Source: Amycolatopsis rubida (GTDB taxonomy: Bacteria > Actinomycetota > Actinomycetes > Mycobacteriales > Pseudonocardiaceae). Taken from it: a stretch of 64,000 nucleotides of DNA. The stretch is taken from NCBI RefSeq assembly GCF_900115345.1, contig NZ_FOWC01000008.1:62001-126000 (forward strand). Reading direction: 5' to 3'. The position numbers and the translations under genes were made by a program. Shown piece after piece: positions 1-64,000 of the stretch; position 1 is the first letter of the stretch, and each line of letters opens with the position of its first letter. Under the pieces are notes generated by a model. It was not told where the DNA came from and ran no database searches. It was given only the letters and a program-made list of their open reading frames with translations.

Positions 1-142
1 CCCCTCCCCGTGTCCAACGTATTCGTTGTACCGCAAACGTTTTCGACGATGAACCCCACTTCGCGCCGGTGGGCGCGTCCGGGCAGCCCGCGGGGCAGTG
101 CGCGCGAGCACGCCACTGGGTGCGCCGCGCCGCCGGTGCGAA
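1..142. other. Left-edge intergenic DNA
   Basis: No convincing gene is visible between the window edge and the stop codon of the MFS gene. The first 50 bases are less GC-rich than the rest and may be the promoter region of a gene outside the window. Confidence 0.4.
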
Positions 143-1399
143 TCAGCTGTCGAGCGGCTGCCGGTTCCGGTCCGCCGCGCCGGGCATCGACACGGAGGAA
201 CCGAAAACGGCGAGGACGGTCAGCGCTCCGCACAGCCACCAGACCCCGGCGGGCCACACGGCCCACAGGGCGACGCCCAGCGCCGGGCCCGCGGCGTAGC
301 CGACCTGGGTCGCGAACTCCGACAGCGCGATGTAGCGCCCGCGCAGCCGCGGCGGTGCGATCCGGCCCGGATACGCCGTGATGGTAGGGGTTCCGACCAT
401 CTCGCCCGCGGTCCACACGAGCGTCGCGACCACGAGCACCGCCGCCGACGGCCCGGCCAGGTAGAGCATCATCCCGGCGCCCACCAGGATGTTGCCGAGC
501 GCGACGGTCGCCCGGTCGGTCATCCGCTGGACGAACCTCGTGATCGGCAGTTCCAGGCAGGTGATCACGAACGCGTTGATCGAGAGCAGCGCGGCGTAGA
601 AACCGGGTGCGTGCCCCGCCGCCGTCACTTGCAGCGCCAGCGTCGAAATGCTCTGGATGTACACCATCCCGCCGAGGATCATCGCGATGTTGAACACGAT
701 GAAGCGGGTGTCGGTCAGCACGGCCAGATAGGACGCCGGCCGGCCGGCCGTCTCCGGCGATTCCCGGGCGTCCGCGACCTCTTCGGAGTCTCCGGACGGG
801 GACGCGTGCGCGACCTCCGAGTGCTTCGGCAGGCTGAACGCGAGCAGCCCGAACGCCACGAGCGCGATCGCGTTGCAGTAGAACATCGCTTCGTAGGAAT
901 AGGTGATCAGCAGCGCGCCGAGCAGCGGACCGGCCACGGTGCCCACGTTGTAGGCGAGCCGGTAGGCGGCGAACACCATGATGTGCCGCTCCGGCGGGGT
1001 CAGGTCGATGAGCAGCGCCGACGCGGCCGGGCGGTAGGCCTGCGAGGTGAGGCCGACGGCCCCGACGACGCCGACCACCGCCGCGATGTTCGTCAGATGC
1101 GGCAGGACGACCGTGAGCACGCCGGCGACCAGCATGGAGCCGACGATGGTGTGGCGGTAGCCGAGCCGGTCGCTCACCGAACCGCCGATGATGACGCCGA
1201 CCACGGTGCCGACGCCGAACGCTCCCAGCGCGAATCCGGTGCTCGCCGTCGAGAACCCGCGGTCGGTCAGGTACAGCACCAGGTAGACCTGGAGGAAGCT
1301 GCCCAGCCGGTTGATCAGGGTGCCGATCAGGAGCAGCCAGACAGGCCTCGACATTCCCCGGAGCGTCTGAATGACGGAAGGGTGCTCCTCAACGGCCAT
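143..1399 (-). CDS. MFS transporter (drug/metabolite exporter type)
   Basis: A 418-residue integral membrane protein of the major facilitator superfamily, predicted to move a small molecule across the cytoplasmic membrane using the proton gradient. Hydrophobic segments run throughout, consistent with 12 helices. The loop after helix 2 carries the MFS signature GGSVSDRLGYRHT (about residues 75-87). A hydrophilic acidic loop (about residues 190-220) separates the two six-helix halves. The ATG start gives MAVEEHPSVIQTLRGM just before the first helix. The gene stands alone. Two TTGC-N3-GCAA palindromes lie about 150 bp upstream of its start and may bind its regulator, but no regulator gene is adjacent. 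The substrate cannot be told. Confidence 0.9.
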   Translation of the reverse strand: MAVEEHPSVIQTLRGMSRPVWLLLIGTLINRLGSFLQVYLVLYLTDRGFSTASTGFALGAFGVGTVVGVIIGGSVSDRLGYRHTIVGSMLVAGVLTVVLPHLTNIAAVVGVVGAVGLTSQAYRPAASALLIDLTPPERHIMVFAAYRLAYNVGTVAGPLLGALLITYSYEAMFYCNAIALVAFGLLAFSLPKHSEVAHASPSGDSEEVADARESPETAGRPASYLAVLTDTRFIVFNIAMILGGMVYIQSISTLALQVTAAGHAPGFYAALLSINAFVITCLELPITRFVQRMTDRATVALGNILVGAGMMLYLAGPSAAVLVVATLVWTAGEMVGTPTITAYPGRIAPPRLRGRYIALSEFATQVGYAAGPALGVALWAVWPAGVWWLCGALTVLAVFGSSVSMPGAADRNRQPLDS

Positions 1400-2400
1400 C
1401 GTGGCTCGCGACCTCGCAGGTCACCGGGACCGGTGAGCGCCGAATGCGCACCGGGGCCGTTGCCGCCCTGGCACGGATCGCACGTCGCGGGCTCGCGGAA
1501 TCATTCGGGTCAAGTGATTGATGCTGACGCATGGTCCCCCAATGGTTGCCTTGCAAGATGTTGCCATGCAAGCTGAGTACGGGTCAATGCTCGGGATTTT
1601 CCGCAACGCGCACGACTTTCAGAAGCAGATTTCGCTGATATGTGTCGCAAACAATCATGGTTTCGTGGTTTCCCGGGAGTAGGTGGCGGGTGCGGGCACC
1701 GTGGCGGGCCGCCCGTGAGGCAACGGGGGCTGATCGGTTCTGCCGCCGGCCCGGGGGCGCTCTTCCCGATCCGAGTATGTGGGCAGATGCATTGCGGCGC
1801 AACGATTTGTGTCCGGAGAGGAAGATGTCGTGCCCGGATTCGTCAGCGTGGAATCGCCAGGCGTCCGGTCTCGGGCAGAGAGAAGATCAAGCCAAGGGCG
1901 CGGCGTCGCGGGAACTGTCAGCAACCCCATTCCGGTGCGCCCCGGCAGGCGGCTCTCGAATGGCGAGGGGAGCAGGCTGCTGCGCCGAACGGTCCCGAAT
2001 CCGCGCAGCCGGTCGTGAATTCGCCGATCGCGAAGTCCTTTTTGTGCCGATCGGTGCTCCAGGCGAAATACCGGGCCCGCCGAATGGCCCGCCGCACTGC
2101 GCCGCGTGCCGACGACCTGGCCGGCGCGTCGCGTTCATTTTCCGTTCGGCGGCGGTTGGCCCGGACTGCGGGGGGCTGGTCGAGGGGTTCCCGGCTTGTG
2201 CTAACTTGGCCGTGCGCCCCGTATGGGCCTACGCATGGAGGTAGCGGCTAACCAGCCAGCACGGAGATCGGGCTTTCCCCTCTCCCGCGGTTCCGCGGAT
2301 CCGTCGACCGGATTTTCGCGCCATGCGTGTGCCTGCGGGGTGTTTTCGCGTCCTTTTTCCGTGCTCGACTCCTCCTTTCCGGAAAACCGAAAGGAATTGT
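1400..2400. other. 1-kb intergenic region, no supported gene
   Basis: This stretch separates the MFS gene from the deazaflavin-oxidoreductase gene. Open frames on both strands give low-complexity Arg/Pro/Ala-rich peptides without recognisable domains, as expected from random high-GC DNA. Apart from the operator-like palindromes at 1546-1571 I find nothing that can be named. Confidence 0.5.
1546..1571. promoter_or_regulatory. Tandem TTGC-N3-GCAA palindromes upstream of the MFS gene
   Basis: Two perfect small palindromes, TTGCCTTGCAA at 1546-1556 and TTGCCATGCAA at 1561-1571, repeat at a 15-bp pitch. Together they also form a larger inverted repeat, CTTGCA-N11-TGCAAG. They sit in the 5' region of the MFS gene and look like a transcription-factor operator. 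The regulator is unknown. Confidence 0.45.
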
Positions 2401-3282
2401 GTGAGCGACGTCTTTTCCTCCCGCCTGATCGCCGAGTTCCGAGCGAACCGCGGCGCGCTGGGCGGCAGGTTCGAGGGCTGGCCGCTGGCCGTGCTGACGA
2501 CGACCGGAGCGAGGACCGGCCTGCGCCGCGAGGTGCTCCTCGGCTGGCTGGAGATCGAGGGAAACGGAGTGGTCGTCGCCTCGGCGAACGGGGCGGACCG
2601 CCATCCGGCCTGGTACCACAACATCCGGCGGCACCCGATGGTGACTGTCGAGGCAGGCGGAGACGCCTACCAGGCGATGGCCGCCATTCCGCGGGGGGCC
2701 GCTTACGAGAGGCTTTTCGCGCAGGTGGTCGCGAAGGCTCCGGGTTACGGCGATTATCAGGCGAAGACGACCCGGGAAATCCCGGTGGTCGTGTTGCATC
2801 GGATCGACAAGCGCGGCAAAGGCATGGGCGATTGGCTTGTCGAGGTGCACCAGTGGTTTCGCGCCGAGTTGCGGGCGCTGCGCGAGCAGGCCGACGACCT
2901 GGCCGACGGCAGCGCGACGGCGCTCGTCCGGCCGGAACCGGACTTGGCTCACGAGATGCGGACGCACTGCCTCGGCTTCTGCACCGCGCTGCGCAGGCAT
3001 CACCTCGGCGAGGACTCGGTGGTGTTCCCGTCGCTGGCCGAGCAGTTCCCCGCGCTCGCTCCGGCGATCGCGCAGCTCGCCGGACAGCACCAGGTGGTGG
3101 CGCGGCTGCAGGACGCGATCCGGCAACTGGTCGACGGCTTCGTCCCAGGCGAATCCGACCCGGTGCGGCTGCGTGCCGAACTGGAGCGGCTCGCCGGTGA
3201 GGTGGAGGCGCACTTCGAGTTCGAGGAGCAAACGGTGGTGACCGCGCTGAACGCGACGGCTGCCGCTCCGCCGACGGCCTGA
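2401..3282 (+). CDS. Deazaflavin(F420)-dependent oxidoreductase fused to a hemerythrin domain
   Basis: A 293-residue two-domain protein. Residues about 1-135 match the DDN/F420-dependent nitroreductase fold: the strand pair around TTTGARTGLRRE and the signature HPAWYHNIRRHPMVTV are typical. The C-terminal half (about 145-285) is a hemerythrin/HHE helical bundle with the iron-ligand pattern: H in EVHQWF, H in EMRTH, HH plus E in RRHHLGEDSVVFP, H in GQHQVV, and H/E in EAHFEFEEQ. The GTG start at 2401 is preferred because AAAGGA lies 5 bases upstream; the more upstream ATG would add a non-conserved stretch across the ribosome site. It probably couples F420-dependent reduction to a di-iron or oxygen/NO-sensing centre; that coupling is inference. 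The last codons are echoed in the repeat that follows. Confidence 0.85.
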   Translation: MSDVFSSRLIAEFRANRGALGGRFEGWPLAVLTTTGARTGLRREVLLGWLEIEGNGVVVASANGADRHPAWYHNIRRHPMVTVEAGGDAYQAMAAIPRGAAYERLFAQVVAKAPGYGDYQAKTTREIPVVVLHRIDKRGKGMGDWLVEVHQWFRAELRALREQADDLADGSATALVRPEPDLAHEMRTHCLGFCTALRRHHLGEDSVVFPSLAEQFPALAPAIAQLAGQHQVVARLQDAIRQLVDGFVPGESDPVRLRAELERLAGEVEAHFEFEEQTVVTALNATAAAPPTA

Positions 3283-3373
3283 GCCGGGGCGCCGGTTCCG
3301 CTCTGGGTGATGGCTGCTGTGCATTGAGCCGGGGGTGCCGGTTCCGTTTCGGGAGCTGGCGGCGCAGTGCGCC

Positions 3374-3724
3374 GAGCCGGGGCGTGCTTCGGTTTGGCGG
3401 GCAGGCTGGCGCCGGACGCAGCTGTGGTGCTGCAGACGGCTTGAGCCGGGGCGACGCCGGTTCCGTTTCGGGAGCTGGCTGCTGTGGGCTGAGCCGGGGC
3501 GTGCTTCGGTTTGGCGGGCAGGCTGGCGCTGGACGCGGCTGTGGTGCTGCCGACGGCTTGAGCCGGGGCGACGCCGGTTCCGTTTCGGGAGCTGGCTGCT
3601 GTGCGCTGAGCCGGGGCGTGCTTCGGTTTCGCGGGCAGGCTGGCACCGGACGTGGCTGTGGTGCCGCCGACGGCCTGAGCCGGGGCGACGCCGGTTCCGT
3701 TTCGGGAGCTGGCGGCGCAGTGCG
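3374..3724 (+). repeat. Three tandem copies of a 117-bp repeat downstream of the hemerythrin gene
   Basis: Units start at 3374, 3491 and 3608, each with GAGCCGGGGCGTGCTTCGG, and are exactly 117 bp (39 codons) long with few substitutions. Each unit contains a degenerate copy of the 3' end of the preceding gene: codons like ALDAAVVLPTA followed by TGA, compared with ALNATAAAPPTA-stop in the gene. Partial copies flank the array at 3283-3373 and 3725-3850. The block at 3806-3835 matches the gene tail at 3244-3273 in 28 of 30 bases. Open frames through the array are repeat artefacts. Confidence 0.85.
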
Positions 3725-3850
3725 ATTTCGAGGGGCGGGTCCGCGCTGGACGCGGCGGCGGTGCCGTCGACGGACTGGCGGCGCTCCGATCTCGCGGGGC
3801 CAGCCGCGCTCAACGCGGCGGCTGCCGCTCCGCCGGGATGAGCCCGGACG

Positions 3851-4436
3851 TCGGCTGGGTGTCCAGTGTGGACTTGATCGCGGCGGGAACACGGCGCCAG
3901 TCCGGGAGAAATGTGCGGCGGGGCCCGGCCCCGGTGGCGAGGGTGCCCACGAATGGTTCAGACCACCAGAATAGCCGCAAACCGGGCCCTCCTGCGCATT
4001 CCGGCGCGGAGTGCGCAGGAGGGCAAGGGAAATCGGCGAGTCGGCGGAGAGCTTGTGCCCGAACGGCGGTTGGGGCGGGGTGCGGGCGCGGGCGCTGACC
4101 CGTGCGGGGGAGCTGATTCGGCTGCGGGCCTGCTGGGCCGTTCGGTGTAGGTAGTGGGAAACTTGACTACTGCGGGTAATTTCGGTTGCCGGGCCGACGT
4201 GACCCATCGTGACATTCCCGTTATCTCACCGGTGCTTCCTGACGGGAAAGACGTGCAGGCCGTGGCTGGAAAATCTCTGTAACGCCGCTCGCTGACCACC
4301 CGATACCTTGGCCAGTGGCACACCTTCGGCGACATCGGGCCGGACCGCCCCCTGATCACTGATCGTGATCATCGGTCCTGACTCAGCGTGCCGGTGGCGA
4401 TCAGGTCCGGGGAGCTTGCGTAGCGCGGGAGGACTG
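3851..4436. other. Intergenic region before the sugar transferase
   Basis: About 590 bp without a supported gene. It contains the hairpin at 3986-4024 and an inverted repeat GATCAC-N5-GTGATC at 4354-4370, about 65 bp before the sugar transferase start, which could be an operator. No clear consensus promoter was found. Confidence 0.4.
3986..4024. terminator. Strong hairpin, 13-bp perfect arms
   Basis: GCCCTCCTGCGCA (3986-3998) pairs perfectly with TGCGCAGGAGGGC (4012-4024). Inside the loop TCCG and CGGA can extend the stem. No T-run follows. It lies between the hemerythrin gene with its repeat array and the sugar transferase, and is probably a factor-independent or bidirectional transcription stop. 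Confidence 0.55.
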
Positions 4437-5987
4437 ATGGAAGAACCGGTGCGGCCATGGCCCGCGGACGGCGTCGCGCCGCCGCGGGTCGACCTGGGGG
4501 CGGTCTCCGCACCGCCGGTCGACGTGGCGGCACCGCCGCCCGGCCGTGCCGCCGACGCCCGGCTGGACCCCGCCACGGTCTGTCCGGCGGAGGGAGATCC
4601 GCCGAAAACGCACGCCGCGGAGTGGGAAAAGCGCTACCGCAGGACGGTGATCGCTTCGGATCTCGTCGCGGCCTGCGTGGTGATCGCGATCAGCGCGTTC
4701 GTCATCGACCGGCTCGCACCGCACGACATGCACGCGTTCGGCACCGCGTTCGCGATCCTCTGCGCGCTTCCGGTCAGCCGGGCCTGGAGCGCCCGCGTGC
4801 TGGGGGAGGGGCCCGAGGAGTACCGCACGCTCGGCCGCGCGCTGATCACCGCGGCGGTGCTGGTCGCGTTCGGCGGGCTGTTGTTCGGTGCGCTCGAAGT
4901 GCAGCCCTGGGTGTTTTACGTCGTGCCGGCCGTCGCGTCAGTACTGTTCCCCCAGCGATACGTGCTCCGGCAGATTCTGCACCGGAGACGGCGGCGCGGG
5001 TTGTGCCTGCTGCCGGTGATGGCGGCCGGCAGCGCGGAAACGGTCGCGGACCTGATCAAGCGGACCCGCGCCGAAGCGCACGTCGGATGGCGGGTCGAGG
5101 CGGTCTGCACGTCCACCGGGCACGGGGAGATCGAAGGCGTTCCGGTCGTCGGGCGGCTCGAAGAGCTTTCCCGGCACGTGCGCCGCGGCGGGTACCGGGT
5201 CGTGGCGATCACGGCCGACCAGTATTGGAATCCCGAGCGGCTGCAGCGGCTCGCCTGGGATCTCGAAGGCACCTCGTCGGAGATGGTCGTCGCGCCGGTG
5301 CTGATGGAGGTCGCCGGGCCGAGGCTGAACGTCAGCGGGGTCCTGGGCATGCCGCTGCTGCGGGTGACCGCGCCAGCGTTCACCGGCGGGCGCCGCCTGG
5401 TCAAAGAGGTCGTCGACCGCTGTGGCGCGGCCTTCCTGCTGGCGCTGTTCTCCCCGGTGCTGCTGGCGATCGCGGTAGCGGTGAAGGCGGGCGACCGCGG
5501 TCCGGTGATCTACCGGCAGCGGCGCATCGGCAAGGACGGCGAAGCGTTCACCATGCTCAAATTCCGCACCATGGTCGTGAACGCGCATGCGACCCGGCAC
5601 GACCTGGAGAAGGCGAACGAAGGCGCGGGGCCGCTCTTCAAGATGAAGAAGGACCCCCGGGTCACGAAGGTCGGCGGATTGCTGCGCCGGTACTCGCTCG
5701 ACGAACTGCCGCAGCTGTTCAACGTCGTCGCCGGGCGGATGTCGCTGGTCGGCCCCCGGCCGCCGCTGCCGGAGGAGACGGCGACCTACGCTCCGGCCGC
5801 GCGCCGCAGGCTGCTGGTGAAACCCGGGCTGACCGGGCTGTGGCAGGTGAGCGGGCGCAGCGATCTTTCCTGGGACGAGAGCATCCGGCTCGACCTGCGC
5901 TACGTCGAGGACTGGTCGCTGGCGCTGGACCTGGTGATCCTCTGGAAGACCTTGCGCGCTGTCCTCGCCGGGCAGGGCGCCTACTGA
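4437..5987 (+). CDS. Polyprenyl-phosphate sugar-1-phosphate transferase (exopolysaccharide initiation)
   Basis: A 516-residue membrane enzyme of the bacterial sugar transferase (WcaJ/WbaP) family. It loads the first sugar phosphate from a nucleotide sugar onto undecaprenyl phosphate, starting exopolysaccharide or glycan assembly at the inner face of the membrane. Visible parts are a Pro/Ala-rich cytoplasmic tail (1-60), four hydrophobic helices (about 70-200), a CoA-binding-like domain (about 200-310), and the catalytic C-terminal domain. The latter begins at a reentrant hydrophobic helix and carries VIYRQRRIGKDGEAFTMLKFRTM, RRYSLDELPQLFNV, MSLVGPRPPLPEE and KPGLTGLWQVSGRS. The ATG at 4437 has GGGAGGAC just upstream. 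No glycosyltransferases follow, so it is an isolated initiating enzyme. The sugar is unknown. Confidence 0.9.
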   Translation: MEEPVRPWPADGVAPPRVDLGAVSAPPVDVAAPPPGRAADARLDPATVCPAEGDPPKTHAAEWEKRYRRTVIASDLVAACVVIAISAFVIDRLAPHDMHAFGTAFAILCALPVSRAWSARVLGEGPEEYRTLGRALITAAVLVAFGGLLFGALEVQPWVFYVVPAVASVLFPQRYVLRQILHRRRRRGLCLLPVMAAGSAETVADLIKRTRAEAHVGWRVEAVCTSTGHGEIEGVPVVGRLEELSRHVRRGGYRVVAITADQYWNPERLQRLAWDLEGTSSEMVVAPVLMEVAGPRLNVSGVLGMPLLRVTAPAFTGGRRLVKEVVDRCGAAFLLALFSPVLLAIAVAVKAGDRGPVIYRQRRIGKDGEAFTMLKFRTMVVNAHATRHDLEKANEGAGPLFKMKKDPRVTKVGGLLRRYSLDELPQLFNVVAGRMSLVGPRPPLPEETATYAPAARRRLLVKPGLTGLWQVSGRSDLSWDESIRLDLRYVEDWSLALDLVILWKTLRAVLAGQGAY

Positions 5988-6109
5988 GCTGCGAGGATCC
6001 CGTCGCCCGCGTGCGCTGAGTCACAACGGCCGGGTTCGGGAAATAGTCAAGCGTTCAACCAGGTTGGTGCCGTGCGTAGGCGACAGCACGGGAAGGAACG
6101 CCGAATCCG

Positions 6110-6721
6110 ATGACTACTTTCGCAGAGTCCCAGCAGCTGCAGGTGCCCGCTGAGGTGCAGGACCTGCTGTTCCGCGAGGCGCGCACGGCCAACAGCTTCA
6201 GCGCCGAGCCGGTGACCGACGAGCAGGTCCGCGCGATCTACGACCTCGTCAAGTGGGCTCCGACCTCGATGAACACCCAGCCGCTGCGCGCGCTGGTGAT
6301 CCGCAGCGACGAGGCCAAGCAGCGCCTGCTGCCGCACCTGGCCGAGGGCAACCGCGCCAAGACCGAGGCCGCGCCGCTGACCGTGATCCTGGCCGCGGAC
6401 GTCGACTTCCACGAGAACATCCCGCAGACCTTCCCGCACAACCCCGGCGTGAAGGACAACTTCGCCGACGAAGCGGGCCGCGTCGAGTTCTCCAAGCTGA
6501 ACTCGCTGCTGCAGGTCGGCTACTTCATCATCGGCGTGCGCGCCGCCGGACTGGCCGCGGGCCCGATGACCGGCTTCGACGCCGCGGGCGTGGACAAGGA
6601 GTTCTTCTCCGGCAACAACTGGCGTTCGCTCGTCGCGGTGAACGTCGGCAAGCCGGGCGACAACCCGTGGTACGACCGCCTGCCGCGGCTCGACTTCGAC
6701 CAGGTCGTCGACACCCTCTGA
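6110..6721 (+). CDS. rutE: Malonic semialdehyde reductase RutE-type nitroreductase
   Basis: A 203-residue FMN-dependent nitroreductase-fold protein. RutE reduces malonic semialdehyde to 3-hydroxypropionate at the end of the Rut pyrimidine-degradation pathway. The family signatures are [30 protein letters not shown] at the FMN site, followed by [21 protein letters not shown] and GPMTGFD near the C-terminal FMN contacts. Length is normal for RutE. No other rut gene is present, so the physiological substrate may be a different aldehyde or quinone. A clear hairpin follows the stop codon, so it is probably a single-gene transcript. Confidence 0.85.
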
Positions 6722-6734
6722 CCCTTGCCGCGCC

Positions 6735-6774
6735 GCCGAGAGGCCGCCCCGCACGCCCGGGGCGGCCTCTCGGC
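6735..6774 (+). terminator. Terminator hairpin after the RutE-type gene
   Basis: Seventeen-base perfect arms (GCCGAGAGGCCGCCCCG and its complement) enclose a 6-base loop, 13 bases after the stop codon. There is no T-run. It separates the nitroreductase from the thrS transcript. Confidence 0.75.
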
Positions 6775-6876
6775 GTCCGCGGGCAGGGTTGGCTGACGGC
6801 GGTCGAATCGGCGAACCCGCCGCCGACTAGCATCAGCGGGAGTCGTTTCAGTCACTTCTCCCAAAGGAGTCCGATC

Positions 6877-8904
6877 GTGTCCCAACCGTCGTCAGCTGCC
6901 GCCGTACCCGCCCCGCGCGTGGTGGTGCCGGCGGGCACTACGGCGGGCGCCGCGGTGCGCGAAGCCGGGCTGCCCACCAAGGGCCCGGACACGATCGTCG
7001 TCGTCCGCGACGCCGACGGGAAACTGCGCGACCTCGCCTGGGCCCCGGAAGCCGAGGCGCAGGTCGAAGCCGTCGCGGCGGACACCGAGGACGGCCGCAG
7101 CGTGATCCGGCACTCCGCCGCGCACGTGCTCGCCCAGGCCGTGCAGCAGGAATTCCCGGACGCCAAGCTCGGCATCGGCCCGCCGGTGCGCGACGGCTTC
7201 TACTACGACTTCGCCGTCGAAAAGCCGTTCACGCCCGAGGATCTGCAGAAGCTTGAGAAGCGGATGAAGCAGATCGTCAAGGGCGCGCAGCAGTTCTCGC
7301 GTCGCGTGTTCGCCTCCACCGGCGAGGCCAAGGAAGAACTGGCGAACGAGCCGTTCAAGCTCGAACTGGTGGACATCAAGTCTGATGTGGACACGACCGA
7401 GGTCATGGAGGTCGGCGGCGGAGAGCTGACCATCTACGACAACCTCGACCCGCGCACCAAGGAGCGCGTGTGGAGCGACCTCTGCCGCGGCCCGCACGTG
7501 CCCACCACCAAGTTCATCCCGGCCTTCAAGCTCACCCGGGTGGCCGCCGCGTACTGGCGCGGCAACGAGAAAAACCCGCAGCTGCAACGGATCTACGGCA
7601 CCGCGTGGGAATCGGCCGAGGCGCAGGACGCCCACCTGGAGCGCATCGCCGAGGCCGAGCGCCGCGACCACCGCAAGCTCGGCGCCGAGCTGGACCTGTT
7701 CTCCTTCCCCGAGGAGATCGGCTCCGGGCTCCCGGTGTTCCACCCCAAGGGCGGCATCATCCGCCGCGAGCTGGAGAACTACTCGCGCCGCAGGCACGAG
7801 GAAGCCGGCTACGAGTTCGTGAACACGCCGCACATCTCCAAGGGCGACCTGTTCCACACCTCCGGGCACCTGCCGTACTACGCGGACACCATGTTCCCGC
7901 CGGTGCAGTTCGAGGAAGAGGACTACTACCTCAAGGCGATGAACTGCCCGATGCACAACCTGATCTTCCGCTCGCGCGGGCGGTCCTACCGCGAACTGCC
8001 CCTGCGGCTGTTCGAATTCGGCACCGTCTACCGCTACGAGAAGTCCGGCGTCGTGCACGGCCTCACCCGCGTGCGCGGCCTGACGATGGACGATTCGCAC
8101 ATCTACTGCACCAAGGAGCAGATGCCGGGCGAGCTGCGGTCGCTGCTCAAGTTCGTGCTGGACCTGCTGGCCGACTACGGCCTGTCCGACTTCTACCTGG
8201 AACTGTCCACCCGAGGGGACTCCGACAAGTTCATCGGCGAGGACTGGGAGTGGGAGGAGGCCACCGAGACGCTGCGCCAGGCCGCCGTCGACTCCGGCCT
8301 CGAACTGGTGCCCGACCCGGGCGGCGCGGCCTTCTACGGCCCGAAGATCTCGGTGCAGGCGAAGGACGCCATCGGCCGCACCTGGCAGATGTCGACCATC
8401 CAGCTCGACTTCAACCAGAACAAGCGGTTCGGTCTCGAATACACCGCCTCCGACGGCAGCCGCCAGCGGCCGATCATGATCCACCGCGCGCTGTTCGGGT
8501 CGATCGAGCGGTTCTTCGGCGTGCTGACCGAGCACTACGCGGGCGCGTTCCCGGCGTGGCTGTCGCCGGTGCAGACGGTCGCCATCCCGATCACCGCCGA
8601 CCAGGTCGAGTACCTGCGCGGCGTCGAGAAGGCGTTGCGCGCCAAGGGGATCCGCGTCGAGGTCGACGCGAGCGACGACCGGATGCAGAAGAAGATCCGC
8701 ACGCACACCACGCAGAAGGTGCCGTTCCTGCTGCTGGCGGGCGCGAAGGACGCGGAGGCGGGCGCGGTGTCGTTCCGGTTCCGCGACGGCGGGCAGATCA
8801 ACGGCGTCCCGGTGGAGCAGGCGGTCGAAGCGATCGCGGAGTGGGTCGAGCGGCGGGAGAACGCGTCGCCCTCGGCCGAGGCCGTGGAGAAGATCCTGAA
8901 GTGA
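6877..8904 (+). CDS. thrS: Threonyl-tRNA synthetase
   Basis: A 675-residue class II aminoacyl-tRNA synthetase that charges tRNA-Thr and edits mis-made Ser-tRNA-Thr. Domains in order are an N-terminal TGS domain (about 15-80), the editing domain starting with [11 protein letters not shown] (zinc-type HxxxH), the catalytic core and the anticodon-binding domain after [13 protein letters not shown]. The catalytic zinc ligands are visible as the Cys of MNCPMHN, the His of [10 protein letters not shown] and the His of [13 protein letters not shown]. The GTG start at 6877 is set by AAAGGAG eight bases upstream. The downstream HIT gene overlaps it by 4 bp (GTGA), so the two are cotranscribed. The gene pair and what follows match the thrS-HIT-pgsA-PIM acyltransferase-pimA order of mycobacteria. 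Confidence 0.98.
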
Positions 8905-9443
8905 CCGAGCCGGAACTCGCCGAACAGGACGGGGTCGGGGTCCCGGACGCGCTGCAGCGGCTGTGGACCCCGCACCGGATGGCCTACATCCGGGGCCAGG
9001 ACAAGCCCGAGGGCGAGGAGTCCGACGGCTGCCCGTTCTGCCGCCTGCCCGGTCTCGGCGACGACAAGCGCGCGCTGATCGTCGCCCGCGGCGAGGCCGT
9101 GTTCGCGGTGCTGAACCTGTACCCGTACAACCCGGGGCATCTGATGGTGGTCCCGTACCGGCACGTCGCGGACTACCCCGACCTCACGCCGGAGGAGACG
9201 CGCGAGCTGGCGGAGTTCACCCAGCACGCGATGGGCGTGATCCGGGCGGTCTCGGCGGCACACGGGTTCAACATCGGGATGAACCAGGGCGTGATCGCCG
9301 GGGCGGGCATCGCCGCGCACCTGCACCAGCACCTGGTGCCGCGCTGGGGCGGCGACGCGAACTTCATGCCGGTGATCGGGCACACGAAGGTGCTGCCGCA
9401 ATTGCTCGGCGAAACCCGCGACCTGCTCGCGGACGCGTGGTGA
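8901..9443 (+). CDS. HIT-family Ap4A phosphorylase/hydrolase-like protein
   Basis: A 180-residue histidine-triad protein, orthologous by position and size to the mycobacterial HIT protein next to thrS (Ap4A phosphorylase type). It would split dinucleoside polyphosphates such as Ap4A, a by-product of aminoacyl-tRNA synthetases, which fits its translational coupling to thrS. The zinc-binding CPFCR motif is at about residue 45, the substrate loop [14 protein letters not shown] at about 75, and the triad [10 protein letters not shown] at about 140. The GTG start overlaps the thrS stop codon. Confidence 0.92.
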
Positions 9444-9463
9444 GGCCGGTCGCGGGGCGGTAA

Positions 9464-9475
9464 TTGAGTGCTCAA
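9464..9475. promoter_or_regulatory. MarR-type operator TTGAG-TG-CTCAA
   Basis: A perfect 12-bp palindrome lies just upstream of a TATGAT -10-like hexamer (9482-9487), which is 6 bases from the ATG of the MarR gene. The layout suggests a leaderless, autorepressed promoter. Confidence 0.6.
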
Positions 9476-9493
9476 CCAGCGTATGATGACGAT

Positions 9494-10024
9494 ATGTCCG
9501 AACCACGCTGGCTGACCGACGACGAGCAGCGGACCTGGCGCGCTTACGCCCAGGCCAGCTCGCTGCTGCACGCCCACCTCGAAGGACAGCTGCAGCACGA
9601 GTCGGGCATGCCGCACACGTACTACGAGGTGCTCGTCTCGCTGTCGGAGGCCGAAGGCAGGCGGCTGCGGATGAGCGAGCTCGCGTCCGTGCGCGGGTCG
9701 TCGCGCAGCAGGCTGTCGCACGCGGTGGCGCGGCTGGAGGCGAAGGGCTGGGTCCAGCGCGAGTCGTGCCCCACGGACAAGCGCGGGTCCTGGGCGGTGC
9801 TCACCGACACCGGGTTCGCCGCGCTGGAGGAAGCCGCGCCCGGGCACGTCGAGGCGGTCCGCGAGACGCTGTTCGACCAGCTGAGCGCCGAGCAGGTGCG
9901 CCAGCTGGGCGAGATTTCCGAGGCGATCCTGGCCGGGCTGCGGCCCAAATGCCAGGCCGTCCGGGAGGCCGAGGAGGCGGCGGAATTCGCCGCGCCGGTC
10001 GCCGAACTGCCGAAATCCGGCTGA
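9494..10024 (+). CDS. MarR-family transcriptional regulator
   Basis: A 176-residue winged-helix DNA-binding protein. The recognition region is RMSELASVRGSSRSRLSHAVARLEAKGWVQRE, followed by the wing (DKRGSWAVLTDTGFAALEEA), then a helical dimerisation tail. The upstream in-frame TTG at 9464 is rejected because it would start inside the TTGAGTGCTCAA palindrome; the ATG at 9494 leaves that palindrome as operator and TATGAT as -10 of a leaderless mRNA. It sits inside the thrS-pimA housekeeping run without an obvious target gene, so autoregulation is the only target I can propose. Confidence 0.88.
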   Translation: MSEPRWLTDDEQRTWRAYAQASSLLHAHLEGQLQHESGMPHTYYEVLVSLSEAEGRRLRMSELASVRGSSRSRLSHAVARLEAKGWVQRESCPTDKRGSWAVLTDTGFAALEEAAPGHVEAVRETLFDQLSAEQVRQLGEISEAILAGLRPKCQAVREAEEAAEFAAPVAELPKSG

Positions 10025-10124
10025 CGTTCCGGCGGGTCGCGGGCGGGCGGGTCCGGTTCGGACAGCGGGGTCGATAGGCTTTCGTCGCCCACCCGCCCCC
10101 GAATCAGGTGCACAGACGAGGAAG

Positions 10125-10772
10125 ATGCTCAACATTTTCGCCCGTGCCTCGGTCTCCCGTGTGACGGACCCGATCGGCGCCGCCCTGGTCCGCGCCGGAC
10201 TGACCCCGAACGCGATGACCGTGCTCGGCACCGCGGGCGCCGTCGCGTGCGCGCTGGCGTTCTTCCCGCAGGGGATGCTGCTGTGGGGCACGTTCACCGT
10301 GTGGGGCTTCGCCATGCTCGACCTGCTCGACGGCGCGATGGCCCGCGCCCGCGGCTACGGCACGCCCTTCGGCGCGGTGCTCGACGCGACCTGCGACCGG
10401 CTGGTCGACGGCGCGCTGTTCGCGGCGATCGCGTGGTGGTGCTTCGTGCAGGACCACAACAACCGGGCCGCGGCCGCCGCGTTGATCTGCCTCGTGCTGG
10501 CCCAGGTCATTTCCTATGTGAAGGCGCGCGCCGAAGCCTCCGGCCTCGAAGCCGACGGCGGGCTGGTGGAACGCGCGGAGCGGCTCATCATCGCCCTCGT
10601 CGGCACCGGGCTGCACGGCTTGGGCGTGCCCTACACCGTCGAGATCGCGCTGTGGCTGCTCGCCGTGCTGTCGGTGGTCACGCTGCTGCAGCGGACGGCG
10701 GCGGTGGCGAGCGCGGCACGGGCGGCCGCGGCGGAACAGGCCGACTCACCGGCAGGCGGGGCGCAACCGTGA
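10125..10772 (+). CDS. pgsA: Phosphatidylinositol-phosphate synthase (CDP-alcohol phosphatidyltransferase)
   Basis: A 215-residue membrane enzyme that joins CDP-diacylglycerol and inositol-1-phosphate to make phosphatidylinositol phosphate, the lipid base of PIMs, LM and LAM. The CDP-alcohol phosphotransferase signature (DLLDGAMAR, then G...LDATCDR, about residues 65-90) is complete. About six hydrophobic helices surround it. It overlaps the following PIM acyltransferase by 4 bp (GTGA) and stands next to pimA, which supports PI-phosphate synthase rather than phosphatidylglycerol-phosphate synthase. Confidence 0.93.
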   Translation: MLNIFARASVSRVTDPIGAALVRAGLTPNAMTVLGTAGAVACALAFFPQGMLLWGTFTVWGFAMLDLLDGAMARARGYGTPFGAVLDATCDRLVDGALFAAIAWWCFVQDHNNRAAAAALICLVLAQVISYVKARAEASGLEADGGLVERAERLIIALVGTGLHGLGVPYTVEIALWLLAVLSVVTLLQRTAAVASAARAAAAEQADSPAGGAQP

Positions 10773-11671
10773 GCACACTGTCCCAGCGGCTCAGCGAGTT
10801 CGGCTACGCGACGGGCTGGCGGCTCGTCCGGCGGCTGCCGCGGTCGTTCGGGTCGGCGCTGTTCGCCTTCGGCGCCGACATGGCCGCGCGGCGGGGCGGC
10901 GGGGGAGTGCGGCAGCTGCGCGCCAATCTCGCCCGCGTCGTGCCGCAGGCAGGCGAAGCGGAGCTGGACGAGCTGGTCCGGCGCGCGATGCGGTCGTACG
11001 CGCGGTACTGGTTCGAGACGTTCCGGCTTCCGGCGATGGACCACGCGGCGGTCGCGAAGCGGGTGACGGTGACCGGCGCGGAGAACATCGACGCCGCGCT
11101 CGCCGAGGGCAACGGCGCGGTGATGACGCTGCCGCACAGCGGGAACTGGGACATCGCGGGAGTCTGGCTCGCCAGTTACGCGGGCACCTTCACCACGGTC
11201 GCGGAACGGCTCAAACCCGAATCGCTGTACCGCCGGTTCGTGTCGTTCCGGGAATCGCTCGGCTTCGAGATCGTGCCGCTGACCGGCGACAGCGCGGCGA
11301 TGCGGCTGCTGCTGCGGCGGCTGCGCGAGAACAAGGTGGTGGTCCTGCTGGGGGACCGGGACCTGACCTCGTCCGGGATCCCGGTGCGCTTCTTCGGCGA
11401 GCAGACGCACCTGCCGCCCGGTCCCGCGCGGCTCGCCGCCACCACCGGCGCCGCGCTGCTGCCGACCGGCTGCTGGTTCACCGAGGACGGCTGGGAGATC
11501 CGGATCCATCCGCGCATCCGCGTCACGCAGCGGGCCGAGGTGCCCGCGGCGACGCAGGCGCTGGCCGACGTGTTCGCCGGCGACATCGCCGCGCATCCGG
11601 CCGACTGGCACATGCTGCAGCCGTTCTGGCCCGCCGATTCCGCGGCGACGGCGCTGGAAGAAGCGAGCTGA
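10769..11671 (+). CDS. Phosphatidylinositol mannoside acyltransferase (PatA-like)
   Basis: A 300-residue HtrB/LpxL-fold acyltransferase. The mycobacterial counterpart (PatA) acylates the mannose placed by PimA on phosphatidylinositol. The catalytic HxxxxD/E motif appears as PHSGNWDIAG at about residue 117. The conserved substrate block VVLLGDRDLTSSGIPVRFFGEQTHLPPGPARLA follows at about 190-220. The GTG start overlaps the pgsA stop, and pimA starts 4 bp after its own stop, so the three genes form one tight PIM operon working at the cytoplasmic membrane face. Confidence 0.93.
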   Translation: MSTLSQRLSEFGYATGWRLVRRLPRSFGSALFAFGADMAARRGGGGVRQLRANLARVVPQAGEAELDELVRRAMRSYARYWFETFRLPAMDHAAVAKRVTVTGAENIDAALAEGNGAVMTLPHSGNWDIAGVWLASYAGTFTTVAERLKPESLYRRFVSFRESLGFEIVPLTGDSAAMRLLLRRLRENKVVVLLGDRDLTSSGIPVRFFGEQTHLPPGPARLAATTGAALLPTGCWFTEDGWEIRIHPRIRVTQRAEVPAATQALADVFAGDIAAHPADWHMLQPFWPADSAATALEEAS

Positions 11672-11675
11672 CCCG

Positions 11676-12824
11676 GTGGCGCGCGGGTTGAAGATCGGGA
11701 TCGTGTGCCCGTACTCGTTCGACGTTCCCGGCGGGGTCCAGGGGCACGTGAGCGATCTGGCCCGGGCGCTGATCGAGCGCGGGCACCGGGTGTCGGTGCT
11801 GGCTCCGGCGGACGAGGACGCGCGGCTGCCGGATTTCGTGCACCCGGCGGGCAAGGCGCTCGGGATTCCGTACAACGGCTCGGTCGCGCGGCTGCAGTTC
11901 GGGCCGGTCTCCTACGCCAGGGTGCGGCGGTGGATCCGGGACAACGGCTTCGACGTGCTGCACCTGCACGAGCCTGCCGCGCCGAGCCTGTCGCTGCTGG
12001 CGCTGAAGGTCGCGGACGGGCCGATCGTGGCCACCTTCCACACCGCGACGACGCGCTCGCGGACGCTGGCGGCGTTCCAGCCGGTGCTGCGTCCGCTGCT
12101 GGAGAAGATCACCGCCCGGATCGCGGTGTCGGCGCTGGCCCGGCGGGTGCAGGTGGAGCACGCGGGCGGTGACGCGGTCGAGATCCCGAACGGCGTGGAC
12201 GTCGAGTTCTTTTCCCGTGCGCTGCCGCTGGAGGGCTATCCGCGCGCGGGCGGGACGATCGGGTTCGTCGGGCGGTTCACCGAGCCGCGCAAGGGCATGG
12301 ACGTGCTGCTGGAGGCCGCGCGGCGGCTGCTCCCGGAGTTCGGGGACCTGCGGCTGCTCGTGGTCGGCCGAGGCGAACCGGACCAGCTGCGTCGGATGGC
12401 CGGGCCGAAGCTGTGGCCGCACATCGACCTGCTGGGCCAGGTCGACGACGAGACGAAGGCGCGTGCGCTGCGCAGCGTCGACGTCTACTGCGCGCCCAAC
12501 ACCGGCGGCGAGAGCTTCGGGATGATCCTCACCGAGGCGATGGCGGCGGGCACACCGGTGCTGGCCAGCGGCCTCGACTCGTTCCGCCGCGTCCTCGACG
12601 ACGGCCGCGCCGGAATGCTCACCACGACCGGTGACCCGTCCTCCCTGGCTGACGGCCTGCGCGAACTTCTGGGCGACCCGGCGCACCGGGCGTCGCTCGC
12701 CGCCGCGGCAGGCGAGCGGGTGACGGCGTACGACTGGGCGGTCGTGGTGACCCAGGTGCTGCGGGTGTACGAAACGGCCATCGCGGCGGATCCCCGGCTG
12801 GTCGCGGCGGGGGAGCTGGCGTGA
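11676..12824 (+). CDS. pimA: Phosphatidyl-myo-inositol alpha-mannosyltransferase
   Basis: A 382-residue GT4/GT-B glycosyltransferase that transfers mannose from GDP-mannose to the inositol 2-position of phosphatidylinositol, the first step of PIM synthesis. The N-terminal domain starts with KIGIVCPYSFDVPGGVQGHV. The C-terminal nucleotide-binding domain shows IGFVGRFTEPRKGMDVLLEA and the ESFGMILTEAMAAGTPVLAS EX7E motif. Length and neighbours agree with PimA. The GTG start lies 4 bases after the acyltransferase stop. Confidence 0.95.
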   Translation: MARGLKIGIVCPYSFDVPGGVQGHVSDLARALIERGHRVSVLAPADEDARLPDFVHPAGKALGIPYNGSVARLQFGPVSYARVRRWIRDNGFDVLHLHEPAAPSLSLLALKVADGPIVATFHTATTRSRTLAAFQPVLRPLLEKITARIAVSALARRVQVEHAGGDAVEIPNGVDVEFFSRALPLEGYPRAGGTIGFVGRFTEPRKGMDVLLEAARRLLPEFGDLRLLVVGRGEPDQLRRMAGPKLWPHIDLLGQVDDETKARALRSVDVYCAPNTGGESFGMILTEAMAAGTPVLASGLDSFRRVLDDGRAGMLTTTGDPSSLADGLRELLGDPAHRASLAAAAGERVTAYDWAVVVTQVLRVYETAIAADPRLVAAGELA

Positions 12825-13306
12825 CGGTGCTGGTGTGGCTGCTCGTGGCGGCGGCCGCGATCGTGGTGCTCGGCGGGCTGTTCCTGGTCGCCACCGCGAA
12901 CCGCCTCGACCGCCTGCACGTCCGGACCGACGCGGGCTGGGCGGCTCTGGAAGCTGCCCTCGCGCGCCGAGCCGTGGTTGCCCGAGCCGTCGCCGCGGTC
13001 CTGCACGATGGTGCGGACCTGCACGCCGCGGCCGCGCGCGCCGAAGCTGCCGCGCGGCCGGACCGTGAGGCCGCGGAGAACGAGCTGACGCTGGTCCTGG
13101 CCCCGATCGACCGGTCCCGGCTGCCGGTCGTGCTCGCCGGGGAACTGACCGACGCCGAACACCGGGTCGTCATCGCCCGTCGCGTGCACAACGACGCTGT
13201 GCGGGACACGCTGGCGCTGCGGCGGCGGCGGAAGGTGCGCTACTTCAAGCTCGCCGGGACCGCGCCGCTGCCGGAGTACTTCGAATTCGCCGAGCCGGAC
13301 CTCTGA
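12821..13306 (+). CDS. LemA-like membrane protein of unknown function
   Basis: A 161-residue protein with one N-terminal transmembrane helix (about residues 3-24) and a soluble helical region, including NRLDRLHVRTDAGWAALEAALARRAVVARAVAA, which resembles LemA-family helices. The C-terminal part (VRYFKLAGTAPLPEYFEFAEP) is like the segment linking such a domain to NUDIX domains in related actinobacterial proteins; mycobacteria have a membrane NUDIX protein at this position. No NUDIX box is present here. It overlaps pimA by 4 bp (GTGA), so it belongs to the PIM operon. Function unknown. Confidence 0.8.
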   Translation: MTVLVWLLVAAAAIVVLGGLFLVATANRLDRLHVRTDAGWAALEAALARRAVVARAVAAVLHDGADLHAAAARAEAAARPDREAAENELTLVLAPIDRSRLPVVLAGELTDAEHRVVIARRVHNDAVRDTLALRRRRKVRYFKLAGTAPLPEYFEFAEPDL

Positions 13307-13321
13307 GGCAGACTGAGCAGC

Positions 13322-13834
13322 ATGACGACCGAACCCGATGCCTGCGCCGTCGCACACGGCGAGGTCGAAGAGCCGCCCGCGGAACGGACCCTGGTGGCCG
13401 TGTTCGCCTCGCCGGTGGCCCGGTACCTGCTGCGCTACGCGGCCGATCTGGGCTACCGTGCCGTGCTGTTCGAGCCGGACGAAGCGCGGGCCAGCGATGC
13501 GCCTGACGGCGTCGAAGTCCGCACCACCGCGCCGGCTCCGGGAGCGGACGCGGACGTCGTGGTGACCGACCACCACCGGCCGGAACTCGGGACGGTCCTG
13601 CGGGCCGCACTGGCGACGCCCACGCGGTGGGTGGGCGTGCTGGGCAACCCGCGGCATCCGGGGCCGCACGGGGAAGCCCTGCGGGGGCTGGGCGTTTCGG
13701 AACCGGACATCGCCAGGGTGCACCGGCCGGTCGGGCTGAACATCGGCTCGCGCACCCCGGCGGAAATCGCGATCGCGACGCTGGCCGGGCTGGTGGCGGA
13801 CCGCAACGGGCGACCGGGCGGCTTCGAGTTCTGA
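13322..13834 (+). CDS. XdhC/CoxI-family Rossmann protein
   Basis: A 170-residue protein matching the C-terminal (Rossmann) half of XdhC, the maturation factor that helps load sulfurated molybdenum cofactor into xanthine dehydrogenase-type enzymes. Clear family blocks are VVVTDHHRPELGTVLRAALAT, WVGVLGNPRHPG and the C-terminal RPVGLNIGSRTPAEIAIATLAGLVA. The N-terminal XdhC domain with its usual Cys is absent, so this is a short form. No molybdenum hydroxylase gene is nearby. It starts 15 bp after the LemA-like gene and may be the last gene of the operon. Confidence 0.8.
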   Translation: MTTEPDACAVAHGEVEEPPAERTLVAVFASPVARYLLRYAADLGYRAVLFEPDEARASDAPDGVEVRTTAPAPGADADVVVTDHHRPELGTVLRAALATPTRWVGVLGNPRHPGPHGEALRGLGVSEPDIARVHRPVGLNIGSRTPAEIAIATLAGLVADRNGRPGGFEF

Positions 13835-13857
13835 CCGCCGCGCCCACCGAGGTTCGG

Positions 13858-14053
13858 CCGTGAGGGGAGCTCTGAGGGACTCAGAGTCTCTCAGAGAGTG
13901 TTTCGAAACCCGCGTGGTCAGTCGCTGAATCCGTGTGTTACACGGCAGCTTGCACACAACCGCCCGATAAACGCCACGCCGCCCCGGTATCACAGCTAAC
14001 GCCCGACCACGCCACCGGGTTTCGAAACACCCCTCTCCGGGTTCCCCTCACGG
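13858..14053. repeat. Nested long inverted repeats between convergent genes
   Basis: The outer arms CCGTGAGGGGA (13858-13868) and TCCCCTCACGG (14043-14053) and the inner arms TGTTTCGAAACCCG (13899-13912) and CGGGTTTCGAAACA (14016-14029) are perfect. Within the left arm CTCTGAG-GGA-CTCAGAG is a small hairpin, and CCGTGT-GTT-ACACGG (13931-13945) lies in the middle. The region separates the XdhC-like gene from the convergent EF-G-like gene. It may be two facing terminators or a small MITE-like element. Confidence 0.6.
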
Positions 14054-14065
14054 ATTTCGCCCGGG

Positions 14066-16177
14066 TCAGGTCGGGACCGCCGCCCCCTCCGGCATCGGCT
14101 CGAACCGGGCGTGCCGCCGCGTGAACGTCGCCGTCCCCGAGGTCAGCGAGCGCAGGTCCACCGCGTACCGCAGCAGTTCCGCCGCGGGCACCTCGGCGTG
14201 CACCACGGCGTGCCCGCCCTCGCTGGATTCCGTGCCCAGCACCCGGCCGCGGCGGGAGGACAGGTCGCCCAGCACCGTGCCCAGGTGTTCGTCCGGCAGG
14301 CTCACCTCGACCGTGTCCAGCGGTTCCAGCAGCGAGATCCGGCTGGCCGCCGCGGCTTCCCGCAGGGCCAGCGCGCCCGCGGTCTGGAACGCCGCGTCCG
14401 ACGAGTCGACGCTGTGCGCCTTCCCGTCGGTCAGGGTCACGCGCACGTCCACCACCGGACAGCCGTCCTGGACGCCGCGTTGCAGTTGCGCTCGCACGCC
14501 CTTCTCGACGCTCGGGATGAACTGGTGCGGCACCGCACCGCCGACCACCTTGTCCACGAACTCGAACCCGCCGCCGCGCGGCAGCGGCTCGACCTCGATG
14601 TCGCACACCGCGAACTGCCCGTGCCCGCCGGACTGCTTCACGTGCCGTCCGTGGCCGCGGGCGGGTTTCGCGAACGTGGAACGCAGGCTGATCCGCACCG
14701 GCTCGGTGCCGACGTCCGCACCGCCCGCGCGCAGCCGCGACAGGACGACCTCGGAATGCGCCTCGCCCATGCACCACAGCACCAGCTGCCCGGTTTCCGC
14801 GTTGCGTTCCAAGCGCAGGGTCGGGTCGCCCGCGACGAGCCGGGACAGGTTGCGGGACAACGTGTCCTCGTCGCTGCGGGACTTCGCGACGACGGCGACC
14901 GGCAGCAGCGGTTCGGGCATCCGCCACGGCTTGATCAGCAGCGGATCGTCCGGCGACGACACCGTGTCGCCGGTTTCGGCGGAACCCACTTTGGTGAGCG
15001 CGCACAGATCGCCCGCGACGCAGAACGGCACCTCGCGCAGGTTCGCGCCGAGCGGCGAGTAGAGGTGGGCGACGCGTTCGTCGGCGTCGTGGTCTTCGTG
15101 GCCGCGTTCGGCGAGGCCGTGGCCGGAGACGTGCACCGAATTCTCGGGCCGCAGGGTCCCGGAAAACACCCGGACGAGCGAAACTCGTCCCACATACGAA
15201 TCGACCGCGGTGCGCACGACCTCGGCGGCGAGCGGCCCGTCCGGATCGGCCGACAGCGCGGTGTGCTCGGCGCCGTCGGGGCTGGTCACGCCGGGCGGGG
15301 TGTGCTCCAGCGGCGAGGGGAAGGCCCGCACGATGCCGTCGAGCACCTCGGCGAGCCCGATTCCGCTGGTCGCGCACACCGGGATGACCGGGTGGAACGA
15401 ACCGCGCGCGACGGCCGTTTCGAGATCGGCGATCAGCACGTCCTCGGCGATCTCCTCGCCGCCGAGGTAGCGGTCCATGAGGGTCTCGTCCTCGCTCTCG
15501 GCGATGATGCCCTCGATCAGCTCGTTGCGGGCGGCGGCGAACTCCTCGGCCACGGCCGGGCCCGCGTCGCCCACGCGCGGCGGGTAGCCGGCGGAATAGT
15601 CGTAGCGGCGCTGGGTGACGAGCCCGGCCAGGCCGTCCGGCACGGGAAGGTACAGCGGCAGCACGCCCGCGCCGAAGGCGGCTTGGCAGGCGGCGATCTC
15701 GGCGAGCGCGTCGGCGCGATGGTGGTCGAGCCGCGACACGACGACGGCGCGCGGCATGCCCACCGACGCGCACTCTTCCCACACGGCGACGGTGGCGGCG
15801 TCCACGCCCTCGGCGGCGCAGACCACGAAGAGCGCGGCGTCCGCGGCCCGCAGCCCGGCGCGCAGTTCGCCCACGAAATCGGCGTATCCCGGGGTGTCGA
15901 TGAGATTGATTTTGTGCCCGGCGTGCAGCACCGGGGCGACCGAAAGCCCGACCGAGCGCTGCTGGCGCACCGCCGCGGGGTCGTGGTCGCACACCGTGGT
16001 GCCCTCCACGACCGAACCGGCGCGCGGCACCGTGCCGGACGCGGCGAGCAAAGCCTCGGTGAGCGTGGTCTTCCCGGAACCGGAAGGCCCGACGAGGACG
16101 ACGTTGCGCACCTTGGCGGGGTCGGCCACAGCGACGGCGGCCCCAGGGTCGGTACTCCTGTTCTGCTTGTCGGCCAT
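14066..16177 (-). CDS. Elongation factor G-like GTPase (EF-G2 type)
   Basis: A 703-residue translational GTPase of the EF-G-like class found beside true EF-G in actinobacteria. The P-loop GPSGSGKTTLTEALL is at about residue 31, the G3 motif DTPGYADFVGELRAGLRAADAA at about 93, and the G4 position reads SRLDHHRAD instead of NKxD. Domains II-V follow, ending with PAAELLRYAVDLRSLTSGTATFTRRHARFEPMP as in EF-G domain V. The ATG is preceded by GAGGAGG. The longer open frame running into the protease gene is an antisense shadow. Canonical translocation is unlikely to be its role; related proteins are of unclear function. Confidence 0.88.
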   Translation of the reverse strand: MADKQNRSTDPGAAVAVADPAKVRNVVLVGPSGSGKTTLTEALLAASGTVPRAGSVVEGTTVCDHDPAAVRQQRSVGLSVAPVLHAGHKINLIDTPGYADFVGELRAGLRAADAALFVVCAAEGVDAATVAVWEECASVGMPRAVVVSRLDHHRADALAEIAACQAAFGAGVLPLYLPVPDGLAGLVTQRRYDYSAGYPPRVGDAGPAVAEEFAAARNELIEGIIAESEDETLMDRYLGGEEIAEDVLIADLETAVARGSFHPVIPVCATSGIGLAEVLDGIVRAFPSPLEHTPPGVTSPDGAEHTALSADPDGPLAAEVVRTAVDSYVGRVSLVRVFSGTLRPENSVHVSGHGLAERGHEDHDADERVAHLYSPLGANLREVPFCVAGDLCALTKVGSAETGDTVSSPDDPLLIKPWRMPEPLLPVAVVAKSRSDEDTLSRNLSRLVAGDPTLRLERNAETGQLVLWCMGEAHSEVVLSRLRAGGADVGTEPVRISLRSTFAKPARGHGRHVKQSGGHGQFAVCDIEVEPLPRGGGFEFVDKVVGGAVPHQFIPSVEKGVRAQLQRGVQDGCPVVDVRVTLTDGKAHSVDSSDAAFQTAGALALREAAAASRISLLEPLDTVEVSLPDEHLGTVLGDLSSRRGRVLGTESSEGGHAVVHAEVPAAELLRYAVDLRSLTSGTATFTRRHARFEPMPEGAAVPT

Positions 16178-16621
16178 GACGGCCTCCTCAGCGACGGCGG
16201 ATGGTGCGACTGTGTCCCCGATCACACACCCGGGACCCGCCGGGAAGCAAGGCGATCGGCTCGGGACCAGCCGTTCGCTCAGCGCGGGGTCCCGGCGGCC
16301 CGGACCGGCCGATTCCACCGCGGACAGCTGTATTCGCACTTTCCACAAAGGATTCGATGGCGCATTCCCGCCGGATTCATCCGGAACGCCGGACTGCTGC
16401 CGAGGTGGGCGAGTGGCGATTCTTGGGCGGAAAGAGGAATTTCCGGAAATCGTGCACCGAGAATCGGGACGGAGGCGCCGAAGTTGACAACTTAGCGACC
16501 TTCGTCGGTTGTCCGGAGTGGGAAAAAACCCGACTCTTGGCGAGGTTCGATCCCATTCCACTTCCGAATCCGGCCCCCACCCCCGGGTCTGATCCGGCCT
16601 GTCCGGAGGAGAACACCGCCG
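16178..16621. promoter_or_regulatory. Divergent promoter region, EF-G-like / M4 protease
   Basis: A 444-bp region between two divergent starts. It holds AAGTTG-A-CAACTT, a perfect 13-bp palindrome at 16481-16493, which also contains a TTGACA -35 hexamer (16484-16489) pointing toward the protease. The palindrome-promoter overlap suggests repression of the protease gene. The rest has no supported gene. Confidence 0.5.
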
Positions 16622-18214
16622 ATGAAATCGCGCCGACCGCTCGTGCTGCTCGCAGCCGGGGTCCTGGCCGGGGCCGTCACCACGGCCACCGCCGCCCACG
16701 CGCAACCGCTCGAACCGCAGAGCCCGCAGGCCGCCGAAGCCATGGCGGCCACCGCCGCGCAGGAGCTGGTCGCCTCCCGGCCCGCCGCGCTGCACGCAGG
16801 CAAGGACGACGTTTTCCAGCAGCACAAGGTGATCTCCTCGACCAACGGCCTGAAGTACGTGCCCTACGACCGCTCGTACCATGGCCTGCCGGTCATCGGC
16901 GGCGACTTCGTCGTGGCCACGAACTCCGCCGGGCAGGTGCTCGCCACCTCGGTCGCGCAGACCGCCGCGATCGACCTGCCCAGCACGTCGCCGAAGCTGA
17001 CCGCCAAGCAGGCCGAAGCGATCGCCCGCACCCAAGTGCCCACTGTGGACAGCGTGCGGCCCGCGACGCTCGCCGCTTACGCTTTGGGCAGCCCGAAACT
17101 CGCCTGGACGACCCGGGTGAGCGGGCGGAACGCCGAGGGGCCGAGCAAGCTGGACGTCGTCGTCGACGCGACGACCGGGAAGATCCTGCACACGCAGGAG
17201 CACGTGGCCTACGGCGACGCGCAGGGCGTGTGGAACGGCCCGGAGCCGCTGCACCTCGACACGTCCTCGGACGGCGCGGGCGGTTACTCGATGACCGATC
17301 CGGCCATCGCGAACCTCAGCTGCCAGGACGCCGACACCCAGCAGACCTTCACCAAGCCGACCGACAGCTGGGGCAACGGCGACGAGACCGACCGGGAAAC
17401 CGGCTGCGCCGACGCCCTCTACAGCATCCAGCAAGAGAACAAGATGCTGACGCAATGGCTGGGCCGCAACAGCTTCGACGGCAACGGCGGCGCCTGGCCG
17501 ATCCGCGTCGGCCTCAACGAGCAGAACGCCTACTACGACGGCACCCAGGTCCAGATCGGGAGCAACACCGCGGGCCAGTGGATCGGCTCGCTCGACGTGG
17601 TCGGCCACGAGTTCGGCCACGGCATCGACGACCACACCCCGGGCAGCATGTCCGGCGCCGGCACCCAGGAATTCGTCGCGGACGTCTACGGCGCCGCGTC
17701 CGAATGGTTCGCCAACGAGCCCGCGCCGTACGCGGTCCCGGACTTCCTGGTCGGCAACCAGGTGAACCTCGTCGGCAGCGGGCCGATCCGCAACATGTAC
17801 GACCCGTCCCAGCTCGGCCACAAGAACTGCTACGACGACTCGATTCCCGGCACCGAGGTGCACGCCGCGGCCGGCCCCGGCAACCACTGGTTCTACCTCC
17901 TCGCCGAGGGGTCGAACCCGGCCAACGGCCAGCCCGCCAGCCCGACGTGCGACAACTCGACGGTGACCGGGCTCGGCGTGCAGACCGCCGTGAAGATCTT
18001 CTACAACGCGATGCTGCTCAAGACCAGCGGCAGCTCCTACCAGAGCTACCGGACCTGGACGCTGACCGCGGCGAAGAGCCTCTTCCCGAACAGCTGCACC
18101 GAGTTCAACTCCGTGAAGGCGGCCTGGGACGCGGTGAGCGTGTCCGCCCAGCCGGACGAGCCGACCTGCGGCGCGGTCGGTGCGGCCAATTCGCACGCAA
18201 TTTCCGCTCGATGA
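16622..18214 (+). CDS. Secreted M4-family (thermolysin-like) zinc metallopeptidase
   Basis: A 530-residue secreted neutral protease. A Sec signal peptide (KSRR plus hydrophobic stretch, cleavage after AHA at about residue 27) is followed by an FTP/PepSY-type propeptide (about 40-195) and the catalytic domain. The zinc motif HEFGH is at about 329-333, the third ligand is the Glu of TQEFVADVYG (about 350), and the active-site His lies in EVHAAAGPGNHWFYLLAEG. The spacing from HExxH to the ligand Glu is about three residues shorter than in thermolysin. GGAGGAG precedes the ATG. No C-terminal accessory domain is present. It probably feeds the cell with peptides and amino acids outside the cell. 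Confidence 0.92.
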   Translation: MKSRRPLVLLAAGVLAGAVTTATAAHAQPLEPQSPQAAEAMAATAAQELVASRPAALHAGKDDVFQQHKVISSTNGLKYVPYDRSYHGLPVIGGDFVVATNSAGQVLATSVAQTAAIDLPSTSPKLTAKQAEAIARTQVPTVDSVRPATLAAYALGSPKLAWTTRVSGRNAEGPSKLDVVVDATTGKILHTQEHVAYGDAQGVWNGPEPLHLDTSSDGAGGYSMTDPAIANLSCQDADTQQTFTKPTDSWGNGDETDRETGCADALYSIQQENKMLTQWLGRNSFDGNGGAWPIRVGLNEQNAYYDGTQVQIGSNTAGQWIGSLDVVGHEFGHGIDDHTPGSMSGAGTQEFVADVYGAASEWFANEPAPYAVPDFLVGNQVNLVGSGPIRNMYDPSQLGHKNCYDDSIPGTEVHAAAGPGNHWFYLLAEGSNPANGQPASPTCDNSTVTGLGVQTAVKIFYNAMLLKTSGSSYQSYRTWTLTAAKSLFPNSCTEFNSVKAAWDAVSVSAQPDEPTCGAVGAANSHAISAR

Positions 18215-18232
18215 GCCAAAGCTGATTTCCCG

Positions 18233-18277
18233 CCGACGGGAGAGGGCGACGAGCACTCGTCTCCCTCTCCCGGTCGG
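18233..18277. terminator. Hairpin terminator between M4 protease and azlD
   Basis: A 16-bp stem with one mismatch (18238-18253 against 18256-18271, loop CA), extendable by CCGAC/GTCGG, is followed on the plus strand by GGTATTTTTCC. It can end transcripts from both convergent genes. Confidence 0.75.
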
Positions 18278-18361
18278 TATTTTTCCTGCCGGAAGACGTG
18301 TCGTTCTTCGATCGCGGAAAATCCCGACCGGGAAATTCGCTGTGCGGTTTTCCCGGAACGG

Positions 18362-18682
18362 TTACGGCACCCCGGCGAGGCGGAGCAGGGCCGCCGTCGC
18401 CGCCGCGGCGAGCACGACCGCCACGAACGGGGCCTTCCGCCACGCGAGCACCCCGCCCACCAGTACTCCGGCCGGCCGGGCGATCCCGGCGAATTCCTGC
18501 CCCTGGGTCAACGCGCTGGTCGCGACCAGCGCGGCGAGCAGCACCACCGCCGACAGCGTCATCAGCCGCTCGGCTCGCGGCGACAACCGCACTTTCGCGC
18601 GCAGCAGCGGCCCGGCGAGCCGGAACGCGAACGTGCCCGCCGCGAGCACGAGTGTCGCGATGATCAGTTCCGCGCCGTCCAT
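18362..18682 (-). CDS. azlD: AzlD-family branched-chain amino acid exporter subunit
   Basis: A 106-residue membrane protein with four hydrophobic segments, the small partner of AzlC in an export system for branched-chain amino acids (BrnFE/AzlCD type). The start ATG overlaps the azlC stop by one base (TGATG), so translation is coupled. Size and position right after azlC define it more than any motif; FAFRLAGPLL and LSPRAERLM are typical. Confidence 0.88.
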   Translation of the reverse strand: MDGAELIIATLVLAAGTFAFRLAGPLLRAKVRLSPRAERLMTLSAVVLLAALVATSALTQGQEFAGIARPAGVLVGGVLAWRKAPFVAVVLAAAATAALLRLAGVP

Positions 18683-19377
18683 CAGTGCGCTCCTTCCAGG
18701 GACTTCGGCTCTTTCGCCGCGGCGCCGGCGACCACCCCGGCCAGCGCCAGCAGCACCGGCAGGCCCGCCGGGAGCAGGGGAGTGGCCGCGAGCGCGACCA
18801 CCACGCCGATCAGCACCGGCAGCCGGGACGCCCGGTCCTTCAGCGACGGCAGCACGAGCGCCAGCAGCACCGCCGGGAAGGCGGCGTCCAGGCCGAACGC
18901 GTCGGTGTCGCTGATCGCGGACCCGGCGAACGCGCCGGCCACGACCCCGAGGTTCCAGCACACGAACAGCCCGGTGCCGCACGCCCAGTACGCCGCCCGC
19001 CGCCGGGCCGCGTCGCGCTGGGCGAGCGCGAACGCCACCGATTCGTCGATCATCAGGTGGCTGCCTGCCAGCCGCCCGAGCAGTCCGCGCCCGAGCGCGT
19101 CGCCGACCGCGAACCCGAACGGCACGTGCCGCGCGTTCACCAGCAGCCCGGCGGCGACCGCGGCGAGCGGATTGCCGCCCGAGGCGACGATGCCGACGAA
19201 CATGAACTGCGACGCGCCGGCGAAAACCAGCAGGGACAGCAGCATCGGTGCCCACAGCGGGAAGCCGGAACCCACTGCGATGGCACCGTAGGACACGCCC
19301 ACGAGGGCGTCGGCCAGGCATACGAGACCGATGTCGCGGGCGAGGCCGCGGTCGAGTGTTCGCCAAATCGAACGCAT
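18682..19377 (-). CDS. azlC: AzlC-family branched-chain amino acid exporter
   Basis: A 231-residue large subunit of an AzlCD/BrnFE exporter, with seven to eight hydrophobic segments. Family blocks are GVSYGAIAVGSGFPLWAPMLLSLLVFAGASQFMFVGI and NARHVPFGFAVG. It is divergent from an XRE-cupin regulator 70 bp away and overlaps azlD. The palindrome GCATAG-TGTC-CTATGC covers its start codon, and a TAGGAC hexamer lies just before the ATG, so the mRNA may be leaderless and directly blocked by the regulator. The neighbouring protease could create the amino acid excess that makes export useful (inference). Confidence 0.9.
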   Translation of the reverse strand: MRSIWRTLDRGLARDIGLVCLADALVGVSYGAIAVGSGFPLWAPMLLSLLVFAGASQFMFVGIVASGGNPLAAVAAGLLVNARHVPFGFAVGDALGRGLLGRLAGSHLMIDESVAFALAQRDAARRRAAYWACGTGLFVCWNLGVVAGAFAGSAISDTDAFGLDAAFPAVLLALVLPSLKDRASRLPVLIGVVVALAATPLLPAGLPVLLALAGVVAGAAAKEPKSLEGAH

Positions 19378-19422
19378 AGTGTCCTATGCTGAACACGTCG
19401 GGGCCTGTTCGTCAAGGCGAAC
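19358..19422. promoter_or_regulatory. Twin GTTCG-N6-CGAAC sites around a GCATAG palindrome
   Basis: Two identical-architecture inverted repeats, GTTCG-CCAAAT-CGAAC (19358-19373) and GTTCG-TCAAGG-CGAAC (19407-19422), lie 49 bp apart and bracket GCATAG-TGTC-CTATGC (19374-19389). All are between azlC and the XRE-cupin gene. The paired sites are the best candidates for binding by that regulator, covering both promoters. Confidence 0.6.
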
Positions 19423-19447
19423 GAGAAGACTGATGGAGCGAACACAC

Positions 19448-20011
19448 ATGCCGAACGAGAGCACAGGCGCGCCGCTGGACATCATCGCGGCGTCCCTGCG
19501 CCGCGAGCGGGCCCGCGCCGGCCTCTCGCTGACCGAGGTCGCGCGCCGGGCAGGCCTGGCGAAATCCACCCTGTCCCAGCTGGAATCGGGATCGGGCAAC
19601 CCGAGCGTGGAGACGCTGTGGGCACTCGGCGTCGCGCTGGACGTGCCGTTCTCCCGGCTGGTCGAACCGGAGCGGCAGGAGGTGAAGGTGATCCGCGCGG
19701 GCAAGGGCCCGACGGTGTTCGCCGAACACGCCGACTACGCGTGCACGCTGCTGTCCGCGTGCCCGTCCGCCGCGCGCCGCGACATCTACCTGGTCAGCGC
19801 GGAGCCCGGCATCCCTCGGCGGTCGGACCCGCACATGAGCGGCGTGGTGGAGCACACCGTGCTGTGCGCGGGCCGCGCGCGGATCGGCATCATGGACGAC
19901 CCGGTGGAGCTGCTGCCGGGGGACTATATCTGCTATCCGGGCGACGTGCCGCACATCTTCGAGGCGCTGGAGCCGGGGACGTTCGGGGTGGAGATCTCCG
20001 AATACAACTGA
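19448..20011 (+). CDS. XRE-family regulator with C-terminal cupin domain
   Basis: A 187-residue regulator. The N-terminal helix-turn-helix (about 9-65) reads LRRERARAGLSLTEVARRAGLAKSTLSQLESGSGNPSVETLWALG. The C-terminal cupin (about 85-185) has the effector-pocket blocks GVVEHTVLCAGRARIG and LLPGDYICYPGDVPHIFEALE. The ATG at 19448 is chosen for GGAG nine bases upstream; an in-frame ATG at 19433 has a poorer site. It faces azlCD and most likely controls that exporter in response to an amino acid bound in the cupin. Confidence 0.9.
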   Translation: MPNESTGAPLDIIAASLRRERARAGLSLTEVARRAGLAKSTLSQLESGSGNPSVETLWALGVALDVPFSRLVEPERQEVKVIRAGKGPTVFAEHADYACTLLSACPSAARRDIYLVSAEPGIPRRSDPHMSGVVEHTVLCAGRARIGIMDDPVELLPGDYICYPGDVPHIFEALEPGTFGVEISEYN

Positions 20012-20025
20012 CAGCGGGGCGCGCC

Positions 20026-20850
20026 ATGGCAGGCAAGGCGACGGGAACCGCGGCCGGGCCGATGACGACCGCGGCCGTGGAACGGCACTTCCCGGCCGGG
20101 CGGCGGCTGACCGACGACGAACTCGCGGCGCGAATGCGGCCGGCCGGGATGCGTGCCGCGGCCAGGCCGGCCCGCTGGGCGCCGCTGCGGATCGGCTGAT
20201 CGCCGTCGCGGAGAAGGACAGCTCCGGAATCTGCGCCGGGATCGCGTGCGGCAAACGCTATCTCGACGAGCGGCTTCGCGACGCGCTGCGAGCGGGCGCC
20301 GACAGCGTCGTGGTCCTCGGCGCCGGGCTGGACACCCGCCCGGCCCGCATCGCCGTTCCCTCGGGCGTCCCGGCGTTCGAGGTGGACCATCCGGGCCAAG
20401 CAGGCGCGGCTGCCCTCGTACCCGGTGACGCAGGTGCCGGTCGACACCGACGACCTCGGCAGCGTCCTGGCCGGGCATGGCTGGCGCCCCAGAGGCCGGA
20501 CTGTGTTCCTCTGGGAAGGCGTCACCCAGTATCTGGCCGAGGCCGGAGTGCGGGCGACCTTCGACGCGCTGGCCACGGCGGGCGCCAGGAGCACGCTGTT
20601 GTCCACATTCGTTCCTCGACGGCACGGAGATGTACGACGCGCGGAAGCTGTACCGGCGGTTTGTGGCCAAGCGGCCGCCGCCGTGGCGCTGCGGGCGGTT
20701 TCCCGAAGCGGTCGCCGATATGTCGTTCCCACGGGGCGCGCTGCCGGTCCCGGAGATCGGGCGCTGCGTCGAGGCCGGGAAGGCCTGACCAGGCTTGTCC
20801 TGAAGGACTTCCGCTTCCCCGGTCCTGGGGGAGGCTGTACACCGGCGACC
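20026..20850 (+). pseudogene. Frameshifted SAM-dependent methyltransferase (TIGR00027/Ppm family)
   Basis: Pieces of one class I methyltransferase lie in order but in different frames. MTTAAVERHFPAGRRLTDDELAARMR is in the frame of the ATG at 20026. Then AEKDSSGICAGIACGKRYLDE...VVVLGAGLDTRPARI...FEVDHP is in the next frame. VPVDTDDLGSVLAGHGW...VFLWEGVTQYLAEAGVRATFDAL is in a third stretch, and FLDGTEMYDARKLYRRFVAKRPPPWR...PEAVADM shifts again. The SAM-binding and FLWEGVTQYL motifs identify the family. Breaks fall near 20175, 20392 (one extra G in CCGGGCCAAG) and 20613. Adjacent genes are intact, so true decay is more likely than poor sequence, but a sequencing check is the deciding test. Confidence 0.8.
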
Positions 20851-20898
20851 GGATAGCGCAGAGTCCCTGTCGGACGAAACCATCGGCCAGGAGGTGTG

Positions 20899-21375
20899 AT
20901 GACCGGCGAGGAAATCGTGCTCGGTCCCCTGCCCCAGGGGATCACGCCCGCCCGCGAAGGCATGCGGAACAAGGTGTGGAACGTGCTCGGCCACACCTAC
21001 TCGATGAAGGCGGCCAGCGAGTCGAGCTTCGCGTTCGAGACCCTCGACCCGCCCGGCACCGGGGTGCCGCCGCACGTCCATCCGACGCAGGACGAGCACA
21101 TCTACATCCTGGAGGGCGTGTTCACCCTTTACCTCGACGGCCGATGGGAGACCGCCGGTCCCGGCGACACCGTGCGGATGCCGAAGGGGCTCCCGCACGC
21201 CTATTACAACCGCGGCGAGGGCATGACCCGGGGGCTGTTCTGGGTGAGCCCGGCCGGGAAGCTGGCGACGCTGTTCGACAAGCTGCACAACCTGACGGAC
21301 CCGGCCGAGGTGGTCCGGGTGTCGGCGCTGCACGACGTCGACTTCCTGCCGCCCGGTTCGGTGGCGGGCGCCTGA
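20899..21375 (+). CDS. Cupin-domain protein
   Basis: A 158-residue single-domain cupin. The first motif GVPPHVHPTQDEHIYILEGVFTLYLDG and the second PGDTVRMPKGLPHAYYNRGEG supply the metal-binding His/Glu set. AGGAGG lies just before the ATG at 20899. Its stop codon is only a few bases from that of the convergent flavin monooxygenase. It could be a small dioxygenase or isomerase of secondary metabolism; the reaction is unknown. Confidence 0.85.
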   Translation: MTGEEIVLGPLPQGITPAREGMRNKVWNVLGHTYSMKAASESSFAFETLDPPGTGVPPHVHPTQDEHIYILEGVFTLYLDGRWETAGPGDTVRMPKGLPHAYYNRGEGMTRGLFWVSPAGKLATLFDKLHNLTDPAEVVRVSALHDVDFLPPGSVAGA

Positions 21376-21377
21376 AC

Positions 21378-22619
21378 TCAGGTGCGGTTCACCTGCTGCT
21401 GGGACGCCCCGGAAACCTGCGCGTAGCCGCTGACGATCGCGTCGAGCGTCGCCGCGTCGATGACGTCCTCAAGACGGTCGAAGCCCTCCGGCGCGCGCCG
21501 TTCGACCTCGTCGATGACGTTTTCCGGGCCGCCCCGGCGGTTGCGCAGCACGATCTCGCCGGTGGCCGCCAGCCGGCCGGCATCGTAGGCGCGCAGCGCC
21601 TCGACGGGATCGGCGTGCCGCGTCAGCTGTGCGGCGAGGCTGGACGCGTCGAGAATCGCCTGGCCGGCGCCGTTGGACCCCATCGGGTACATCGGATGGG
21701 CGGCGTCGCCGAGCAGCGTCACGCGTCCGTGCGACCAGGCGGGCAGCGGGTCCCGGTCGCACATCGGGAACTCGAAGATCTCCTCGGTGGCCTCGGCCAG
21801 CGCGGCGTGGTCGACCTCCGGGCACCGGAACCGCCCGACGTGCCGAGCCAGTTCTGCCCGATCGCCGGGTTTGGCCCAGTCCTGCCGGTCCGGGGGAGGG
21901 TCGCCGGGCCGGCCGGTCCGGACGCAGACCGCCCAGTTGGTGAGCCGGGTGCCCGCGCTCCGGCCCGGTCCGATCGGGTAGAGCACCAGCTTGGCCTCGG
22001 TGCCGCCGGAGACGATCATCGAAGCGCCGCCGCCGAACTCGGGCCAGTCGGTGGCGCCGCGCCACATCAGGACCCCGTTCCAGCGCGGCGGACCCTCATC
22101 GGGAAACAGCAGGGACCGCGCGGCCGAGTGAATCCCGTCGGCCGCCACCAAGACGTCCCCGGCCACGGTCACCGCTTCGCCGCTTTCCCGCTCAGCGAAG
22201 TGCGCGCGCACGCCCCGCGTGTCCTGAGCAAACCCGGTCAGCCGGTGTCCGGTCCGCACCGCCTCGGGGCCCAGCCGGGCCTGGACCGCTCGCCGCAGCA
22301 TGTTCTGCAGCCTGCCCCGGTGCAGGCAGTACTGGGGGAGCGTGAACCCGGCGTCCAGCCCGCACGGCTTGCGCAGGATCACCTGCCCGAGCCGATGGGT
22401 GTAGAACAGCTCGCGGGTGCGGATCCCGATTTCGTCCAGCTGGCCGAGCAGCCCGAGCGCGGCGAGTTCCTTGACCGCGTGCGGCAAGGCGTTGATCCCG
22501 ACGCCGAGCTCGCCGATCCTGGTGCTCTGCTCGTACACCGTGCATTCGATGCCTTCGCGGTGCAGCCGCAGGGCCGCGGTCAGCCCGCCGATGCCCGCTC
22601 CGGCGATGACGACCTTCAC
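21378..22619 (-). CDS. FAD-dependent aromatic monooxygenase (PhzS-like)
   Basis: A 413-residue group A flavoprotein hydroxylase. The N-terminal VVIAGAGIGGLTAALRLHREGI is the FAD-binding GxGxxG fold, LVAADGIHSAARSLL is the DG motif, and LLGDAAHPMYPMGSNGAGQAILDA is the GD motif in the form seen in PhzS and salicylate/3-hydroxybenzoate hydroxylase relatives. The GTG start (VKVVIAGAG) has GGGAGG seven bases upstream; the longer frame adds a non-conserved extension. It is likely to hydroxylate, possibly decarboxylatively, an aromatic acid using NAD(P)H and oxygen. No biosynthetic cluster surrounds it. Confidence 0.9.
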   Translation of the reverse strand: MKVVIAGAGIGGLTAALRLHREGIECTVYEQSTRIGELGVGINALPHAVKELAALGLLGQLDEIGIRTRELFYTHRLGQVILRKPCGLDAGFTLPQYCLHRGRLQNMLRRAVQARLGPEAVRTGHRLTGFAQDTRGVRAHFAERESGEAVTVAGDVLVAADGIHSAARSLLFPDEGPPRWNGVLMWRGATDWPEFGGGASMIVSGGTEAKLVLYPIGPGRSAGTRLTNWAVCVRTGRPGDPPPDRQDWAKPGDRAELARHVGRFRCPEVDHAALAEATEEIFEFPMCDRDPLPAWSHGRVTLLGDAAHPMYPMGSNGAGQAILDASSLAAQLTRHADPVEALRAYDAGRLAATGEIVLRNRRGGPENVIDEVERRAPEGFDRLEDVIDAATLDAIVSGYAQVSGASQQQVNRT

Positions 22620-22807
22620 GTGCTGCCTCCCGTCCTCGACTGCCCAGGGTGGCGGAGAGCGGGGTGGCGCGCTACCGCCGACCAGCGGCGCTGGGTCTGT
22701 TGGGCGGGGCCGCATCACCTCGCCGACGTCGCCACAGCACGACCTCCGCAACGCCTGCGAAGGCCGCGAAGCAGCGCCTGAACAGAGGATCGAGCGACGT
22801 TCCTTCC

Positions 22808-23425
22808 TCAGCCGGAAGGCACCGTCCCAGCAGGGTTCCCGAGAATCCCTTCGGCCAGCAACGCGGCCTGCGTCCGGCTCTCCACCTGAAGCTTCGCGAG
22901 CAGGTTGCCCACGTGCACCTTCACTGTGCGCTCGGCCAAGCCCAGCTCGGCGGCGATGTCGCGATTGGACAGTCCTCGCCCGAGCAGGAGCAGGACGTCG
23001 CGTTCCCTCGGGGTGACTCCCTCGGCCGCCGGCGCGCGGAGGGCCGCGGCGACCGCCGGGCTCATCGCCGTGATTCCCTCGTGCGCGGCGCGGACCGCGG
23101 CCGCGAGTTCCGCGCCGGTGCTGTCCTTGAGCACGAATCCGCTCGCTCCCGCGGCCAGGGCGCGGCGGATTTCGCTTGCGCGGCCGATCGTGGTGAGCAT
23201 GACGACCTTCGGCCCCCGGACCCGGTGCAGGACTTCGATTCCGTCCGTTCCCGGGAGGTAGAGGTCCAGCAGGACGACGTCCGTGGCGGGATCCAGCGCG
23301 GAGAGCAGGCCGGCGCCGTCAGCGTGGGCGCCGAGGACGTCGATGTCCGGCTGGGCGCCGAGGATCAGCGCGAGGCCCTCCCGCACCAGCGCGTGGTCGT
23401 CGACGACCCGGACCCTGATCACCAC
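22808..23425 (-). CDS. NarL/LuxR-family response regulator
   Basis: A 205-residue two-component regulator. The receiver domain has the acidic pair in RVRVVDDHALV, the phospho-acceptor Asp in DVVLLDLYLPGTDG and the Lys in GFVLKDSTG. The LuxR-type HTH is VTPRERDVLLLLGRGLSNRDIAAELGLAERTVKVHVGNLLAKL. Two adjacent GTG codons are possible starts; the second (23422) lies exactly six bases from TAGACT, suggesting a leaderless mRNA. Its histidine kinase partner is divergent with a 19-bp gap, an unusual arrangement for a cognate pair. Confidence 0.9.
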   Translation of the reverse strand: MVIRVRVVDDHALVREGLALILGAQPDIDVLGAHADGAGLLSALDPATDVVLLDLYLPGTDGIEVLHRVRGPKVVMLTTIGRASEIRRALAAGASGFVLKDSTGAELAAAVRAAHEGITAMSPAVAAALRAPAAEGVTPRERDVLLLLGRGLSNRDIAAELGLAERTVKVHVGNLLAKLQVESRTQAALLAEGILGNPAGTVPSG

Positions 23426-23444
23426 GGCAGTCTACGCTCGCTTC

Positions 23445-24536
23445 GTGCGTTGGTTCCGCGACCGGAAATCGTTGCTCGACCTGGGAACCGCCGTGCTCGT
23501 CGCGGTCTTGCTCGCGGTGGGCGGGGCGTGGCCGCCCGCGACGGGGTGGGACGGCGTCGCCCTCGTGTCCGCGCAGGTCCTGCCGCTGGCCTTCCGCCGC
23601 CGGTTCCCGGGGTGGGTGCTCGCCCTCGTCACCGCGGCGACGCTTGCCCGGCTGCTGACGACCCAGCCGCACAACATCGACTACGTGCCGGTGCTGATCG
23701 CGTTGTACACAGTGCCGAGCGCACGCCGGGCGTCGGTGCGATGGGGGCTCGGCGGGCTTTCCGCCGCTGCTCTCGGCGCCGCCATGACCGTGTCGAGGGG
23801 TCCGGTGGACGGTGCGCTGCTTGCGGTCGCGGTCTGCGTCGTGGCGTGGCTGCTCGGGACCGAGCGGCAGCGGCATGCCGCCGAGCGCGCGGAGTTCGCG
23901 GCGCAGCGCACGCGGTTCCAGTTGGAGCGCCTGGCCGCCGAACGCCGGGAGCAGACCGCGCGACGGCTGCACGACACGCTCGCGCGCACCACCACGGTGA
24001 TGCTCGTGCAGGCCGAGGCGCTCCTCGCGGTCGGCGAGCTGACCAGCACGGACCGCGCCAGGGTGGACGCGATGCTCGCCGCCGGACGGGACGCGCTGGG
24101 CCAGGTCCGCGAAACCCTGCGCGAACTGCGGGACGACGGGCAGCAGCAGCCAGGACCGGCGGTCGCTGCCGTGCTCGCCGAGCTGACCGCGGCCGGTCTC
24201 GTGATCGAAGAAGAGCCCGCGCTGCACCGGATTCCGGACCAGGTCCGGGATCTCGCCGACCGGATCGTCTCCGAAGCGGCCATCAACGCCTTGCGGCACA
24301 ACGGTCCCGGCGTCCGGCTGCGGGTCGAGGTCGAGGTGGCCCTGGAGTCCGTCCGGATCGTGGTGCGCAACGACCGGATCGGGCATCCGACGACCGGCAC
24401 CGGGTACGGACTGGACAGCCTGCGCATCCAGCTCGCCGCCCGGGGCGGTTCGCTCGCCGCGGGGCCCGAAGGGGAGGGCTGGTCGGTCACGGCGGTCATC
24501 CCTTGCCTCGCAGCGCCAGCAGTTCCGACACGGTGA
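23445..24536 (+). CDS. NarL-type sensor histidine kinase
   Basis: A 363-residue membrane kinase of the HisKA_3 class. The N-terminal part has four to six hydrophobic helices (about 10-145) with no large external sensor domain. The dimerisation/phospho-acceptor segment is ERREQTARRLHDTLARTTTVMLVQAEALL with the conserved His. The ATPase domain has the N-box-like IVSEAAINALRHNGPG and a G-box GTGYGLDSLRIQLAARGGSL; the usual DNG is replaced by RNDRIG. The GTG at 23445 follows TACGCT (23433-23438) by six bases, so the mRNA may be leaderless. The 3' end overlaps the convergent deacetylase gene by 41 bp. Confidence 0.88.
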   Translation: MRWFRDRKSLLDLGTAVLVAVLLAVGGAWPPATGWDGVALVSAQVLPLAFRRRFPGWVLALVTAATLARLLTTQPHNIDYVPVLIALYTVPSARRASVRWGLGGLSAAALGAAMTVSRGPVDGALLAVAVCVVAWLLGTERQRHAAERAEFAAQRTRFQLERLAAERREQTARRLHDTLARTTTVMLVQAEALLAVGELTSTDRARVDAMLAAGRDALGQVRETLRELRDDGQQQPGPAVAAVLAELTAAGLVIEEEPALHRIPDQVRDLADRIVSEAAINALRHNGPGVRLRVEVEVALESVRIVVRNDRIGHPTTGTGYGLDSLRIQLAARGGSLAAGPEGEGWSVTAVIPCLAAPAVPTR

Positions 24537-25245
24537 CGAACCGGTAGCCGAGCGCCCGCAACCGGTCGACAGCCGGTCCGATGGCCTGCCGGGTCTGCTC
24601 GCGCCCCGGGTACATGGCGTGGAACAACACGATCGACCCGGGGCGCACGTGCGTCACGGTGTAGTCGGCGATCGCCGCGGCGCTGCGGTCGATTTCGGGG
24701 AAGGAGTTCGGTTCGACGTCCCAGGTGATCGTCTTCCGGTCGTGCTCGTGCAGGTAGTACGGCAGCGCGAACAGCTTCTTGCCGTTCGGCGGGCGGACGG
24801 TGATTTCGCCGGGGTAGCCGGTGGCGCGGATCAGCGCGTCGGTGCGTTCGATCTCGCTCGCCGCGTACCCGGGCGTGATCAGCAGCATGCGTTCGTGCGA
24901 GTAGGTGTGGTTGCCGATCTCGTGGCCCGCCGCGGCGATCGCGCGGCCGAGATCCGGATGCGCCGCCAGCTCAGACCCGATGAGGTAGAACGTCGCGTGG
25001 ACGTCGCGCGCGGCCAGGGTGTCGAGGACCGGTTTCACCCCGGCGGGGCTGGGACCGTCGTCGAAGGTCAGCGCGACCGCTTTCTCCGGCGTCTCCACGC
25101 GGGCGGTGAGGCCGCCGAAGAACTGGAACGTCCGGGAATCGGCGATCCGGAACAGGACGTAACCGCCGACGAGGATCAGCACCAGCACGACGGCCACGGC
25201 GATCAACCAGCGGCGAGCCCGTCTGGACAGGGAAAAGCGGATCAT
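24496..25245 (-). CDS. Membrane-anchored polysaccharide deacetylase (NodB domain)
   Basis: A 249-residue carbohydrate esterase 4 protein. RRARR plus a single transmembrane helix (about 12-30) anchors it, with the catalytic domain outside the membrane. NodB motifs are visible: AVALTFDDGPSP (motif 1, Asp-Asp), GNHTYSH (motif 2, zinc His pair), RPPNG (motif 3, Arg), WDVEPNSF (motif 4) and IVLFH (motif 5). It would remove acetyl groups from peptidoglycan or another N-acetylhexosamine polymer. Start uncertain: the frame is open 51 codons further upstream through a hexanucleotide repeat that would encode a Pro-Val chain, and no ribosome site is evident before either start. Confidence 0.87.
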   Translation of the reverse strand: MIRFSLSRRARRWLIAVAVVLVLILVGGYVLFRIADSRTFQFFGGLTARVETPEKAVALTFDDGPSPAGVKPVLDTLAARDVHATFYLIGSELAAHPDLGRAIAAAGHEIGNHTYSHERMLLITPGYAASEIERTDALIRATGYPGEITVRPPNGKKLFALPYYLHEHDRKTITWDVEPNSFPEIDRSAAAIADYTVTHVRPGSIVLFHAMYPGREQTRQAIGPAVDRLRALGYRFVTVSELLALRGKG

Positions 25246-25304
25246 GCGGCGAGCTTGCCGACGGGGCTGTGGCGCGGGAAGCGGCGAAGGTACTAGTACT
25301 TCCA

Positions 25305-25400
25305 GCACCGGCACCGGCACCGGCACCGGCACCGGCACCGGCACCGGCACCGGCACCGGCACCGGCACCGGCACCGGCACCGGCACCGGCATCGGCACCG
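25305..25400. repeat. Hexanucleotide microsatellite, 16 units of GCACCG
   Basis: Fourteen perfect GCACCG units (25305-25388), one GCATCG variant and one further perfect unit. It lies just upstream of the deacetylase start. In the deacetylase frame it would read as repeated Pro-Val, and six-base slippage would not break that frame. A palindrome GTACTAGTAC is at its left side. Confidence 0.9.
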
Positions 25401-25458
25401 GCGCTGCCGGGGGAGCCGTGGCCCCGCCCGCCGCGGGGCGGGGCCGGCGACGAACCGG

Positions 25459-25896
25459 TCAGGCGCGGATCTGCCTGGCTTGGCCGCTGCCGCCGATGGC
25501 GATCTTGCGCGGCTTGGCCTGCTCGGCGATCGGCACCCGCAGGGTGAGCACGCCCGCGTCGTAGTCGGCTTTGATGCTGTCGGTGTCGAGGGTGTCGCCG
25601 AGGAACAGCTGCCGGGAGAACACCCCGCGCGGGCGCTCGGAGACCTGGACCTCCGCGTCCTCGCCGTAGCCGGGCCGGCGTTCGGCCTTGACGGTCAGCA
25701 CGTTGCGCTCGACGTCCAGGTCGATCGACTCCGGTGCGACGCCCGGCAGGTCGAACTGCACCACGTAGTCGTTGCCGGACCGGTAGGCGTCCATCGGCAT
25801 CACCGCCGGACGGGCCGCGGTGCCGGTGGCGCCGAAGAACTGCTGGGTCAGCCGATCGAGCTCCCGGAACGGGTCAGTTCGCATCAACATGACCAT
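25459..25896 (-). CDS. Hsp20 / alpha-crystallin small heat-shock protein
   Basis: A 145-residue ATP-independent chaperone that holds unfolding proteins. The alpha-crystallin domain (about 40-135) shows [31 protein letters not shown] and [35 protein letters not shown], and the usual P-R-KI-I tail reads [12 protein letters not shown] at 25896 has GGGAGG at good spacing; an in-frame ATG two codons later is also possible. It is transcribed alone, from a strong promoter more than 400 bp upstream. Confidence 0.93.
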
Positions 25897-26771
25897 GCGC
25901 CTCCCTTTCTCCTTCCTTCGTGTCCCGCCGGCAGGGCGGGTCTTCGCTTTGGGGGTTGTCGCGGGGATCCGGTCCCGCCGGACGCGAACGGCGGGACCGG
26001 AACCAGTTCGGGTGAAAAGCAGCTGTGCCGGGCTGGGCGGCCGCGGGACCGCGTCGCGACACGCACTGCCGGGGCCGGGCGAGCCTCCTCGGCCAAGCGT
26101 CGTGGCAGACCGCCCCGGCCCGTCGCGCCGGGTTCTCACCTCCCCGGCGATGGCACGGCTTTCGTGCTGCCGCTTGGCCTCGGAGGAGAACGCTCTCGAT
26201 GCTCCGGGGGCCACGCCCGGCACCAGCACGGCGCACCCGGCCCGGCTGGATCGGCCTGGCGGCTGGTGGTGTCCGGCATCGTCGATCACTCCCCGGCTAC
26301 GTGGTTTCGGCACCCAGGTCAGCTGTCGCGGCTACTATTTCTATAGCGCTCACTGAAGATTGTGTCAAGCGGAGAGTTCACATAATCTTAAGCCGATCCC
26401 GGAGAGAAGGACTGCCCGGCTGGCACGACCGGGCAGGCTGCCGAAATGCCGGGCGTGCAGCGGGCCTTCCCGCGCAGCCTGGACACCGCGGCTGTCGTGC
26501 GCTCGGGCGTCGCCGCTGTTCCCGCCGCCAGCTGACCCGGCGGTGCGGCTGCGCGAACAACTGGACGAAGGCCGCTCTCTCGTGTCGGCCGCCCGGATCA
26601 GCGGCTTGCCGGACGAACTCGCCGCCGCCCACGACAGCATCGCAGGCCTCCGCGCCCGGCTTGGTGAACGCTGACCGCGCGGGACCTGATTCCCTTGTCC
26701 CGCAAAGCAATTACCGGCCGCGACGACCGTCCGCGCGGGCTCCGGCCGTCGCGCCGGTAGTATCGTTCCGC
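25897..26771. other. 875-bp region: hsp20 leader and upstream DNA
   Basis: The part from 25897 to about 26335 would be the transcribed hsp20 leader and holds no supported gene. From 26370 to 26680 a plus-strand open frame ends in a plausible helical peptide (VRLREQLDEGRSLVSAARISGLPDELAAAH), reminiscent of a MerR-regulator C-terminus, but its upstream half is not protein-like. It may be the wreck of a regulator gene; I do not call it. TAGTAT at 26758-26763 may be the -10 for the next gene. Confidence 0.4.
26340..26368 (-). promoter_or_regulatory. Near-consensus promoter for hsp20
   Basis: On the minus strand TTGACA (26368-26363) and TATAGA (26345-26340) are separated by exactly 17 bases, the best match to a vegetative promoter in the window. 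It points at hsp20 and implies a 5' leader of about 440 bases. Confidence 0.75.
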
Positions 26772-27662
26772 GTGACCGCCACCGAGATCACCGCTGACCT
26801 GGTCCGCGACCTGCTCCAGCAGCAGCACCCGGACCTCGCCGGTCTGCCGATCCGCGAGGTGGCGGGCGGCTGGGGCAACCAGATGTGGCGTCTCGGGGAC
26901 GAACTGGCCGTCCGCATGCAGCGCATGGACCCCACCCCGCAGCCGCAGCTCAAGGAGCGCCGGTGGCTGCCGGTCCTGGCCCCGCGCCTGCCGCTTCCGG
27001 TGCCGGTGCCGGTGCGGTACGGCGAACCGTCCGGGCGTTTCCCCAAGTACTGGACCGTGCTGACGTGGGTCCCCGGAGAACCGCTCGACCGCGGCACGAT
27101 CAGCCGCGGCACGCACGCGGCTGACACTCTGGCGGACTTCCTCCGGGCGCTCCACGCGGAAGCTCCCGCCGACGCGCCGATCGCCGCGGATCGCGGCGCC
27201 CATCCCCGGGAGTGCACGAGCGGCTTCGAGAAATTCCTCGGGGCCGTTGCCCTCGACGGCATGGAGGACGACGTCCGGGCAGTCTGGGACGACGCTGTCG
27301 CGGCCCGTGCGCGGGAGAGCCCTCCGGTGTGGGTACACGGCGACCTGCATCCGGCGAATGTCGTTGTCTCGGAAGGAACCCTCTCGGGAATCGTGGACTT
27401 CGGCGACCTGTCCGCCGGTGATCCGGCGTGGGATCTCGCCGCCGCCTGGGTGGTGCTGCCCGCGGGCACGGCCGCGCGGTTCTTCGAGAGCTACGCGCGG
27501 GCGGACGAGCCGGCGATCCGGCGCGCCCGCGGGCTGGCCGCGATGAAAAGCCTCTTCCTGATCCTCCTGGGGCAGAACGGGGAGCAGGGCCTTCCCGGCG
27601 GAAAACCGCACTGGGGACCGGCGGGCCGGGCGGCGCTGGATCGGGTGCTGAAGGGTCTGTGA
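26772..27662 (+). CDS. Aminoglycoside phosphotransferase-fold kinase
   Basis: A 296-residue APH/choline-kinase-fold phosphotransferase. The N lobe has GGWGNQMWRLGDELAVRMQR, including the ATP-site Lys/Arg region, and the C lobe has the Brenner-type catalytic loop VWVHGDLHPANVVV and the metal-binding IVDFGDLSAGDPAWDLAAAW. Such stand-alone proteins are common in actinobacteria and usually phosphorylate small metabolites; true antibiotic resistance cannot be claimed. The GTG start follows a TAGTAT hexamer by eight bases without a ribosome site, so the mRNA may be leaderless. Confidence 0.85.
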   Translation: MTATEITADLVRDLLQQQHPDLAGLPIREVAGGWGNQMWRLGDELAVRMQRMDPTPQPQLKERRWLPVLAPRLPLPVPVPVRYGEPSGRFPKYWTVLTWVPGEPLDRGTISRGTHAADTLADFLRALHAEAPADAPIAADRGAHPRECTSGFEKFLGAVALDGMEDDVRAVWDDAVAARARESPPVWVHGDLHPANVVVSEGTLSGIVDFGDLSAGDPAWDLAAAWVVLPAGTAARFFESYARADEPAIRRARGLAAMKSLFLILLGQNGEQGLPGGKPHWGPAGRAALDRVLKGL

Positions 27663-27666
27663 CGGG

Positions 27667-28140
27667 TCAGTCCCACCACCGCGCGACGGCCAGCTCCCGG
27701 CGTGCGGCTTCCACGTAGAATTCGCGCGGGACGGTGTGCTGCTCGGCCAGATGTTCAGCCGGATCCCCGAGCGCTTCCCGCGCGAGCGAGCCCAGCCTGG
27801 CCTCGATCTGCTCCGGGTCCGGCGGCACGACGGCGCGGACCGCGTCCGGGGTGATGCCGCACACCGCTTCGGCCACCGGATGTCCGTCGATCGAGTAGAG
27901 CACATCCCGGCAGGCCGGATTGACTTCCTCGTCGCCGTCGAAGCCCGCCGCGAGGGTCCGGTCATCGGCTCCGGTCAGCTGCCAAGCCGATTTCAGGACG
28001 ACCGGCCACCAATCCAGGTCGCAGTAGTCCCTTTCCGGAATCGAGGTGAAGGAACACAGCCCGCCGAGCGTTTCCACCGACTGCCGGCAGGCGGCGAGGT
28101 GCGCCGCGGGGATGCGGGCGAGCTGCTGGGTCACGGCCAT
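27667..28140 (-). CDS. DUF1877 (YfbM-like) protein
   Basis: A 157-residue soluble protein starting MAVTQQLARIPAAHLAACRQS, the typical opening of the DUF1877/YfbM family. That is why the ATG at 28140 is chosen over one six codons upstream. Other family-like features are WWPVVLKSAWQLTGAD, PACRDVLYSIDGHPVAEAV and a conserved-looking YVEAARRELAVARWW end. Function unknown. Its stop codon is 4 bp from that of the convergent kinase. Confidence 0.8.
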   Translation of the reverse strand: MAVTQQLARIPAAHLAACRQSVETLGGLCSFTSIPERDYCDLDWWPVVLKSAWQLTGADDRTLAAGFDGDEEVNPACRDVLYSIDGHPVAEAVCGITPDAVRAVVPPDPEQIEARLGSLAREALGDPAEHLAEQHTVPREFYVEAARRELAVARWWD

Positions 28141-28470
28141 GCGGTGAGGAGGGTCCACGAAGGATCAGTCGCCGGCACCAGACGCCGCGAGGGCTTCGGC
28201 CGCGATGCGCAGGGGGCCTTGCCCGCTTCGAGATCCGGATGCGTTGTGCCGGAACCGTTCGCAGCGCAGCGCCTTCCTGACGATGCCGATGTATTCGCGC
28301 GTCCGCTGCACCGGTTTTCCGAAAGGGACGCTATGCCGACCTCCGCCACCTGCGGGCCGCGAACGCCGAGCCCGATTTCCCTCGTCGCCGACACCTGACA
28401 GGTTCCCGGTGCGCGGGAAGCTCCCTTTCGTCCATTGTGGAGGCAGGTCCCGCCGGACGCCGCCGGCGGC
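28141..28470. other. Intergenic DNA, nothing recognised
   Basis: About 330 bp between the DUF1877 gene and the 3' end of the GH31 gene. Short open frames are present on both strands but none has protein-like composition or a ribosome site. No strong hairpin found. Confidence 0.4.
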
Positions 28471-30438
28471 TCAGAGCTTCGCCGCGAGTTCCGTCCAGCC
28501 GGGAGCGCCGATCCGGACGAACATCGGCGTCGTGTCCAGCGGAGCCGAGTAGTCGCGCAGCGTCCGGCCGCCGATCTCGACCCGTTTGGTGTGCGGGTCG
28601 AACCACAGCCCCTGCGGCAGCGCGATGTCGCGGGAGGCGCCCGCCGTGATCATCGGAGCCGCCAGCAGGGCGGGGCCGAGCAGCCATTCGTCGTCGACGG
28701 TGTCGAAGCGGTGGTCGGCGGGGAAGTCGAAGTACACCGGCCGCATGATCGGCGTGCCGTCCGCGACTGCCTGCTGTACCTGGGTTTTCAGGTAGCCCGC
28801 CAGCTTCGCGTGGGTGCGGACCGCGTCGGCGTACAGCTTCGCGGTGTCGGCCGGGTAGGCGACCGGCTTGCCGGTCGTGGTGTCGACTGTCGTCACCGGG
28901 GACGTCGACGCGTACATCAGCGGCATCAGCGACGCGGCCTGCGCCCAGCGCACGAGCACCTCGCGCGACGGCGGCGGCATGCTGTTCGAGCCGCCGATCA
29001 TGTCCGTCTCGACGAACGGATAGCCGTTGGCCGAGATCGCCGACGCCCGGCGCAGCGACGTGCGCAGGCCGTCCCACGTGGTGTCCGCGTCGACCGCCCG
29101 GATCACGAACCCGTAGCGCTGGTTGCCCCAGTGCGTGCGGATGCCCGCCCCCTGCTGGTCGAACGCGTCGGTCATGTCCGCGCCCAGCTTCTGGTAGTCC
29201 TGCGGGGTCAGGTTCCCGGTGGCGGCGCAGCGGTCGTCGAAGAAGCGGGTGTCGAACTTGAAGCCGTCGACGCCGTAGTCCGCCATCAGCTTCCGCAGGT
29301 TGCCGGTGTACCAGTCGCGGGCCTGCGGATTGCCGAGGTCGATGATGCCCGCGGTGCCGTTCCACCAGGTCACCGTGCACGGCTGGGCCGGGTTTCCCTT
29401 GGCGCGCACCAGATAGCCGTGGTCGCGGGCGTAGGCGTAGTTCGCCGAGTCCAGGTTGATCCAGAACGTGGTCCACAGGCCGAATTTCTGGCCCATGGCG
29501 TGGATGTCCTCGGCCAGCTTCTTCGGGTCCGGGAACGTCTTCGGGTCGAAGGTCAGGTTCCCGTAGCCGGATTCCCATTTGTCGTCGAGCTGCACGGTGT
29601 GCCCGGCGACGCCCGCCGCCTTCAGGTCCCGCGCCCACGAAAGCACCTTGTCCTGGTCGATGTCGCGGTAGTACTGCGCCCAGGAATTCCACAGTGGACT
29701 CGCGTACTCGGCGTCGGTCGCGTCGCTCTTGGCCGGTTTGCCGACCTCGCCGACGTAGTCGTCGTACACCGCGCGGCGGTTCGACTCCACGAACACCGTG
29801 CTCGAATATTCCGCGGAGTTCGTCACGGCCAGGTCGGCGCGCCCGCCTGCCATCGCGACCTTCATCGGCTGCGCGGTGCGGACGAAGAGCCCGACCGATT
29901 TCGAGGTGAAGAAATAGGGTTCCTGCATCATGTAGCTGGCGGGCGAGAACTCCGGCTCGTCCACCGTTCCGGCGGAAAGCGGGTACGGCTGGGCTTTCCC
30001 TTCGCTGGTTTCGCCGCCGCCGTACCAGTGCCCGGACGCCGCCAGGTCGAAGTGGGTCGCGCGCTGCCCGGCGGCCAGCCCGCCGACTGTCCACTTCAGA
30101 TCGAACCGGTCCGGGTGCGGGGTGATCCGCAGGGTCACCGGGCGGCCCGCGGTGCTGTCGGCGGTGGCGACGACGGTCGCGCCGTCGCGCGAGATCGACC
30201 GCACGCGCGTGGCCACGCCGCCGTCGAAGGTGAAAGCGTCGGACGCGGTGCGCAGCAACTGTTCGCCGCCGCGCGAGAGGCTGATGCCCAGGCGGGTGGT
30301 GTCGATGCGCAGCTGGTAACCGGGCGAGCCGGGACCGCGCGGCACGGAGATCGACGAGAGCGGTTGCGCCGCGGCGGGAGTCGCGACGGAACCGGTGAGG
30401 ATGAGCCCGGCCGCCGCGTACGCGAGTCGTCGAGGCAC
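28471..30438 (-). CDS. Secreted GH31 glycosidase (MYORG-like alpha-galactosidase branch)
   Basis: A 655-residue secreted family 31 glycosidase. A signal peptide (PRRLAYAAAGLILTGSVATPAAAQ) precedes an N-terminal beta domain and the TIM barrel. Barrel landmarks are HTVQLDDKWESGYGNLTFDPKTFPDPKKL, GVDGFKFDTRFFDD with the nucleophile Asp at about 396, and PFVETDMIGG with the acid/base Asp at about 479. The LDDKWESGYGNLTFD...WWNG...IIDLGNP...DGFKFD string resembles the animal MYORG branch, which has alpha-galactosidase activity; the substrate here is inferred. GTG start with GGAGG five bases upstream. It lies next to the sugar ABC operon and has its own promoter (TTGACA at 30521-30516, minus strand). 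Confidence 0.9.
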   Translation of the reverse strand: MPRRLAYAAAGLILTGSVATPAAAQPLSSISVPRGPGSPGYQLRIDTTRLGISLSRGGEQLLRTASDAFTFDGGVATRVRSISRDGATVVATADSTAGRPVTLRITPHPDRFDLKWTVGGLAAGQRATHFDLAASGHWYGGGETSEGKAQPYPLSAGTVDEPEFSPASYMMQEPYFFTSKSVGLFVRTAQPMKVAMAGGRADLAVTNSAEYSSTVFVESNRRAVYDDYVGEVGKPAKSDATDAEYASPLWNSWAQYYRDIDQDKVLSWARDLKAAGVAGHTVQLDDKWESGYGNLTFDPKTFPDPKKLAEDIHAMGQKFGLWTTFWINLDSANYAYARDHGYLVRAKGNPAQPCTVTWWNGTAGIIDLGNPQARDWYTGNLRKLMADYGVDGFKFDTRFFDDRCAATGNLTPQDYQKLGADMTDAFDQQGAGIRTHWGNQRYGFVIRAVDADTTWDGLRTSLRRASAISANGYPFVETDMIGGSNSMPPPSREVLVRWAQAASLMPLMYASTSPVTTVDTTTGKPVAYPADTAKLYADAVRTHAKLAGYLKTQVQQAVADGTPIMRPVYFDFPADHRFDTVDDEWLLGPALLAAPMITAGASRDIALPQGLWFDPHTKRVEIGGRTLRDYSAPLDTTPMFVRIGAPGWTELAAKL

Positions 30439-30560
30439 TGGAGCCTCCTATTCTGCGTGAAGATGCTCAAGGTGACGCTCGAACGTGCAGTAGTAAGCAC
30501 GTTGCGCAGCGAATTTGTCAAGACCCCTCATGCTCGGGCGGGCTTGGGCGCGGCGTGCAG

Positions 30561-30615
30561 GTCCGTGCGGGGAGCCCTGGGGGAATCAGATTCCCCCAGG
30601 GCTCCCCGCACGGAC
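30561..30615. terminator. 55-bp perfect palindrome after the DeoR gene
   Basis: Two 27-base perfect arms around a single central base, beginning GTCCGTGCGGGGAGCCCTGG. It lies 26 bp after the DeoR stop codon and before the promoter of the GH31 gene, so it should end the ABC operon transcript. Confidence 0.8.
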
Positions 30616-30641
30616 TTCCGAGAGAGTGCAGCCGCGCGGCG

Positions 30642-31418
30642 TCAGGCGATCTGCACCGGGATCCCGGCGGCTTTGAGAGCGGCGGTGACGTCGGGATCGG
30701 CGTCGCTGTCCGTCACGACTTCGTGGACGTCGGAGATGTCGCAGATGCGCGCGAAGGCGCGGCGGCCGAGTTTCGAGCTGTCCGCCACCGCCACCACACG
30801 GGCGGCGTTGTTCACCATGAGCCGGTTGATGTCCGCCTCGCCCTCGTGGCAGGCGAACGCGCCCGCGGCGGGGTGCAGCGCGTCCACGCCGAGGAACAGC
30901 AGGTCCAGACTGAGCTGGCTGAGCACCAGGGTCGCCAGCGGCCCGCTCAGCTCGAAGGACTGCGGGCGGGCCACCCCTCCGGTGACGACGATCTTCATGT
31001 TCGGCCGCACCGCGAGCTCGTGGGCGATGTTGAGCGCGTTGGTCACGATGGTGAGGCCGGGGGCGTCGGCCAGGTCCGCGCGCATGGCCAGCGCCCGGGC
31101 CACGCCCGCGGTCGTGGTGCCGCCGTTGAGGCCGACCACCATGCCGTTGGACACCAGCGCCGCCGCCGCGGCGCTGATCCGCTGTTTTTCCGGGGCGTGG
31201 CGGGCGGTTTTGTACCGCAGCGGCAGATCGTAGGCCAGGTCGTTCGCGACGGCCCCGCCGTGGGTGCGGGTGAGCAGCTGCTGTTCGGCGAGGTGGTCCA
31301 GGTCGCGGCGGATCGTGGCGGCGGAGACGTTCAGCTCCGCGGCCACCTCTTCGACGTCGAGTTTCTCCCGCTTCGCCAAGAGGTCCAACAGTGTGCTCAA
31401 CCGTTCGTGCCGAGCCAT
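30642..31418 (-). CDS. DeoR-family sugar-catabolism regulator
   Basis: A 258-residue repressor. The winged helix (about 1-57) reads RLSTLLDLLAKREKLDVEEVAAELNVSAATIRRDLDHLAEQQLLTRTHGGA. The C-terminal DeoRC effector domain has LNGGTTTAGVARAL, LTIVTNALNIAHEL, VVTGGV and the family's D-x-LF-LGVDAL block. DeoR proteins of this group usually sense a phosphorylated sugar such as tagatose- or fructose-phosphate. It ends the ABC operon, 80 bp after the DUF5107 gene, and is the only dedicated regulator in the sugar region. GGGAG lies nine bases before the ATG. Confidence 0.92.
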   Translation of the reverse strand: MARHERLSTLLDLLAKREKLDVEEVAAELNVSAATIRRDLDHLAEQQLLTRTHGGAVANDLAYDLPLRYKTARHAPEKQRISAAAAALVSNGMVVGLNGGTTTAGVARALAMRADLADAPGLTIVTNALNIAHELAVRPNMKIVVTGGVARPQSFELSGPLATLVLSQLSLDLLFLGVDALHPAAGAFACHEGEADINRLMVNNAARVVAVADSSKLGRRAFARICDISDVHEVVTDSDADPDVTAALKAAGIPVQIA

Positions 31419-31498
31419 CGGCTGATGCTCCCTTCGAGCCGGTCCCGTCCCTGCGTGCCCGCCGCGGCGCCATTGTTCACCCCGCGGGCCCCTCGCGC

Positions 31499-33379
31499 TC
31501 ATCCGGCCCCACCACCGGTTTTCATCCGGAAGTCGTACTCGGCGGGCAGCGGGCCGGCGGAGATCGCGTGCCACACATCGCCCAGCGACGTCTCGCCCTC
31601 GCGGATGCCGGGCACGGCGAAGCCGCGCTCGTACACCTCGCGCGCGCCGCCGGGATCGCCGAGCGCGAGCAAGGTCCGCGCTCGCAGCAACGCGAACCGG
31701 CCCTCGGCCGGCCACGGTTCGAGCAAGTGCCGTGCGGCGGCGGGATCTCCGGCGGCGAGGTGCGCGGCGACCGCCTCCAGCGCCAGCGGAGCCAGCTTCG
31801 GCAGCAAGCCGACCGCCCGCCGGTAGTGTTCCGCGGCACGCGCCGGATCGTCCTGGGCGACGGCGAGATTGCGCCAGGCCCAGCCGTTCGGCTCCGCATC
31901 GAGGGACCTGCGCCACGCGGCCGCCGCGCCGTCGCGGTCGCCTGCCGCCCAGCGCGCGATTCCCCGGTGGTACCAGGTGAGCCAGCCGGCGTCGGGCACC
32001 GCCTCCAGCAGTTCGGTCCAGTGCCGGTTGACCAGGGTGTCCGGTGGTTCGGCGGCGGGCTCGGCCCGGGGCGCCACGCCGTCGAGCAACTCCAGCCACG
32101 GCTGCTGGGCCGCGCCGAGACTGTGCTCGGGAAACGGCGTGCCGGGCAGTTCCGTCAGCATCCGGCGGGTTTCCAGCGCACCCCAGCCGGATCCGGCCGC
32201 CAGGAGTTCCCCGGGCGCGGCATCCGCGACCGCGCGCCATTCGCGCCACCGGCGGTCCAGTTCGTCGGCGGCAGGCAGCCCGGCGGCGACCGAAGCGAGC
32301 GCGGCGGGCCAGTCCGGTCCGTGCGCGATCTCCGGGTCGGCCGCGACCGGGCCGTAGCTTTCGAGCCAGTCCCACGAGGCGCCCGCGGGCAGCCGCAGGT
32401 GTTCGAGCTGCGTCCGGGCCAGCCCGGCCTGGATTTCGAGGTAGCCCTCCATGCCCGGGGCGAGCCAGTCCTGCCACCGCCGTCCGCCCGCGGATTCGCC
32501 CCACACGAACAGCTTCCGCCCGCGCAGCCGCGCCGTGGAAGCCTGGCCGAGCCCGTGCCCGCCGGAGTCGACGGCGGCGATCCACGGCGGCCCGTCGACC
32601 TCGAAGAAGTAGTCGGCCGCAGCGTCCGCCCGTGCGGGATAGGTGAGATCGCCCGCGACGTCGACGAGGTCGAGCCGCCCGGAGTAGCCGTAGTGCCACG
32701 CCTGCGCGGCCGGGGCCAGCACGCGGGTTCCGGCCGTCTGCGCCACCGCGGTGTTGGACCACCAGTACACCGGCACGTCGTGGGCGTGCGGATTGCGGAT
32801 CCGCACGCCCACGAACAGCTGCCGCGATCCGCCGGGAAGCCAGAAATCCAGCTGGTACGGGAGATCGCGGGTGCGTTCCCACTCCCACAGCCGCAGCACC
32901 GGTTCGCCGCCGGGACCGGGCGCCGCGGCGGCGAACATCGGCGCGCAGGTCAGCGTGGTGTGCCCGGTGCTGCCGAGGTTCCACTCGACGCCGCCGGCGA
33001 ACCACGCGTCGCGCAGCGCCAGGTTCGCCGGCTGGAACACCGGGTTGCGGTACACCAGGTCCCGGCCGGTTTCCTTGTCCAGCAACGAATACAGCCGCCC
33101 GCCGAGCCCCGGGAGAATGGTGGCGCGCAGCCGCTCGTTCTCCAGCACCAGCGCGGGCAGCCGCTGTTCGGTCCGGTCGCGGCCGTACCCGTCCTGCATC
33201 CGGCACGGCAGCACCGTGTCCAGCCTGCCGTAGGAAAGGTTCGCCGCCAGGTCCGCGGGCAGTTCGTCCACGTTGGACACCGAAGCCGCCGGTTCGGTCC
33301 GGAGCAACGGCGGCAACGGGTTCTCCGGGCCCAGTCCGGCCGCGGGGAGCACGAGTTCGGTGCGGGTGATCGTGCTCAT
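31499..33379 (-). CDS. DUF5107 mutarotase-like/TPR protein
   Basis: A 626-residue cytoplasmic protein with two parts. Residues about 1-330 form a DUF5107 galactose-mutarotase-like beta-sandwich; landmarks are LENERLRATILPGLGGRLYSLLDKETGRDLVYRNPVFQPANL and GGVEWNLGSTGHT. Residues about 450-626 are helical TPR-type repeats (WYHRGIARWAAGDRDGAAAAWRRSL, WRNLAVAQDDPARAAEHYRRAV and others). Its ATG overlaps the ATPase stop by 4 bp, so it is made with the importer. DUF5107 proteins are regularly found in sugar-utilisation operons; it may act on the imported oligosaccharide or sugar, but no reaction is established that I can state. Confidence 0.85.
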   Translation of the reverse strand: MSTITRTELVLPAAGLGPENPLPPLLRTEPAASVSNVDELPADLAANLSYGRLDTVLPCRMQDGYGRDRTEQRLPALVLENERLRATILPGLGGRLYSLLDKETGRDLVYRNPVFQPANLALRDAWFAGGVEWNLGSTGHTTLTCAPMFAAAAPGPGGEPVLRLWEWERTRDLPYQLDFWLPGGSRQLFVGVRIRNPHAHDVPVYWWSNTAVAQTAGTRVLAPAAQAWHYGYSGRLDLVDVAGDLTYPARADAAADYFFEVDGPPWIAAVDSGGHGLGQASTARLRGRKLFVWGESAGGRRWQDWLAPGMEGYLEIQAGLARTQLEHLRLPAGASWDWLESYGPVAADPEIAHGPDWPAALASVAAGLPAADELDRRWREWRAVADAAPGELLAAGSGWGALETRRMLTELPGTPFPEHSLGAAQQPWLELLDGVAPRAEPAAEPPDTLVNRHWTELLEAVPDAGWLTWYHRGIARWAAGDRDGAAAAWRRSLDAEPNGWAWRNLAVAQDDPARAAEHYRRAVGLLPKLAPLALEAVAAHLAAGDPAAARHLLEPWPAEGRFALLRARTLLALGDPGGAREVYERGFAVPGIREGETSLGDVWHAISAGPLPAEYDFRMKTGGGAG

Positions 33380-34443
33380 GCGTCCGGCAGCCGTTCGCCG
33401 GTGGCGGCGTCGAACAAGTGCGCCGTGCCGGTCCGCGGGGCCAGCGAGATCTCCTCGCCGCGTTTCCACGGCGCCATGCCCGGGGTCCGGACGGTCAGCA
33501 CCCGGTCCCCGGTCCGGCAGTAGAGATACTGGTCGCTGCCGAGTTCCTCGACCACTTCCACGACCGCGCGGTAGCCTGCGCCGCCGATGTCCCAGCCTTC
33601 CGGCCGCACGCCGACGACGATCCCCGGCCCGGTCAGCGCGGACCGCTGGGCCGGGGTGAGCGGGAGCGTGCCGTCGCCCGCCGCAGCGCCGGAACTGTCC
33701 GCTGTGGTCTCGATGAGGTTCATCGCGGGGGAGCCGATGAAACCCGCGACGAACACGTTGCGCGGCCGCTCGAACAGCCCGACCGGGGAGTCGCACTGCT
33801 GCAGCACGCCGTCGCGCAGCACGGCCACCCGGTCGCCCATGGTCATCGCCTCGATCTGGTCGTGCGTGACGTACAGCGTGGTGGTGCCGAGCCGCCGTTG
33901 CAGCGACGCGATCTGCGTGCGGGTCTGCACCCGCAGTTTGGCGTCCAGATTGGACAGCGGCTCGTCCATCAGGAACACGCTCGGCTCCCGCACGATCGCC
34001 CGGCCCATCGCCACCCGCTGCCGCTGCCCGCCGGAAAGCTTCGCCGGGCGGCGGTCGAGGAATTCGGTCAGGTCCAGGGTGGTCGCGGCTTCGCGAACGC
34101 GGCGTTCCCGTTCGTCCTTCGGCATGCGCGCGAGCTTGAGATGGAAGCCGATGTTCTCGGCGACGGTCATGTGCGGATAGAGCGCGTAGTTCTGGAACAC
34201 CATCGCGATGTCCCGTTCCTTCGGCGGCAGTTCGGTGACGTCCTTCGCGCCGATGTGGATCGAGCCCTCGTCCACGCCCTCCAGCCCGGCGAGCATCCGC
34301 AGGGTCGTCGATTTGCCGCAGCCGGACGGGCCGACCAGCACGAGGAATTCGCCGTCGGCGACCTCCAGGTCGAGCCCGTCCACCGCGGGGCGCTCGACCC
34401 CGGCGTAGTAGCGGGTGGTGTCGGTGAAGCTCACGGTGGCCAT
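33376..34443 (-). CDS. Sugar ABC importer ATPase (MsmK/UgpC type)
   Basis: A 355-residue CUT1-type ATPase. Walker A is GPSGCGKST (about 39-47), the Q-loop follows in MVFQNYALYPHMT, the signature is LSGGQRQRVAMGRA, Walker B is VFLMDEPLSNLD and the switch His is in YVTHDQ. The C-terminal TOBE domain (about 235-355) is present, as in multi-sugar importers. It is flanked by its permeases and the DUF5107 gene, so it is dedicated rather than a shared genome-wide MsiK. Confidence 0.93.
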   Translation of the reverse strand: MATVSFTDTTRYYAGVERPAVDGLDLEVADGEFLVLVGPSGCGKSTTLRMLAGLEGVDEGSIHIGAKDVTELPPKERDIAMVFQNYALYPHMTVAENIGFHLKLARMPKDERERRVREAATTLDLTEFLDRRPAKLSGGQRQRVAMGRAIVREPSVFLMDEPLSNLDAKLRVQTRTQIASLQRRLGTTTLYVTHDQIEAMTMGDRVAVLRDGVLQQCDSPVGLFERPRNVFVAGFIGSPAMNLIETTADSSGAAAGDGTLPLTPAQRSALTGPGIVVGVRPEGWDIGGAGYRAVVEVVEELGSDQYLYCRTGDRVLTVRTPGMAPWKRGEEISLAPRTGTAHLFDAATGERLPDA

Positions 34444-34450
34444 CAGAGTC

Positions 34451-35380
34451 CTACTTTCCGGCGCCGAGGGTCAGGCCGGTGATGATCCGGCGGGCGAGCA
34501 CGACGTAGAGCAGCAGCATCGGGAGCACGACGATCGCCACCCCGGCGATCAGCCCGCCGTACTCGGACTGGTAGCTCGCCGCGCCGTAGAAGGTGAACAG
34601 CGCGCGCGAGAGCGTGAAGTGGGCCTGGTCTTTGAGGAACACGATCGCCAGCAGGGTTTCGTTCCACAGCCCGATCGCGTTGAGCGTCAGCGCGGTGACC
34701 ACGCCGCCGCGGGCCAGCGGGAGCACCACCGAGACGAACACCCGCGCCGGCGACGCGCCGTCGAGCACCGCGGCCTCTTCGATCTCCTCGGGCAGCGAGC
34801 GGAAGAACCCGGTCAGCAGGAACACCGTGAACGGGATCGACAGCGCGACGTAGAGCACGAACAGCCCGTACTGGTTGTCCAGGTGGATTTCGCTGAACGC
34901 CACGAACAGCGGGATGATCACGGTCTGGAACGGCACCCCCATCCCGATCGCGACGCCGTTGGTCAGCACGCCCGAACCGCGCACGCCGAGCCGGGTGAGC
35001 GCGTAAGCGCACGGCGCGGAGATCGCGACCGTGACGATCGTCGCCAGTCCCACCAGGACCACTGTGGACAGCACGGCGTCGCCGAATCCGGCGTTGTTCC
35101 AGGCGTAGACGAAATTCCGGAACGGCTTCCCGACATGGAACCATTGGTAGGGCAGGGCGAACGGCTTGGTGAAGATCTCCACCGGCGTCTTGAACGACGC
35201 GGTGATCAGCCAGTACAGCACCAGCAGGTTGCCCGCGGTGAACAGCCACACGAGCACTGAGCCGAGCAGCCGCAGCGGGCTGAGCCTGCGGCTGCCGGGA
35301 GCCGGGCGGGGACGGCGCGGCGGGGTGCGCCGGGGCTTGCCCGGGGCGGAGCCGCGCGACGGCGCTTCCGTGACGGTCAC
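34451..35380 (-). CDS. Sugar ABC importer permease (MalG type)
   Basis: A 309-residue inner-membrane permease with a Pro/Arg-rich cytoplasmic tail (1-40) and six helices. The EAA loop that docks the ATPase reads EEIEEAAVLDGASPARVFVSVVLPLARGG. The GTG start is preferred because AGGAGA sits five bases upstream; the frame is open 10 codons further. It begins 10 bp after the other permease's stop. Confidence 0.92.
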   Translation of the reverse strand: MTVTEAPSRGSAPGKPRRTPPRRPRPAPGSRRLSPLRLLGSVLVWLFTAGNLLVLYWLITASFKTPVEIFTKPFALPYQWFHVGKPFRNFVYAWNNAGFGDAVLSTVVLVGLATIVTVAISAPCAYALTRLGVRGSGVLTNGVAIGMGVPFQTVIIPLFVAFSEIHLDNQYGLFVLYVALSIPFTVFLLTGFFRSLPEEIEEAAVLDGASPARVFVSVVLPLARGGVVTALTLNAIGLWNETLLAIVFLKDQAHFTLSRALFTFYGAASYQSEYGGLIAGVAIVVLPMLLLYVVLARRIITGLTLGAGK

Positions 35381-35390
35381 AGGGTCTCCT

Positions 35391-36344
35391 TCAGAACTGG
35401 ATGGCGTCACGGCGCATCAACCGGCGCAGGAGCACGACGAGGATCGAGACGAGCGCGATCATCGCGACCGCGCAGGCGCAGGCCGCGCCGAAGTCCGGCG
35501 TGCCGTTCGAGCCGAAGGTCCGGTCGAACACGTAGATGCCGAGCGTCCACGCCCGGTTCGGCGGGGCGTAGGTGCCGGGCCCGGCGAGCACGAAGACGAG
35601 TTCGAAGATCTTGAGCGCGTTGATCGTCCACAGCACCCCGGCCACGCCCACCACGTCCCAGGTGAGCGGGAGCGTGATGGAGCGGAACTTCTGCCAGGGC
35701 GAGGCCCCGCCGAGGTCCGCGTCCTCGTAGAGGTAGGGCGGGATCTGGTCCACCGCGGCCATCAGGATGGTGATGTAGAAGCCGGAACTGGCCCAGATCA
35801 GCGACGCGGTCACGACGCCGGTCACGTTCTCCGGCGCGAGGAACTTCGCCGCGTCCGCGCCGAGGTGCTCCAGCACGTAGTTGGCGAGCCCCTGCTTGCC
35901 CGGCTGGTACTTGAACACGAAGCCGAGGAACATGCCGAGCGCGACCGGGGCGACGATGTTCGGGAAGAACAGGATCGCCCGCACGATCTTCCCGCCGCGC
36001 ATGTCCCGCAGCACCATGGTGAACAGGAACGCGAGCAGGAAGGTGCCGACGCCGCCGAGGAAGACGTAGACCAGCGTGTTGCCGAAGGCGTAGCGAAACG
36101 TTTCGCTCTGCCACATCCGCACGTAGTTCCCGACCCCCTGCGGCCGCGGCGTGTCGCCCGCCCCGGACCAGCTGGTGAAGCTGAGCACCACGGTCGCGAT
36201 CGTCGGCAGCACCAGGAACGCGAGGTAGAGCGCCAGCGCCGGGGCGGCGAAGGGCCAGAACAGCTTGCGTTTGCGGCTCAGGTGCGGCCCGAGCGCGGGC
36301 CGCCGCCCCGCCCGGGCCCCGGTGACCGTGGTGAGCGCGGCCAT
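35391..36344 (-). CDS. Sugar ABC importer permease (MalF type)
   Basis: A 317-residue permease with six predicted helices and the EAA loop YEDADLGGASPWQKFRSITLPLTWDV. The ATG overlaps the stop codon of the binding-protein gene by one base, so it is translated in the same operon. Pairs with the MalG-type permease. Confidence 0.92.
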   Translation of the reverse strand: MAALTTVTGARAGRRPALGPHLSRKRKLFWPFAAPALALYLAFLVLPTIATVVLSFTSWSGAGDTPRPQGVGNYVRMWQSETFRYAFGNTLVYVFLGGVGTFLLAFLFTMVLRDMRGGKIVRAILFFPNIVAPVALGMFLGFVFKYQPGKQGLANYVLEHLGADAAKFLAPENVTGVVTASLIWASSGFYITILMAAVDQIPPYLYEDADLGGASPWQKFRSITLPLTWDVVGVAGVLWTINALKIFELVFVLAGPGTYAPPNRAWTLGIYVFDRTFGSNGTPDFGAACACAVAMIALVSILVVLLRRLMRRDAIQF

Positions 36345-37738
36345 CAGTGCTGGTTCTTCCAGAAGGCGGCGGACTTCTGCGCGAGCTGCGCCACGAACGC
36401 CTCCGGGGTCAGCTGTCCCTTGAGCAGCGCGGTGTCGGCGGGGTCGAACACGTCGGTCTGCCATTTGCCGCCCGCGATCGCGTCGATGCCGTCGTACTGC
36501 AGCACGTGCTCCTTCTTCTGGTCGTCCAGGACGGTCTTGACCGGCTTCAGGTCGTCCGGCACCGCGAGGTCGGGCCGGGGCACCAGGTTGTCGGCCACCG
36601 CGGGGATGCCGGCGAGGTTGCCCTTGTTGAGGAAGTAGGCGATGAACGCCTTGGCCGCGGCGGCGTTCTTGGCCTTCTTGGGCACGGCGAAGCCGATCGA
36701 CATCTGCTCCACGGTGTCGTGCGTGGCGCCGGGCGGCATCGGGAACTGGAACGAGCCGTAGTCGATCTTCGTGCCCGCGCCCTGCTTGTCGAGGTATTCG
36801 CGGGTTTCGCTGGGCGCCCAGGTGCCGACGTACAGGAAACGCGCGTCCCCGTCCGCCCAGCGCTGCTGGATCTGCGGGAATTTGGCCGCGTCCCAGCCGT
36901 CGATGAAGTACTTCGAGATCCGCGCGGTCTGCGCGGCCGCCTCGCGGAACCCCGGCACGTCGGTCCACGCGCGGCCGGTCGGGTCCTGCGCCGCCTTCGC
37001 CAGCCCGCCCGCGCCGACGTAGCGTTCGGCGAGCTGGGTGAAGTAGTACATGTTGTAGAACGGGATGTCGCCGTCCTGGCTGACCGCCGCCTTGCCGTCC
37101 GCCTTCGCCTTGTCGAACAGGCCGATCAGCTCGTCCACGGTCTTCGGCTGGCCGAGCGCGCCGCCGGCGGCCTTGTCGTACCACCAGGCGCTGGACTGGA
37201 TCTCGTAGGGCACGAGGAAGCTGTGCCCCTCGCGGTCCTTGTTCTGCGGGAAGTCGTACGAGGTGGGGGAGAGGACGTCCTTGACCGTCTTGTCTCCTTC
37301 GCCGACCTTCATGCCGAACACGTCGTCGAGGCTCTGCGTGCCGCCCGGGGTCATGATCGCCGCGCCGACCTTGCTGACGTCCTGGTCGAACAGGTCGGGC
37401 ACGGTGCCGGTGTTGAGCGCCGGGACCAGGTTCTGGGTGTAGGCCTTGCGGCCCAGCCACTGCACGTCGACCTTCACGCCGGTCTTGTCCTGGAAGCACT
37501 TCAGCGCTTTGTGCAGCACCTTGCCCTGCGGCTCGTCCGCGGTCCACATGGACCAGTAGACGAGCTGCCCGCCGCCGGCCGGTTTCGCCGCCGGTTCCGG
37601 ACAGGGCGAGGAAAGGAATTCGGCCGCGCCGGGGAGCGCGTTCTCCCCAGTGCCGTCGCCCGCTGCGTCCCCGCTGCCGCACCCGGCGAGCAGCAGCGTC
37701 GCCGCTAAGGTCGAGCCCACGAGCTTGTGAAACCGCAT
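36344..37738 (-). CDS. Sugar ABC importer substrate-binding lipoprotein
   Basis: A 464-residue extracellular solute-binding protein (family 1). The signal RFHKLVGSTLAATLLLAGCGSG contains a clear lipobox (LAGC), so it is lipid-anchored outside the membrane. Family blocks are GGQLVYWSMWTADEPQGKVLHKALKCFQDKTGVKVDVQWLG, PALNTGTVPDLFDQD and, near the hinge, ARFLYVGTWAPSETREYL. The ATG at 37738 is chosen as the signal-peptide start, with AGGTGG upstream; the longer frame adds a non-signal extension. First gene of the importer operon. The ligand is inferred to be a galacto-configured sugar or amino sugar. Confidence 0.92.
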   Translation of the reverse strand: MRFHKLVGSTLAATLLLAGCGSGDAAGDGTGENALPGAAEFLSSPCPEPAAKPAGGGQLVYWSMWTADEPQGKVLHKALKCFQDKTGVKVDVQWLGRKAYTQNLVPALNTGTVPDLFDQDVSKVGAAIMTPGGTQSLDDVFGMKVGEGDKTVKDVLSPTSYDFPQNKDREGHSFLVPYEIQSSAWWYDKAAGGALGQPKTVDELIGLFDKAKADGKAAVSQDGDIPFYNMYYFTQLAERYVGAGGLAKAAQDPTGRAWTDVPGFREAAAQTARISKYFIDGWDAAKFPQIQQRWADGDARFLYVGTWAPSETREYLDKQGAGTKIDYGSFQFPMPPGATHDTVEQMSIGFAVPKKAKNAAAAKAFIAYFLNKGNLAGIPAVADNLVPRPDLAVPDDLKPVKTVLDDQKKEHVLQYDGIDAIAGGKWQTDVFDPADTALLKGQLTPEAFVAQLAQKSAAFWKNQH

Positions 37739-37990
37739 CAGCCACCACCTGATCGAGGTCGAAGACCACACACTGAGTGCGTGTTGCTGCGCATTTTTAG
37801 CCCTTACCAATCACTTGTCAACATTTTCTCCGAGGTTCGCGGTGGCATCGTGGCCCACGGGCGGACCGGCCCTGTCCTGCGCGAAGGGGGTCGAATGGCG
37901 GGTTGACAGCGCAAAATCGAGCATCAAGACTGTGTGAACTTGTTCGTTCTTGTCGATTGTTGATGCCGATCGCCTGCGAGGAACCGAGCC
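37739..37990. promoter_or_regulatory. Divergent promoters: importer operon / RICIN protein
   Basis: Minus strand: TTGACA (37821-37816), spacer about 16, then TAAAAAT, followed by TGCGCA close to the start point (37788-37793). Plus strand: TTGACA at 37903-37908, 17-base spacer, AAGACT; AGCGCA lies directly after the -35. The shared GCGCA element on both sides suggests common control. Confidence 0.55.
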
Positions 37991-39745
37991 ATGTCACGCT
38001 TCCGCACTTCCCTGACCGCCGGTGCGGCCCTGGCCCTCACCGCCGGGACCTGCACCGCGCCCCTGGCCGCGCACGCCGACCCCGGCTACACCGTGTCGGT
38101 CGGGGCCGTCGCCGAATACCCGTTCCCGACCGACACCCCGGCCGCCCCGTTCCTCGACCGGGACGGCACCTTCCATTTCCAGCAGTCCGCCGCCCTCTAC
38201 GGCAAGGACGGCCCGCGGGAATGGGAGTTCTACACCGGCGCGGACTTCGACTCGGCGAAGCGCGACGCGGGCCTGAGCGACGCGGTGAACCCGGCCGAGC
38301 CGCGCGACCGCAACAACGACACGACCTGGCGGTGCGACACCAGCCCGACCGGCCGCGAGGCGACCGATCCGCCCGCCGGGTCGAGCTACACCCAGAAGAA
38401 CTTCTGCGATCTCGTCGGGACCTGGGTCGACCCGGACACCGGCGACTGGTACGGCCTGGTGCACAACGAGTTCACTCCCGAACCCTTCGGCGCCTATTCG
38501 TTCTCCCACTACGACGCGATCGACTGGGCGGTCTCGGCCGACCAGGGCCGCACCTGGCGGATCGGCGGGCACGCGATCACGTCGCCGTACTCGACGAAAC
38601 GCGGCGACACGGCGGCGTTCCCGAACCAGACCTTCGACTACGGCGACGGCGATCCGCGGCTGTTCGCCGATCCGAAGTCCGGCTACTTCTACGTCTACTA
38701 CGGCTCCCGCGTCGTGACGAAGGCCGGACAGGGCGGCGGCGGGTTCAGCGGCCTCGCCCATGTGGCCCGCGCGCCGATGTCCGGGAAGATGGGCACCGGG
38801 ACGTGGCAGAAGTGGTACGACGGCCACTGGTCGCAGCCGGGCGTCGGCGGCAAGGAAAGCAACCTCGTGCCCACGGACGTCGACCCGAACGGCTACACCC
38901 CGCCGGAGAAGGACTACGACCCGGCGCACACCGGCACCGCCGCCCAGCAGGTGGCCGCGGGCACGCTGCCGCGCAAATCCGACCTGTTCGTCATGAACAT
39001 CGCCTACGACGCGCACCTCGGGCTGTATATCGGCGAGCCGGAGGCAGTCGATTCCGTGGGCCCGCAGCGGTTCTACGCGACCGAGGACTTGGCGAACCCG
39101 AAATGGCGGTTGATCGGCGACACCGGCTCTTACCAGGACCAGTCGTGGTACCGCTGGTTCGTCGACTCGGCGACCCGGACCACCGGGACGATCGTGGGCA
39201 AGACGTTCCGGTCCTATTGCTCGATCTCGTGCACGGACGGCCGTGACGGCGTCTACGCGGACGTGACCGTCACGTCCGCCGCGCCGGCCGCGTCCCCGGT
39301 CGACCCGCGCCGCGCCTACCGGATCGGCTCCGGCCGCGTGCTCGCCCAGTCCGGCCGCACCGGCACCACGTCCGTGTCCTCGTGGCTGGCCGGCGATCGG
39401 GCCGGCTGGCGGTTCACCCCGTCCGGTGACGGCTCCTACCGCATCACCAACGCCGCGAGCGGTCTGGCACTGGGCGTTCCGGCGGTCCCCTCCGGCCGCG
39501 CCTGGGGGACCGCGCCGAACCTGAGCGCCGGATCCGGCGTTGCCCAGCAATGGTTCCTGGTCCCGGCGGACGGCGGGACCCGGCTGGTCAACCGCTACAG
39601 CGGACTGGTGCTGGCGCTGTCGGCGGAGCCGGGGCGGCAGGCTGAAACCACGCCGGTGCGCTCCTGGACCGACGGCAGCGGCAGCCGGATCGGGGACGGC
39701 CGTACCGCGGGCGAGCAGATCCTGCGGCTGACTCCGTGCCGCTGA
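37991..39745 (+). CDS. Secreted beta-propeller-like protein with C-terminal RICIN (beta-trefoil) domain
   Basis: A 584-residue exported protein. A signal peptide (SRFRTSLTAGAALALTAGTCTAPLAAHA) is followed by a domain of about 390 residues with repeated blade-like elements: GTWVDPDTGDWYGLVHNEF, DAIDWAVSADQGRTWR, GDGDPRLFADPKSGYFYVYYGS and DLFVMNIAYDAHLGLYIG. These resemble five-bladed-propeller glycosidases, but I cannot place it in a known family. The C-terminal 140 residues are a carbohydrate-binding trefoil (AYRIGSGRVLAQ, YRITNAASGLALGV, QQWFLVPADGGTRLVNRYSGLVLAL). Trefoil lectins often bind galactose or GalNAc. Divergent from the importer operon, convergent with the large GH31 gene. Confidence 0.83.
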   Translation: MSRFRTSLTAGAALALTAGTCTAPLAAHADPGYTVSVGAVAEYPFPTDTPAAPFLDRDGTFHFQQSAALYGKDGPREWEFYTGADFDSAKRDAGLSDAVNPAEPRDRNNDTTWRCDTSPTGREATDPPAGSSYTQKNFCDLVGTWVDPDTGDWYGLVHNEFTPEPFGAYSFSHYDAIDWAVSADQGRTWRIGGHAITSPYSTKRGDTAAFPNQTFDYGDGDPRLFADPKSGYFYVYYGSRVVTKAGQGGGGFSGLAHVARAPMSGKMGTGTWQKWYDGHWSQPGVGGKESNLVPTDVDPNGYTPPEKDYDPAHTGTAAQQVAAGTLPRKSDLFVMNIAYDAHLGLYIGEPEAVDSVGPQRFYATEDLANPKWRLIGDTGSYQDQSWYRWFVDSATRTTGTIVGKTFRSYCSISCTDGRDGVYADVTVTSAAPAASPVDPRRAYRIGSGRVLAQSGRTGTTSVSSWLAGDRAGWRFTPSGDGSYRITNAASGLALGVPAVPSGRAWGTAPNLSAGSGVAQQWFLVPADGGTRLVNRYSGLVLALSAEPGRQAETTPVRSWTDGSGSRIGDGRTAGEQILRLTPCR

Positions 39746-39759
39746 CCCCGATCTTCGCG

Positions 39760-39801
39760 TCGGTGAGGGGAACCCTGAAGATTCAGGGTTCCCCTCACCG
39801 A
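39760..39801. terminator. Bidirectional terminator palindrome
   Basis: Twenty-base perfect arms (TCGGTGAGGGGAACCCTGAA and its complement) around GA, between the convergent RICIN-protein gene and the large GH31 gene. It should stop transcripts from both sides. Confidence 0.85.
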
Positions 39802-39812
39802 CTGCGTGCCGG

Positions 39813-42800
39813 TCAGGCGATCGCGGCGGTGAAGACGTGCAGTGCCGAGTTCGCCGGCAGGGTGATCGCGACGACTCGTTTGCCCGGGTCGAGCGGGACG
39901 GAGTTCGCGAACACCCGGTAGGCCACCGTCGGATAGGCCGGACCGGACTTCGTGTTCTTGCCGGACACCGAGGCGACCGTCGTCGCGCCGTACTGGGCCG
40001 GGTCGGCGCAGCACCAGTTCGGGAAGCCGAGCGCGGCCTGGCTCGTGCTGCCGTCGGCGTACCGGACGACGACCTGGCCGTTCGCGGCGGAGCCGGTCCC
40101 GGTGCCGGTCAGGACCAGCTTGGCGCCGCTGCCCTGCACGGCGACAGTCTGGCCGCCTGCCACGACATTGTCCGGCTTCCCGGTGCCGGCGTCGGGCCAG
40201 GTCGCCTCGGCGCCGTCCGCGGTGAACTGCGCTCCCGGTTTCAAGCCCGCTTCGGCGAGGCCCTCCGCCCGGAAGCTGCTGCCGCTGCCGTCGAGGTCGC
40301 CGTTCGCGGCGTGTGCCGCGTCAGTGACACCGACGTTTCCGTATGCCGCGGCCACCGTCGCGTACGGCACCGTGATCATCGCTGACCCGGCCGCTTCGTG
40401 CGTACTCAGCCTGGCCTGGTACTTCGCGGTGGCGGTCACTTCATAGTCTGCCGGGTGCAGCCCAGGGTCGGGAGTGAGCCGCACCGGGACTCGCACCGTC
40501 TGACCCGGCCACACGAGCGCCGGAGCCTGCGGTACCTCCGCGTGGAAACCGTTGGCCTGCACCGACAATGCCACGTCACGCACGGGCAGCGGGGTGCTGT
40601 TGGCGAAGCTGACGGTAGCTGACACCGCTTGGCCCGGAGCCGCCGTCGCGGGGGCGGAAAGCTGCACCGAGGCGTTGTCGTCGGCGGGGAAGAACCCGCC
40701 GACCGCGCTCGCCCCGAGCAACCGGATGTCCTGAGCGGCGCCGGAGTCGATCGAGCCGGTCTTCACCCGCACCACGCCGCGTGCGGACGGGTCGTACCAC
40801 CAGCCGGACGGAGCCTGGTCCAGCTCCGCCTTGCTGGCGTACTGCCGCAGCATGCCGTGGCCGCCCAGGACCGCCGCCGGTTTCGTTCCGGTGTGGACGG
40901 TCAGCTGGTAGTTCCGCGCCGCCGGTTTGCCGGGATAGGAACCGGTGCTCGCGCCGATCCCGACGGTCACCGTGCCCGGACCGGACCGCGGCGCGTCCAC
41001 GGTGAACGTCTGCCGGGCCTGCTCGCCGCGCTGGTAGCCGCGCGTGACGCCGTCGTCCTCGGTGAGTGCGAAGCTGCTCTTGCCCTGCGGGTACACGTCG
41101 ACGTCCAGCTGGCTCTTGTCACGGGTCTGCCAGGACGTCGTGCCCTCCGCCCACATCGGCACCACAGCGCCGCCGCGGACGAAAAGCGGCAGCTTGTCCA
41201 GCGGCGCGTCGTAACCGTCCACAGTGGTCGGACCGGTGTAGGTCTTGCCGCTCCAGTAGTCCGTCCAGGTGCCCTTGGGCAGGTAGATGCCGTTGCGCAC
41301 GGACGAGTTGTCGTAGACCGGGGCGATCAGGAAGTCCGTGCCGGACAGGAATTCGTACTTCGCCTTGTCGGTCCACGCGTTCGGGTCGTCGGGGTATTCC
41401 AGGGCCAGCGGCCGGACCTGGCCGACACCGGTCTGGTGGGCCTGGACGGAGTAGCTGTAGGTGTAGGGCAGCAGCCGTTCCTTGAGCAGCAGGTACTTGC
41501 GGTTGATCGAGGTGAAGGGTTCGCCCTGGCGCCAGGGCTGCTTGTCCGCCTTCGCCCAGCCGTCCATGGTCATCGCGACCGGAAGGAAGGACTTCCACTG
41601 CAGGTCGCGGACGTAGGTCTGCGGGCTGCCGCCGAAGATGCCGTCGATGTCGCCGGTGTTGTAGGCGATGCCGGACAGCGTCGAGCCGGCGTAGGTCGGG
41701 ATCTGCCACTTGATGTAGTCGTAGGAGCCGGACTGGTCTCCGCTCCAGAGCACGCCGCATCGTTGCGCGCCCGCCCAGCTCACCGGCTGCCAGACGAATC
41801 CGCGCGCGTCGCTGTTGTCCTCGATGCCCTTGTGCGCGGTGTCGCAGGCGTCGAGGGCGAACTGGTAACCGGGGCCGACCCAGGCGACGTCCAGTTTGCG
41901 CACGCGGACGCCCGCCTTGACCTCCTCGGCCTGGTTGGGCACGCCGTTCTCGGTCCACAGGCCCAGCTGCATCTTGTTGTCCCGCAAGCCTTCGCCGGTT
42001 TGCTGAAGGTTTTCGTAACCGCAGCCGTAGCCGTCGTTGACGAGCATCCAGCCGTTGGGCATGCCGTGTTCGGGATAGCCCTCGGCCACCTTCACCGCGT
42101 CGAGGGTGTGCCGTTCGCCGCGGTTCGCGTTGTGCAGGTAGCAGTCGGAATCGCCGGTCTCCAGGCCGTAAACGGGCGGGAGGAAAGGTTTGCCGACCAG
42201 GTCGGTGTAGCCGGAGATGACGTCCTTGAGCCCGTCTCCGACGACGTAGGTGGCGTCGAAGCGGCGCTCGTCGTGGGTCGTGCGGACCGGATCGGAGAAC
42301 GAGTAGCTGCCGGGCGCGAAGGTATTGCGCAGCACGCCGTACCCGGCCGTCGAGGCGTAGAACGGCTGCGAGTTGGGCGCGCCGCCGTCGTTCCAGTTGT
42401 CGTCGGCGAAAATCTTGATGGTCTGGTCGCGGTGGCTGAATCGGCCGTTCTGCTCCCCGCCGCCGACGTACTGTTCGGCGCCGCCGCGCGCGAGCGTCTG
42501 CGTGGTGGTGTTCCCCGTCCAGGACAGCGGCGCGGACTCGGCCCAGAGCTGCTTGCGGTCCGCTCCGTCGTAGAGGGCGAACTTCAACGGGTGCTTGTAG
42601 GCGCGGAGCGTGGCCTTGCCGGTGCCGATGGCCCAGTAGGCGCCTCGGTCGGTGCGCTTCGGTGTCGCGGGCGGGTTTCCGTTCGGCAGCACGATCTTGC
42701 TGCCCGCCGGATCGGTGAAGGTCCCGTCCGGCGCGAGCCACACCCGGACCGCGGCCGCTGAGGGGAAGCTGACCCGGACGGCCGCGGTGCCCGCGGTCAG

Positions 42801-42950
42801 GGTGGTCACCGGACCGTCGGCGGAGACGCCGGTCAAGTCGCCGAGCTGCCCGGCCGGGGCAGCGGCGGCCTGGGCGACGGCGGGGGTCGCGACGGCCAGC
42901 AGGACGAGAGTTGTAGTCAGACAGCGAAGGCGTTGCAGATATTTGCTCAT
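39813..42950 (-). CDS. Secreted GH31 glycosidase, alpha-N-acetylgalactosaminidase-like, with C-terminal accessory domains
   Basis: A 1045-residue secreted enzyme. A signal peptide (about 1-30) leads into a GH31 N-terminal beta domain and catalytic barrel (about 60-670). GMPNGWMLVNDGYGCGYENL, LGLWTENGVPNQ, VRKLDVAWVGPGYQFALDA (candidate nucleophile Asp) and CGVLWSGDQSGSYD (candidate acid/base Asp) are arranged as I recall for the GH31 subgroup of bacterial alpha-N-acetylgalactosaminidases rather than alpha-glucosidases. After the barrel come a beta domain, an NEW3-like domain (about 790-880: TAAPGQAVSATVSFANSTPLPVRDV) and a C-terminal beta-sandwich of the discoidin/NPCBM kind (about 890-1045). 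ATG at 42950 with AAAGG upstream. Specificity is inferred. Confidence 0.85.
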   Translation of the reverse strand: MSKYLQRLRCLTTTLVLLAVATPAVAQAAAAPAGQLGDLTGVSADGPVTTLTAGTAAVRVSFPSAAAVRVWLAPDGTFTDPAGSKIVLPNGNPPATPKRTDRGAYWAIGTGKATLRAYKHPLKFALYDGADRKQLWAESAPLSWTGNTTTQTLARGGAEQYVGGGEQNGRFSHRDQTIKIFADDNWNDGGAPNSQPFYASTAGYGVLRNTFAPGSYSFSDPVRTTHDERRFDATYVVGDGLKDVISGYTDLVGKPFLPPVYGLETGDSDCYLHNANRGERHTLDAVKVAEGYPEHGMPNGWMLVNDGYGCGYENLQQTGEGLRDNKMQLGLWTENGVPNQAEEVKAGVRVRKLDVAWVGPGYQFALDACDTAHKGIEDNSDARGFVWQPVSWAGAQRCGVLWSGDQSGSYDYIKWQIPTYAGSTLSGIAYNTGDIDGIFGGSPQTYVRDLQWKSFLPVAMTMDGWAKADKQPWRQGEPFTSINRKYLLLKERLLPYTYSYSVQAHQTGVGQVRPLALEYPDDPNAWTDKAKYEFLSGTDFLIAPVYDNSSVRNGIYLPKGTWTDYWSGKTYTGPTTVDGYDAPLDKLPLFVRGGAVVPMWAEGTTSWQTRDKSQLDVDVYPQGKSSFALTEDDGVTRGYQRGEQARQTFTVDAPRSGPGTVTVGIGASTGSYPGKPAARNYQLTVHTGTKPAAVLGGHGMLRQYASKAELDQAPSGWWYDPSARGVVRVKTGSIDSGAAQDIRLLGASAVGGFFPADDNASVQLSAPATAAPGQAVSATVSFANSTPLPVRDVALSVQANGFHAEVPQAPALVWPGQTVRVPVRLTPDPGLHPADYEVTATAKYQARLSTHEAAGSAMITVPYATVAAAYGNVGVTDAAHAANGDLDGSGSSFRAEGLAEAGLKPGAQFTADGAEATWPDAGTGKPDNVVAGGQTVAVQGSGAKLVLTGTGTGSAANGQVVVRYADGSTSQAALGFPNWCCADPAQYGATTVASVSGKNTKSGPAYPTVAYRVFANSVPLDPGKRVVAITLPANSALHVFTAAIA

Positions 42951-43219
42951 TGCATACCTTTCTTGCGCATTAAAATGCACAGCGCGCTCTTGTATAGCGC
43001 ACTCAGGCAGCGAAGTCACCGGCTGAACCGGTGGAGCAGACTTCCGTCGGTATCGAGATTCCGGGGCGCGCGCCGGCTGCGGGCGTGCTGGACTCCGGGT
43101 ACGGCGGGCGAGCCCCGGAGACGCGGTCTCCGGCACCTCGTCGCACCCGGATCTGTCCGGCGGCAGGCTGATTCGCGCGGAATCGTCGTCCGGACGCCGC
43201 GCTGGGTCAGCCTTGTTGT
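42951..43219. promoter_or_regulatory. Promoter region of the large GH31 gene
   Basis: TGCGCATTAAAATGCACA (42964-42981) is an 18-bp palindrome with one mismatch, only 14 bases before the start codon on the minus strand, next to a TATACA -10-like hexamer. It shares TGCGCAT with the importer promoter. No gene in the remaining bases. Confidence 0.5.
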
Positions 43220-44056
43220 TTATCCGGCCAGCAGCCGGAGCAGCCGCGCCGTCTCAGCCGCCACCGCGGACCGGCCGAGCCGCACGTACTTGCGCGGGTC
43301 GACCGCCTCGGGCTGTTCGTCCAGGAACTGCCGCACCGCTCCGGTGAACAGCCCGTTGAGGTGCGTCGAGATGTTGATTTTCGCCATCCCGCCGGCCACC
43401 GCCCCGCGCAGCTCGTCGTCGGAAAGGCCGGAGGACCCGTGCAGCACCAAGGGAACCGGGACGGCGTCCCGCAGCCGCGTCACCAGTCCGCGGTCGACCC
43501 TGGCGGTGCGCGACAGCATCGCGTGCGACGTGCCCACCGCCACGGCCAGCGCGTCGACCCCGGTGGCGGCGACGAACTCCGCGGCCTCGGCCGGGTCGGT
43601 GCGGGCACCCGGCGCGTGCACGCCGTCCTTGCCGCCGACCTCGCCCAGTTCGGCTTCCACCGCGACTCCCGCCGCGTGGCAGAGGTCGGCCACCGCGCGG
43701 GTGCTGCGCACATTGTCCGCATAGGACAGTCGCGAGCCGTCGTACATCACGCTGTGCACGCCCAGCTCGATGCCTTCGCGGACCAGCTCGGTGTCCTCGA
43801 TGTGGTCGAGATGCACGAGCACCTCGACCGACGCCCGGCGCGCGATCTCCAGCGAAGCCGCGGTGATCGGGGCCAGCCCGCCGTGGTAGGTCACGCAGTT
43901 CTCGCTGATCTGCAGGATCACCGGCAGCCGCGCCTGTTCGGCTCCGGAGACGATGGCCTCGGCGTGCTCCAGCAGGATCACGTTGAACGCGCCGGCCGCG
44001 CCGCCCCGGTCCTGGGCCGAGGCGAGCAACCGGGCGAAGGCGGGGCGGGTGATCAT
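43220..44056 (-). CDS. Class II aldolase (tagatose/fructose-1,6-bisphosphate type)
   Basis: A 278-residue zinc aldolase of the GatY/KbaY/Fba class II family. It would split tagatose-1,6-bisphosphate (or fructose-1,6-bisphosphate) into dihydroxyacetone phosphate and glyceraldehyde-3-phosphate. Zinc and catalytic residues are in VLVHLDHIED, AVAVGTSHAM and LVLHGSSGLSDDELRGAVAGGMAKINIST. Its ATG overlaps the sugar-phosphate kinase stop by 4 bp. As the last step after SIS, ROK and PfkB genes, a tagatose-bisphosphate role is more likely than glycolysis (inference). Confidence 0.9.
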   Translation of the reverse strand: MITRPAFARLLASAQDRGGAAGAFNVILLEHAEAIVSGAEQARLPVILQISENCVTYHGGLAPITAASLEIARRASVEVLVHLDHIEDTELVREGIELGVHSVMYDGSRLSYADNVRSTRAVADLCHAAGVAVEAELGEVGGKDGVHAPGARTDPAEAAEFVAATGVDALAVAVGTSHAMLSRTARVDRGLVTRLRDAVPVPLVLHGSSGLSDDELRGAVAGGMAKINISTHLNGLFTGAVRQFLDEQPEAVDPRKYVRLGRSAVAAETARLLRLLAG

Positions 44057-44940
44057 GTGGACGCTCCGTTCAGGAATCTGCGGTACGCGGACAGGTCGAT
44101 CTCTCCGGCGACCGGGCGAAGCACGGCTGCCGCACCGGCTGCGGCGGCCTGGCGCAGCGCCTCCTCCAGCGGCAACCCGCGCACGAGTGCCGCGGCCAGG
44201 CCAGCGGTCGCCGCGTCCCCGGCGCCGGTGGGATTCCCCTGCACGCCAGGCACGACGGGAGCCGAGACGACTCCGGACGGGGCGTAAGCGGCGATGCCGT
44301 CCTCGCCCCGCGACACCACGACCAGCCCGGCTCCGAGCCTGGACAACTCCGCGGCGCCCGAGGTTTCGTCGGCGGCGCCGGTGGCGGAGAGGAGTTCCTC
44401 GCGGTTCGGTTTCACGTCGGCTCCGGCGCGGGCGGCGGCCAGCAACGCGGGCCCGGACGAATCGACCAGTGCCCGGACCCCGGCATCCCGGGCCAGCCGG
44501 ACCCATTCGCCGACCAGTTCCGGTGCGGCGTTCCGGGGCAGGGAACCGGAAATCACGAGCAGATCCGCGTCCCGGATCCGGGTGGCGAGCAACGCCGAGA
44601 ACCTTTCCCATTCCGCAGCGGACAGCTCAGGTCCCGGCTCGGCGTACACGGTCGGATGGCCGTCGCCGGTGACCGTGACCGTCGATCGGGTCTGGGCTTC
44701 GCACGCAGTCGCGTCGAACGGAACCGCCAGCGCCGAACCGAGCCAGCGGCCCGCGTCGCCGCCGAGCGGAAGCACCGCGCGCACGGGAACGTCCAGCGCC
44801 GCAAGGACATGGGCGACATTCACGCCTTTGCCGCCGGCGCGGCGCTGCACGTCGAGCACCCGGTTCGTGCCGCCGAGGGTATGGGTGCCGACCCGGTAGG
44901 TGAGGTCGACCGCGGGGTTGGGCGTGGCGACGACGATCAT
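44053..44940 (-). CDS. PfkB-family sugar-phosphate kinase (1-phosphofructokinase/tagatose-6-phosphate kinase type)
   Basis: A 295-residue kinase of the LacC/FruK group. It starts MIVVATPNPAVDLTYRV, has GGKGVNVAHVLAALDV for sugar-phosphate binding, ADVKPNREELL, and the ATP-site anion hole NPTGAGDAATAGLAAAL. FruK/LacC-type starts (TPNPAVD) indicate a phosphorylated ketohexose as substrate. Overlaps the ROK stop and the aldolase start by 4 bp each, so the pathway enzymes are translationally coupled. Tagatose-6-phosphate is inferred from context. Confidence 0.9.
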   Translation of the reverse strand: MIVVATPNPAVDLTYRVGTHTLGGTNRVLDVQRRAGGKGVNVAHVLAALDVPVRAVLPLGGDAGRWLGSALAVPFDATACEAQTRSTVTVTGDGHPTVYAEPGPELSAAEWERFSALLATRIRDADLLVISGSLPRNAAPELVGEWVRLARDAGVRALVDSSGPALLAAARAGADVKPNREELLSATGAADETSGAAELSRLGAGLVVVSRGEDGIAAYAPSGVVSAPVVPGVQGNPTGAGDAATAGLAAALVRGLPLEEALRQAAAAGAAAVLRPVAGEIDLSAYRRFLNGAST

Positions 44941-45758
44941 CGCAGCGCCAGCAGCGTCGCGCCCACCACGGCGGCCCGATCCCCGTGGTGCGCCTGGACA
45001 ATCGCGGGCGCCCGCAGCGCGCCGAGCCGATGCGCGACCTCGCGGGCGAGCGGGTCGAGCAGCAGGGCACCAGCCTCGGCGAGGCCGCCGCCGACGACCA
45101 CGGTGGAACAGCCTGCCACGGCGGTGGCCCAGGCGATCGGCTCCGCGAGCGCGCGGACGCACTCGTCCCACGCCTCGACCGCCGCCGGGTCTCCGTCGCG
45201 AACCCTCGCGGCGACGGCGGCCGCGTCCGGGGCTCCGGCGCGGCGCGCGAGCCCGGCCGCCGACGCGACCTCCTCGACGCGGCGGCCGCCGGGCAGCCGG
45301 ATCTGCCCGACTTCGCCCGCCCACGGGCTCGCGTCGAGGACCTCGCCGCGCACCACCAGCGCGGTCGCGAAACCGGTGCCGACCGGAGCGAACAGCACCG
45401 GCCCCGAGGCGTCGGCCGCCGCGCCGGTGCGGGCTTCGGCGAGCGCGCCCGCGCGGACGTCCTGCCCGAACACGAGCGGCACGTCGAGGCGAGCGGAGAC
45501 GAGGTCGTGGACGGGGACGTCGTCCCAGCCGAGGTTGACCGCCCGCACGCACCGCCCGGCGCGCTCGTCCACGATCCCCGGGACCACCAGCCCCGCGGCG
45601 TCGACCGGATAGCGCGCGGCGGCGCGGGCCACCAGGTCGGCGAGCGCCGCGGGATCGCCGAACGGGGTCGGTTCGCGCCATTCGGCGAACACGGCGCGGC
45701 CGTCGGTCACGCGCATCTTGACGGTCGTGCCGCCGACGTCGACGCCGAGGACGGCCAT
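44937..45758 (-). CDS. ROK-family sugar kinase
   Basis: A 273-residue sugar kinase of the ROK/hexokinase-like fold. The ATP phosphate loop GVDVGGTTVKMRV opens the protein and the catalytic Asp is in VFGQDVRAGALAE, followed by FAPVGTGFATALVV. It has no HTH, so it is an enzyme rather than a NagC-type repressor. The usual ROK zinc-binding CxCGxxGC motif is not seen. In an Aga-like pathway it would phosphorylate GalNAc or GalN (AgaK role). The ATG overlaps the SIS gene stop by one base. Confidence 0.88.
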   Translation of the reverse strand: MAVLGVDVGGTTVKMRVTDGRAVFAEWREPTPFGDPAALADLVARAAARYPVDAAGLVVPGIVDERAGRCVRAVNLGWDDVPVHDLVSARLDVPLVFGQDVRAGALAEARTGAAADASGPVLFAPVGTGFATALVVRGEVLDASPWAGEVGQIRLPGGRRVEEVASAAGLARRAGAPDAAAVAARVRDGDPAAVEAWDECVRALAEPIAWATAVAGCSTVVVGGGLAEAGALLLDPLAREVAHRLGALRAPAIVQAHHGDRAAVVGATLLALR

Positions 45759-46723
45759 CAGGCGAGGATGACCGAGCGGGTCAGCGACCGCGGCCGGTCG
45801 GGATCGAGCCCGCGCCGCCGTGCGAGCGCCACCGCGAACCGCTGCGCCACGACCAGCCCGGCGAGCGGGTCGAGGTCGTGGTGCACGAACCGGGCTCCGG
45901 TGCGGGCGATGTCGCCGGCCAGCCCGTCCGGGGTCTCGCCGAACGACCACACGAGCCTGCCGGGCTGCGCGATCGCGATCGGGCCGTGCCGGTAGTCCAT
46001 CGCGGGGTAGGCCTCGGCCCAGAACTGGGCCGCTTCACGGGTTTTGAGCGCGGCCTCGCAACTGATGCCGACCGCGGCCCCGCGCCCGATGAAGGTGACC
46101 TGTTCGGCGTCGAGCAGATCGTCGAGCGGTTCCAGCAGCGCACGCCCGGCCTGCCGCGCCAGCTCGCCGATGTCGTCGCCGAGGCCGGCGCGCAACAGCG
46201 CGAGCGTGCTCGTGGCGAAGCGGGTCTGCACCACCGAACGCTCGTCGGCGAACGGCAGCTCGACCACCTCCGCCGCGACCGAGGCCGCGGGCCCGTCGCC
46301 CACCGCGGTGATCAGCGTGGTGCGCTGCCCGGCCAGCGCGGACAGCAGCTCGATGATTTCGGTGGTGGTGCCGGACCGGGAGATCGCGACCACCCGGTCG
46401 TATTCGCGACCAGCCGGGTACTCGGACCCGGCGAACGCGTCGGTGACGCCGAGCCCCCGCTGCTCCCGCGCGGCGGCGTAGCTCATCGCGACGAACCAGC
46501 TGGTGCCGCACCCGACCACGGCCACCCGCTCGCCGGGGCGCGGCAGCGCTAAGGCGGCCGGCGCGGCACAGTCGGCCGCGGCGCGCCACATCTGCGGCTG
46601 CGAGGCCAGTTCGGCGGCCACGAAGGAACCATGCTCCGGCGCGGCAAGCGCACCGGACGCGTCGGCCGCACCGGACGCGGAGGTTTCGGGCGAGAACGAC
46701 TCGGGGGAGGACGGCTCTGACAT
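45758..46723 (-). CDS. SIS-domain sugar isomerase/deaminase (AgaS-like)
   Basis: A 321-residue protein with two SIS domains. The first has VAVVGCGTSWFVAMSYAAAREQ and VVAISRSGTTTEIIELLSAL; the second has VTFIGRGAAVGISCEAALKTREAAQFWAEAYPAMDYRHGP, the pattern of amino-sugar phosphate isomerases and deaminases such as AgaS and the GlmS isomerase domain. It lacks the glutaminase domain of GlmS. It would convert galactosamine-6-phosphate to tagatose-6-phosphate plus ammonia. First gene of the four-gene operon. A Ser/Pro/Ala-rich N-terminus (about 1-28) is non-conserved, and the exact start is less certain. Confidence 0.88.
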   Translation of the reverse strand: MSEPSSPESFSPETSASGAADASGALAAPEHGSFVAAELASQPQMWRAAADCAAPAALALPRPGERVAVVGCGTSWFVAMSYAAAREQRGLGVTDAFAGSEYPAGREYDRVVAISRSGTTTEIIELLSALAGQRTTLITAVGDGPAASVAAEVVELPFADERSVVQTRFATSTLALLRAGLGDDIGELARQAGRALLEPLDDLLDAEQVTFIGRGAAVGISCEAALKTREAAQFWAEAYPAMDYRHGPIAIAQPGRLVWSFGETPDGLAGDIARTGARFVHHDLDPLAGLVVAQRFAVALARRRGLDPDRPRSLTRSVILA

Positions 46724-46759
46724 GAAGGCCCTTCGGTCCGTGAACTGAGCGCGGCCCTC

Positions 46760-46812
46760 AGTGTAGACGATCGTTTGTGATTGAAGTAAGCGATTTGCGT
46801 CATCTTCAATCA
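46760..46812 (-). promoter_or_regulatory. Promoter/operator of the SIS-ROK-PfkB-aldolase operon
   Basis: TGATTGAAG (46778-46786) and CTTCAATCA (46804-46812) form a perfect 9-9 inverted repeat with a 17-base spacer. It covers the -35 region of a promoter whose -10 is TACACT (46765-46760, minus strand). Position and symmetry indicate a repressor site, plausibly for the DeoR protein encoded 15 kb away. Confidence 0.65.
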
Positions 46813-47200
46813 TCACGGGTGGGCTGTTGTGACTGTCCGGCACGGATGGCGGGTGGCCCCCTGCCGCTGGGCTGGCCATCGTGAAGCCCGGCGACGAGGG
46901 CGGAGGCGGCCTCGGCGATCTCGCTGAGCGCAATGCTCAGGCGTGCGCCGCCAGAAGTGGGCAAGTGCGGCACGTCAGACGACCGGACAGTGCGGGGCAG
47001 ATCGCCGAGGGAAGCCTGGTCAAACCTCGGCAGGGGCACACGGGTATCGCGCGGGGACGGGTGAGCCCGGGTCGGAAGCGCAGCCTTGCGAGCGCCCAGC
47101 CCGGGGCCGGCTGGCCGAGTGCGGAGCGTAAAAATGCGCGAACGGTGAGGGGCGGGTGCCCCTCACCGTTCGCGCGGGAAGATGAGATGAAGCTGGTACG
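46813..47200. other. Intergenic region upstream of the SIS operon
   Basis: About 390 bp between the SIS operon control region and the 3' end of pdxS. Apart from the terminator at 47136-47175 I see nothing reliable. A minus-strand frame (46806-47039) contains a helical-looking stretch, but has no ribosome site and no family resemblance. Confidence 0.4.
47136..47175. terminator. Terminator hairpin after pdxS
   Basis: Eighteen-base perfect arms (GCGCGAACGGTGAGGGGC and its complement) with loop GGGT, 25 bp past the pdxS stop. On the minus strand ATTTTTACGC follows the stem, giving the T-run of a classic intrinsic terminator. Confidence 0.9.
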
Positions 47201-48112
47201 TCACCAACCGCGCTCAGCGAGGCGGTGCGGCTCCGGCACGTCCTCGACGTTGATTCCCACCATGGCTTCCCCGAGCCCGCGCGAAACCTTCGCCAGCACA
47301 TCAGGGTCGTCGTGGAACGTCGTAGCCTTCACGATCGCCTCCGCGCGCCGCGCCGGGTTGCCGGACTTGAAGATGCCCGAGCCCACGAACACGCCTTCCG
47401 CGCCCAGCTGCATCATCATCGCCGCGTCGGCCGGGGTCGCGATGCCGCCCGCGGTGAACAGGACCACGGGCAGCTTGCCGGCTTCGGCGACCTCGCGAAC
47501 CAGCTCGTACGGCGCCTGCAGCTCCTTCGCCGCGACGAACAGCTCGTCCTCGGGAAGGGACTGGAGGCGGCGGATCTCGCCGCGGATCTTGCGCATGTGC
47601 GTGGTCGCGTTCGAGACGTCGCCGGTGCCCGCCTCGCCCTTCGAGCGGATCATCGCCGCGCCCTCGGTGATCCGGCGGAGCGCTTCGCCGAGGTTGGTCG
47701 CGCCGCAGACGAACGGCACGGTGAACGCCCACTTGTCGATGTGGTTGGCGTAGTCGGCGGGGGTGAGCACCTCGGACTCGTCGATGTAGTCGACGCCGAG
47801 CGACTGCAGCACCCGCGCCTCGACGAAGTGGCCGATCCGCGCCTTCGCCATGACCGGGATCGACACCGCTTCGATGATGCCGTCGATCAGGTCCGGGTCG
47901 CTCATCCGGGCGACGCCGCCCTGGGCGCGGATGTCCGCGGGGACGCGCTCCAGCGCCATGACCGCGACCGCGCCCGCGTCCTCGGCGATCTTCGCCTGGT
48001 CGGCGGTCACGACGTCCATGATCACGCCGCCCTTGAGCATCTCCGCCATGCCGCGCTTGACCTTCGCGGTGCCGGTGACGGTCTGGGGTTCGGCGTTCTG
48101 CTGCTGCGACAC
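47201..48112 (-). CDS. pdxS: Pyridoxal 5'-phosphate synthase lyase subunit PdxS
   Basis: A 303-residue TIM-barrel enzyme that builds PLP from ribose-5-phosphate, glyceraldehyde-3-phosphate and ammonia delivered by PdxT. The sequence is highly typical: [18 protein letters not shown] with the first Asp/Lys region, [40 protein letters not shown] with the active-site Lys, and [12 protein letters not shown]. The GTG start has AAAGG upstream. It is divergent from pdxT rather than in one operon. Confidence 0.97.
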
Positions 48113-48210
48113 CTTGCGGGCCTTTCTCGGGGGAGCTGAACGGGGTCTTCCCCTCCAGCGTAAGACGACGGTGGACCGCTGAGGCAGGCCATTGCGCGGC
48201 TATCTCGGAA

Positions 48211-48396
48211 GTCCACTTCTCGCGCGGAGAGATCCACTTAGGGCTTGGCTGCTTTTCCGCCGGGAAGCGTTGACCTGGGGCTTCCGGAACGGCCTACCAT
48301 GGGAGACGGGATCGGCCCGCGGCGGAAGGGCTGGCCCGGCACCAGTGGAGACCACCTTCGAGGTGGCCACTGGCGACAGATTTCAGCAGTCCACTT
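48211..48396. promoter_or_regulatory. Three PdxR-like sites in the pdxS-pdxT intergenic region
   Basis: GTCCACTT (48211-48218), ATCCACTT (48232-48239) and GTCCACTT (48389-48396) read AAGTGGAC/T on the minus strand. This resembles the AAAGTGGW motif I recall for the actinobacterial MocR regulator PdxR. The first two are 21 bp apart, two helix turns. No pdxR gene is in the window. Confidence 0.55.
48342..48373 (+). promoter_or_regulatory. Leader hairpin upstream of pdxT
   Basis: CCAGTGG-aga-CCACCT-TCG-AGGTGG-CCACTGG forms a 13-bp stem with one three-base bulge, about 155 bp before the pdxT start. It lies after a possible promoter (TTGACC near 48272, TACCAT near 48295), so it would be in the leader RNA. 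Confidence 0.45.
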
Positions 48397-48527
48397 CACG
48401 TCGGCCCGGGACCGGCCGCCGGAGCGCTCCGCGAGTGGGCGGCGGCCCCGGTGCCGCCCGCCTGACCTGCCCGGTTGCGTTCCGGGCGGCCCCCCTAAGC
48501 TGATGCGAACGTCTCACGGGAGGTCGG

Positions 48528-49163
48528 GTGGCGACAGCTACGGGAGCACGGCCGGCGGTCGGCGTGCTCGCCCTGCAAGGCGCCGTGCGCGAGCACGTCG
48601 CGATGCTGGAGAGCGCGGGGGCCCGCGCGGTTCCGGTGCGCCGCCCCGCCGAGCTGTCCCGAGTGGACGGCCTGGTGCTGCCCGGCGGGGAGTCCACCGC
48701 GATGTCGCGGCTGCTGGAGACCTTCGAACTGCTCGAACCGCTGCGCGAGCGGATCGCCGGCGGCCTGCCGGCGTTCGGCTCGTGCGCCGGGATGATCCTG
48801 CTGGCCCGCCAGGTGCTCGACGGGCGCCCGGACCAGCGGCAGCTCGGCGGCCTCGACGTGGTCGTGCGGCGCAACGCGTTCGGCAGGCAGGTCGACTCCT
48901 TCGAGGCCGACCTCCCGTTCGCCGGGCTGCCCGGCGGGCCGCTGCACGCGGTGTTCATCCGGGCCCCGTGGGTCGAGAAGGCGGGAGACGGGGTCGAGGT
49001 GCTGGCCACCGTGGCGGACCCGGAGGACCCGCCGGACGGGACGCGGGCGGATAGGATCGTCGCCGTCCGGCAGGGGGCGGTGGTGGCCACGGCGTTCCAC
49101 CCGGAGATCACCCGGGACGAGCGCGTGCACCGGCTGTTCGTCGAGCTCGTGCGGAAAGCCTGA
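48528..49163 (+). CDS. pdxT: Pyridoxal 5'-phosphate synthase glutaminase subunit PdxT
   Basis: A 211-residue class I glutaminase that makes ammonia from glutamine and channels it to PdxS. It starts with [23 protein letters not shown] is the oxyanion region, [10 protein letters not shown] carries the nucleophile Cys, and TAFHPEIT supplies the catalytic His-Glu pair. The GTG start follows GGGAGGTCGG. Divergent from pdxS with shared control DNA; yebC follows 59 bp downstream, as in mycobacteria. Confidence 0.96.
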
Positions 49164-49222
49164 GCAAGGATTGCGGCGGCCGCGCCGGGAGGCACGCGGC
49201 CGCGGGAACAGATGGAGGAAAG

Positions 49223-49978
49223 ATGAGCGGCCACTCCAAGTGGGCCACGACGAAGCACAAGAAGGCGAACCTCGACGCCAAGCGGGGCAAGCTCTTCGCG
49301 CGGCTGATCAAGAACATCGAGGTCGCCGCCCGCACCGGGACCGGGGGAGGGGACCCGGACGGCAACCCCACGCTGTACGACGCCATCCAGAAGGCGAAGA
49401 AGAACTCCGTCCCGCAGGACAACATCGAGCGCGCGCGCAAGCGCGGCGCCGGCGAGGAAGCGGGCGGCGCCGACTGGCAGAACATCACGTACGAGGGCTA
49501 CGGCCCGAACGGCGTGGCGGTGCTGATCGAGTGCCTCACCGACAACAAGAACCGCGCCGCGATGGAGGTCCGCACCGCGCTCACGCGCAACAACGGCTCG
49601 CTCGCCGACCCGGGTTCGGTCGCCTACATGTTCAACCGCAAGGGCGTCGTGCTCATGCCCAAGGCGGACGCGACCGAGGACGACGTCCTCATGGCGGTCC
49701 TCGACGCGGGCGCCGAGGAGGTCAACGACCTCGACGAGAGCTTCGAGATCGTCTCCGAGGGCGGCGACCTCGTCCCGGTGCGCAAGGCGCTGCAGGAAGC
49801 CGGGTTCGAGTACGAATCGGCCGAACTGACCTTCCTGCCGTCGGTGAGCGTGCCGCTCGACGTCGACGGCGCGAAGAAGGTCTTCAAGCTGATCGACGCA
49901 CTCGAAGACTGCGACGACGTGCAGAACGTGTACGCGAACTTCGATGTCTCCGACGAGGTCATGGCCGAGGTGGACTGA
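49223..49978 (+). CDS. yebC: YebC/PmpR-family protein (TACO1-like)
   Basis: A 251-residue protein of the YebC/TACO1 family, described both as DNA-binding regulators and, for some members, as factors relieving ribosome stalling. It begins [37 protein letters not shown], the family hallmark, and has [23 protein letters not shown] in the second domain. Its position before ruvC is typical and often conserved. Confidence 0.96.
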
Positions 49979-49987
49979 TCCCGGCGC

Positions 49988-50028
49988 GACACGGCCGCGC
50001 CCCGGCGCTCCGGGGACGCGGCCGTTTT
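49988..50028 (+). terminator. Terminator after yebC
   Basis: ACGGCCGCGCCCCGG and its near-complement CCGGGGACGCGGCCGT form a GC-rich stem with loop CGCT, followed by TTTTCGTTTCGTTTT. This is the clearest intrinsic terminator with a U-tract in the window. Coordinates are approximate to a few bases. Confidence 0.85.
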
Positions 50029-50131
50029 CGTTTCGTTTTCCGTTGGCGCGCAACGGAAAACGCGAAAATCCTTGGGGCGGGCGGAAAATGACCGGCGCGG
50101 GGACTGGGCTCGGGCGCGCGGGTGGGGCAGA

Positions 50132-50653
50132 ATGTCCGCCGTGACGACCTCCGCCCTCACCGAGCAAGAGCAGAGCCTTATCGCCTGGATCGAGACCCAG
50201 GCACGGGAACGGGGCAACGCGGTCATCGCCGTGGCCGCCGACGACCAGGGGGCCGGCTACTGCTTCACCGCGTGCGCGTGGGCGTTGCACAACGTGCCCG
50301 AGGCCGTCGTGATCGGCCTGCCCGACCACATGGCCCCGGTGCTGCTCGACGCGTACGTCGACCGCTCCGCCAACGGCGAGATCTTCGAGGTCGGCAAACG
50401 CTACGACGATTTCTTCGACGGCGCGCCGGTGATCTTCGAACGCGTCGCGAAAGGCCACTATCCGGAGTACTTCGGGTCCGCGTTCCTGGTCTACCCGGAC
50501 GGAGACTTCCCGGCGCTGCAGATGATCGTCGCGACGCCGGACGGGCACTTCCCGTGGCACGCCGACGCACCCGAGGGCTTCGCCGCATGGCAGCCGGTGC
50601 TCACCGAGAGCGGGGACCCGGAGAGCTGGACGCCCGGGGTCGACGGCCCCTGA
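50132..50653 (+). CDS. DUF4262-domain protein
   Basis: A 173-residue soluble protein of the DUF4262 family. Typical blocks are YCFTACAWALHNVPEAVVIGLPDHMAPVLLDAYV, an EVGKRYDDFFDGAPVIFERV stretch and GSAFLVYPDGDFPALQMIVATPDGHFPW. Function unknown. ATG at 50132 is used; GTG at 50141 is an alternative. Monocistronic between the yebC terminator and the convergent cupin. Confidence 0.82.
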   Translation: MSAVTTSALTEQEQSLIAWIETQARERGNAVIAVAADDQGAGYCFTACAWALHNVPEAVVIGLPDHMAPVLLDAYVDRSANGEIFEVGKRYDDFFDGAPVIFERVAKGHYPEYFGSAFLVYPDGDFPALQMIVATPDGHFPWHADAPEGFAAWQPVLTESGDPESWTPGVDGP

Positions 50654-50739
50654 CCCGCCCGAAGCCGATGCCGGCAGCTTGCGCCGGTGCCGCAAGCGCG
50701 TGTGCGGTCCTCACGGACCTGAAGACGTCGGTGACCCGG

Positions 50740-51189
50740 CTAATCCCGGTTGAGGGCGGCGAGGTCGGCGGCGGCGTCCGGGAAGCGCGCGGCCAGCGTC
50801 GCCGGATCCGCGAACTCCACGCAGTCGTCGGCATAAGGCGGCACCACCACGGTGCCGAGCAGGCTCCACGCGCCCAGCGGCACTGTCGCCTGCCACGTTC
50901 CCGGGGGCACCACCACCTGCGGGCGTTCCCCGGCCGCCACGTCGCTGCCCAGCACCGGGCGCGTCACCTCGCCATCGGGATGCAGCAGGAGCATCCGCGC
51001 GGGCGAGCCGGCGTGATGCACGAACACTTCGACGCGATCGAGCCGGTGGGGCGCGGAGATCTCGGGCGCGGCGAGCAGGTAATAGATCGCCGACCCCGCG
51101 TCCGCGCGCCAGCTCTCCGCGAACCGGCCGCCCTCCACCGGCAGCGGTTCCAATCCCAGGTGCTTGACGTAGTCCTCCGGTTCCGGCAT
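50740..51189 (-). CDS. Cupin_5 (DUF985) protein
   Basis: A 149-residue single-domain cupin of the DUF985 family. EPLPVEGGRFAESWR, SAIYYLLAAPEISAPHRLDRVEVFVHHAG, QVVVPPGTWQATVPLGAWSLLGTVVVPPYADDCVEFA mark the strands and the possible ligand pocket. Related proteins have been proposed to bind sugars or small metabolites. It is divergent from ruvC and only about 100 bp from the SOS box, but no box faces it specifically. Confidence 0.85.
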   Translation of the reverse strand: MPEPEDYVKHLGLEPLPVEGGRFAESWRADAGSAIYYLLAAPEISAPHRLDRVEVFVHHAGSPARMLLLHPDGEVTRPVLGSDVAAGERPQVVVPPGTWQATVPLGAWSLLGTVVVPPYADDCVEFADPATLAARFPDAAADLAALNRD

Positions 51190-51289
51190 GTCGCCAATCG
51201 TGCTCGCCGAGCGGATCCGGCGTCCACCTCGGCCGCCGTTAACGCGTGTCCATGCGCGGGGCCGCGCTCGGCGACCGTTAGCCTGCATC

Positions 51290-51305
51290 TCGAACTAATG
51301 TTCGC
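51290..51305. promoter_or_regulatory. LexA (SOS) box upstream of ruvC
   Basis: TCGAACTAATGTTCGC contains CGAAC-N4-GTTCG, the actinobacterial/Bacillus-type LexA box, centred 26 bp before the ruvC start. It predicts DNA-damage induction of ruvCAB. Confidence 0.85.
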
Positions 51306-51323
51306 GCGGGCGAAGGAGAAACG

Positions 51324-51926
51324 GTGCGGGTGCTCGGGGTCGACCCCGGTCTGACCAGGTGCGGCCTCGGCGTGGTCGACGGCGGCAAGGGCCGGTCGGT
51401 GCGCCCGGTCGCGGTCGGGGTCGTGCGCACGCCCGCCGACCAGGATCTCGCGCGGCGGCTGCTCGGCATCGCCGACGAGGTGGAGCGCTGGCTCGACCGG
51501 TACCGGCCCGAAGCGGTGGCCGTCGAACGGGTGTTCGCGCAGCACAACGTCCGCACCGCGATGGGCACCGCGCAGGCGGGCGGGGTCGTGGCGTTGTCGG
51601 CGGCGCGGCGCGGGCTGCCGGTCGTCTTCCACACGCCCAGCGAGGTCAAGGCCGCCGTCACCGGGTCCGGCCGCGCGGACAAGGCGCAGGTCACCACCAT
51701 GGTGATGCGGCTGCTCGGGCTTGAGGTCAAACCGCATCCGGCGGACGCGGCCGACGCGCTCGCGCTCGCCATCTGCCACCTCTGGCGCGAGCCGATGCGG
51801 GTCCGCCTCGCCGAGGCCGAGGCCCGCGCGGCCGAACTGGTCCGCGCCCACAAGGCCCGGCTCGCGGCCGCGGCCAAGGCGGCCGGAACCACCACGAAGC
51901 AGGACGAAACAGGAGCACGACGATGA
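51324..51926 (+). CDS. ruvC: Crossover junction endodeoxyribonuclease RuvC
   Basis: A 200-residue Holliday-junction resolvase that cuts four-way DNA junctions moved by RuvAB. The catalytic acids are in [13 protein letters not shown] (Asp-7), [10 protein letters not shown] (Glu) and [15 protein letters not shown] (paired Asp). An Ala/Lys-rich tail of about 25 residues extends the usual length. The GTG start lies 20 bp after an SOS box. Overlaps ruvA by 4 bp (ATGA). Confidence 0.97.
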
Positions 51927-52519
51927 TCTCCTCGGTACGCGGCGAAGTGCTGTCCGTCGGGCTCGACCACGTGGTGGTCGAGGTCGGCGGCGTCGGCCTC
52001 GCCGTGCAGGCCACCCCGGCGACGCTGGCCACGCTGCGCCGCGGCGAGCAGACGCGGCTGCACACCGCGCTGGTCGTGCGCGAGGACTCGCTGACCCTCT
52101 TCGGATTCGCCGAGGAGGACGCGCGCGAGCTGTTCGGCCTGCTCCAGACGGTGTCCGGGATCGGGCCGCGGCTCGCGCTGGCGACGCTGGCCGTGCTGGA
52201 GCCGGACAAGCTGCGCGCGGCGCTCGTCGAAGGCAACATCACCGTGCTCACCCAGGTCCCCGGCATCGGCCGCAAGGGAGCCGAGCGGCTCAGCCTCGAA
52301 CTGCGGGACAAGGTCACCGCGCTCGGCGGCCCCGCCGACGCCCCCGTGGTGACCGCGCCCGGCGCGCTGCGCGGCGAGGTGGTCGAAGCGCTGGCCGGAC
52401 TGGGCTTCCCGGCCAAACAAGCCGAGCAGGCGGTGGACAAGGTGCTGTCCGAAGGCGACGGGCACACCACGGCGTCGGTGCTGCGCGCGGCGCTGGCCGC
52501 GCTGGGCCGCAAGCGGTAG
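51923..52519 (+). CDS. ruvA: Holliday junction branch migration protein RuvA
   Basis: A 198-residue junction-binding subunit. The N-terminal OB domain ([28 protein letters not shown]), the paired helix-hairpin-helix motifs ([20 protein letters not shown] and [22 protein letters not shown]) and the C-terminal RuvB-contact domain ([20 protein letters not shown]) are all visible. Translationally coupled to ruvC. Confidence 0.97.
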
Positions 52520-52525
52520 CCGCCG

Positions 52526-53614
52526 ATGAACCACGAAGTGACCGAGTTCGGCCCCGGCGGCGCCGAGGCGGACGACGAAACCCTCTCCGCGCTCGCGCAG
52601 ACCGGCGAACGCGACCTGGAAACCTCGCTCCGGCCCCGGAAACTGGACGAGTTCGTCGGCCAGGAACGCGTCCGCGAGCAGCTGGAACTGGTGCTGGAGA
52701 GCGCCCGGCGGCGCGACGTCCCGCCGGACCACGTGCTGCTGTCCGGCCCGCCCGGCCTCGGCAAGACGAGCATGGCGATGATCGTCGCCGCCGAACTGGG
52801 CGCGGCCATCCGGATCACCTCCGGGCCCGCCCTGGAACGCGCGGGCGACCTCGCCGCGATGCTGTCCAACCTCGCGCCCGGCGACGTCCTGTTCATCGAC
52901 GAGATCCACCGCATCGCCCGGCCCGCCGAGGAAATGCTGTACCTCGCGATGGAGGACTTCCGGGTCGACGTCGTCGTCGGCAAGGGGCCGGGGGCGACCA
53001 GCATCCCGCTGGAGATCGCGCCGTTCACGCTGGTCGGGGCCACCACCCGGTCCGGATCGCTGACCGGGCCGCTGCGCGACCGGTTCGGCTTCACCGGCCA
53101 GATGGAGTTCTACTCCGCGGCCGAGCTGGAGCTGGTCGTCCGCCGCGCCGCGACCATCCTCGGCATCGAGATCGACCGCGACGGCTGCGCCGAGATCGCC
53201 GGCCGTTCGCGCGGCACCCCGCGCATCGCCAACCGGCTGCTGCGCCGGGTCCGCGACTACGCCGAGGTGCGCGCCGACGGCAAGGTGACCCTGGAGGTCG
53301 CGCAGGCCGCACTGAAGGTCTACGACGTCGACGAGCTGGGGCTGGACCGGCTGGACCGGGCCGTGCTCGGCGCGCTGACCCGCTCGTTCGGCGGGGGACC
53401 GGTGGGCATTTCGACGCTCGCGGTCGCCGTCGGCGAGGAGGCAGGCACCGTCGAGGAGGTGTGCGAGCCCTACCTGGTCCGGGCCGGTATGCTCGCCCGC
53501 ACTCCGCGCGGCCGGGTCGCGACCGCGGCCGCGTGGCACCACCTCGGACTCGTGCCGCCGCCGGAAGCGGGACGCCCCGAGGCGGGCGGTCCGACGCTGT
53601 TCGACCAGGCCTGA
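52526..53614 (+). CDS. ruvB: Holliday junction DNA helicase RuvB
   Basis: A 362-residue AAA+ motor. The conserved entry [19 protein letters not shown] leads to Walker [14 protein letters not shown], Walker [12 protein letters not shown], sensor [18 protein letters not shown] with the arginine finger region, and the C-terminal winged helix ([24 protein letters not shown]). Six bp after ruvA, in the SOS-controlled operon. Confidence 0.97.
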
Positions 53615-53732
53615 CAAGGACCGACAGCGGCCCGGGTGGTGGCGTTTCCGCCGGTACCTGGCACACTCGAACACAGCACATCCGTCGAAACCGGACGCGG
53701 GCAGCCGAGAAAGGCGTCCGTCGAGGAGAGTC

Positions 53733-54161
53733 ATGAACCAGTTACTGCTGCCGTTGCTGCTGCTGCTCGTAGTGGCCGTGCCGCTCGTCATGGGCACCCG
53801 CAAGCAGAAGAAGCAGCAGGCGGCTCAGCAGGAGATGCAGAACAGCATTTCCGCTGGCGACCGCGTGATGACCACGTCGGGCATGTACGGCACGGTCGCC
53901 GACACCAGCAGCGAGACCACGATCGACATCGAGATCGCGCCGGGCGTCGTCACCACCTGGCTGCGGCTCGCGGTGCGCGAGAAGGTCGAGCCTGCCGTCG
54001 AGACCGAGGAGAACGAGGACTCGGCCGGGACCGAGGTCGCGGGCATCGAGTCGGCCCCGGCCGCCTCGTCGGAAGCGCCTGCCCAGGAGTCGATCTCCGC
54101 CGAGGAGAAGCAGACCTCCGGTGCGCAGGTGGCGCCCCCGCTCGAGCACGGGAAGAAGTAG
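53733..54161 (+). CDS. yajC: Preprotein translocase subunit YajC
   Basis: A 142-residue single-span membrane protein that joins SecDF at the Sec channel. An N-terminal helix (about 2-20, NQLLLPLLLLLVVAVPLVMG) precedes the family core RKQKKQQAAQQEMQNSISAGDRVMTTSGMYGTVAD. The acidic Glu/Ala-rich C-terminal 55 residues are longer than in E. coli and low in complexity. It is followed by a hairpin and then secD. Confidence 0.92.
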   Translation: MNQLLLPLLLLLVVAVPLVMGTRKQKKQQAAQQEMQNSISAGDRVMTTSGMYGTVADTSSETTIDIEIAPGVVTTWLRLAVREKVEPAVETEENEDSAGTEVAGIESAPAASSEAPAQESISAEEKQTSGAQVAPPLEHGKK

Positions 54162-54229
54162 CCTCCGCGCTTCACCGGGCAGTGATCCGCCCACAGCCTA
54201 CGAAAGTCGGTACGGGCGAACGCCGGGCT

Positions 54230-54263
54230 CACGCAGCACCGAGTACTGTCTCGGTGCTGCGTG
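54230..54263 (+). terminator. Hairpin between yajC and secD
   Basis: CACGCAGCACCGAG and its exact complement enclose TACTGT. There is no T-run. It could end part of the yajC transcript or act as a processing or attenuation site ahead of secD, which begins 117 bp later. Confidence 0.6.
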
Positions 54264-54379
54264 CGTGTCCGCCGTCATAGTTCACGCCCAGCCGCGTCCG
54301 GGGGACCCCCTTCCGGCTCGCGCACCCGAACCACTTGGGGTCCATCCAGTCCGTGCCAGTTCGAGGAGACCGAAGCACC

Positions 54380-56089
54380 GTGGCACCATCGGCCGGGCAT
54401 CTCCGCCCGGGACGCTATCTCGCCTTCTTCGCCCTGATCGTGGTCGTGCTGTACGCCTTGGTGTTCTTCACCGGCGGCGGCAAAGCGACGCCGAAGCTCG
54501 GCATCGACCTCCAGGGCGGCACCCGGGTCACGCTCACCGCGCGCACGCCCGACGGCGGCCAGCCCACCCGCGACTCGCTGAACCAGGCGCGCCAGATCAT
54601 CGAGACCCGCGTCAACGGGATCGGCGTCGGCGGCACCGAGGTGGTGCTCGACGGCAACAACATCGTGATCACCGTGCCGGGCGAGCAGGGCGACGAGGCG
54701 AAGAACCTGGGCCGGACCGCCAAGCTCGGGATCCGCGAGGTGATCACCTCGGTCCCGAACACCCCGGCCGCGCCGCCCGCCTCGGGAGCCCCGAGCGCCC
54801 CGGCGACCGCGCCGGGCAAGCCCGCCGGCGGCGGGGGAGCGGAAGGCGCCCCGGCGCAGCAGCCGCCGAGTTCGGCCCCGCCGGCCCCGGGCGCGAGCAA
54901 CGGCCAGGACGCGGGCAAGAACCCGATCGAGGAAGCCCGTGCCGTGCGCCAGGCTCCCGCGCTGATGCCGAAGGACCCGAAGAACCAGCAGGAGGCCGCC
55001 GCCGCGCAGGCCGCGCAGCAGAAGGCGCTCGCCGCGCTCGCCTGCGCGCCGAACGCCGCGGACCCGCTGGAGGGCAACGACCTGCCGAACCAGCCGCTGG
55101 TCACCTGCGGCGACAAGGACGCCACCAAGTACGTGCTCGGCCCGGAGATCATCCCCGGCACCGAGATCGCCAACGCCAACTCCGGCTACGACCAGCAGCG
55201 CGGCCAGTGGATCGTCGACCTGGGCTTCAAGAGCGCGGGCGGCAAGACCTGGGGCGACTTCACGTCGGCCAACATCGGCAAGCAGGCGGCGTTCGTGCTC
55301 GACACGGACGTGGTGTCCGCGCCGACCGTGCAGAACGCCATCCTCGGCGGCAACACGCAGATCACCGGCAAGTTCACCCAGACCGACGCGAAGAACCTGG
55401 CGGACATCCTCAAGTACGGTTCGCTGCCGCTGTCGTTCGACTCGTCCGACGCCACCACGGTCTCCGCGACGCTCGGTTACGCCTCGCTGCAGGCGGGCCT
55501 GATCGCCGGCGCCATCGGCCTCGCGGTCGTGTTCATCTACTGCCTGTTCTACTACCGGCTGCTCGGCATCCTCACGATCTGGTCGCTGGTGCTGTCCGGT
55601 CTGCTCGTCTACGCGGTGCTGGTGCTGCTCGGCCGCTGGATCGGGTACACGCTCGACCTCGCGGGCGTCGCCGGCCTGATCATCGCGATCGGCATCACCG
55701 CGGACTCGTTCGTCATCTACTTCGAACGGCTGAAGGACGAGATCCGCGAGGGCCGGACGTTCCGGTCCGCGGTGCCGCGCGGCTGGTCGAGGGCGCGGCG
55801 CACGATTCTGGCCTCGGACGCGGTCAGCTTCCTCGCCGCCGCGATCCTGTACATCATCGCGGTCGGCGACGTGCAGGGCTTCGCGTTCACCCTCGGCATG
55901 TCGACGGTGCTCGACCTGGTGGTCGTCTACCTGGTCACGCATCCGCTCGTGGCGATGGTGTCGACCTCGAAGTCGAAGTTCCTGTCCAACCCCCGGAATC
56001 TCGGCCTCGGCGCCGTCCAGAAGCTCGGCTCGCAGCGCAAGTCCACGCGCCCCGCTCCCGGCCGTCGCGCGAACGTGAAGGAGGCCTGA
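54380..56089 (+). CDS. secD: Protein translocase subunit SecD
   Basis: A 569-residue RND-type membrane protein that uses the proton gradient to pull exported proteins across the membrane. The first helix (about 12-30) leads to KLGIDLQGGTRVTL, a large external P1 region, and the five-helix RND core with SATLGYASLQAGLIAGAIGLAVVF and ITADSFVIYFERLKDEIREG. The external domain carries an Ala/Pro/Gly-rich low-complexity insert (about 130-185). The GTG at 54380 has GAGGAGA upstream and is preferred over an in-frame start 15 codons earlier. Confidence 0.95.
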   Translation: MAPSAGHLRPGRYLAFFALIVVVLYALVFFTGGGKATPKLGIDLQGGTRVTLTARTPDGGQPTRDSLNQARQIIETRVNGIGVGGTEVVLDGNNIVITVPGEQGDEAKNLGRTAKLGIREVITSVPNTPAAPPASGAPSAPATAPGKPAGGGGAEGAPAQQPPSSAPPAPGASNGQDAGKNPIEEARAVRQAPALMPKDPKNQQEAAAAQAAQQKALAALACAPNAADPLEGNDLPNQPLVTCGDKDATKYVLGPEIIPGTEIANANSGYDQQRGQWIVDLGFKSAGGKTWGDFTSANIGKQAAFVLDTDVVSAPTVQNAILGGNTQITGKFTQTDAKNLADILKYGSLPLSFDSSDATTVSATLGYASLQAGLIAGAIGLAVVFIYCLFYYRLLGILTIWSLVLSGLLVYAVLVLLGRWIGYTLDLAGVAGLIIAIGITADSFVIYFERLKDEIREGRTFRSAVPRGWSRARRTILASDAVSFLAAAILYIIAVGDVQGFAFTLGMSTVLDLVVVYLVTHPLVAMVSTSKSKFLSNPRNLGLGAVQKLGSQRKSTRPAPGRRANVKEA

Positions 56090-56090
56090 C

Positions 56091-57326
56091 GTGAGCGACG
56101 AAACCGCAGGCGTCGCGTCGGACAGCCCCGACGGCTCGAACGGCCAGGGCAGCACGGCGGCCAAGCCCGGCAAGAAGGAAAGCTTCTTCCACCGGCTCTA
56201 CGTCGGCACCGGCGCGGTCGACATCGTCGGCTCGCGCAAGCGCTGGTACCTGTTCTTCGCGCTGCTGCTGCTGGTGTGCATCGGCTCGATGATCTTCCGC
56301 GGCTTCAACGTCGGCATCGAGTTCGAGGGCGGCACCCAGATCCAGCTGCCCGCGCACGGTTCGCACGGCCAGATCGCCCAGGACCAGGTGATCAAGTCGT
56401 TCAACACCGCGCTCGGCGAGGCCCCGGCCGAGACCCAGACGGTCGGCACCGGCAACGCGGCGACCATCCAGACCCGGTCGGAGGCCCTCACCGCCGACCA
56501 GGTCGCGAAGGTCAAGAAGCAGATCTTCGAGGACCTGGGCCCGATCGGCGCCAACGGCACGTCGAGCGAGCAGGCGATCAGCGACAGCGCGGTGAGCGCG
56601 TCGTGGGGCAACGAGATCTCGCGGCAGGCCCTGATCGCGCTCGGCGTGTTCCTGGTCGCTGTCGTGATCTTCCTGGCGATCTACTTCGACACCAGGATGG
56701 CGTTCGCGGCGCTCATCTCGCTGCTGCACGACATCGTGGTCACCGCGGGCGTGTACTCGCTCGTGGGCTTCGAGGTCACGCCCGCGACGGTGATCGGCCT
56801 GCTGACGATTCTCGGGTTCTCGCTGTACGACACCGTGGTGGTCTTCGACAAGGTCCGGGAGAACACCCGCGGCCTGCTCGGCCTGTCGCGGCGGACGTAC
56901 GCCGAAGCGGCGAACCTGGCGCTGAACCAGACCCTGATGCGGTCGTTCAACACCGCCTTCATCGCGCTGCTGCCGATCCTGGGCCTGCTGATCGTCGGCT
57001 ACATCCTGCTCGGCTCGGGCACGCTGCAGGACCTGGCGCTGGTGCAGCTCACCGGTACCCTGGTCGGCGTCCTGTCGTCGGTCGCGCTGGCGACGCCGCT
57101 GCTGGTCGACTTCAAGATGCGCGACCCGCAGTACCGGCAGCAGGCCGACCGCGTCGCCGCCCGCCGGGCGAAGGCCGCGAAGCGCGAAGCCTCGGAGGAC
57201 GACTTCGACGCGGGCGACGAGGACCAGCTGGCCGCCGAACTCCGCAAGGAAAAGGCGATGGCCGCCGCGGCCGGAGTCCCGGCGCGGCACCCGAAGCAGC
57301 GTCCGTCGGGGAAGAAGAAGCGCTGA
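56091..57326 (+). CDS. secF: Protein translocase subunit SecF
   Basis: A 411-residue partner of SecD. A Ser/Gly/Lys-rich cytoplasmic start (1-30) precedes the first helix, then FRGFNVGIEFEGGTQIQLP and the RND core with LGFSLYDTVVVFDKVRENT and MRSFNTAFIALLPILGLL. A charged tail of about 70 residues (AARRAKAAKREASEDDFDAGDEDQ) follows the last helix. The GTG start is directly after the secD stop. Confidence 0.95.
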   Translation: MSDETAGVASDSPDGSNGQGSTAAKPGKKESFFHRLYVGTGAVDIVGSRKRWYLFFALLLLVCIGSMIFRGFNVGIEFEGGTQIQLPAHGSHGQIAQDQVIKSFNTALGEAPAETQTVGTGNAATIQTRSEALTADQVAKVKKQIFEDLGPIGANGTSSEQAISDSAVSASWGNEISRQALIALGVFLVAVVIFLAIYFDTRMAFAALISLLHDIVVTAGVYSLVGFEVTPATVIGLLTILGFSLYDTVVVFDKVRENTRGLLGLSRRTYAEAANLALNQTLMRSFNTAFIALLPILGLLIVGYILLGSGTLQDLALVQLTGTLVGVLSSVALATPLLVDFKMRDPQYRQQADRVAARRAKAAKREASEDDFDAGDEDQLAAELRKEKAMAAAAGVPARHPKQRPSGKKKR

Positions 57327-57331
57327 CCCCG

Positions 57332-57850
57332 ATGAAGCTCGACGAGGCACTGGACCTGATCGCCGAGGTGCCGGATTTCCCGGAACCGGGCGTCCTGTTC
57401 CGCGATCTCAGCCCGCTGTTCGCCGACGGCCCCGGCTTCGCCGCCGTCGCCGACGCCCTGGCCGACACCCTCGACCCGGCCGCCGACCTGGTGGCCGGAG
57501 TCGAGGCCCGCGGCTTTCTCCTGGCCGCGGCGGTCGGCTACTCCCGAGGCATGGGCGTGGTGCTGGTCCGGAAACCCGGCAAGCTCCCGTCCGTGGCGGG
57601 CCGGGTGGACTACTCCCTGGAGTACGGCACCGCGAGCGTCGAACTGCCCGCAGGCGTCGTAAAACCAGGCCAGCGAATCGCCGTCATGGACGATGTCCTC
57701 GCCACCGGCGGCACCGTCGCCGCCACCGCGAAACTCCTGGAAGACGCAGGCGCGACAGTCACCGGCGTGTCGGTAGCGCTGGAACTGGCCGCCCTCAACG
57801 GCCGCGCCGCCTTGGGCGCCCGCACCGTACACACCCTCCGCACCGTCTGA
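57332..57850 (+). CDS. apt: Adenine phosphoribosyltransferase
   Basis: A 172-residue purine salvage enzyme converting adenine and PRPP to AMP. FPEPGVLFRDLSPLFAD is the substrate-side start, GVEARGFLLAAAVGYSRGMGVVLVRKPGKLP the flexible-loop region, and RIAVMDDVLATGGTVAATAKLL the PRPP-binding signature. Five bp after secF and just upstream of rel, the usual actinobacterial order. Confidence 0.95.
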   Translation: MKLDEALDLIAEVPDFPEPGVLFRDLSPLFADGPGFAAVADALADTLDPAADLVAGVEARGFLLAAAVGYSRGMGVVLVRKPGKLPSVAGRVDYSLEYGTASVELPAGVVKPGQRIAVMDDVLATGGTVAATAKLLEDAGATVTGVSVALELAALNGRAALGARTVHTLRTV

Positions 57851-58259
57851 CCTCACGCCTCACGCCCGCCGCCGGCACCCCGTGGCCTTCGCCGAACGCC
57901 CCCCAGTGCCACATTGGGGCACTAGCCCCGCCGTCCGCGAGACCGTAAACCCACCACAGCTGCACCCAGCCGCACCAGCGCACCAACGATCCAGGCACCC
58001 AGCCCCTCCCGCACACCCCGATACGAAGCCTCCCTGCGGTTCGGGGGTGCTTGTCAAGGCATCTTTCCCGCCTTGACAAGCACCCCCGAACCGTCAGCAC
58101 ACTCAGGGCTTCGGGGTGCCCCACGCAACCCCCACAAGCAATGTCGCCCCCAGGCGACGAGCCGACCGCGACCCCCCGCAACGGCACGTCACCACCCCGC
58201 CAAAAGACCAACCGGTTACCCTGAAGGTTCGAGGCCGCACGAAGCAGCTGGAGGTGCGG
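57851..58259. other. apt-rel intergenic region
   Basis: Apart from the long stem at 58037-58093, the stretch holds the presumed rel promoter; TTACCCT at 58215-58221 could be a -10. No gene is supported, although the rel frame is open upstream of the chosen start. Confidence 0.45.
58037..58093. terminator. 24-bp perfect stem between apt and rel
   Basis: The arms at 58037-58060 and 58070-58093 are exact complements (starting CGGTTCGGGGGTGCTTGTCAA) with loop ATCTTTCCC. This is one of the longest stems in the window and likely separates the secDF-apt transcript from rel. Confidence 0.8.
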
Positions 58260-60620
58260 GTGAGCCAAGAGCTCGACGCCAACGTCCCCGCCAAAGGCGG
58301 TGCGACTCCCGCCAAGAACGGGGCCGCCGCCGCGGACGCCGGGACCCGGCCCAACGGAGCCGCGCCGAACCCCTCCGCGACCCGCCGCGTCCGCGCCCGC
58401 CTGGCCCGGCGGATCACCGCCCAGCGCGCCGCCCCGGTCAAACAGGTCCTCGAACCGCTGGCGGTCATCCACCGCGAACTGCACCCCAACTCCGACCTTG
58501 CCCAGCTGCAACGCGCCTACGACGTCGCCGAAGAGCTCCACCGCGAGCAGCGCCGCAAATCCGGCGACCCGTACATCACCCACCCCCTCGCGGTAGCCAC
58601 GATCCTCGCCGAACTGGGCATGGACACCACTACCCTCGTCGCGGCGCTCCTGCACGACACCGTCGAGGACACCGGCTATTCGCTGGAGCAGCTGAACGCC
58701 GATTTCGGCGACAAGGTGGGCGAGCTGGTCGACGGCGTCACGAAGCTGGACAAGGTCAAGCTCGGCACGTCGGCCGAGGCGGAGACCATCCGCAAAATGG
58801 TGATCGCGATGGCGAAGGACCCGCGTGTCCTGGTCATCAAGCTCGCCGACCGGCTGCACAACATGCGCACGATGCGCTTCCTGCCGCCGGAGAAGCAGGC
58901 CCGCAAGGCGCGCGAGACGCTGGAGGTGCTCGCCCCGCTGGCGCACCGGCTCGGCATGGCCACGGTGAAGTGGGAGCTGGAAGACCTCGCGTTCGCGATC
59001 CTGCAGCCGAAGAAGTACGACGAGATCGTGCGGCTGGTCGCCGACCGCGCGCCCTCGCGCGACACCTACCTGCGCAAGGTGATCGCGGACCTGACGAACA
59101 ACCTGGTGTCGTCGCGGATCACCGCGAAGGTCGAGGGACGGCCGAAGCACTACTACTCGATCCACCAGAAGATGATCGTCCGCGGCCGCGACCTCGACGA
59201 CATCCACGACCTGGTCGGCGTGCGGATCCTGGTCGAGGACGTGCGCGACTGCTACGCCGCGATGGGCGTGGTGCACGCGCTGTGGCAGCCGGTTCCCGGG
59301 CGGTTCAAGGACTACATCGCGCAGCCGCGGTTCGGCGTGTACCAGTCGCTGCACACCACGGTGATCGGGCCGGACGGCAAGCCGCTTGAGGTGCAGATCC
59401 GCACCTACGACATGCACCGCACCGCCGAGTACGGCATCGCCGCGCACTGGCGGTACAAGGAAACCAAGGGCACGCACGCCAGCAACAACGCGATGGAGCT
59501 GGACGAGATCGCGTGGATGCGGCAGCTGCTCGACTGGCAGCGCGAGGCCGCGGACCCGGGCGACTTCCTCGAATCTCTGCGCTACGAACTGGCCGCGCGC
59601 GAGATCTTCGTGTTCACGCCGAAGGGCGACGTGATCACGCTGCCCGCGGATTCGACGCCGGTGGACTTCGCGTACGCGGTGCACACCGAGGTCGGCCACC
59701 GCTGCATCGGCGCCCGGGTGAACGGCAGGCTGGTCGCGCTCGAACGGAAGCTCGAAAACGGCGAGGTCGTCGAGATCTTCACGTCCAAGGCGGAGAGCGC
59801 CGGGCCGAGCCGCGACTGGCTGCAGTTCGCCGGTTCGCCGAAGGCGCGCGCGAAGATCCGGCAGTGGTTCGCGAAGGAGCGCCGCGACGAGGCGATCGAC
59901 GCGGGCAAGGAAGCGATCACCAAGGAGATCCGCAAGGTCGGGCTGCCGATCCAGCGGCTCGTGTCGGCGGAGTCGATGGGCTCGGTCGCCACCGAACTGC
60001 GGCATGGCGACATCTCGTCGCTGTACGCGGCCGTCGGCGAGGGCCACACCAGCGCGAAGCACGTGGTGCAGCGGCTGGTCGCGCTGCTCGGCGGGGTCGA
60101 AGAGGCCGAGGAGGAGCTGGCCGAACGGGCCACACCGTCCACGGTCACACGCCGCCGCGGCTCGAACGACGTCGGCGTCATCGTGAAGGGCGCGAGCGAC
60201 GTCTGGGCGAAGCTGGCGCGCTGCTGCACGCCGGTGCCGGGCGACGAGATCCTCGGCTTCGTGACGCGCGGCGGCGGCGTGAGCGTGCACCGGACCGACT
60301 GCACGAACGCCGACGACCTGCGGACTCAGCCGGAGCGGCTGGTCGAGGTGGAGTGGGCGCCGTCGTCGTCCTCGGTGTTCCTGGTGGCGATCCAGGTCGA
60401 GGCCCTCGACCGGCACCGGCTGCTGTCGGACGTCACGAAGGTGCTGGCGGACGAGAAGGTGAACATCCTGTCGGCCTCGGTGACGACGTCGCGGGACCGG
60501 GTGGCGGTGAGCCGGTTCTCGTTCGAGATGGGCGATCCGAAGCACCTCGGGCACGTGCTGAAGGTCGTGCGCGGGGTCGAGGGCGTGTACGACGTGTACC
60601 GGGTGACGTCGGCGTCATAG
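58260..60620 (+). CDS. rel: Bifunctional (p)ppGpp synthetase/hydrolase (Rel/RSH)
   Basis: A 786-residue stringent-response enzyme that makes and degrades (p)ppGpp. After an Ala/Pro-rich N-terminus (about 1-55) the hydrolase HD domain has [21 protein letters not shown] and [12 protein letters not shown] (His-Asp pair), with [14 protein letters not shown]. The synthetase domain shows [21 protein letters not shown] and [24 protein letters not shown]. Then come TGS ([15 protein letters not shown]), the zinc-finger Cys pair ([11 protein letters not shown]) and the ACT domain. The GTG start at 58260 is chosen because GGAGG lies five bases before it. Confidence 0.96.
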
Positions 60621-61100
60621 CTGCTCCGGCGGTCGGCTTCGGTGTCCGCCGGACGCGGCGCCGCCGGTGTACTCGCTGAGGCCGGAGACCAGTCCGGCGC
60701 GTTCTCGAATCGGCGATCTTCTCGCCGATTTCCGGGGTCCGGGTCGTCGGTGCTGTCGCAGGACACGAATGTGCCGACCAGCGGCAGCCCGATCCGGTCC
60801 ATGGCGAGGTGCGCCGGGTGGTCTAGGTACTTCTCGTAGCGGTCCTCGGGCGCGGTAGTCGAATTCTCCGCCGGACTCAGGGCCGACGACGCGTGCCCTG
60901 ACGGACGGGACGGCAGTGAGGTGCTCGCTCATTCGCGCGAGACTGGCTGCCGCGCCGCCCGGTTGCTGCGCGGCGTTGATCGGCCCGCTGAGCAGTCCCC
61001 GGTGGCGGCGATCTGGGCGGTCCTGCCTGGACTGTCCACTTCGGACACCGTGAGCCGTCCCACAGCGGGATCGTCGTGCGAGCACATTAGGGTGCTGGGC
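60621..61100. other. 480-bp intergenic region downstream of rel
   Basis: No gene is supported. On the minus strand, frames contain protein-like pieces (EDRYEKYLDHPAHLAMDRIGLPLVGTFVSCDSTDDP) that would require a frameshift to join to an ATG near 60930, so this could be the remains of a small gene. GGCGATCTTCTCGCC near 60711 is a short hairpin. Confidence 0.4.
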
Positions 61101-61880
61101 ATGACGGACGGACTCGAGTTCACCCGCGACGGCGCTGTGGCCCGGCTGACGTTCTCCCGCCCGGAGAAGATGAACGCGATCACCCGCGGCATGTGGGCGG
61201 CGATCCCGGGCGCGGCGGCCGAGGTCGAGGCCGATCCCGGGCTGAAGGTGCTCGTGCTGACCGGGGCCGGACGGCATTTCTCCGCGGGCGCGGACATCGG
61301 CGAGTTCCGCGAGCTGCGCTCGACCGCCGAGGCCGCCGCGAAGTACGACGAGGCCGTGGACAGCGCGGTGGCGGCGCTGACCGCGATGCGCAAGCCGACG
61401 GTCGCGATGGTCCAGGGCAACTGCATCGGCGGCGGCTGCCAGATCTCGGTCGCCTGCGACTTCCGCTTCGCGGCGGACGACGCGCGCTTCGGCATCACCC
61501 CGGCCAAGCTCGGCATCGTCTACCACTTCGCCTCGACGCGGCAGCTGGTGTCGCTGGTCGGCCCGGCGAACGCCAAGTACTTCCTGCTGTCCGGTGAACT
61601 CGTCGACGCGACCCGGGCCCGCGAGATCGGGCTGGTCAACGACGTTTTCCCGGCCGCGGACCTCGAATCCGCGACGGCCCGGTTCACCGAGACGCTGTGC
61701 GGACGGTCGCAGGCCTCGGTCCGCGGGATGAACCGGATCATCGAGAAAATCGTCGCGGGCCAGGAAAAGACCGACGACGAGGTCGAGGAGATCCGGCTCG
61801 CCGCGCTGCACGGGGAGGACTACGCCGAGGGTGTGGACGCGTTCCTGAACCGGCGCGCGCCGAAGTTCACTTATCGCTGA
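61101..61880 (+). CDS. Crotonase-fold protein lacking the hydratase glutamates
   Basis: A 259-residue enoyl-CoA hydratase/isomerase superfamily protein. The CoA-binding oxyanion segments are clear: GAGRHFSAGADIGEF (about 55-69) and GNCIGGGCQISVACDFRFAADDARFGITPAKLGIV. The first catalytic Glu of hydratases (GGGCE) is Gln-114 here, and the second (PE of LPE) lies in TPAKLG with no acid. TPAKLG-type members include CoA decarboxylases and isomerases, so a hydratase call would be unsafe. Substrate unknown. ATG at 61101. It stands alone, just before the GNAT-like gene. Confidence 0.88.
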   Translation: MTDGLEFTRDGAVARLTFSRPEKMNAITRGMWAAIPGAAAEVEADPGLKVLVLTGAGRHFSAGADIGEFRELRSTAEAAAKYDEAVDSAVAALTAMRKPTVAMVQGNCIGGGCQISVACDFRFAADDARFGITPAKLGIVYHFASTRQLVSLVGPANAKYFLLSGELVDATRAREIGLVNDVFPAADLESATARFTETLCGRSQASVRGMNRIIEKIVAGQEKTDDEVEEIRLAALHGEDYAEGVDAFLNRRAPKFTYR

Positions 61881-61902
61881 CGGATAAAAAGTTGACTGGC
61901 CG

Positions 61903-62664
61903 GTGAGACTGGGTTCCGTGGCGCTGAAAATCCATCACCGCGGCCAGAACCGGGAGATCTTCCGGACGGTCGACCACGCCGGCTTCGACCGGTCGTGGCC
62001 GGTCTTCATGCAGCACAACCCGACCGGGCACCTGTACTACGGCGAACTCGACACGGTCGCCGACTACGTGCTGCTCGCGACCGACGGGGACGAGCCGGTC
62101 GCCAAGGCCTACTCGGCGCCGTTCGCGTTCGGCGGCCCCGGACGCGAGGCGCTGCCCGAGGCGGGGTGGGACGAGGTGATCCGGTGGCAGCACGCCGACC
62201 GGCTGGCCGGGCGCGAACGCACCGCGGCGACCGCGCTGGAGATCGTCGTCCGCAAGGAACGGCAAGGCAGCGGACTCGCCTCGGTGCTGGTGAACGCGTT
62301 GCGGGACAACGCTTTCCGCCTCGGACACGACGTGCTTTACGCCCCGGTGCGGCCGTCGCAGAAGGCGGACGAACCCGAGACCCCGATGAGCGAGTACGCC
62401 TTCCGGGTGCGCGACGACGGCCTGCCCTACGACGCGTGGCTGCGGGTGCACGTGCGCGCGGGCGGGCGGATCGTGAAGGTCTGCCCGGTGTCGATGACCA
62501 TCCCCGGCACGCTCGCGCAGTGGCGGGAGTGGACCGGGCTGCCGTTCGACACGGACGGCCCGGTGAACGTGGAAGGTGCGCTGAGCCCGGTCCTGGTGTC
62601 GGTGGCGCAGGACTCCGCCGTTTACGTCGAACCCAACGTCTGGGTGGAGCACCGCCGACCCTGA
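61903..62664 (+). CDS. GNAT-like N-acetyltransferase-fold protein
   Basis: A 253-residue protein with weak but visible acetyltransferase features. The acetyl-CoA loop region reads ATALEIVVRKERQGSGLASVLVNALRDNAFRLGHDVLYAPVRPSQK (R/Q-x-x-G-x-G/A form at about residues 127-132). The N-terminal IHHRGQNREIFRTVDHAGFDRSWPVFMQHNPTG and the C-terminal half (VRVHVRAGGRIVKVCPVSMTIPGTLAQWREWTGLPF) are typical of a larger uncharacterised actinobacterial group. Two possible GTG starts (61903, 61918). It begins 22 bp after the crotonase gene and is probably cotranscribed. Confidence 0.75.
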   Translation: MRLGSVALKIHHRGQNREIFRTVDHAGFDRSWPVFMQHNPTGHLYYGELDTVADYVLLATDGDEPVAKAYSAPFAFGGPGREALPEAGWDEVIRWQHADRLAGRERTAATALEIVVRKERQGSGLASVLVNALRDNAFRLGHDVLYAPVRPSQKADEPETPMSEYAFRVRDDGLPYDAWLRVHVRAGGRIVKVCPVSMTIPGTLAQWREWTGLPFDTDGPVNVEGALSPVLVSVAQDSAVYVEPNVWVEHRRP

Positions 62665-62671
62665 GACCGGG

Positions 62672-63457
62672 TCAGATCTCGTCCCAGGGCGCGGCTTCGT
62701 AAGCCGCGGTCAGCAGTGCGCTCGCGGTGGGCGAGGTGCGCAGCCGCACGTCGTCCACCGAGGCGACCGGGCGGCCGATCGTCGCCGAATTGGTCAGGAA
62801 CATCGCGTCGAATTCCGGGAGTTCCGCCGGATAGACCGGCCGCGTCTGCTGCGGCACTCCGGCCGCGCGCAACTGTTCCTCAAGCACCAGGTACGTGATT
62901 CCGGGCAGCACCTCGGCTTCCGGCCACACGATCGTCCCGTCGCGCAGGAAGCCGACGTTCCAGATCGTCGCCTCGCTGATCCGGCCGTCGCTGGCCAGGA
63001 ACACGGCGTCGTCGTAACCGGCGAGGACGGCCGCACGCGAATGGTGCGTGAGACCGAAGCCGCCGAGATGCTTCACGTGCGGCAGATCCCGTTGGTACGC
63101 GACGGATCGCAGCCGCATCGGCGCGGGGACGTGGAAGCTGGGCGGTGCGGTGCGCACGAGGATTTCCGGCGCCATCGCGGGATCGTGCGGAGAGGACCGC
63201 GAGAAAATGATCACTCGCACCGACAGGTCGCCCTGACCGGCGACGAGCCGCCGGACGCAGCGGCGGACCAGATCGGTGTCCAGCTCGCTGCCGAACACCT
63301 CCCGGGTACTCGCCGCGAGCCGGTCGAGGTGGAAGCGGAGGCCGCGCACGCGTCCGTCGCGGACCTGCATCGCGGTGAAATGGCCGTAGCTGGTCGCCGC
63401 GGCGGCGAGATCGGCGGCGCTGGGAGCGGCACCGCCGATCTCGACTCGTCCGGTCAC
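62672..63457 (-). CDS. Class IV PLP-dependent aminotransferase-like protein
   Basis: A 261-residue fold-type IV PLP protein (PabC/IlvE/DAAT class). The PLP-phosphate and Lys region is DLPHVKHLGGFGLTHHSRAAVLAGYDDAVFLASDGRISEATIWNVGFL, with the Lys in VKH and the conserved Glu in SEAT. It could be an aminodeoxychorismate lyase or a branched-chain/D-amino acid transaminase; the short length and missing pab neighbours leave this open. The GTG start is one base after the cyclophilin stop, so both are cotranscribed. Confidence 0.85.
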   Translation of the reverse strand: MTGRVEIGGAAPSAADLAAAATSYGHFTAMQVRDGRVRGLRFHLDRLAASTREVFGSELDTDLVRRCVRRLVAGQGDLSVRVIIFSRSSPHDPAMAPEILVRTAPPSFHVPAPMRLRSVAYQRDLPHVKHLGGFGLTHHSRAAVLAGYDDAVFLASDGRISEATIWNVGFLRDGTIVWPEAEVLPGITYLVLEEQLRAAGVPQQTRPVYPAELPEFDAMFLTNSATIGRPVASVDDVRLRTSPTASALLTAAYEAAPWDEI

Positions 63458-63458
63458 G

Positions 63459-64000
63459 TCAGGAGACCGTGACCGCGGTGAACTTGACCTGCTGCTTGGG
63501 CTCGCCGGTCGACCCGTCCGGGCCGACCGTGCCGATGCCGTTCTTCGCGATCTTGTCGAGCACCTTCAGGCCCTCGTCGGAGATGCTGCCGAAGATCGTG
63601 TACTGCGGCTGCAGCGGCGCGTTGCCGTAGACCATGAAGAACTGGCTGCCGCCGCTGTTCGGCTGGCCGGTGTTGGCCATCGCGAGGATGCCGCGGCCGT
63701 ACTTGGAGGTGTCGATGACCTCGTCCGGCACGGTGAAGCCCGGGCCGCCGCGGCCGTCGGTCGTCGCGTCGCCCTTCGCGTCCGGGTCGCCGCACTGCAG
63801 CATCTGCAGGTCGGTGACGCCGAGGCGGTGGCAGATCGTGTCGGTGAAGAAACCCTGCTTCGCGAGCGCTTCGAACGCCTGCACGGTGCACGGCGCGAGC
63901 GCGCGGTCGAGCGTCATCGGGATGTCGCCCTGGGTGGTCTTCATGGTGATGTTCACGGTCCCGGACGAGGACACGTTCTTGCCCTCCGGCGCGGTCGCCT
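63459..64000 (-). CDS. Cyclophilin-type peptidyl-prolyl isomerase (5' end outside window)
   Basis: C-terminal 180 residues of a cyclophilin; the N-terminus lies beyond the window. The domain begins NITMKTTQGDIPMTLDRALAPCTVQAFEALAKQGFFTDTICHRLG and includes QCGDP, GGPGFTVPDE, GILAMANTGQPNSGGSQFFMVYGNAPLQPQYTIFGSI, the cyclophilin active-site set. A Gly/Ser linker before the domain (EGKNVSSSGT) suggests a secreted or membrane-anchored form with a longer N-terminus. It catalyses proline cis-trans isomerisation during folding. The ppiase-near-rel position matches mycobacteria. Confidence 0.93.
   Translation of the reverse strand, partial: ATAPEGKNVSSSGTVNITMKTTQGDIPMTLDRALAPCTVQAFEALAKQGFFTDTICHRLGVTDLQMLQCGDPDAKGDATTDGRGGPGFTVPDEVIDTSKYGRGILAMANTGQPNSGGSQFFMVYGNAPLQPQYTIFGSISDEGLKVLDKIAKNGIGTVGPDGSTGEPKQQVKFTAVTVS

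Follow-up and report, generated by a model that had tools for sequence, protein, structure and literature searches.

A tandem repeat with a period of 117 bp, which lies directly behind a reductase-hemerythrin gene of Amycolatopsis rubida, carries copies of the end of that gene. We put the probability of the whole account, a local minisatellite that was born by gene-end duplication, was amplified later and is most likely neutral, at about 0.85. The array is regarded as a real, ordinary and probably neutral minisatellite of a known kind, and it says little on function. It is a readable case of bacterial minisatellite birth: the intact source gene stands alongside, a gene-end copy marks the right border, and a sister species, A. 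dendrobii, holds a related, decayed state of the array. Features are collected in Table 1. The window is the whole stretch of 64,000 nt that was analysed, and coordinates refer to it unless another contig is named.

Table 1. Features at the 3′ end of the reductase-hemerythrin gene, in window coordinates.
Feature	Position	Strand	Basis or remark
Source gene, F420H2-dependent quinone reductase domain then hemerythrin domain	2401..3282	+	PF04075, PF01814
Gene 3′ end, source of copies	3201..3282	+	local alignments with pre-tail, tail and units
First copy of post-stop segment, part of unit	3283..3323	+	alignment of 3244-3360 to unit
117-bp unit 1, older	3324..3440	+	Tandem Repeats Finder
117-bp unit 2	3441..3557	+	Tandem Repeats Finder
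117-bp unit 3	3558..3674	+	Tandem Repeats Finder
Partial unit	3675..3716	+	98% to unit over 3676-3716; Tandem Repeats Finder array end 3713
Pre-tail, old decayed gene-end copy	3717..3778	+	score 51 vs gene end
Tail, gene-end copy joined to conserved flank	3779..3845	+	score 57 vs gene end
GTCCAGTGTGGAC, small inverted repeat, right border of added DNA	3861..3873	+	3′ of stop in 5/6 close relatives

The array and its source gene

In a domain search the two domains of the source-gene protein were found with E values of 7.7e-34 (PF04075) and 2e-15 (PF01814). The protein is matched in 80 of 80 genomes of the genus; six matches are 82–88% identical over nearly the whole length, and the closest named relatives are the proteins of Amycolatopsis nivea, A. 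circi, A. echigonensis, A. orientalis DSM 43388 and A. dendrobii. The stop codon occupies 3280–3282, and it is followed on the same strand by a gene for a bacterial sugar transferase, from about position 4437 (PF02397, E 7.1e-67). The block 3991–4437 in front of the latter is kept in 6/6 close relatives with 87–94% identity.

Tandem Repeats Finder reports, as the sole long-period array in the window, a repeat at 3324–3713 with period 117, 3.3 copies, 93% matches, 1% indels and a score of 657. This bears out the 117-bp repeat that an earlier note, made from the sequence alone, had described behind the hemerythrin-fusion gene. Units 2 and 3 differ at 6/117 positions. Between units 1 and 2 there are 30/117 mismatches when compared without gaps and 87% identity by local alignment, the two being separated by small indels that offset each other. 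The segment 3244–3360, which spans the stop codon, aligns with the unit as well (78%, E 1e-16), and therefore the repeat family extends over the gene end.

Near-identical units standing head to tail and an origin in place at one locus, as judged from genome searches limited to the best-scoring candidates, correspond to what is understood as a bacterial minisatellite. The stop codon lies inside the repeat region, as in VNTRs that overlap stop codons, although the Tandem Repeats Finder array itself starts at 3324, past the stop. Ten such VNTRs are described for Yersinia pestis, and in the section of that study drawn on here their copy number is said to be one that may affect the encoded protein less (PMC3689786). 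The likeness consists in the stop of the gene being placed within the repeat region; the Y. pestis motifs are 1–60 bp long and strain variation was measured, whereas the units here have 117 bp and only species are compared (PMC3689786). The rnc-fpg1 intergenic region of the M. tuberculosis complex (ETR-F/VNTR3239) has reached 279–358 bp through composite tandem repeats (55 and 79 bp). Similar to the present locus, an intergenic gap of few bp in relatives is enlarged there by tandem repeats, but these lie upstream of the linked gene, and a gene-end origin is unmentioned in the passages on this region (PMC2734929). A survey of prokaryotic satellites gives 23 for A. mediterranei and some units longer than 30 nt, placing tandem arrays on record for Amycolatopsis. 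Its definition requires at least four repeats of 10–200 nt, of which the 3.3 copies of 117 bp fall short, and origin from gene ends is untreated in the portion of the survey considered here (PMC6749651).

Tandem arrays are common in this genome. With a period of at least 25 and a score of at least 150, 36 non-overlapping arrays were counted in three contigs (1.16 Mb), 21 of them non-coding according to a crude codon-usage caller covering 68–74% of the DNA. Among these 21 arrays, only 3324–3713 clearly resembles a facing gene end: in no other case did 0/200 shuffles do as well against the 3′ end of a facing gene. Next came arrays with 1/200, 5/200 and 5/200 in about 40 comparisons, which is near chance.

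Several other arrays were seen along the way. A hexamer array of GCACCG is found at 25305–25402 in the window (16.3 copies, 97%), and on another contig of the same genome tandem arrays of many different periods are densely clustered (C27:244297–267290, loci L154 and L155). The top score among arrays of period at least 20 in the three contigs belongs to a 27-bp unit at C27:229950–230433 (L153; 17.9 copies, 97%), non-coding by the crude caller.

Copies of the gene end

Each part of the repeat stretch was compared with the final 82 nt of the gene and judged against 1000 shuffles. Pre-tail and tail were matched equally well by 0/1000 shuffles each, unit 2 by 0, unit 3 by 2 and unit 1 by 137. The claim of a degenerate gene-end copy in every unit thus holds unevenly, unit 1 alone being no better than shuffles. 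The scores of pre-tail and tail (Table 1) were reached by none of 615 other gene ends (616 ends were taken by a simple length and GC rule, and the caller is crude). With both copies ahead of all shuffles and all other gene ends, the proposed origin, in which the end of the gene was duplicated repeatedly, is upheld. Taken alone, the array 3324–3713 has a score of 43 with its own gene end, a value that 5/615 other gene ends reach, and unit 2 alone scores 39, reached by 1/615. Across 499 random genome pieces of 576 nt the own gene end attained a maximum of 46, compared to 65 for the repeat stretch. The other half of the unit was matched to the gene no better than shuffles (895/1000 and 484/1000 as good), as expected if it is derived from behind the stop.

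The 117-bp core is more decayed than the pre-tail and tail copies. Between 3244–3273 in the gene and 3806–3835 in the tail, 28/30 bases are the same, with two substitutions, exactly as the earlier note had it. That this copy ends the array needs a correction, however: the best copies, 3717–3778 and 3779–3845, are situated outside the 117-bp array proper, between the array and the conserved flank.

For a joint alignment eight gene-end copies, five from this genome and three from A. dendrobii, were excised by hand. A gap of 8–10 nt recurs at a single position in all eight, and the four gene ends in the alignment are complete there. The same gap in eight copies points towards one founding duplication, which is probably older than the split of this genome and A. 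dendrobii. The direction from gene to array is indicated by the array-less species, since they have the same gene end.

Close relatives and the proposed history

In alignments with close relatives (one genome per species; the relative G059 was left out) the gene is unbroken, as is the downstream block, and the additional DNA lies between them. The length of the locus differs between species. Stop and conserved 13-mer stand 578 nt apart here, 266 nt in A. dendrobii and 70 nt in A. nivea; the distance is 23 nt in A. circi, 23 nt in genome G071 and 7 nt in A. echigonensis. The exact 13-mer is absent from A. orientalis DSM 43388, which has a near-match about equally close to the stop. This genome, A. 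dendrobii and A. nivea, those with the longer gaps, form a clade with a support of 95/97 for the gene and 100/99 for gene and flank, the branching order within the three being settled by neither tree.

A longer form of the border sequence, GTGTCCAGTGTGGAC at 3859–3873 (+), contains a small inverted repeat and the 13-base core. It occurs at five exact places in the genome, compared to none for the reversed control.

For the A. dendrobii stretch, no shuffle was as good against the gene end of that species or against the stretch of this genome (0/500 in both cases). For the A. nivea stretch, 32/500 shuffles were as good against its own gene end, 7/500 against the A. dendrobii gene end and 26/500 against the stretch of this genome, and the comparison with other gene ends gave 30/615. 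Judged by these alignments, homology of the A. nivea stretch is not clear.

The homology of the copies, their location, their distribution over species and the shared gap are observed, while for the mechanism, for the sequence of events and for the neutrality of the array we infer the following. In an ancestor that this strain shared with A. dendrobii, and perhaps with A. nivea too, the last ~75–80 nt of the reductase-hemerythrin gene with the stop and some following bases would have been duplicated in tandem directly 3′ of the gene, and 8–10 nt would have been lost early within the copies. One version may later have been amplified and homogenised by slippage or unequal recombination, resulting in the 117-bp units of this genome, while A. 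nivea has next to nothing of the array. The gene end is the same as in relatives and the sugar-transferase gene retains its conserved upstream block, which argues for the array being most likely neutral spacer DNA.

Alternative readings

The 3′ end of the gene could also be a recurrent copying site, with the stop region recopied several times in two species, supplying in-frame back-up stops and a buffer to the upstream block of the next gene that would be tolerated or mildly favoured. We consider this unlikely. Seven of eight TGAGCC motifs are indeed in the frame of the gene's stop, yet this needs few coincidences, since the spacings of 45, 48 and 117 are multiples of three that were multiplied by duplication. 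It is quite improbable, too, that the array is retained because its GC-rich folded tail shapes the 3′ end of the gene and protects the mRNA or ends transcription. The sense RNA (+ strand) folds better than whole-stretch shuffles (z -4.5, 0/100), the opposite strand is without fold excess (z +1.7), and in M. tuberculosis lengths of intergenic tandem repeats were linked to the expression of a gene, although in the part of that paper concerned the repeats lie upstream (PMC2734929). When the layout is kept by using tandems of the shuffled unit as control, however, the excess shrinks to a non-significant z of -1.6 with 5/60 as stable, so the structure beyond composition and tandem layout that marks a regulatory 3′ RNA element was not observed. 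On this fold comparison the special role in mRNA 3′-end stability that the earlier note had considered lacks support. Single units were equalled in stability by 13/200 and 7/200 shuffles, and several close relatives do without the array. Only one terminator-like match is located inside it, the stretch 1400–4700 holding 5 such matches compared to 2.4 expected. Nothing in Rfam reached the gathering score within 1–8000, and at E up to 1 the region 2100–4450 gave one weak match to a microRNA family (3981–4031, E 0.22, with 23 bits where the cut-off is 86).

The remaining readings carry still less weight. It is very unlikely that an assembly artefact accounts for some of the array or for its copy number: the assembly comprises 45 contigs, so short reads are possible and the exact number of 117-bp units in it is unsure, but the units differ from one another and decayed copies exist at the same place in A. 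dendrobii. There is hardly any chance that a mobile or dispersed repeat family landed behind the gene in the manner of the mycobacterial MIRUs, with which the array shares a similar unit size and the intergenic DNA of an actinomycete. MIRUs are repeats of 40–100 bp tied to gene borders; in the passages drawn on they occupy many dispersed loci and seem to insert at start codons, whereas the array here is gene-derived and found at one locus (PMC12548453, PMC2734929). Among the best-scoring candidates (best 40 of 404 and best 9 of 109) no second locus above 43 bp was found in the genome, only matches of 42–43 bp at 84%. In 79 other genomes of the genus there were likewise only short matches to the unit, up to ~62 bp at 79%, in 16/79 (best 9 of 109 candidates scored). 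The many loci typical of MIRUs are thus missing in these searches, the copies match the end of their own gene, and the tail copy marks the right border. A mobile element was rejected on these short weak matches, and the dispersed element that the earlier note had named as its own refutation gave no sign of itself among the candidates scored. An open frame running through the array and yielding a repetitive peptide is just as hard to credit. Frames of 216 and 168 aa on the + strand, and longer ones on the − strand, do cross the array, but its GC content is 0.70–0.79 at all three codon positions, compared to 0.75/0.48/0.87 in the gene, and no sign was found of the 39-codon period as a coding signal. 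The offsetting small indels between units 1 and 2 and the absence of the array in relatives also speak against it. With a codon-position composition that is not that of coding DNA and no gene predicted in the array by a simple codon-usage caller, a coding repeat was rejected.

A conserved leader of the same gene

More unusual than the tandem array is the leader of the reductase-hemerythrin gene, which lies upstream at 2216–2341 (+) and is strongly conserved. DNA similarity to 2195–2400 was found in 55/80 genomes of the genus, in 54 of them directly upstream of the protein match and in G017 elsewhere (places compared by eye). The leader core is present in 28/80 loci of protein relatives, always upstream of the matched gene, and occurs also in Streptomyces, Nonomuraea, Kitasatospora and Pseudonocardia. 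It gave no Rfam match, either at the gathering score within 1–8000 or at E up to 1 within 2100–4450.

The fold of the leader in the window has a z of -2.5, with 2/200 shuffles as stable. For all 29 leaders, of which only the first ~100 nt were used, RNAalifold predicted 12 pairs, none with changes on both sides. At full length, with the 18/29 leaders that have a recognisable far strand, 33 pairs were predicted, five of them with double changes; all five lie in inner stems, and the covariation term is only -0.29. The leader is a candidate cis-regulatory RNA, the evidence for a structured RNA being modest. A covariance model of the leader has one match in this genome and hits 2/394 genomes of the class, its own included; in the second genome the leader lies upstream of a homologue with 65% identity.
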